Shown here: positions 1 through 26,415 of the stretch, piece by piece
Numbering within the stretch: the first letter of the stretch is position 1
Layout: every line of letters begins with the position of its first letter
From: a virus
Strand: one strand, 5' to 3'
IMG/VR virus record: IMGVR_UViG_3300030099_002991
Location: 1 to 26,415 of that record
DNA length: 26,415 nucleotides
The notes under the pieces: model-generated
Database searches by the model: none
Told to the model about the DNA's origin: nothing
What the model saw: only the letters and a program-made list of their open reading frames with translations
Translations under genes and position numbers: made by a program

Positions 1-798
1 ATTACCATTGAGTGTCAATCCAAAGAAGCTAGCCATAGATGTATCAAACACATAGTTACCATCAGTAACTGTAAAGAACTTGTTTGGATTATTGGCTTTG
101 TTAAAGACATCATTATCAGCCATATAACTAAACTTAACTTGCCATGTTCTTCTTTGTGTGTTAGCACCTATCTTATAATCGTGTCCATCTTGCTTTTCTA
201 ATGTCCAAGCTGGTAAGTCACCCCAATGTGGTTGCCCTAAGTGGTTTATATTGGTTATTGTGTTGCCACCTACTGTGGATTGATTTGTGATACCATCAAA
301 TTCTGTTATAAGTTTGACTTGTAGGTCTGGCGAGTGACTTGGCTCAAACCATCTTCCAAAACTAACTGCACCTACTTTTTTTTGTCCTAAAAAAGCTAAT
401 GAAATTTTGTTAACATCTGATTCTTGCAAAACATCTATATTCCAAAACGAATATCCATTATATTCTGATGTTGAAGAATTATAGTTTATTATTTCTTGTG
501 TATCTGTAATGCTAGAAGTATTAATATCAAAGCCATATATAGTGTCTGTTAGGTTATGTGCAAAGACAGCACCATACATTCCTGAACTAGTTGATTGTGG
601 TATATTAGTTAGAAGTTGATCAAGTTCAATACTAGGCTTGCTGATATTAAATTCTAAAGGCGAGTTGTATTCTTGGACGTTTACTGGGTTCATATCCCAT
701 ACATCAGGTGCATTACTGCCTTCATAATATCCTAATGATTTTAGATACTGTGGTATATCTGCATAAAATCTACAAGTTTGTATTGTTCTTTTCGCCAT
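1..798 (-). CDS. Virion/tail protein, partial (C-terminus beyond window)
   Basis: This minus-strand frame is open from an ATG at 796-798 to the left edge, giving 266 codons without a stop, so the C-terminus is missing. The start is supported by an AGGAG ribosome site a few bases upstream. It begins MAKRTIQTCRFYADIPQYL and is rich in Asn, Ser, Thr and aromatic residues, with no membrane segment or signal peptide. That composition fits a beta-rich structural protein. It is the last gene seen in the late block, 9 bases after the 139-residue gene and next to the tail-tip genes, so a tail-tip or receptor-binding role is inferred from position only. I recognise no family. Confidence 0.75.
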   Translation of the reverse strand, partial: MAKRTIQTCRFYADIPQYLKSLGYYEGSNAPDVWDMNPVNVQEYNSPLEFNISKPSIELDQLLTNIPQSTSSGMYGAVFAHNLTDTIYGFDINTSSITDTQEIINYNSSTSEYNGYSFWNIDVLQESDVNKISLAFLGQKKVGAVSFGRWFEPSHSPDLQVKLITEFDGITNQSTVGGNTITNINHLGQPHWGDLPAWTLEKQDGHDYKIGANTQRRTWQVKFSYMADNDVFNKANNPNKFFTVTDGNYVFDTSMASFFGLTLNGN

Positions 799-807
799 TT
801 CTATCTC

Positions 808-1227
808 CTAAATGCTTGATTTTCTAACTTTCTTACCTATAACTTCAATGTTCTGTATTTCTTCTGGCTTTCTAGCATCAAAGTCAAAAGTTCCTGTGTT
901 TTGATTCCAAGTGTTTTTATTTAAATCTATTATGTTAGCTGTTCTTAACTTTTCATCCCAAGCAACATATCTGCAACCAAGTATTCGTAACTCACCAGAG
1001 TAATTAAATAATAATTCTCGTATTGGAGTTTTTCCTAAACTAAATATTATAAGTTTACGCCTGCCAACCTTCATAAACCAATTCTTGCCAAGTTTATTAG
1101 TTCCCTTAAAAGTTCCGATATAATCTATTTGAATGGCTGCAACCTCACCATTAGTTTGTAATAGTGCTTCACCTCTACCATAAGTAAGTGTTGCTTTTGT
1201 TGCTATTGGTTGTTCTTTTATTTTCAT
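808..1227 (-). CDS. Small tail-tip-associated protein, function unknown
   Basis: A 139-residue protein starting MKIKEQPIATKATLTYGRG. Its ATG overlaps the stop of the upstream tail-tip gene (ATGA), which indicates translational coupling and fixes the start. It is a mixed, probably beta-rich protein with a basic C-terminus (VIGKKVRKSSI) and has no membrane segment. The position between a large tail-tip protein and a probable fibre suggests a tail-tip accessory or fibre-attachment part. I do not recognise a family. Confidence 0.75.
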   Translation of the reverse strand: MKIKEQPIATKATLTYGRGEALLQTNGEVAAIQIDYIGTFKGTNKLGKNWFMKVGRRKLIIFSLGKTPIRELLFNYSGELRILGCRYVAWDEKLRTANIIDLNKNTWNQNTGTFDFDARKPEEIQNIEVIGKKVRKSSI

Positions 1228-3611
1228 CCTATAATCCTACTTACCATACCCACAACATCTAGTATATCTACATTACCATCTCTGTTGTAATCTGCTATAT
1301 CTTGTTGTTGCTGATTTAGTTCTTCTTCATTGATTATTATGTTTACTATGGCGACTACATCTAAAACATCTACTAGCCCATCTCCATTTATATCGCCATA
1401 TAGTATTGGTTCGTCTTCATCTGGCACAGGCAAATCAAATGAATATGTGTCACCTTTCCATACAAGAGCCTTGTCTTCTAAATGGTGCATCTGAATTGCT
1501 TTTATTTTAATGCCATCTAATGTTTTCTGCGTTTCTGTAATCATAAATAAAGGTAATATAAACTGACCACATCGAATTGGCATATCGTCTTGACTATCTA
1601 ATACATAGCTTTCATTGTAAACTTTTTTACCTAAAATCATTTTATCAAACTCAATTAAGTCGCCCACCTGAAATCCATAATATTTTAGTGGTAATTTACA
1701 CTCAACTATATTGTGTTGGTTTTTATTGAATTGTAGTAAATACTTTGCTAGTGCATTTGCTGCTGATTCTGATCTAATATAATCACTTTCAAAAACTAAA
1801 TAACTATCAGTATGATTTATCTCGGTATCGTAAGCCACACCATAATAATTATTAAATTCAATGTTTTGTTCTTTATAGTTTTTGTAAGTTCCTGTCTTAA
1901 AATAAATATCTTCATCAACTTTAATATCTTCAGTTGAGTTAAGGTATACATTCAAACCATAGTCATTTTTATACTTGACCTCTGCTTGCGTTATCACATC
2001 ATCAATAGAAGTTCTTTTAAAAGAATAACTTAAAACATCATCTGCTTTTACTATAGATATATCTTCTTCGCCTGTATATGTGTTTTTTACATTAATAAAT
2101 TTGAGAATGTCGTTATTAAGTGTAGGTATGGATTGGCTTGATTTTGAAATATCTTGTATTAAGTTTTTAGCTTTTATTTTTTTATCTACAGAGAACCCAA
2201 GTATTGTATTAATATCGTTTGATTTATATTGCTCGTGTAATTGTCTTGATTCCTCTTTTGATTGAATATCAACTTTGTTTTTATCAAATAACAGTTCCTC
2301 GCCTAATATATGATGTATTATGTCGCAAGGTTGCTCAATAGTTATTTCAGATGGATTGTACTCTGGTATGAACTCCTCTTGAACATCTAATACATCAATC
2401 GTAAGATTGTCAATAATAGTATATCGTTGAGATAAAGGTAAAAGATTGAATAAATATTGTGCCGACTCTAAATCTGTTCCATAAAAATTAGTGTCTAAGC
2501 TAGTAGTTCTTACAATAATAGAAAATTTATCTGTTCCTGTTTCACCTACATTACTACCTATATATTGATTATTCAAGATAACTTGTTCGCCCTCTGTTAT
2601 GCTTGTTTGTAGTTTATAGCTTTGAAATTTTCCATAATTTGCTTTATCTATATTTTGTAATTCTAGACCGATGTCCAACAAATCATTTGAAAAAGTAGAA
2701 GAACCATCTAATCCTGTTTCCCCTAATATTAAGTGTTCTTTATTTTTATCTAAAAAATAAATTTCTAATTGCCCTGCAAAATTATTTGATTGTAGAGATA
2801 CCTGTACTGTAGCACTATCCCCTTCATTTACAAATTCTGCAACACCTATTTCTGTTATTATATTAAAATCATAAACATTATTATTGAAATAGACAGGTGT
2901 CCACGCAAATCTTCTATCTTGATTGTTAAATTGTGAATTAATTAAAGATGTTTCAACACATTCAATATCTGTACTTGTTGGGTTTCCATTAGAATCTGTT
3001 ACAAAAAGTTCTGTACTTATAAGAACATACTGATTATCTACTTCAAATGTTGGTATAGCATTTTTAGGAAATTCGTGGTTTGCCGAACCTGTGTATTTTA
3101 AAAAACCTGCCTCTCCCCATATTTCACCAAATATACCACTATAATCATCACTAGTGTTAGAACCATAAAATCCTGATAAAGTCTCTCCTAATATTTTAAC
3201 ATCAACTATAGCAGAAGTATCGTATTGTTCCCAATAAACATCTAATACTTCTTTGGATTGAAAACTAATTTGTCCTGAGCTTTGATTATGATATGGTAAA
3301 TCGTTTATACCACGAGCATTAACTGCACCGAGTCCATTTCCTAAATTTACCCAATCCTCATTATATCTCCATTCTGTACTCATTTTTTGCCAAAACTCGT
3401 TATAAAAATCTAATTCTCTGCCAAAGCCAAGACTAATTCTAAAGTCTATATAAGATAACTTATTATGTGTTAAATTAGGGTTATCAATCATATTTAAAAA
3501 AGGTATAGCAGATTCATTATCTGACATTAGAGTATTATCACTCATCTTAACTCTTAATCTTACCATAGATGGTGATATAAAGCCTATAGATTCATAAATT
3601 AAATTAGCCAT
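1224..3611 (-). CDS. Large tail-tip/baseplate hub-like protein with C-terminal dockerin module
   Basis: This 795-residue protein comes three genes after the chaperone in a G/GT, tape measure, tip, tip order, so it is probably a tail-tip or hub component. Residues 1-400 are beta-rich and Asn/Ser-rich. About 430-720 resemble hub or tail-endopeptidase-type domains (CDIIHHILGEEL near 430, then alternating strands). The clearest element is the C-terminus, about residues 739-795. It has two calcium-binding loops of the dockerin type I pattern, DINGDGLVDVLD (740-751) and DYNRDGNVDILD (774-785), each followed by a hydrophobic helix. The start overlaps the previous stop as TAATG, and the end overlaps the next start as ATGA. 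The hub assignment is inference from synteny. The paired dockerin loops are seen directly. Confidence 0.8.
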   Translation of the reverse strand: MANLIYESIGFISPSMVRLRVKMSDNTLMSDNESAIPFLNMIDNPNLTHNKLSYIDFRISLGFGRELDFYNEFWQKMSTEWRYNEDWVNLGNGLGAVNARGINDLPYHNQSSGQISFQSKEVLDVYWEQYDTSAIVDVKILGETLSGFYGSNTSDDYSGIFGEIWGEAGFLKYTGSANHEFPKNAIPTFEVDNQYVLISTELFVTDSNGNPTSTDIECVETSLINSQFNNQDRRFAWTPVYFNNNVYDFNIITEIGVAEFVNEGDSATVQVSLQSNNFAGQLEIYFLDKNKEHLILGETGLDGSSTFSNDLLDIGLELQNIDKANYGKFQSYKLQTSITEGEQVILNNQYIGSNVGETGTDKFSIIVRTTSLDTNFYGTDLESAQYLFNLLPLSQRYTIIDNLTIDVLDVQEEFIPEYNPSEITIEQPCDIIHHILGEELLFDKNKVDIQSKEESRQLHEQYKSNDINTILGFSVDKKIKAKNLIQDISKSSQSIPTLNNDILKFINVKNTYTGEEDISIVKADDVLSYSFKRTSIDDVITQAEVKYKNDYGLNVYLNSTEDIKVDEDIYFKTGTYKNYKEQNIEFNNYYGVAYDTEINHTDSYLVFESDYIRSESAANALAKYLLQFNKNQHNIVECKLPLKYYGFQVGDLIEFDKMILGKKVYNESYVLDSQDDMPIRCGQFILPLFMITETQKTLDGIKIKAIQMHHLEDKALVWKGDTYSFDLPVPDEDEPILYGDINGDGLVDVLDVVAIVNIIINEEELNQQQQDIADYNRDGNVDILDVVGMVSRIIG

Positions 3612-5314
3612 TAATAACCACCTCCACCATTTGAGCCAGAACTTGTAGCATTAAATCCTACGACATTACCTGTAGATATTGTTGCTTGTTGTTGCTCTCC
3701 TGTATAAAAACCAACGCTGTTTTGTAATCTATCAACTCTACCCTTAAGTTCTGCAAAAACGCTGTAGCTTGTAAAGTTATTTAATATAGCTTGCCTTACT
3801 AAATTTAGATTATTTACTTTAAGATACTCCATAGCACCATTTTGAGCTATAAGTGTCCAATCTCCACTAATAAGTTGCCTTTGTCCAATGCTAAATATAT
3901 TATTTGAAATATTGCTTGATATTCTGTTTTGGGTAGTACCATTATTTACATAAATATCATTTTCTTTATCGTCTGCATCAATATCCCATAATGTCGCACT
4001 AACATCTTTCCATTGAAACATAAGATATGGCAAATTGTTGTAAGGTAAATCAAAATCAGTAATTTTTGATTCCATATTCCATTCTAAATTTACTTGACCT
4101 CTTATTTCTCTATTGGTTGTGTCTGTTATAGCCAATTCTTTTAAAATATTGCTTTCACTACAAAATTCATTTGCTTCAAAGTTAATAATGTTTTCACCAT
4201 AAATATTAAAATAATCAGGAAAATTATTGCGAGATGTTCCAACACCCCAAAACCAAAACTCAGATAATGAAAAATCATCTGGAATATCTGAAAAGTCTTT
4301 TACATCTAAATATGCAGGACTGTTTAAAAGATTTGTTGGTATTTGACTTTCTATATCGCTAAACATTTTTATAGGTATAGAATTTTTTACGAATTCCTCT
4401 CCATCTTTTTGATGATATAAATTGTGTGTTCCACCAGCAAAGATGACTTCTGCATTATGAATTACCTCAACAAAATTATGACCTATTGGTGATGATTGCA
4501 TAGATGGTATTGTGCTTGATGGGCTGTTAGAATACTCGTCTGATGTAGTAGTTTTATCAATAAGTATTTTGTTGTCTAATATAATGTATTGTTCTGTATC
4601 AACATTACTGTATAAAGTTCCTATGGAAAAGTCTGAAAAAAGATTAGCATTTTGTTTTATTTCCATATAGACATCATCAACAAAAACATAAGGTTTAATT
4701 ACTTGATTTAAAAAAGAATTGTCCGGTGTAATTGAAAATTTATATCCACCACTTTGGTCGCTTGTTATAATGTTGTAGAATACACAAGGTGCTTTATCTA
4801 CATAACCATAAACCAAAGGAACTCTTTTGTTGTTATATTTTTCTGGCAATCCAATGTCATCTCTTACAAACTCTTGAGGTAAATCTATGTCTAAAATATC
4901 TTGCGTTTTATCTTCTACATCAATAGATACTATTTTGTTGTTTTCTTGTATATCTCGTATAAAGCCTGTATAAATCATTAAGCAATCATCTAGAGTTTCA
5001 GCCGATTGTGATTTTAAGTATATAGTAAGAGGCTTGTTCATAACAGATGGGCTAAACAATTTATGAGATAAAGTCATATCAAGATATTTGTAATTATAAA
5101 ACTCTAAATTAACATTTGATGTCTGGAAGTTTTTATCTGATATATCTATAGACTCTCTAATCGAGCCAAGACTACTCAGTAAGGGTAAATAGTGATTATC
5201 TAAAGAACACTCATTGGTAGATAGGAAAAGCCGATTATCAATTACAACTAAAGGTATAAGATTGGTTGTGTTGCCCTGTATGTCGTTTTCAAACTTCTGT
5301 GGTAATTCTAACAT
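3611..5314 (-). CDS. Tail-tip protein downstream of tape measure (distal tail/hub type)
   Basis: A 567-residue protein directly after the tape measure gene, where phages with long tails encode distal-tail or hub proteins. Residues 30-140 look like a beta-rich tip domain: SNVNLEFYNYKYLDM followed by LMIYTGFIRDI and IVSIDVEDKTQDILDI. That pattern of a strand, a YTG turn and a DxxxK strand is typical of phage tip proteins that bind the tube end. The C-terminus is flexible and glycine-rich (SGSNGGGGY). Start and stop are both TAATG overlaps with the neighbours. The exact family is not certain. Its place and length fit a structural tip protein. Confidence 0.75.
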   Translation of the reverse strand: MLELPQKFENDIQGNTTNLIPLVVIDNRLFLSTNECSLDNHYLPLLSSLGSIRESIDISDKNFQTSNVNLEFYNYKYLDMTLSHKLFSPSVMNKPLTIYLKSQSAETLDDCLMIYTGFIRDIQENNKIVSIDVEDKTQDILDIDLPQEFVRDDIGLPEKYNNKRVPLVYGYVDKAPCVFYNIITSDQSGGYKFSITPDNSFLNQVIKPYVFVDDVYMEIKQNANLFSDFSIGTLYSNVDTEQYIILDNKILIDKTTTSDEYSNSPSSTIPSMQSSPIGHNFVEVIHNAEVIFAGGTHNLYHQKDGEEFVKNSIPIKMFSDIESQIPTNLLNSPAYLDVKDFSDIPDDFSLSEFWFWGVGTSRNNFPDYFNIYGENIINFEANEFCSESNILKELAITDTTNREIRGQVNLEWNMESKITDFDLPYNNLPYLMFQWKDVSATLWDIDADDKENDIYVNNGTTQNRISSNISNNIFSIGQRQLISGDWTLIAQNGAMEYLKVNNLNLVRQAILNNFTSYSVFAELKGRVDRLQNSVGFYTGEQQQATISTGNVVGFNATSSGSNGGGGY

Positions 5315-7416
5315 TAACTAATTCCTAGATCAGCACCTCTGCGTACTGCTTTTTTAATTGCTGGTATGGCTTCAGATTCTATAAAGTCTTGACTCATAAC
5401 ATTACCTGTAAATGTTACGTTTACTGCACCTGTGCCTGTTCTGTTCATTCTGTTCAAATTCTCTTGGCCTATAGACTCAACTGCACTTCTACGCATAACA
5501 AACTCACCTTCTTGCAATACTGCTGGCACATTACCTGCACTTCCACCACCATGATAAGATTGTACCATACCACCATTATGAAATATTTCTGCACCAAAAA
5601 GGGTGGGTGCAACCAATCCTGCTGTTGGGAATATAGCACTTAAAATGCCAAAGGCTAATCTGTTAGATAAAAATGTAGCTATTATTTGCTTAAGAGAATT
5701 AACAACAGCTTTACCCATATTTTGTCCATTAACTGCTGCCGATGCTAAAGCACTTGACATACTTCTTATTTGTGTCGATGTCGATTTAAATGCTGGGTCT
5801 AAATTTGTTAATTGTTTATTTAGATTGGCTAATACTGCTAGTCTTTCTTTATCATCAGGTATTGTATGTTTATTATTTTGTATTTCTTTAATTTGTGTAT
5901 CAAGATTAGCCCTTCGAGCCTCTAGTGTTTTTTGATACAATCCAGCGTATTTATCTTGTAAATTTGCTAGTTCATCAGTAGATGTAACTCCTGCTTCTGT
6001 AAAAGTTTTTATCTGAGCTTCAAACTCAGCTATTTTTTCTTTTGATTTTTGTATTTTTGCATCTTCTAAATCCATCATACCCATAAGTGCTGTATTAGCA
6101 TCGGTTGCTTGATTTATTATCACTCCCATCGTCTCACTAAACTCACTACCTCGTTTAAAAACACTATCAGGAACATTTTGTTCGCTAATATTTTCTAATT
6201 TCAAAGCATCTCTTACCTTTTCAGCTGATTTAAGAAATTGTTTTTCTCGTACCAAAGCTAGATTTAATTCTGCAAGAGTTAATTGATTTACAGCTTTTTT
6301 AAAGTTATTAACAGGTTCTTCATCAAACTCTCCTTTAAACAACCCAAACTGGTCTATAAGCAATCCAATCCCAGCACCAAGTGCTATTATTGGTAATAAA
6401 ACACCTGTACCACCTAAAAATTTCATCATGCCTTTAAGTGCTGTTGTTACACCTATTGTTGCAATTTTAAATACACCAAATGCAGTTGATGCTACACCTA
6501 ATCCAGTAGCTAGTGATGCAAGCATTTCTAAATCTATAGCATTGAATACTTTTGTTAGAAATTCTATAAGAGGTATCAAAGCCACATTTACTAATTCACC
6601 AATTCTAACTCCAAGATTAGAGGCAGCAGCTTCAAATTGTTCAAACTTTTGCGTTGTGCTAAATACTTCCTCACCTGATGATTGCAGTTTTCTTCTTCCT
6701 GCTTCAAGTGTAGCATTAAAGAATGCTTGTCTTTTTTGTGAATCTGTAAGTTGACTTACATTTATGCCTAAACTATTTGCAAATTTTTTATTAGCATCAT
6801 CAACCCTTACAATAATACCAATGTTATCCAACATAAGCCTTGACTGTCTACCAATACCAGTTGTCATTGATTCGATTGAGCTAGCTGTATCTCTACCAAG
6901 TGCTTTACCCAGTCTTTGTGCTATATCAAACATTTCAGCCATTTCATCGGCATTTTTTGTAACTCCAAGAACCATCGCACTATTTGCTTGTTGGAATAAA
7001 TCCATTTGTGACATAGTACCATTAGTTGCCTCACCAAGTTTTGCTTGCATATCGGCAGCTTGTGCTGAACCACCTGCTAAATTTGTAAAAGCTCTCTCTA
7101 AATCTTCTACTGTGCCTGCATTTTTACCAAAATTAAGAAGTTGCCTACCACCAAGCGATGCTGCAAAAGAGAAAAGAAGTAGCCTAGAACGTAATGTAGC
7201 AAATGACTTTGATAAGCCATCTGCTCTTTTCTGTGTAATTCTCATAAACTTAGCAGGTAATTGTGTTGATCTGCTCAACTTACGCAATTCACGATTTACT
7301 TCTTTTGTTCTACCCTCTAATTTACCTTGAGCTTTAGCTAAATTCTCTATAGCTAATCTTAATTGCTTATCACCTTTGGGTATGAATCTTATTGTTATGC
7401 TGTTTTGACTTGACAC
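5314..7416 (-). CDS. Tail tape measure protein
   Basis: A 700-residue protein with the layout of a tape measure: a basic helical N-terminus (residues 1-75), a hydrophobic stretch near 78-90, long helical and coiled regions, and a block of hydrophobic segments around 285-355. Near the C-terminus is a GEFVMRRSAVESIG stretch like that seen at the end of many tape measures. The start codon is GTG at 7414-7416, with an AAGGA ribosome site about nine bases upstream. It follows the tail chaperone, whose frameshifted half overlaps it by 47 bases. With the lambda rule of about 1.5 angstrom per residue, the tail would be near 105 nm. That length is an inference, since processing is unknown. Confidence 0.9.
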   Translation of the reverse strand: MSSQNSITIRFIPKGDKQLRLAIENLAKAQGKLEGRTKEVNRELRKLSRSTQLPAKFMRITQKRADGLSKSFATLRSRLLLFSFAASLGGRQLLNFGKNAGTVEDLERAFTNLAGGSAQAADMQAKLGEATNGTMSQMDLFQQANSAMVLGVTKNADEMAEMFDIAQRLGKALGRDTASSIESMTTGIGRQSRLMLDNIGIIVRVDDANKKFANSLGINVSQLTDSQKRQAFFNATLEAGRRKLQSSGEEVFSTTQKFEQFEAAASNLGVRIGELVNVALIPLIEFLTKVFNAIDLEMLASLATGLGVASTAFGVFKIATIGVTTALKGMMKFLGGTGVLLPIIALGAGIGLLIDQFGLFKGEFDEEPVNNFKKAVNQLTLAELNLALVREKQFLKSAEKVRDALKLENISEQNVPDSVFKRGSEFSETMGVIINQATDANTALMGMMDLEDAKIQKSKEKIAEFEAQIKTFTEAGVTSTDELANLQDKYAGLYQKTLEARRANLDTQIKEIQNNKHTIPDDKERLAVLANLNKQLTNLDPAFKSTSTQIRSMSSALASAAVNGQNMGKAVVNSLKQIIATFLSNRLAFGILSAIFPTAGLVAPTLFGAEIFHNGGMVQSYHGGGSAGNVPAVLQEGEFVMRRSAVESIGQENLNRMNRTGTGAVNVTFTGNVMSQDFIESEAIPAIKKAVRRGADLGIS

Positions 7417-8112
7417 TATTTATTTCCTTCTTTTCTTTTTTAGCTATGGCATTTTTTATTGCAAATACTGTTTGTACCCATTTATATGGCTGTTCCCCAA
7501 ATGTGCCTGCATAAGGTGGAACATTAAACTTTTCACAGTATATGTATTTCTGTATGTCACGTTGTATTTTATTATCTAAAAATACATTAAAACATCCAAA
7601 GAAATGTATTTGTGAATTAACTGATTCTGTTATGTCAAAAGATTTACCATCTCTTGCGTTTACAGATTTAGTTTCTTCGATAATTAAATCAACTACTTCC
7701 CAAACATCTTCAATACTTTCAAATCTTCGTATCTCTCGTTTCCCATCTATTAATACTGGTATTTCAGCTTCATAGGGAAATTCGTGATACTGACAGCCCT
7801 CACAAGGAGTTCCAAGTATATTTAGCTCTACTTGGAGGGCTTGCCTTCCCCCTCACCAAGAACCTTTTGTAATTCTGTAAAGATTTGTGTTCTATCTTCA
7901 AAGCTAAGGGTTTTAAGGAACTTATCTGATGTATCGCCTGCTATAGCTACTCTAATAAACTTTGTAATCGTTTTATTAGGTGCTTCCATTTGAAATCCAC
8001 CATCGTCTGTTGCCTTAAATTTACCCCAAACTAAATCAAGCAACTCATCTCTTTCATCTATCGAAAGGTTCTTAACTTTAAGGGTTCTTTTATCTTTTAA
8101 CTTTATCTCCAT
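7370..8112 (-). CDS. Tail assembly chaperone, -1 frameshift product (gpGT-like)
   Basis: A 247-residue fusion predicted from two frames. The first 88 residues come from the ATG at 8110-8112 (MEIKLKDKRTLKVKNLS). At the G-run 7848-7852 a -1 shift leads into a frame open to a TGA at 7370-7372 (159 residues). This second half has no ATG, GTG or TTG codon, and a TGA closes its frame just before the G-run (7853-7855), so it can be made only by shifting inside the few codons between the G-run and the zero-frame stop. It contains PCEGCQYHEFPYEAEIPV and, near its end, PPYAGTFGEQPYKWVQTVFA, like the T part of other tail chaperones. Such proteins coat the tape measure during tail assembly. The tape measure is the next gene. 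Confidence 0.87.
7828..8112 (-). CDS. Tail assembly chaperone, unshifted product (gpG-like)
   Basis: The 94-residue product made when ribosomes do not shift, ending LGEGEGKPSK at a TAG (7828-7830). The start has a GAGGAT ribosome site about seven bases upstream. It lies between the tail tube and tape measure genes, which is where gpG is found. The N-terminal half is charged, with the pattern LKDKRTLKVKNLSIDERDEL, and the middle is amphipathic helical (TKFIRVAIAGDTSDKFLKTL). In lambda the short form is made in large excess over the shifted form, and a similar ratio is expected here but not shown. Confidence 0.88.
   Translation of the reverse strand: MEIKLKDKRTLKVKNLSIDERDELLDLVWGKFKATDDGGFQMEAPNKTITKFIRVAIAGDTSDKFLKTLSFEDRTQIFTELQKVLGEGEGKPSK
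7848..7852 (-). promoter_or_regulatory. Programmed -1 ribosomal frameshift site
   Basis: In coding direction the codons are GAG GGG GAA GGC, giving five G in a row. The peptidyl glycine tRNA on GGG can move back one base and still pair with GGG. The heptamer is not the textbook X-XXY-YYZ type, because the A-site codon GAA would re-pair with GGA. The site is confined by a -1 frame TGA immediately upstream and the zero-frame TAG 18 bases downstream of the GGG GAA pair. Confidence 0.8.
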
Positions 8113-8137
8113 TTTATCATCCTCGTTTTTTATTTAA

Positions 8138-9157
8138 TTAACAAGCTACTTCAACTAAAGCGTTTGAACCATCTCCAACTGCTTTTACAGAAATATCCAA
8201 CATCATAACATCTGCCTCATTAAATGCTACGTTTGTCAATATTGATTTTGGTAATGATATTCCAAATAGTCCATCATTTAAAGTTCCATCATTATTCAAT
8301 ATTGATGCTTGGGCTGCTGTAGCACCTTGTTGTGTTTGGTTATTAAATGATGCTATTAGTGGTTCTGTGTTAGCATCATATTTCGCTGTTACATCTAAAA
8401 CTGCTGAAAACTCACCAGCTCTTGAAACAATTTCATATCCTGTAGAAACAAGACCAGAAAATGTTGCAGGGTTTTCTAATGTAAGTGAAAAGGAACTTAA
8501 CACTAAGTCATCAACACCATACATTTTTCTATTTGCTACATCAGACCAACCACTCATAAAGTAGTTTTCACTCGCTGCAAATGTTGTATCAACACTAATT
8601 GAGTCATCTGATAAATCCTCTGCTAATGTTCCTGTTTGGAATGTGACTGAAAACTTAACTCTACCACCTTCTGTACCAACATCTCCATTTAGAGTAAGTG
8701 ATGTTACTACACAATCTTTAAAAGCTAAATCAGAGTTGCTTAAAGGCGATGAAAAAATAACAGATAATAATGTACCTGCTTGACCTGTGTCATCTTTACC
8801 TACAGATTGTACGCCTGCATCTGATGCAAATGAATACACACCACCTGCAGAACCTTCTGCTTCTCCCATAATATTTTCTAAAAGCATATCAAGTGCAGCT
8901 GTTGTTGCTGTGCCTGATACTGATATTTCTTTGACAGATGCTTTAACATCTTGAAAGAAATCTTCTTTTTGTAAAACCCTGCTTCCTGACCTAACGTCAA
9001 GAACTTGTGTTGGGTTTAAAGATGGAAATCCTACAGAATCTACATCTAAAGCGTGATAAGCATTTCCACCTGCTGCCACAATAGCTCCAAAGTCATCTTG
9101 CTCTGCAATTAAAACTTGAAATTGTTTTGGTGAAAAAGCTGCTGTATTAATAGCCAT
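8138..9157 (-). CDS. Major tail tube protein
   Basis: A 339-residue acidic, Ser/Thr/Gly-rich protein without membrane segments, starting MAINTAAFSPKQFQVLIAEQ. It shows the strand-rich pattern of tail tube subunits, with VLDVRSGSRVLQKEDFFQD early, KEISVSGTATTAALDMLLEN next and VMMLDISVKAV near the end. It sits between the tail terminator and the tail chaperone, the standard tube position. The start has AAGGAG about nine bases upstream, and the ATG overlaps the previous stop (TAATG). There is no sheath gene beside it, which argues for a non-contractile tail. It is longer than the smallest tubes, so an added surface domain is possible. Confidence 0.82.
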   Translation of the reverse strand: MAINTAAFSPKQFQVLIAEQDDFGAIVAAGGNAYHALDVDSVGFPSLNPTQVLDVRSGSRVLQKEDFFQDVKASVKEISVSGTATTAALDMLLENIMGEAEGSAGGVYSFASDAGVQSVGKDDTGQAGTLLSVIFSSPLSNSDLAFKDCVVTSLTLNGDVGTEGGRVKFSVTFQTGTLAEDLSDDSISVDTTFAASENYFMSGWSDVANRKMYGVDDLVLSSFSLTLENPATFSGLVSTGYEIVSRAGEFSAVLDVTAKYDANTEPLIASFNNQTQQGATAAQASILNNDGTLNDGLFGISLPKSILTNVAFNEADVMMLDISVKAVGDGSNALVEVAC

Positions 9158-9342
9158 TATTTATTCTCCTTTTTCTTTTTTTTAACTTCTTCTACATATT
9201 CCCAAGCAGGTTTTGGAACTTTATCAACCTTAACTTGCTTACCTGAATTTATTTTATCTATTATAGATGAATCGTAACCTTTGCCTGTAAAACACCACAG
9301 ATTTGTTATAGGTTTAGATTTATCCTTAATTTTTATTATCAT
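9157..9342 (-). CDS. Small conserved-type protein, function unknown
   Basis: A 61-residue protein with a strong ribosome site (AAGGAG) before its ATG and a TAATG overlap with the tube gene. It has a compact aromatic core (NLWCFTGKGYD) and a PKPAWEYVEEV segment, then ends in a lysine tail. It lies between the tail terminator and tube genes. It could be a minor tail component or assembly factor. No family is recognised. Confidence 0.72.
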   Translation of the reverse strand: MIIKIKDKSKPITNLWCFTGKGYDSSIIDKINSGKQVKVDKVPKPAWEYVEEVKKKKKENK

Positions 9343-9351
9343 ATATTCTCC

Positions 9352-9786
9352 TTAACTAGCGTTACCTAAATGCTGACATTTATAATCCCATTGAACCACA
9401 TATATACCTGCCTCTGGGTCAGGGTTTAATTCGGTGCTTTCAAATCTACAATTAAAAGCATTTGTACTGTCAGCCAATGTCATTGTTATATTATCGTGTA
9501 TAAGTGCTTCAATTCTTGATGTATATCTTAATACGTGATCTAATGCTGTCTTTTTTATATTATGTTCACAAAAATAATAAAATACATTTATAGTAAACTC
9601 TCTAGTTTCAGAGTTTATATTATATTCTAATAGCTCACTACTTACAGGGTCAAGCCGAAGATATTGTGTTCCTTCGCTACTTTCTTCCCCAATATATACT
9701 GGCAACGCACCCTTAAACTCAGTTCTAAGTACGCTTCTTAGCTTATCTAATATATTCTTCCAATTATTTGTAAATGCTACTGCCAT
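9352..9786 (-). CDS. Tail terminator/completion protein
   Basis: A 144-residue protein with the size and shape of tail terminators that cap the tube and join it to the head: an N-terminal helix (NNWKNILDKLRSVLRTEF), a central FTINVFYYF strand and a C-terminal YVVQWDYKCQ strand. It lies between the head-tail adaptor and the tube gene, the order expected for the terminator. The ATG overlaps the upstream stop as TAATG. The call rests on position, length and strand pattern, since the family is divergent. Confidence 0.68.
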   Translation of the reverse strand: MAVAFTNNWKNILDKLRSVLRTEFKGALPVYIGEESSEGTQYLRLDPVSSELLEYNINSETREFTINVFYYFCEHNIKKTALDHVLRYTSRIEALIHDNITMTLADSTNAFNCRFESTELNPDPEAGIYVVQWDYKCQHLGNAS

Positions 9787-10751
9787 TAATAATACCTATT
9801 TCTTGGTGTTCCTGTTCTTGTTAATTTAACTGATTTCATATCAGAAGTATCAACATATTCTTGTCTTCCTGCAACTTCTATTTCCCATTCATCATTGGCT
9901 GCTGCTTGCGTATCATCATCAGCACCTGCAAATCTTATTTGCAATCCACCTGCAAGAGGTTGATAGTCGCCTGTAATCTTTTCATTGGTTACTACTTGAT
10001 TGTTTTTTAATCCATCAGAATCTTTTACAAATACATTATAAGTGGCAGTACCTATAACATCACCTGTACCTATCTTGACTTTTATCAAATCCCAGCTTCC
10101 ACTATATTCTCCTCTTGTATCGACTGGTCTAATTTTACCTGCTGTATAATTTACATCCCTTACAATACCTTGTGCAGCATCTGCTGTGTTTTGCCAAGAT
10201 AAGGCTGCCTTGCCTTCATTAAGAAGCTCAATGTTCTTTTCAGCTTCATCCATAAAAGATTGAGCCAATTCTGAATTGTGTTCTTTAGACTTTATAAGAA
10301 AACAAGCAGCTATCAATCCAACTGTTCTAATAACCATATAATCAAAGTTACCTGACTTATCTTTTAATTGTTCTTTAGGTAAACTAGGGTCTACTCTTGA
10401 GTCAAAGTATCGGCTTGCATCTGATATATATTGTGCGACCATAGTGCTAAAGTCTTCACCTGCCTCTACAAGTATGTCATTAGGGTTTGAGCTAGTAAGA
10501 AATACTTGAACTGAATCTGTGCTTGATGAGTAATTAAACTCTAAATTAGCATTTGGATTATCTGTTACTGCTGTACCTTCAACTCCATCAAAATAAAGTT
10601 GTGTAATTAATCCAGTATCGTTTGCTTGATACTGATTTGTTGTATCTGTATCTGTCCATCCAAATATCTGTGTCTTTTGATCAAACTCATCCATTTGTGG
10701 AAAAATACGTTTTAATTCTTGATGCGTTATATATGAAGCTGCTGTAGCCAT
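9786..10751 (-). CDS. Head-tail adaptor/connector-like protein with extra beta domain
   Basis: A 321-residue protein. The part around residues 110-185 is helical and resembles gp6/gp15-type head-tail adaptors: a YISDASRYFDSRVDPSLPKE helix-loop, a hydrophobic helix (VGLIAACFLIKSKEH) and then FMDEAEKNIELLNEGK. About 215-310 is strand-rich (GLQIRFAGADDDTQAAANDEWEIEV) and longer than minimal adaptors need, so it may be an inserted or appended decoration domain. It precedes the tail terminator, as adaptors usually do. The start has no strong ribosome site. It overlaps the end of nothing and follows the basic-protein cluster by one base. Confidence 0.6.
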   Translation of the reverse strand: MATAASYITHQELKRIFPQMDEFDQKTQIFGWTDTDTTNQYQANDTGLITQLYFDGVEGTAVTDNPNANLEFNYSSSTDSVQVFLTSSNPNDILVEAGEDFSTMVAQYISDASRYFDSRVDPSLPKEQLKDKSGNFDYMVIRTVGLIAACFLIKSKEHNSELAQSFMDEAEKNIELLNEGKAALSWQNTADAAQGIVRDVNYTAGKIRPVDTRGEYSGSWDLIKVKIGTGDVIGTATYNVFVKDSDGLKNNQVVTNEKITGDYQPLAGGLQIRFAGADDDTQAAANDEWEIEVAGRQEYVDTSDMKSVKLTRTGTPRNRYY

Positions 10752-10997
10752 TTATTTACCTCTCATTTTCTTTCTTACCGACCTAGAATAACTAGCTCTT
10801 TGTTTACCTTTCTTAGTAGCTGCACGTTTCTTCCTATTTTCATAGGCTTTTTGGCTTTTAGATAGGCTTTCACGCACAGATTTAGGCAAGTATCTACCTC
10901 TCTTACTCTTTGGCTTTTTCTTGTCGCCTTTGCTTAAATAATCCCACTTTTGAGATGTCCATTTTTTCAAAGATCTTTGTGATTTTTTAAGTGCCAT
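10752..10997 (-). CDS. Tiny very basic protein (DUF5872-like pattern)
   Basis: An 81-residue protein with Lys and Arg throughout and two tryptophans near the N-terminus (SLKKWTSQKWDYLSKGD). The pattern of W, then QKW, then GRYLPKSVRESLSKSQ and a TKKGKQ stretch resembles small basic phage proteins assigned to DUF5872. I judged this by eye. It overlaps the upstream gene as TAATG. It lies in a run of four such genes at the head-tail gene boundary. Nucleic-acid binding or capsid-interior packing is inferred from charge only. Confidence 0.62.
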   Translation of the reverse strand: MALKKSQRSLKKWTSQKWDYLSKGDKKKPKSKRGRYLPKSVRESLSKSQKAYENRKKRAATKKGKQRASYSRSVRKKMRGK

Positions 10998-11185
10998 TAT
11001 TTATACCCACCACCTTTAGCTTTGTATTGCCTAGCAAGCATCTGTGCTTTACGAGCTGACCATTGTCCTGCCCTACCACCTTTAGTACCTCTAAGTATTT
11101 TATTAAATAATCTTTTACGCATAGTTGGCTTGGTATAATTACCTGCTTTATTTACTGTAGATTTTCTTTTCTTTTTCCTAGCCAT
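10997..11185 (-). CDS. Tiny very basic protein with GQWSARKAQ motif
   Basis: A 62-residue protein starting MARKKKRKSTVNKAGNYTK, basic throughout, with a C-terminal GRAGQWSARKAQMLARQY motif and a GGGYK end. Similar small proteins occur in marine phages in my memory, but I cannot name a firm family. It overlaps the next gene as TAATG and is 3 bases from the upstream one. Function unknown. Charge suggests contact with DNA or RNA. Confidence 0.62.
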   Translation of the reverse strand: MARKKKRKSTVNKAGNYTKPTMRKRLFNKILRGTKGGRAGQWSARKAQMLARQYKAKGGGYK

Positions 11186-11188
11186 AAT

Positions 11189-11446
11189 TTACCATTTTTT
11201 GCAAGACCAATATCTTGCTGTTGTTTTATCTGTAGCTGTAGAGCATCTATGTCTAGCTCTAAATGACTTTCTTCTAGCAGGGCTTGACTTTTTAATTCTC
11301 ATATTTGGGTCGCCAAAAGTAACTCTTTTAGTTCTTTTTCCATCTTTAACAAAAACTTGAAACTTCTTACGACCATAACCTGCTTGTCCTCGTCTAATAC
11401 GAGTAGGTTTATTCAATCTAACTGATCTACCTTTGAATTTAGCCAT
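11189..11446 (-). CDS. Small basic protein with C-terminal Cys/Trp motif (DUF5754-like)
   Basis: An 85-residue protein. The C-terminal half has the pattern FGDPNMRIKKSSPARRKSFR, then ARHRCSTATDKTTARYWSCK and KW, which matches my recollection of DUF5754. Two cysteines (in RHRC and WSCK) could bind a metal or form a bridge. The N-terminal half is Arg/Lys-rich with KKFQVFVKDGK strands. It belongs to the four-gene basic cluster. The domain name is from memory, not a search. Confidence 0.7.
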   Translation of the reverse strand: MAKFKGRSVRLNKPTRIRRGQAGYGRKKFQVFVKDGKRTKRVTFGDPNMRIKKSSPARRKSFRARHRCSTATDKTTARYWSCKKW

Positions 11447-11447
11447 T

Positions 11448-11531
11448 TCACTTTTTCCTGCGTTTCATGCCTTTTTTCATCTTTCTTTTCTTGCCTTTCT
11501 TTTTCTTACGCATTTTATATCCATAAACCAT
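11448..11531 (-). CDS. 27-residue lysine-rich micro-protein
   Basis: A 27-codon gene, too short for usual ORF cutoffs, beginning MVYGYKMRKKKKGKKRK and ending MKRRKK. The ribosome site is the best in the window: TAAGGAGG ends five bases before the ATG at 11529-11531. It sits 10 bases downstream of the 514-residue virion gene and is followed two bases later by the 85-residue basic gene. About two thirds of residues are Lys or Arg. Function unknown. It is the first and most basic member of the cluster. Confidence 0.68.
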   Translation of the reverse strand: MVYGYKMRKKKKGKKRKMKKGMKRRKK

Positions 11532-11541
11532 ACTAACCTCC

Positions 11542-13086
11542 TTAGCCTAAACTTATTATTCTTACTTGTGTGTCTGATTTCTGATTACAACTTCTAGCAC
11601 CTATTGTTTGTATGCCTGCTGAAGCACCACCTGAAAAACCTGCTTTTGTATTGGCACTTACTACAAACTCTGCATTTGGGTAAGCATTTAAATTAATCTC
11701 ACCTGTTTCATAGTTAAGTGTTCCTGTGCCACCTGCACCTGATAAATTACCCATACCATCATCAAGCAAGAAAGCATTTGTATTTTTTTTGGTTGCAAAT
11801 GTTAATGGATCTTGCAAAGTATCATCAGGTAGTCTTCCTGCTACTGCTCTTTCTAAACTAGCTTGTGCAGGTATAATTCCAACGCCTAATGGTGTAGTTC
11901 CTGAACTTCCATCAGCTATAGCTATTGCACCTGTAGACAATCTTGAGCCACTTGTTATCCTAACATCACCATCTATAATTGCTATGGTAGCTTTTTTACC
12001 TTTCAAGTTTGTGCCTGTAGTAAACTTATCATTAATAGCAGATTGTATTTTGCCTATGACATTTCCAAAAGTTAAATCACTTGAATCTGTTGTAAAACTT
12101 AAATCATCTGCACTTCCACCATCTATAGTTAGTGCTATGGTATAAGTTGTTGATGCTGCTAAACCTGTCTTTGTACTTGGTGTAATACCTGCTAGTCCAA
12201 ATTCTTGATAACCACTTTCATAAAACTTTATTGCTACTGATCCTGCAACTAATCCATCTACAACAGCATCAGATGTTCTTGCATTTCCAAAAAAGTTCAT
12301 AGACTTAAATCTACCACTTCCATTAGTCTTAACTACTGTAGCACTACCATTACCACCACCATTATAAGATGTATCATCAAAGTCATGGTGCATATTAAAA
12401 AATGGCAATCTAACTTCGATACCATCTGCATGAGTTGATGCTATTGAGCCAAACAAACCTCTTTCTATTGTCAATGTGCTATTAGCTAAATCTGTACCTG
12501 TGCCTACTGCTGTAACTCTACAAATTTCATTTTCTAATCTTATCAAATCTCCTACTTTAAAAAACTTACTTTGTCCATTTTCTAAGTTTAATGTTGTAGT
12601 GCCTGGTGCTGTTGCCATATCTGTGCTTGTAGCAGTATCTACATTTGCTGTGCTATCTACATACTCATTTGAATCAGGAACTGCATTATCAATCTCTACA
12701 CCTAAACCACAACCAAAATTATCAGTAGCACCTAACATTCTGCTATTAGCAAGATATATACATTCTTTAGCAGGAACAAGAAACCTTACAAAATGACTTT
12801 CATCTGATAATGTATCTGCTGAATCAGTAGCATTATCAACAGTAAATTCAATAATTTCAACACCAACTTCACAAGCAACATTGCCTGTATTTTCTACTAG
12901 GATAGCTTTAGGGAACTGTTGTTTATCGAGTCCAGCTGCATCTCCATATTGTATAAGTTGAATAGGTCTATTTGTATTATCTACTCTCATAATCTTATCA
13001 AATATTACTTCATAGTTACCTGTAATTGTTTTTAAAAACTCACTATTAGGTGTTGTTAATTTAATTTCTTTTGTATACTGTGCCAT
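11542..13086 (-). CDS. Large virion structural protein, multi-domain
   Basis: A 514-residue, Thr/Gly/Ala/Ser-rich protein with no membrane segment. The N-terminal part (1-120) is a beta domain with VIFDKIMRVDNTNRPIQLIQ. Residues about 165-240 contain a strand-rich segment (FFKVGDLIRLENEICRVTAV then TLTIERGLFGSIASTHADG) of a type common in phage surface proteins. About 315-405 has TYTIALTIDGGSADDLSFTT, FGNVIGKIQSAINDKF, then IDGDVRITSGSRL, which resembles the hook-IN repeat of flagellin/FliD-like proteins. Start has AAGGAG seven bases upstream. Likely a capsid decoration or head/neck fibre protein. The family is unrecognised. Confidence 0.72.
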   Translation of the reverse strand: MAQYTKEIKLTTPNSEFLKTITGNYEVIFDKIMRVDNTNRPIQLIQYGDAAGLDKQQFPKAILVENTGNVACEVGVEIIEFTVDNATDSADTLSDESHFVRFLVPAKECIYLANSRMLGATDNFGCGLGVEIDNAVPDSNEYVDSTANVDTATSTDMATAPGTTTLNLENGQSKFFKVGDLIRLENEICRVTAVGTGTDLANSTLTIERGLFGSIASTHADGIEVRLPFFNMHHDFDDTSYNGGGNGSATVVKTNGSGRFKSMNFFGNARTSDAVVDGLVAGSVAIKFYESGYQEFGLAGITPSTKTGLAASTTYTIALTIDGGSADDLSFTTDSSDLTFGNVIGKIQSAINDKFTTGTNLKGKKATIAIIDGDVRITSGSRLSTGAIAIADGSSGTTPLGVGIIPAQASLERAVAGRLPDDTLQDPLTFATKKNTNAFLLDDGMGNLSGAGGTGTLNYETGEINLNAYPNAEFVVSANTKAGFSGGASAGIQTIGARSCNQKSDTQVRIISLG

Positions 13087-13095
13087 TTTATCTCC

Positions 13096-13872
13096 TTACT
13101 GATAATGATATTTTACCAACATTTTTGCTGTTGTTGTTGTTGCAGAACCGATTCTTTCTAAAGTGGCAATTACAACCTTATCGGCTGCTACACTTGCAGA
13201 ATCTACTGTTAATGTATTTGTTAATATTCTTTCGCTATTTATAGGCATAACGCTTCCTGAATGTGCTAGAAGTAATCCATTTGATAAATCTCCTGCATCA
13301 GAACCTGTTCCAGTCGCCATATCATAACTAAAAAGGTGAAAATCAATATTACCTGCATCACCTGTTGCGATTACTCTTACTTCATCTATAACTATTGCTA
13401 CTGGAACATACCAATAACAAGCATGAGCATCGGCAGTTTCATCTTCAGTACCACTTAAAGTAAGTGATGATGCTGGGTCTGTACCTGTTCCAAACGATAT
13501 TGCACCAATAGTTGCACCACCAAAAAGGTCGGATGCTAAAGCAGTATGTTGTCCATCAACACATTCATGCTGTCTAATTATAAAATTATGCACATGAGTA
13601 TTTACATAACTTTGTGTTGTTCCTGCTAAAACAGAAGTATTTGTAGTGTCTACTTTTAGTAAATCTGTTCCTGCTGCATTTTCTACTAAAAAAGTATCTG
13701 TTTTATTAATTTTAGGTTTAATATGTGTTTTGTGGCTTCCTAATGTAAGCGAAGTTGCATTACCCAAGCCATCTTTTATAATAGTGCCATTGGGTGTTCT
13801 TCCACTACCATTGTTATCTACCTGAAGTATATCTCCATAAGAGCTTGCTATTGTTTTGTTTGTTAATGCCAT
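13096..13872 (-). CDS. Fibre or head-decoration type virion protein
   Basis: A 258-residue protein starting MALTNKTIASSYGDILQVDN and continuing with a NGTIIKDGLGNATSLTLG stretch. That N-terminus is the sort I associate with fibre or head-decoration proteins of marine phages. Beta-rich with long Ser/Thr/Gly runs and a low-complexity NTHVHNFIIRQHECVDG middle. AGGAG lies seven bases before the ATG. Part of a five-gene block of similar proteins between the lysis genes and the virion protein. Confidence 0.68.
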   Translation of the reverse strand: MALTNKTIASSYGDILQVDNNGSGRTPNGTIIKDGLGNATSLTLGSHKTHIKPKINKTDTFLVENAAGTDLLKVDTTNTSVLAGTTQSYVNTHVHNFIIRQHECVDGQHTALASDLFGGATIGAISFGTGTDPASSLTLSGTEDETADAHACYWYVPVAIVIDEVRVIATGDAGNIDFHLFSYDMATGTGSDAGDLSNGLLLAHSGSVMPINSERILTNTLTVDSASVAADKVVIATLERIGSATTTTAKMLVKYHYQ

Positions 13873-14184
13873 TTATTCTCCTGTATTACCTGTATCTATT
13901 ACTAAATTAGATTCAGATGAATCACTTGCTAAAATTTCTAATACTTTATTATTTCTAGTTGCTGTGCTATTATTAGCTTTTACATTATAATTGGCTGCAA
14001 CCCAATCGATCCATAATTCTGTTGTGCTTGAACCTATTGAACTTGTTTCTAATTCATTACCAAAAGCACTCAAACTAAATGTATCTCCTATACTTACACT
14101 AGATAAATTTGTAAAATCAATACTTATCTTTTCATTACCATCAACTGTTGATGAAGATGTTGTTATGTCTTTTACTGCAATCAT
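13873..14184 (-). CDS. Small beta-rich virion-associated protein
   Basis: A 103-residue protein, Ser/Thr/Asn-rich, with VSIGDTFSLSAFGNELETSS and a TELWIDWVAANYNVKANNST stretch. The start at ATG 14182-14184 is chosen because it overlaps the previous stop as ATGA, the junction type used elsewhere in this block. An ATG 15 bases further upstream (14197-14199) would add five residues. No ribosome site is clear at either. Likely an accessory to the neighbouring fibre-like proteins. Confidence 0.58.
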   Translation of the reverse strand: MIAVKDITTSSSTVDGNEKISIDFTNLSSVSIGDTFSLSAFGNELETSSIGSSTTELWIDWVAANYNVKANNSTATRNNKVLEILASDSSESNLVIDTGNTGE

Positions 14185-15029
14185 GTTGCCCACCACCATC
14201 TGAACAAAGGCTCATCTGCTGAATCTTCCATACCTGTAGTTGCAGGAGAAGCTGCATGATATATAATTGATAAGTCTTTGTCATCATTACCATCTAATGT
14301 TATTTGTGGACTTCTAGTCCAAAACCATTTATTTCGCATATTATTTTGAGTTCCTGATGCTTCTGTATACATAAAAAATGTACCTGATGATTGTGGAATT
14401 GTTGTAGTTTCAGCTGCTAATGGTAGTCCTATAAGAACAATGCCATCTGCTGCTCCTGTACCACTTGAGCCTGTGCCTGATGCTCTTGATATTCTAGCAT
14501 TTGCTGTACCATTTGTATTAGCTACAAAACTCTGACTAGGTGCTGCTATAATGTCTGTATAGTTTTCAAAACCTGCACTTGTTGTATTTAGTCCTGTAAC
14601 TGTTGCTCTTTCCCAAGAGGTATAATCTGATAAATTTTGGAAATAAAATTCATGGTCTAATGTAGTAAAATCATTACTTGTTATTTGTACACCTGCTATG
14701 CAAAAATCATTTAAAAAAGGTGTGCTAGCAGTTGTCTTAATTGCAAAATATAATCTACCTGTATTTGATGATGCTGCTGCTGTATCAAATTCTTCTTGAT
14801 GAACACTATAGGCATCTGTATTATCAGCACTTCCTGCTGCAACAGTAATTAATGTTACAGGCACTCTTCTACCTGCATTATCAGGAAAAATAGATACAGG
14901 TGTATCCCAATTATTATTAGCTTTATGATGATATTGCTCTTTCATATCCCATACACCTCTAGATTGTGTGCTAGTTTGTGTTCTATATCTGGCTGTAGGG
15001 TGTATTATTCCTCCAATATATCTTGACAT
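14181..15029 (-). CDS. Virion/fibre-type protein
   Basis: A 282-residue protein starting MSRYIGGIIHPTARYRTQTS, then QSRGVWDMKEQYHHKANNNW, a pattern I associate with structural proteins of marine phages. The remainder is a Thr/Ser/Gly/Ala-rich beta domain ending in an aromatic FRWWWAT. The ATG overlaps the upstream stop (TAATG). No family can be named. The neighbours suggest a surface or tail-fibre role. Confidence 0.66.
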   Translation of the reverse strand: MSRYIGGIIHPTARYRTQTSTQSRGVWDMKEQYHHKANNNWDTPVSIFPDNAGRRVPVTLITVAAGSADNTDAYSVHQEEFDTAAASSNTGRLYFAIKTTASTPFLNDFCIAGVQITSNDFTTLDHEFYFQNLSDYTSWERATVTGLNTTSAGFENYTDIIAAPSQSFVANTNGTANARISRASGTGSSGTGAADGIVLIGLPLAAETTTIPQSSGTFFMYTEASGTQNNMRNKWFWTRSPQITLDGNDDKDLSIIYHAASPATTGMEDSADEPLFRWWWAT

Positions 15030-15391
15030 TAGCTTATTTCCTCATAACTTATAAAAGCCACTAAATCACTATTAGCACTAGCTGTACCTGTTAGTGTATC
15101 ATTTTCTTCTAAATAAATCGTAGTATTTTTATCTAATGCTACTAAAACTGAATCAGCAGGCACACTAACTGTACTAAATATACTTGTTGCAGAGCCACCT
15201 GCTTTAGATATTTGTAAAGTTAAATCTGCTGCACTAGAGCCATCTATATTTGACACAATAAGACTAGATACTTTAAATACTTTGTTTGAAGATGCTGCAT
15301 TCTGCAAGACAGTAACACCACCTGTTGTCAGAGCAACAACAGAAGACTTTGCTGTTATTGTCGATATACTAGTTAAATTTGGTGCTGACAT
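15029..15391 (-). CDS. Small beta-sandwich virion protein
   Basis: A 120-residue protein starting MSAPNLTSISTITAKSSVVA, with FKVSSLIVSNIDGSSAADLT in the middle and a VAFISYEEIS end. This layout of short strands with Asp/Ser loops resembles a small structural protein common in marine phages, in my recollection. AAGGAG precedes the ATG by about six bases. Probably a decoration or fibre-associated protein. Confidence 0.68.
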   Translation of the reverse strand: MSAPNLTSISTITAKSSVVALTTGGVTVLQNAASSNKVFKVSSLIVSNIDGSSAADLTLQISKAGGSATSIFSTVSVPADSVLVALDKNTTIYLEENDTLTGTASANSDLVAFISYEEIS

Positions 15392-15400
15392 CTATTCTCC

Positions 15401-16054
15401 TTACCCAAAAATCATACTTGCTATTATAGGATTTAATCCTGAACTACCACCTGCTAAAGATGCACCATTAGTTATCTGCACATCATTACCTGCATCATTT
15501 GTAAAATATAAGTTATTAGGTGTATCACTCTTTACCCAGAGCTGACCATAAGCTGCTGTATCAGAATCGGCAGAAGCACCTTCTTTTATTTTAAGTGTGC
15601 CTTCTTGCTTTATGTTGCCACTTGATGAATTTATAGACCATTTCTCTGACGATAAATCCACGCCATTACTAATTAAAAGATTACCATTTATATCTGTACC
15701 AATCGTTGTATTAGCTGCTGCTAATCTCATAAATGTAAGCTGTGGTGCATTTTCATTAGGTGTTACTATAAATAGTTGTGAATCACTATCTGAGTTCACT
15801 ATTCCAACATCTGTAGCACTTAAGTCCAATCTACCTTCTGTATCAAAGCAAAATATTCTAGTATTGTTTTCAAAATTTATAGAATTACCTTGTATATTAA
15901 GACTACCTGTAGTTTCAATATCACCTTGAACTTTCAGAGATTGATTAATTCTAATGTCATCTTCAGCTACCTCGATAGGTAAAGATTTTCCATCAATCTG
16001 TAATGGCTTAAGATGCTTATCTAGCTTACCTTGTATTTTTACTTCTTTGCTCAC
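15401..16054 (-). CDS. Tail-fibre-like protein
   Basis: A 217-residue protein starting at a GTG (16052-16054) whose G is also the last base of the upstream TAG (TAGTG). There is no ribosome site, so coupling to the upstream gene is likely. The repeated strands (IRINQSLKVQGDIETTGSLN, IQGNSINFENNTRIFCFD) and a GQLWVKSDTPNNLYFTNDAG motif near residues 168-190 are like trimeric beta-helix fibres. The C-terminus (NPIIASMIFG) is hydrophobic. Likely a fibre or its distal part. Confidence 0.7.
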   Translation of the reverse strand: MSKEVKIQGKLDKHLKPLQIDGKSLPIEVAEDDIRINQSLKVQGDIETTGSLNIQGNSINFENNTRIFCFDTEGRLDLSATDVGIVNSDSDSQLFIVTPNENAPQLTFMRLAAANTTIGTDINGNLLISNGVDLSSEKWSINSSSGNIKQEGTLKIKEGASADSDTAAYGQLWVKSDTPNNLYFTNDAGNDVQITNGASLAGGSSGLNPIIASMIFG

Positions 16055-16221
16055 TAGAGTTTGCTTTTGATTGCGTTAAATAATTTATCGTCTACTTTAG
16101 TCTTGGTTGATTTTACAGCCCAATCCAAAACTGCCATTATAAGTTGTTTTTTCCATCCTACTGGAAGTAATGTGATTAATGCTTTCCATATTACCTGTGA
16201 TACTATTTTAAGATATTTCAT
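16054..16221 (-). CDS. 55-residue protein of the lysis cluster
   Basis: A short gene starting MKYLKIVSQVIWKALITLLP and ending KLFNAIKSKL. The start is the second of two close ATGs, chosen because AGGAG lies seven bases before it and only one base before the first. It has a hydrophobic, possibly membrane-associated N-terminal half and a basic C-terminal half. It overlaps the coiled-coil gene upstream by 14 bases and the fibre gene downstream at TAGTG. Function unknown. A membrane or lysis accessory role is inferred from company. Confidence 0.62.
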   Translation of the reverse strand: MKYLKIVSQVIWKALITLLPVGWKKQLIMAVLDWAVKSTKTKVDDKLFNAIKSKL

Positions 16222-16360
16222 TATCATTCTCCTTTTGTAATCTTTGTACTTTTGCTCGTAAACTTGCTATCTCGTTCTTGCATCTTCTAATATGTAAGGT
16301 TTGAGCATTTATCCTTACTTCTAAAGCCTGTAGTTTTATTTCAAGTTTTCTATTAATCAT
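16208..16360 (-). CDS. 50-residue coiled-coil protein of the lysis cluster
   Basis: A short gene from ATG 16358-16360 with the pattern MINRKLEIKLQALEVRINAQ then IASLRAKVQRLQKEN. Leu/Ile recur at heptad spacing, with charged residues between, so a coiled coil spans almost the whole protein. It overlaps the preceding holin-like gene by eight bases and the following small gene by 14. It has no membrane segment. It could oligomerise with its neighbours or regulate them, but no family is recognised. Confidence 0.6.
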   Translation of the reverse strand: MINRKLEIKLQALEVRINAQTLHIRRCKNEIASLRAKVQRLQKENDNEIS

Positions 16361-16655
16361 CTTTCAGTATCTTCATAAACTTATCTCGAAGATTCTTACT
16401 GCTAGACCTCATCAGCCTTGATATAATATCTACTAATGACTTGTAGCTTTTCTCTATACCCTTCTGTTCAATCTGCATTTTCTTTTGTTGGTCTATTAGC
16501 TTTATTACTATTGCTTCCAATCTCTTAAATCTTTCATCTAGTTCTTCCATAAGCTCATCTTGTATGAACTTGTTTTGTTTCCAGATAAAGAATCCAAATG
16601 CTACTGCTACACAGATGGGTATTCCATACTGTTCTAAAATCTGTAAAAAATCCAT
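16353..16655 (-). CDS. Holin-like protein (BhlA/UviB type pattern)
   Basis: A 100-residue protein with an N-terminal membrane segment, YGIPICVAVAFGFFIWKQNK (residues 10-29), followed by a charged helix (LMEELDERFKRLEAIVIKLI). A single N-terminal helix with a cytoplasmic charged tail fits BhlA/UviB-type holins, which make holes for the endolysin. It overlaps the 49-residue gene at TAATG and the next gene by eight bases. Endolysin is about 1.5 kb upstream in the same block, and lacks a signal peptide, so a holin is expected here. Function is a family-level guess. Confidence 0.68.
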   Translation of the reverse strand: MDFLQILEQYGIPICVAVAFGFFIWKQNKFIQDELMEELDERFKRLEAIVIKLIDQQKKMQIEQKGIEKSYKSLVDIISRLMRSSSKNLRDKFMKILKDD

Positions 16656-16804
16656 TAGCTCTTAGCTAATTTATAAATCTTTACTAATATATATATAAAT
16701 GTTGCTAGCCCAACTAGCACTCTGACTACTACAGGTAGCCACTCCATCCAAGTTACTGTCATTCCACCTGCACCTGCAATCAATGGTCTAATACTATCTA
16801 ACAT
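16655..16804 (-). CDS. 49-residue membrane protein, holin or holin-partner candidate
   Basis: A short gene from ATG 16802-16804, with AGGAG about seven bases upstream. It starts MLDSIRPLIAGAGGMTVTWM and has one membrane segment (WLPVVVRVLVGLATFIYILV, about residues 22-41) with a basic end (KIYKLAKS). Its stop overlaps the BhlA-like gene start (TAATG), so the two are probably translated together. A pair of adjacent small membrane proteins is typical of holin/antiholin or two-component holin sets. Which is the pore former cannot be told. Confidence 0.65.
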   Translation of the reverse strand: MLDSIRPLIAGAGGMTVTWMEWLPVVVRVLVGLATFIYILVKIYKLAKS

Positions 16805-16849
16805 AAAATTTCTCCTGAAATACTGGAAGCGTAGTGCAAGATCTGTCTA

Positions 16850-16892
16850 TCGTATAATATGGAGAAGGCAAAGTCGAGGATGTATTATACGA
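16850..16892. repeat. 10-bp perfect inverted repeat before lysis genes
   Basis: Arms 16850-16859 (tcgtataata) and 16883-16892 (tattatacga) with 23 bases between. On the minus strand each arm contains a TATAAT-type box, and the right arm covers the last codons of the metallophosphoesterase gene. It could be an internal promoter with operator, an RNA hairpin or a processing site. No matching -35 box is visible. Confidence 0.55.
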
Positions 16893-18099
16893 CCACCTTG
16901 AAGATAGTTTCTTGTTTACTACTTTTTTTAGCTGATTTTGCATTATACGCCTCCAATGCCTTATCAATGTTATAACCTTTACAATCTGTATTTTGCAAGT
17001 CAATTTTTATTCCATCTCGGTTTCCATTACTATAAAATATGTAAGCATTTTGACTTGCTCTACCACCGAGATTCAAAGCCTTTTCAGAGTAATCATTTGC
17101 ACCTACAAGGCTTGCACTTCTTCCAAATGTATCACCAACTCTTGCCGAATGAACATGACCAAATATTGCATAGTCTATGTTAATTCCTTTCATAGCATAT
17201 CTACCAATTAACTGATTTATAGCTTTCTCTACTCCTCTTGCTATTGCCCCATGACCATGCAATAGAAGTAAATTTTGCCCTGCTACATTTATAACTAATT
17301 CACTTGGGTCGCCATCTATAAAATGTATATCTGAATCTTTAAATAGATACTTTAGACAATTTGTTATAGTATAATCATAATTATCTGTAGCTACCTTACT
17401 ACTCCAACCTAACTCTTTATTGGCTCTACCTTCGTTACCAACCACACTACCTATGCTTAAATTAAAGTTTGAATTAAGGTCTAAAAACACTTGTTGCATT
17501 ATATCTACTGCTAAAAATGTAGCTTTGGCTCGATTCTGTGCCTGATTTAACAATTCGTCTAAGCGACGATCACTATTCATTAGGTCACCAGTCAATGCCA
17601 CCACAACTTGGCTAACATCATTCATCTTGAAGTACGCTGATGCCTTATTTACAAAATGCTGGCATCGCTGTGATGCAACTTGAAAGTCATATCTGTTATT
17701 CTGGAGTTCGACTAATTCATTAAAGTGAAGGTCGCTAAATTGTATCACTCCAACAGCTTTGTTTTTGACCTTATGCTTTTTAGTGTGTTTGTGTAACTTA
17801 TTCTTTTCAAAAAGCTGTACTAACTGTTTGCTGTATTCTTCTACAGCGTTTTCAATTCTAACGTGTTCCCTAAAAGATTTTCGTTCTACTCTATTTAAAT
17901 CTTGAGCCTTTTGTTTTTCCTTTCGGTACTTTACATTCTCTTTTAAAAGCTCAATATCAGTTATAGGGTTTACACTTCTATGCCTACATCGCTTGCACCT
18001 GTACCTCTGCTTTCCATGCTCGAAGCCACTTCTGATTAGCTGAATACTGTAGCAGTTTGGGCAAGCAAGTTCATTACCTGTAAGTTTATCTTGTATCAT
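16885..18099 (-). CDS. Metallophosphoesterase (calcineurin-like) with N-terminal zinc ribbon
   Basis: A 404-residue protein. Residues 13-38 hold a zinc-ribbon pattern, CPNC (13-16) and CKRC (35-38). About 45-115 is a basic helical linker. The rest is the metallophosphoesterase core: D-x-H in FSDLHFNE (D123, H125), GD in ALTGDLMNSD (171-172), GNEGR (221-225), HGHG (281-284) and GHVH in IFGHVHSA (314-317). In the usual motif the third block is GNH[DE]. Here the histidine is Glu. The family includes Mre11/SbcD nucleases and phosphatases. It lies between the endolysin and lysis cluster, an odd place for a nuclease, so packaging or late DNA processing is only a guess. No ribosome site is clear. 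Confidence 0.82.
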   Translation of the reverse strand: MIQDKLTGNELACPNCYSIQLIRSGFEHGKQRYRCKRCRHRSVNPITDIELLKENVKYRKEKQKAQDLNRVERKSFREHVRIENAVEEYSKQLVQLFEKNKLHKHTKKHKVKNKAVGVIQFSDLHFNELVELQNNRYDFQVASQRCQHFVNKASAYFKMNDVSQVVVALTGDLMNSDRRLDELLNQAQNRAKATFLAVDIMQQVFLDLNSNFNLSIGSVVGNEGRANKELGWSSKVATDNYDYTITNCLKYLFKDSDIHFIDGDPSELVINVAGQNLLLLHGHGAIARGVEKAINQLIGRYAMKGINIDYAIFGHVHSARVGDTFGRSASLVGANDYSEKALNLGGRASQNAYIFYSNGNRDGIKIDLQNTDCKGYNIDKALEAYNAKSAKKSSKQETIFKVVV

Positions 18100-18129
18100 A
18101 AATTAATGTATGGCAGTATATATAAACAA

Positions 18130-18534
18130 CTAAAGAGAACCAATTATTTCACTTAATTCTTTGGCTCTATTTGGTGTTTGTTTTGCCCACTTTGAGATTA
18201 ACATTTCTTTTGAAGCCGATGTATAATCTCTGTTGGCTAAATAGCTTATGGTCTTCTTAAATTTAGAAAAACCCCTAAACCCTAATTGGTATGCCATATT
18301 GATGCAGGTATTCTTAACCTCTTGAGGTGCATCATCGTACCAATCAAATGTAACGATAAATCTATCTTCTAGTAATTGTAATTTTTCTTTAAGGATTAAC
18401 TCACAGACTTCTTCTGAAAGATATAAGTCTTTTATGGCAAAGCCGATACCTATAGTGTCTACACCTTCTGTGCATTTATAGACTCTTGGCTTGTAGCCTT
18501 CGTGTATTTTGAGTTGTTTTATTAAGTCTTTCAT
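18130..18534 (-). CDS. Endolysin, T4-type lysozyme (GH24)
   Basis: A 134-residue muramidase that cuts the glycan of peptidoglycan at lysis. The catalytic pattern is E12, then C21 in KCTEG, then T27 in VDTIGIG. This is the E-8-aa-(D/C)-5-aa-T triad known for phage lysozymes, with Cys in the Asp position. The C-terminal half resembles T4 lysozyme (NMAYQLG about 80-86, KWAKQTPNRAKELSEII near the end). There is no signal peptide, so it should need a holin. The gene lies just after a hairpin and has no ribosome site directly before the ATG. It is the first gene after major capsid. Confidence 0.93.
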   Translation of the reverse strand: MKDLIKQLKIHEGYKPRVYKCTEGVDTIGIGFAIKDLYLSEEVCELILKEKLQLLEDRFIVTFDWYDDAPQEVKNTCINMAYQLGFRGFSKFKKTISYLANRDYTSASKEMLISKWAKQTPNRAKELSEIIGSL

Positions 18535-18542
18535 AGTTGATA

Positions 18543-18566
18543 AAGGGGGTAGTTGCCCACCCCCTT
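18543..18566 (-). terminator. GC-rich hairpin between capsid and endolysin genes
   Basis: Perfect 8-bp stem (aagggggt / accccctt) with an 8-base loop, just after the major capsid stop. Only three T follow in the coding direction, so it would be a weak terminator that limits read-through, or a structure that protects the capsid message. Confidence 0.55.
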
Positions 18567-18580
18567 AAATCATTTACTTA

Positions 18581-19681
18581 TTACTTGTCATCTATTAAAG
18601 CAATAATTCTTCTGTCACCAGAAGTATTTGCGTTGATAACAGCACAACCATAGATTGCATCTACAGTTAATAAATCAGCCATGTGTCTGTGCTGATATGA
18701 TTGTTGTACTCTTGGTGCTTGCGATGCAGCATAGTACAAAGCAGATTGATGGATAGCAAATCCTCTCAAAGCATCGTCATTAGTTGAGTCATCACCACCT
18801 GTACCACTTGTATCAAAACCTTCCCAAGCAGTAATTCCTTTATCAGCATCTACAGCAACATCTTCAACTTCAAGATATGGGCTATTTGATAATATTACAG
18901 GCATACCTAAAATATTACCAACAACACCAGTTGCAGCAAAATTTGCACCAGCAGGTGAAGCAGCACCACGAACAAATCCAGCTCCTGAGTCAAGATTTGC
19001 AAGACTACCATATAGTTTTGTTCCCAAGACTAATGACCATCCCTCCATTGACCCTGTTTCAAGTGTGCATTTTTCCATTAATGAACCAAGAATAGAACCA
19101 GTTAATGCAGTTCCACAATCTATAGTACCATCAGTTGCACCAAATGCAACACCTGTAGCTGTACCATAAACTGTAGCAAGGTTGTCTGCTACTTTATACA
19201 TCAAATAATTATCTACTCCTCTACTTATAGCATACGCCATTTGGTCAGAGTATAAATTAAATAAGTTGTATGAAGATTGTGCTTTTACAGCATCTGGAAC
19301 ATAAAGTGATGTCACTTTATGCTGGTCTATATTTAGTATGGTTTCTGTTGTAACCATGCTTCCACCACTTGTAGTATCTAATACGTTACTTGAGTTAGAC
19401 CCATCTATAGGACTACCTTGGGTTACAGCAGATATAGGTGTAACACCAATATGTGGTAAGTGAATTTTATCAGCACCAACAGCTTCTGCTGATAAATCAT
19501 TTGCTAATTGTAGCATCATTGTTTTTGATCTGAATTTATCAAGAATAGATGAACCCCAAACTTCAGGTATAAACTCTTGACCAACAGAATCTGATGCAGC
19601 TGCACCAGCTCCACCTGATAATACGTTTATATCAAGAGGGTCGCTAATAGCTGCAAGTTTTTCGTGATTAAAATGAAACAT
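18581..19681 (-). CDS. Major capsid protein
   Basis: A 366-residue protein with the look of an HK97-fold coat protein. The N-terminal region has QEFIPEVWGSSILDKFRSKT, then the strand MLQLANDLSAE and HLPHIGVTPISAVTQGSPID. The P-domain-like region includes YLMYKVADNLATVYG and later FAIHQSALYYAASQAPRVQQ. The start has AAGGAG eight bases upstream. It follows the scaffold by 11 bases, the standard scaffold-capsid order. The hairpin after it may raise its level relative to the genes below. There is no fused protease domain and no separate head protease is seen in the window. Confidence 0.9.
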   Translation of the reverse strand: MFHFNHEKLAAISDPLDINVLSGGAGAAASDSVGQEFIPEVWGSSILDKFRSKTMMLQLANDLSAEAVGADKIHLPHIGVTPISAVTQGSPIDGSNSSNVLDTTSGGSMVTTETILNIDQHKVTSLYVPDAVKAQSSYNLFNLYSDQMAYAISRGVDNYLMYKVADNLATVYGTATGVAFGATDGTIDCGTALTGSILGSLMEKCTLETGSMEGWSLVLGTKLYGSLANLDSGAGFVRGAASPAGANFAATGVVGNILGMPVILSNSPYLEVEDVAVDADKGITAWEGFDTSGTGGDDSTNDDALRGFAIHQSALYYAASQAPRVQQSYQHRHMADLLTVDAIYGCAVINANTSGDRRIIALIDDK

Positions 19682-19692
19682 TTTTTATCTCC

Positions 19693-20211
19693 TTAAGATT
19701 TAAATGATTTGATAATGTGTTGCCAATTTGCTTTTTTCTCTTGCTCTGACATTTCTGATAATGGCTTAGTTACTTCTTGATTCCTAGCCTTTCCAAGAAC
19801 TTGAGGAGCATTTGGCTTTACATTTAGTTTATTAGTTACAAATTCAAGAGTTTCCAATGGCAGATTTGCCAATGAATCTCTATCTTCTTCAGGATGTTTT
19901 TCTAAAAGGCTTGCTCTCTTGGCTGATTCATATTTATTCCATTTATCAGCAACAGAAGTTAGGTTTTCATTTTCAGAAGATACCTTTTCATATAAGGCTT
20001 TAAAATCTTCTTTCTCTTTCAACTTTGCTTCTTCTGCTTGAGCCATTTGCTTTTCAAGCTCTGCAATACGAGCTTCAGCATCCTGCGACCTTTTTCTATA
20101 CTTTTTGCTTTCTGCTATTAATGCACCAACTTCGGTCGGTTGAGTAGGTGTTTCTTGGGTAGGTTGCTCATTAACTGTTTCGCTAACTACTGGTTGATTT
20201 TCTTCGGACAT
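19693..20211 (-). CDS. Capsid scaffold protein
   Basis: A 172-residue protein with a Glu/Gln/Thr/Pro-rich disordered N-terminus, a long charged coiled coil (about 35-90, including ARIAELEKQMAQAEEAKLKE) and a basic helical C-terminus (NWQHIIKSFKS) that could bind the shell. This is the classic plan of a phage scaffold. It is the first gene of the late block. Start has AGGAGG with five bases to the ATG. A possible promoter with an operator lies upstream at 20240-20269. Confidence 0.83.
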   Translation of the reverse strand: MSEENQPVVSETVNEQPTQETPTQPTEVGALIAESKKYRKRSQDAEARIAELEKQMAQAEEAKLKEKEDFKALYEKVSSENENLTSVADKWNKYESAKRASLLEKHPEEDRDSLANLPLETLEFVTNKLNVKPNAPQVLGKARNQEVTKPLSEMSEQEKKANWQHIIKSFKS

Positions 20212-20239
20212 ACTGCCCTCCTATCTTGTGTTTTTAAAA

Positions 20240-20269
20240 ATTATAAATACAATATCTTGTATTTGTCCT
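20240..20269 (-). promoter_or_regulatory. Late-block promoter with a palindromic operator in its spacer
   Basis: In the minus direction there is a perfect TATAAT (20240-20245), an 18-base spacer and AGGACA (20264-20269, four of six bases of TTGACA). The spacer is filled by a perfect inverted repeat, aaatacaa (20245-20252) and ttgtattt (20257-20264), so a regulator binding it would block the polymerase. The promoter is predicted by eye. The repeat is seen directly. Confidence 0.55.
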
Positions 20270-20271
20270 TG

Positions 20272-20291
20272 ACCATAAGTTAGATTATGGT
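20272..20291. repeat. Second inverted repeat in the divergent region
   Basis: Perfect 7-bp arms accataa (20272-20278) and ttatggt (20285-20291) around a six-base centre. It lies 27 bases from the centre of the first repeat, on the terminase side. A second regulator site or an RNA hairpin in the terminase leader is possible. Confidence 0.5.
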
Positions 20292-20312
20292 TGTTGTTAC
20301 TTGCAACTATTA

Positions 20313-21635
20313 ATGGAAATTAACACAAAAAAAGAAATAGAATTTAAGCAATCGTGGTTTGATTTTATGGGGTATACACCTCATAAGGGTCAGCAAAAGC
20401 TACACTTTCCAACCAAAGATACATCTCGTTTCTTTGTGATGGTTTGTGGAAGAAGATTTGGAAAGACGACTTGTTCAGCTATGGAAGCCACCTTTGTTGC
20501 ATCACAACCAAATAAACGCATTTGGTGTGTTGGCTTATCTTACGAAAAAGCCGATTTAATGTTCAGAGAGATATGGCAGAAAATGGTTGTAGGTCGCCAA
20601 AACGATATAGTAAGAGCTTCAGAAAAAGAAAGATATATAAAATTTAAATGGGGAACAGTAGTTGAAGGTAAGTCTGCTGATAACCCAGACAGTTTGGTAG
20701 GTGAGGGTCTTGACTTATTAATTATTGATGAGGCAGCTAAAGTTAAAAGAAAAATATGGGATATGTATTTGTCGCCAACACTATCAGATAGAAAAGGTAA
20801 AGCAATATTTATTACTACCCCTGAAGGGTTTAATTGGGTGTATGATTTGTTTTTACTTGGTAAAAGAGATGAGCTATGGGAATCTCATCAAGCTCCATCG
20901 TGGGAAAATCAGTTTGCTTTCCCAGAGGGCAAAAAAGATTCGTTCATAAAAGAACGTCAGCGTAATATGTCAAAGGAATCGTTTGACCAAGAGTATGGTG
21001 CAAAGTTTACAACATTTGCTGGGCAAGTATATCCTTTTGATCGTAATTTAGATGTAGGGTATTTTCCTTACAATCCAAATTTCCCAACATTTTGTAGCAT
21101 TGACTTTGGTTATCGTATGCCAGCAGTTGCATGGTTTCAAACGCCAATGATAAATGGCGAATGGCACATAAATATTATAGATGAAATTATACATGAGAAA
21201 AATATTAAGACAGACGACCTCGTACGTCGTATTAAATCGAAACCTTATATTGTTAGGTCGTACTATGGCGACCCAGCTGGTAAACAGGCTCAAGGACAGT
21301 CAGGGCTGGGGGATATAGAGATTTTTAGAAGAAATGGTATAACTATTGAAACTGTAAGAGATAAAGTATCTCGAAATATAGCTTCAGGTGTATCTCATGT
21401 GCGTGGTTTTATAGAAAATGCTAATGGTAAAAGATATTTACACGTGAACAGTAAATGTCAAGGAATAGCAGAAGATTTAGAAAATTATCGTTACCCAGAA
21501 CATACAGAGGGAAAAGATTTGAAACCTGACCCACTTAAAGATGGTTTTCACGACCATGGTTGCGATATGATACGATACTTTTTTTTAAATAGGTTTCCAA
21601 TTAGACAAAATAAATTAATAGTGAGGAAAAGATGA
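20313..21635 (+). CDS. terL: Terminase large subunit
   Basis: 440 residues from the ATG at 20313. A TTG 12 bases upstream would add four residues, and neither has a good ribosome site. This is the packaging motor. ATPase part: Walker A CGRRFGKTT (45-53), Walker B LLIIDE (135-140) and coupling motif FITTPEG (166-172). Nuclease part: acidic residues at D264 (SIDFGY), D320 (YYGDPAG) and D418 (HGCDMIRY), the RNase-H-like metal site that cuts concatemers. It starts a plus-strand operon divergent from the late block and overlaps portal at its stop (ATGA). Small terminase is on the other strand, 3.3 kb away. Confidence 0.95.
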   Translation: MEINTKKEIEFKQSWFDFMGYTPHKGQQKLHFPTKDTSRFFVMVCGRRFGKTTCSAMEATFVASQPNKRIWCVGLSYEKADLMFREIWQKMVVGRQNDIVRASEKERYIKFKWGTVVEGKSADNPDSLVGEGLDLLIIDEAAKVKRKIWDMYLSPTLSDRKGKAIFITTPEGFNWVYDLFLLGKRDELWESHQAPSWENQFAFPEGKKDSFIKERQRNMSKESFDQEYGAKFTTFAGQVYPFDRNLDVGYFPYNPNFPTFCSIDFGYRMPAVAWFQTPMINGEWHINIIDEIIHEKNIKTDDLVRRIKSKPYIVRSYYGDPAGKQAQGQSGLGDIEIFRRNGITIETVRDKVSRNIASGVSHVRGFIENANGKRYLHVNSKCQGIAEDLENYRYPEHTEGKDLKPDPLKDGFHDHGCDMIRYFFLNRFPIRQNKLIVRKR

Positions 21636-22921
21636 ACGTAGAACAAATAATACAAGAGTCAGTAAAAGATTTCAAAGAAATGCAAGCTAAAGCAAGACGT
21701 AGGCACGTCAGAAAACTAATTGATTACTATTGTGGTAGCAATACATCCCAATATATTGACCAATACTTTGACTCTGATGCTTTTAGAGAGATTCCTTGCT
21801 ATGAAGCAAACTTTACAAAACGATTTATAAATAAGATGAGCCGAATATACACAGTAGGTGCAGCATATAATATGAATAATCAGTATGATTCTTTAACACG
21901 CATGAAAGCAGCGAGAATGAAGCATATTGAAAGAATGACACGTCTGATTGGCTCTGTAGCAACGCAAGTTGTGTTTGTAGATGGCGATAACCCTCACTTT
22001 GATTATAGACCTATTTACTATTTTGATGTTCATCTAGGTAACGACCCATTCAGACCAGAAGCTATTATGTACCCAATACTTGGAAATGTAGATGATATGA
22101 GTTATGTCGAAAAACCTAGATATGCTTACTTTGATAATGCTATTTATGCAGAGTATGATGAAAAAGGTAACATAATCGAAGAATATGAGCATGGATATGG
22201 TATCTTGCCATTTATGTTTACTCATAGAGAGAATCAACTTGACTCATTCTTTGTAGATGGTGCAGATGATATTGTGTCTTGTAATGAACACGTTAATATA
22301 ACTATGACTGAATTACAATTAGGCTTGAGATTCCAAATGTTTGGACAACCTTATGTCACAGGCTTACAGGCTGATAAAAGATTAGAAAGAGCAGGTTCTG
22401 ATACAATACTTGACTTACCTGAAGGCTCTACATTTGACATAGTTGCACCAGAAGCAGACTTACAGTCTGTTATAGAAACAGTTAAGTTCCAAGTAGACCT
22501 CGTAGCACAAAATAATCACTTGTATGTGCAATTTGCACAAGATGGTGGTGAAGTTCCTAGTGGTATTGCCCTTAAAATTAAAGATTTAGAAAGATTTGAG
22601 GATTACCAAGACGATTTAGAGCTTTGGAAGATGTATGAGCATGATTTATACAAAGTTGAGAAAGAAATTGCAGAATATAATGGCATAAGACTACCAAATA
22701 GTCTTAAATTAGACTTTAACGAGCCTGAATATCCAAAAACAATGCAAGATCAGATTTCGTATAACACATACAGGCTTCAAAACAATCTCATTACGCAGCC
22801 AAAACTAATGATGGAAGAAAATGATGACCTTACATTAGAAGAAGCAACTGCGATAGTAGAGCAGAATAAAGCAATAAATCAAGGTGATGTAGAAAATAAT
22901 GAAACTCAAAATAGGGAATAA
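21632..22921 (+). CDS. Portal protein
   Basis: A 429-residue protein next to the large terminase, with the plan of a portal: helical N-terminus with RRRHVRKLIDYYCGSNTSQY, a beta-rich wing (AIMYPILGNVDDMSYVEKPR), then a long-helix stem and a final acidic region (EENDDLTLEEATAIVEQNKA). It forms the twelve-part ring for DNA entry and the tail. The ATG overlaps the terminase stop (ATGA). Length fits an SPP1/HK97-type portal of minimal size. The final 23 bases overlap the next gene. Confidence 0.9.
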   Translation: MNVEQIIQESVKDFKEMQAKARRRHVRKLIDYYCGSNTSQYIDQYFDSDAFREIPCYEANFTKRFINKMSRIYTVGAAYNMNNQYDSLTRMKAARMKHIERMTRLIGSVATQVVFVDGDNPHFDYRPIYYFDVHLGNDPFRPEAIMYPILGNVDDMSYVEKPRYAYFDNAIYAEYDEKGNIIEEYEHGYGILPFMFTHRENQLDSFFVDGADDIVSCNEHVNITMTELQLGLRFQMFGQPYVTGLQADKRLERAGSDTILDLPEGSTFDIVAPEADLQSVIETVKFQVDLVAQNNHLYVQFAQDGGEVPSGIALKIKDLERFEDYQDDLELWKMYEHDLYKVEKEIAEYNGIRLPNSLKLDFNEPEYPKTMQDQISYNTYRLQNNLITQPKLMMEENDDLTLEEATAIVEQNKAINQGDVENNETQNRE

Positions 22922-23363
22922 CTTTAGTTTTTTGAATTTATTAAGATATGTAATAACTAATCCAGAATTTGGACAAACTATCAATACACATATCACAGAT
23001 AAAATAGTAGAAGATTCAAAAAGTAAAATACGAGAAAATAGAGTAAAGCCTAGAACAACTGATGCGACACTCAAAAGACGTAGGGCAAGAAAGAACCCAC
23101 CTACAATAAGTGATTCCACATTATATGATACTGGAAAACTACACGACAGTATAAAATTAACAAATGCAGAAGTTGATCCATCCTTTCAAATATTCGCCAA
23201 AACAACTAAAAACATTGAGTTTATAGAGTATGGTAAATATCATCAATTCAAAGGTCTATCAGAAAAGCGTAGACAGTTTATAGAAGTAAAAAGAGAAAAC
23301 CTTGATAAAGCAGAAGAAGTTATAGTAAATAATTTTAATAAAGCTATGCGTAGAAAGCGATAG
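22899..23363 (+). CDS. Virion morphogenesis-type protein (Mu gpG/tail completion-like)
   Basis: A 154-residue, very basic protein. Residues 45-85 have a pattern of RVKPRTTDATLKRRRARKN then LYDTGKLHDSIKLTNAE, close to the PLT..TL..R and DTG.L..SI motifs of virion morphogenesis proteins that help close heads or join heads to tails. C-terminus is basic (NFNKAMRRKR). It follows portal with a 23-base overlap. The start lacks a strong ribosome site. The family is by eye, not by search. Confidence 0.7.
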   Translation: MKLKIGNNFSFLNLLRYVITNPEFGQTINTHITDKIVEDSKSKIRENRVKPRTTDATLKRRRARKNPPTISDSTLYDTGKLHDSIKLTNAEVDPSFQIFAKTTKNIEFIEYGKYHQFKGLSEKRRQFIEVKRENLDKAEEVIVNNFNKAMRRKR

Positions 23364-23371
23364 GAGTATCT

Positions 23372-23578
23372 ATGGAAAAATCAGAAAAAGACTTACTTGT
23401 TATTATATTGAAAGTATTAAATGAGTGCAATCAAAGGTTAGAAGACATAGAAAGTCAGATATATGTCGAGCCAGCTATTGAAAACTACGATGATATGGTA
23501 ACCCCTATAAGCAAAGAAGTATTTGATGAGATTGTAAAGGCTACAGGTACTAAACTAGTCTTTATGGGTATCGCTTAA
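23372..23578 (+). CDS. Small protein, function unknown
   Basis: A 68-residue acidic protein with a good ribosome site (AGGAG six bases before the ATG). N-terminal helix is amphipathic (LLVIILKVLNECNQRLEDIE), and the end is VKATGTKLVFMGIA. Last gene of the terminase operon. It could be a head-assembly helper. No family is recognised. Confidence 0.68.
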   Translation: MEKSEKDLLVIILKVLNECNQRLEDIESQIYVEPAIENYDDMVTPISKEVFDEIVKATGTKLVFMGIA

Positions 23579-23638
23579 GTCTTTAACTTGTTTGTGGATA
23601 GCTTGCAAAGCAAGTTTCATAGCATATATTTCAGTCAT
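23555..23638 (-). CDS. Possible 27-residue peptide after small terminase
   Basis: A 27-codon frame from ATG 23636-23638, MTEIYAMKLALQAIHKQVKD and onward. It lies 19 bases after the small terminase stop, with AAGGA about twelve bases before the ATG, which is longer than normal. It overlaps the end of the plus-strand 68-residue gene by 24 bases. It looks like a real amphipathic helix, but length and overlap keep confidence low. Confidence 0.28.
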   Translation of the reverse strand: MTEIYAMKLALQAIHKQVKDLSDTHKD

Positions 23639-23657
23639 ACACCACGTAATTCCTTTC

Positions 23658-24311
23658 TCAAGCTCTTTGTTCGTCTTCTTTTTTCTTGATTTCATTTATA
23701 AAAGCCTCTTTTTGTGCAGGCGTTGGTCTTCTTGATGGTAATGCCTCTACACCTACTTCTTTAGCACGTTTTACCCACTTATACCACTCACGCCTTTTCT
23801 TATTAATTTCTGCCCTCTCCTTTGCAGACTTTATCTTACGCTTCAACTGTTTCTTTTCCCTATGCACTCTCTTTCGTTGATCTTCCACCTTTCTTTCTGG
23901 AAGTGGGATTTTAATATCAGGTACTGAATCCACTATCTTTTCCACCTCTGCATCAACATACTCTACTTCAGCTTTCTCTGCCTTCAAGAACTTCTCAAAA
24001 GGACTATCAACAGTTATATTGACATTCTTTACCAATTTACCACTATGCTCTAAAACAAGTCTTCCTGCCTGCACGTTGCCAGCTTTAGCCTCTCGTATCA
24101 TAGCACTCAAAACAGCAGGCAGTTCTGAACCAAACTCTACCATATACCTTTCGTATATAGCATCGACAAAGTTTGGATTTTTTCGCCAATTATAAATCAT
24201 CGTAGTAGATACATTCAACTCTTTAGCTATCTCACTAGCAGTAATCTCAGGATTAAGAGCATATAACTCTACAGCACGCATAACATCTGGTCGTTTAAGT
24301 AAATCTGTCAT
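23658..24311 (-). CDS. terS: Terminase small subunit
   Basis: A 217-residue protein. N-terminal helix-turn-helix about residues 20-50 (ITASEIAKELNVSTTMIYNW) for recognising the packaging site. Next, residues 66-95 are a helical pair (LPAVLSAMIREAKAGNVQAG and LVLEHSGKLVKN), typical of small terminases of the phBC6A51 kind. The C-terminal half is highly charged (KKQLKRKIKSAKERAEINKK), longer than the usual tail. It lies on the opposite strand to large terminase, which is unusual. The start overlaps the preceding 53-residue gene at TAATG. Confidence 0.82.
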   Translation of the reverse strand: MTDLLKRPDVMRAVELYALNPEITASEIAKELNVSTTMIYNWRKNPNFVDAIYERYMVEFGSELPAVLSAMIREAKAGNVQAGRLVLEHSGKLVKNVNITVDSPFEKFLKAEKAEVEYVDAEVEKIVDSVPDIKIPLPERKVEDQRKRVHREKKQLKRKIKSAKERAEINKKRREWYKWVKRAKEVGVEALPSRRPTPAQKEAFINEIKKKEDEQRA

Positions 24312-24472
24312 TAGTATTTAATCGTGTGTCTAAGGAACTTTTCTATCCACCAGCAACGTCCATTATCACTAGCCTCTTTTATCGCTTTATCATACTTCCT
24401 ATAGCGTTTATATGACCTTGTACGATTCCTTTCTAGTGCTTTGACGTGTTTGCTGGGTATAATATCTATCAT
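24311..24472 (-). CDS. 53-residue basic protein upstream of small terminase
   Basis: A short gene from ATG 24470-24472, MIDIIPSKHVKALERNRTRS, then YKRYRKYDKAIKEASDNGRC, ending in WWIEKFLRHTIKY. Its stop and the small-terminase start share TAATG, which supports it. There is no ribosome site, and a weak -10-like box (TATATT) lies only about 13 bases upstream, so a leaderless message is possible. Basic and aromatic, perhaps DNA-binding. No family recognised. Confidence 0.62.
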   Translation of the reverse strand: MIDIIPSKHVKALERNRTRSYKRYRKYDKAIKEASDNGRCWWIEKFLRHTIKY

Positions 24473-24933
24473 CGTTGTTATAAATATACGTTCTTTCGTT
24501 GTTCTTATGCAATTTTTTTGTGAAATCGTAATCGTAGTTCCTATTTCTATTTTTTGAGTAAATGTAACCCCAGTTCCAGATCGTGCCTTATCCCCCCTCC
24601 ATATCGTGCAAAACGTGCAACGCTTTAAAACGTGAAAAAAATCAAGTTTGGATCAATTTTTTTTTGATTGTTAGTTGTTTTTGTTTGGATTATAAGAGAA
24701 AGCAAAACGCATAAATTGACATATTTTCAATTATTTTAAGCTATTATGTATAAATATTATTTAGTTGTATTAGTATGTATTATTAATAGTGTTATTATAT
24801 ATATAAGGTTAAGTATTTTAACAGGCTTGATATATGCTAATAATTTATAATGATAAATAATGTTTGGATAATTCCTAAAATATATTTAATATTAATACGA
24901 GTTTAGAAATTAAAATAAAAAAGGGGTTAAATA
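24473..24933. other. Non-coding regulatory stretch of about 460 bases
   Basis: No gene is visible. Left part (24480-24640) has four cgtg copies (24582, 24605, 24614, 24631) that could be regulator sites, and a short inverted repeat atcaa / ttgat around a T-run (24652-24668). Further right is a perfect TTGACA (24716-24721) but with its best -10 (TATTAT) 20 bases on, and a perfect TATAAT (24846-24851) with no clear -35. It separates the small-terminase operon from the accessory operon, so it probably holds divergent promoters. Confidence 0.5.
24911..24930 (+). repeat. Leader repeat type 1, copy A
   Basis: A leader of the form taaaataaaaaaggggttaa before the first accessory gene. A near-identical copy precedes the Gp88-like gene at about 25104-25124. 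Both contain an AAGGGG ribosome site, so the copies act as matched translation leaders. Confidence 0.6.
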
Positions 24934-25107
24934 ATGTTTAAAATATACACTTATAAAAATGTTGATTTTCAGATTTCATTTTGTGAAAAAACTAAAAATT
25001 ATGAAATACTAGATTTAAAAGGTTATAATTTTTTCGGATCTGGTAAGTTTAAAAATTTAAATTCAGCTTTAAATGATATAAAATTATATATTGATTTAAT
25101 TAAATAA
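24934..25107 (+). CDS. 57-residue protein, first gene of accessory operon
   Basis: A short gene from ATG 24934 with AAGGGG about eight bases upstream, starting MFKIYTYKNVDFQISFCEKT. It has a strand-helix look (ILDLKGYNFFGSGKFKNLN, then LNDIKLYIDLIK) and is rich in Lys, Asn, Phe and Tyr. Composition is far more AT-rich than the structural genes. The next gene is 20 bases on. Function unknown. Confidence 0.65.
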   Translation: MFKIYTYKNVDFQISFCEKTKNYEILDLKGYNFFGSGKFKNLNSALNDIKLYIDLIK

Positions 25108-25127
25108 AATAAAAAAAGGGGTTAAAA

Positions 25128-25850
25128 ATGGGCAATTTTCATAACTTATACATTAATAATACATCGATTAAAAATAATAAATATTTTGAGACGTCAAACG
25201 ATCTTTTAAAATATTCGAATAGTAAATTAAATGAAATAAAAGCATATAAAAAAAGAACAGGTTTTTTAAAAAATACAAATTCAAAATTAGGGCGTAAAAT
25301 TTACGCTTTCGATCTACCAGCTGTGGTTTCCTGTCCAGACTCGGAAAAATGCTTTCAAACGTGCTATGCTAACAAAGGGACGTTTTTATTTAAAAGCACA
25401 AAACAAAGTAATACTTACAATTTTGCGATCGCGTTAAATGATATTAAATATCTAAAAAAAGAACTAATAAAAGAAATAATTAATAAAAAAATACATTGTA
25501 TAAGAATACATAGCTCTGGCGATTTTTTCAGTAAACAGTATTTTTTGATCTGGTGTGCAATTGCAAAAAAATTCCCAGCTTTAAAAATATTTACATACAG
25601 CAAAGCCCCTCAAATTCAAGGGGTTAAAATACCTAAAAATTTAAATATAATTAGTTCATTTATTAATATAGATAATAAAAATTATTTAAATTATGGATCT
25701 TTAGAACAAATGAGAATATTAAGAAAAAAAGCTAGAGCTTTTATCTGTCCAATGACCAAAGGGTTAGAAAAATACAGTACTAAAAATTTTAACTGTTCAA
25801 TTTGCAAATATTGTATTACAAAAAATAAGCCTGTATTTATTCAACATTAA
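25128..25850 (+). CDS. Gp88-family-like cysteine-rich protein
   Basis: A 240-residue protein. Residues 50-85 have NSKLG then LPAVVSCPDSEKCFQTCYAN (Cys69, Cys75, Cys79). Next is IRIHSSGDFFSKQYFLIW (125-142) with a TYSKA block (156-160), and a C-terminal cluster CPM (207) and CSICKYC (223-229). That order of NSKLG, CPxxxxC, RxHxSGDF, YSK and C-terminal CxxCxxC matches my recollection of the Gp88 family (Pfam Gene product 88), found in phages and of unknown biochemical role. The seven cysteines may bind a metal or Fe-S cluster (inference). It follows leader repeat type 1 and is very AT-rich, with TTT/AAA-heavy codons unlike the structural genes. Confidence 0.78.
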   Translation: MGNFHNLYINNTSIKNNKYFETSNDLLKYSNSKLNEIKAYKKRTGFLKNTNSKLGRKIYAFDLPAVVSCPDSEKCFQTCYANKGTFLFKSTKQSNTYNFAIALNDIKYLKKELIKEIINKKIHCIRIHSSGDFFSKQYFLIWCAIAKKFPALKIFTYSKAPQIQGVKIPKNLNIISSFINIDNKNYLNYGSLEQMRILRKKARAFICPMTKGLEKYSTKNFNCSICKYCITKNKPVFIQH

Positions 25851-25868
25851 AAGAAGGAACGTAAAAAA

Positions 25869-26078
25869 ATGAAAATAAATGATATAATAAAACATAAAAA
25901 CGCTTATTATTATTATGTTATTACAGCTTGTGATAAAAAAAATGTAATTTTAAAAAGAGTTTATTATTGTTCAAAAAATAGTAACTGGATCATAGATAAA
26001 AATAATTTAAACGAATTCGGAACGATTAATAATATTTTGCCAAAATCAAGTTTAAAATATTTTACTAAAATTGATTAA
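25869..26078 (+). CDS. 69-residue protein of accessory operon
   Basis: A small protein, MKINDIIKHKNAYYYYVITA then CDKKNVILKRVYYCSKNSNW, likely a compact beta-barrel-like fold with aromatic strands. It has a type 2 leader (aaggaacgtaa, 25854-25864) before the ATG. It lies 18 bases after the Gp88-like gene. No family recognised. Functional link to it is inferred from operon only. Confidence 0.65.
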   Translation: MKINDIIKHKNAYYYYVITACDKKNVILKRVYYCSKNSNWIIDKNNLNEFGTINNILPKSSLKYFTKID

Positions 26079-26080
26079 AT

Positions 26081-26091
26081 AAGGAACGTAA
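26081..26091 (+). repeat. Leader repeat type 2, copy B
   Basis: The string aaggaacgtaa occurs here and at 25854-25864, each a few bases before an ATG. It contains the ribosome site AAGGA. With the type 1 leaders it gives two pairs of matched leaders in one operon. Confidence 0.6.
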
Positions 26092-26095
26092 CAAA

Positions 26096-26176
26096 ATGAA
26101 AAATAAAAACGATGAGTTAATATGTACTATTTTATTCATATTTAATATTATATGTCTAATTGCATTAAGTGCATAA
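26096..26176 (+). CDS. 26-residue membrane micro-protein
   Basis: A 26-codon gene from ATG 26096: MKNKNDELICTILFIFNIIC, then LIALSA. Charged N-terminus followed by one hydrophobic segment that could span a membrane. Type 2 leader gives it a proper ribosome site. Last gene before a strong terminator. It may be a small membrane regulator or toxin-like peptide, but no evidence beyond shape exists. Confidence 0.5.
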   Translation: MKNKNDELICTILFIFNIICLIALSA

Positions 26177-26192
26177 CCCCGGAACAAAAAAG

Positions 26193-26225
26193 AAAAAAAG
26201 CCCCTTTAATTAGGGGTTTTTTTTT
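26193..26225. terminator. Bidirectional intrinsic terminator
   Basis: Stem cccct (26201-26205) / agggg (26212-26216), with an A-run on the left and nine T after the right arm (26217-26225). It works on both strands. It ends the plus-strand accessory operon and can serve a convergent minus-strand gene. Confidence 0.85.
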
Positions 26226-26259
26226 ACTCTTAATATATATTTTTTTTAAATATGGCTTT

Positions 26260-26415
26260 TTAAAATAGGCTTTTAATGACGTTTTTTTTTGATGTGACAT
26301 TACGTCCACCTACCAAAAAAAGCCCCAAATATCGCAAATATCGACTTTGCATATTTGATCTAAATTTTACTTTTTTTGACCAAATTTTGACCTCAAAATC
26401 CAAAAATTTTTGCTC
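26260..26415 (-). CDS. Possible C-terminus of a minus-strand gene entering from the right
   Basis: The minus frame is open from the right edge for 51 codons to a TAA at 26260-26262. It reads RSNMQSRYLRYLGLFLVGGR then NVTSKKNVIKSLF near the end. In DNA this AT-rich an open run of 51 codons is longer than chance, and the bidirectional terminator just left fits a convergent gene. A plus-strand frame from ATG 26276 is also open to the edge, so the coding strand is not settled. Confidence 0.35.
   Translation of the reverse strand, partial: EQKFLDFEVKIWSKKVKFRSNMQSRYLRYLGLFLVGGRNVTSKKNVIKSLF
26326..26357. repeat. Tandem 9-bp repeat plus inverted repeat at right edge
   Basis: caaatatcg occurs twice back to back (26326-26343). 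The second copy starts an inverted repeat, caaatat (26335-26341) with atatttg (26351-26357). It overlaps the possible minus-strand gene. Could be a binding site or a small repeat in coding DNA. Confidence 0.5.

Follow-up and report, generated by a model that had tools for sequence, protein, structure and literature searches.

The window analyzed here, a stretch of 26,415 nucleotides making up positions 1 to 26,415 of the IMG/VR virus record IMGVR_UViG_3300030099_002991, very probably encodes a pair of tail assembly chaperones in the manner of lambda G/GT, the longer of which would arise by programmed -1 ribosomal frameshifting. This reading is supported by a slip site conserved among homologues, a downstream stem-loop, the order of the genes and the predicted fold of the N-terminal half of the product.

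The junction lies on the minus strand, where all coordinates given by the initial annotation proved correct. A gene of 94 amino acids, which we call the N-half (gpG-like, 7828..8112), runs in the zero frame from an ATG at 8112 to a TAG at 7830-7828. As had been described, it is overlapped by a -1 frame that has no start of its own: the C-half (gpT-like, 7370..7852) opens directly after a TGA (7855-7853), remains open over 160 codons (7852-7373, reading GGG GGA AGG CAA and so on), ends at a TGA at 7372-7370, and contains no ATG, GTG or TTG in the window sequence. The TGA that closes the -1 frame just before the five-G run, and the zero-frame stop ending 18 nt past GGG GAA, were likewise seen as annotated. 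The heptamer GGGGGAA (7846..7852) adjoins this TGA and is read G_GGG_GAA within the zero-frame codons GAG GGG GAA; it would be the point of entry into the -1 frame, which a ribosome coming from the upstream gene could reach only within 7852-7828, so that the shift is indeed confined to a few codons. The fusion of N-half and C-half is 247 amino acids long. A downstream frame at -1 that lacks its own start is one mark of the frameshifted tail assembly chaperones of the G/GT type.

Scans of IMG/VR that took the C-half, its alignment and divergent members as queries yielded 98 distinct junctions, with 38 to 96% protein identity to the queries used. The frames overlap, with the C-half at -1, in all 98, and a G_GGR site is found at the same position in 97 of them: GGGGGAA in 78, GGGGGAG in 8, GGGAAAC in 10 and GGGAAAA in 1. 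Among 24 representatives that are less than 80% identical over 66 nt, the corresponding counts are 21, 0, 2 and 1. In each of the 97 junctions the second codon is GAR after GGG, or AAM after GGA; a conserved slippery site within the overlap, another mark of the chaperone class, is present in 97/98. The motif GGGGGAR occurs once on the minus strand of the window and not at all on the plus strand, and GGG is a rare codon (22 of the 481 glycine codons in the window's genes, or 4.6%), yet it is near-fixed at the slip site. The one junction with no recognizable G_GGR site comes from L124, which at 38% identity is the remotest homologue of the set; near its position 2001, the overlap is kept and reads AAC CCG AAG AAA CCC TCC, with a possible stem of the CCCTCC/GGGGG type. 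For the 88 junctions measured in the first round, the distance from the heptamer to the end of the zero-frame stop was always 3, 18 or 24 nt. Standard starts (ATG, GTG or TTG) are wholly absent from the -1 frame in 9 of these 88 homologues, the window included; in the others they do occur farther along the frame, but at no conserved position. The arrangement of the junction is beyond what chance would produce.

Immediately after the slip site we found a putative stimulatory stem-loop (7792..7845, minus strand), which is an addition to the initial annotation and is backed by its minimum free energy (MFE), by synonymous recoding and by compensatory changes. In the stem core, 7840-7831 (GCCCUCCAAG) pairs with 7806-7796 (CUUGUGAGGGC), leaving one bulged U, and a weaker outer extension joins 7845-7842 to 7795-7792. 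The stem begins 5-6 nt past the heptamer, the usual spacing for stimulators of -1 frameshifting. In the window, the 66 nt that follow the heptamer have an MFE of -25.1 kcal/mol (z -4.2 relative to dinucleotide shuffles). For 23 divergent representatives, the part outside the overlap was recoded synonymously according to the codon usage of the family; against this background the mean z was -2.30 at the junction, and -0.65, -0.01, -0.61 and -0.24 in the four control windows that follow one another downstream of it. Pairing and covariation were assessed in 32 sequences with a 6-nt spacer, in which the stem is paired in 99.2% of cells, compared to 42-56% in slid registers. Pair 14-57 is G-C in 24 of these sequences and C-G in 8, a double change being seen at one stem pair only and possibly reflecting few evolutionary events. 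In the window and its closest relatives the register is displaced by one base and includes the bulged U. A further homologue (L122) keeps a long stem with bases changed on both sides, and in one group (L082) the CxGC codons are unmatched and an upstream segment takes over the pairing with this 5' arm, the 3' arm being relocated. Selection acts on the stem at the RNA level, and the stem would presumably stimulate slipping.

The genes follow one another in the order tail tube, N-half, -1 C-half and tape measure, which is the position occupied by this class of chaperones. The tail tube protein (8138..9157, minus strand, 339 amino acids) scores better than the curated cut-off of PF18906 (Phage_tube_2, E 5.5e-11). 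The next gene had been annotated as tape measure, and this was borne out: its 700-amino-acid product (5314..7416, minus strand, GTG start) has, in tblastn comparisons, 24-26% identity to Xanthomonas and Stenotrophomonas phage proteins that carry this annotation. It overlaps the end of the C-half by 47 nt.

The N-half, 28-96% identical across homologues, gave an AF2 model (pLDDT 84.5) matching five PDB chains with a Z of at least 2, among them 2ob9, the tail assembly chaperone of HK97, and 3klu, 3fgx and 5ir0, the YqbN/rbstp2171/ORF19 structures. These four resemble it in predicted fold, with modest scores (Z 3.6-6.2 over 72-82 residues) and only 6-13% sequence identity. Among the BFVD matches were tail assembly chaperones from Bacillus phages, HHTV-2 and Mu (FS-gp41). 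The predicted fold of the N-half is thus, at a modest Z, that of tail assembly chaperones. The C-half carries a conserved CxGC motif, is 46-96% identical across homologues and was modelled by AF2 with a pLDDT of 88.6; comparison of its fold with the PDB gave no convincing match, the best being to unrelated helical proteins (Z 3.9). Its residues 94-154 match most of the 73-position profile of phrog_9001, 'tail assembly chaperone', at E 9e-4 (6e-6 when the window alone was searched). This match is weak, with just 2 members out of 19 at E 0.1 or better; phrog_9001 found no match in four other records. Neither half had a match above cut-off in Pfam or NCBIfam, and a Calsequestrin match below cut-off (E 0.0044) was dismissed as due to chance. 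The G/GT-type chaperone reading put forward by the initial annotation is in this way supported by gene order, by the predicted N-half fold (PDB and BFVD), by the weak phrog_9001 match and by the recurrent site.

Several other features of the window were noted. The structural and tail genes are on the minus strand, while the terminase and subsequent genes are on the plus strand, the divergent switch being located at 20211-20301. Within the tail cluster, a 795-amino-acid protein (1224-3611, minus strand) has at its C-terminus a dockerin type I domain (PF00404, E 6.6e-8, residues 738-787), which is unexpected in a phage tail protein. Between the head and tail genes are three consecutive small ORFs that are very rich in arginine and lysine (10752-11446, minus strand; 85, 62 and 81 amino acids), for which no Pfam match was found. 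A 404-amino-acid protein (16885-18099, minus strand) has an InsA-like zinc ribbon (E 8e-4) and a calcineurin-like phosphoesterase region (E 2e-4), both below cut-off, and the plus strand encodes a Gene product 88 family protein (25128-25850, PF17338, E 4.3e-24).

The G/GT scheme itself is textbook knowledge (reviewed in PMC5009743). The window resembles lambda gpG/gpGT in having, between tail tube and tape measure, a short gene with a -1 shift, close to the 3' end, that leads into an extension lacking a start, and the lambda site GGGAAAG is close to the GGGAAAC and GGGAAAA of some relatives. These two are classic lambda-type heptamers, on which both tRNAs would keep Watson-Crick pairs at their first two positions after the -1 shift. 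The window differs from lambda by its GGGGGAA and its conserved downstream stem-loop, and the lambda families have no detectable sequence similarity to its genes. GGGGGAA had been called a non-standard site. This holds only against the canonical X_XXY_YYZ rule, which GGG GAA fails since re-pairing of the A-site GAA on GGA needs a middle G.U; the label does not hold in general, as GGGGGAA is a recurrent published slip site of phages. Among the annotated frameshifts of SEA-PHAGES actinobacteriophages, PRFect reports it at every one of roughly a thousand 'fivetwo' sites (PMC10885494), and the corynephage phi16 has a GGGGGAA frameshift site with a predicted pseudoknot (PMC5506516). Like the 'fivetwo' sites, the heptamer of the window stands in the phase NNG GGG GAA before the zero-frame stop, and inspection of the phi16 record, which reads GTG GGG GAA GAC TAA, showed heptamer and phase to be identical there. 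The authors of the phi16 study also predicted a downstream RNA structure, although theirs is a pseudoknot and the one in the window a simple stem-loop. The actinobacteriophages, phi16 included, have actinobacterial hosts and are mostly of high GC content, whereas the family of the window has 33% GC and unrelated sequences.

We propose that most ribosomes would make the 94-amino-acid N-half and stop at the TAG at 7830, and we infer that a minority, paused by the stem-loop (7845-7792), would slip back by one base on G_GGG_GAA and complete the fusion. During this step, tRNA-Gly would re-pair perfectly, from GGG to GGG, and tRNA-Glu would re-pair on GGA, keeping its first and third pairs and forming a G.U at the second. 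If the parallel with lambda holds, the N-half would coat the tape measure protein, and the C-half of the fusion would recruit tail tube subunits.

Whether one or two tRNAs move is where the main alternative arises. It accepts the same chaperone and the same -1 frameshift, and supposes that the P-site tRNA-Gly slips alone before the A site is filled, which would give the junction ...LGEGGRQALQ and not the ...LGEGERQALQ predicted for tandem slipping. Perfect re-pairing of GGG on the five-G run, set against the middle G.U that GAA would need, speaks for it, as does the smFRET work on dnaX, in which slippage occurs at single tRNA occupancy (review PMC5009743). However, the second codon is restricted to GAR, or to AAM after GGA, in 97/98 junctions, and this restriction hints at a role of the A-site codon and favors tandem slipping; the evidence is indirect, since GAR may also be kept because the protein needs glutamate. 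Relatives carry the canonical GGGAAAC in this place, as expected under tandem slipping, and this fits tandem slipping at least as well as a single slip; moreover, the PRFect authors pointed out G:U re-pairing for GGGGGAA (PMC10885494). We consider slipping by the P-site tRNA alone possible but somewhat unlikely. A slightly lower likelihood is given to the broader idea that GGGGGAR constitutes a distinct class, in which a slip of the single P-site tRNA is driven by an obligatory downstream stem-loop, and which marine phages interconvert with the tandem-slip GGGAAAC at the same position.

The readings that dispense with ribosomal frameshifting were rejected. If the C-half were a separate gene, translated from a non-standard start or by re-initiation past the TAG at 7830, the ATA and ATT codons of the -1 frame could serve, and in 19 of the 88 homologues a standard start (ATG, GTG or TTG) lies about 10-11 codons past the slip site; but the absence of standard starts in 9 of 88, the window among them, and the lack of a conserved position in the rest argue against it, and the conserved overlap, the rare GGG codon and the stem would be left without a reason. 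The initial annotation had pointed to homologues with separate halves as a possibility, and no homologue with separate genes and a conserved start was found. This reading is highly improbable. Slippage of RNA polymerase on the G run, yielding an mRNA that joins the halves in one frame, is even less probable: the junction does have a run of five G, but such a run is short for transcriptional slippage, a -1 shift would require an inserted base, the GGGAAAC and GGGAAAA of relatives preserve tRNA re-pairing and not the homopolymer, and a stem spaced by 5-6 nt is a ribosomal signature. A sequencing or assembly error, the other possibility raised in the initial annotation, has hardly any probability left. 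Homopolymers are error-prone and the sequence is a virus record of the IMG/VR type, but the same break recurs at the same position in 98 distinct junctions from about as many contigs, non-homopolymer versions of the site included, and error is thereby excluded. Programmed -1 ribosomal frameshifting remains our preferred reading.

The contigs and their composition indicate that this uncultivated phage family is probably marine. No match to the C-half was obtained at E 1 by tblastn against 50,697 GenBank phages, and no relative was found in GTDB genome contigs, which therefore provided no clue to the host. Going by the tape measure, the closest annotated phages were a Rhodobacteraceae phage and HXX_Dennis, and neither yielded a comparable GGGGG site.

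The G/GT scheme and the use of GGGGGAA as a phage slip site were already known. The novelty is modest and consists of a large uncultivated phage family to which no GenBank phage is closely related, a stem at the junction that is conserved and covaries, and the exchange of GGGGGAR for the canonical GGGAAAC at one position. The analysis places in the G/GT scheme an uncultivated, probably oceanic phage family whose C-half, which gene callers would miss or truncate, shows only weak matches to existing families. Occurring with GGGGGAA, GGGGGAG, GGGAAAC or GGGAAAA and with covarying stems, this one gene forms a natural series that offers a test bed for one- versus two-tRNA slipping at GGGGGAA.
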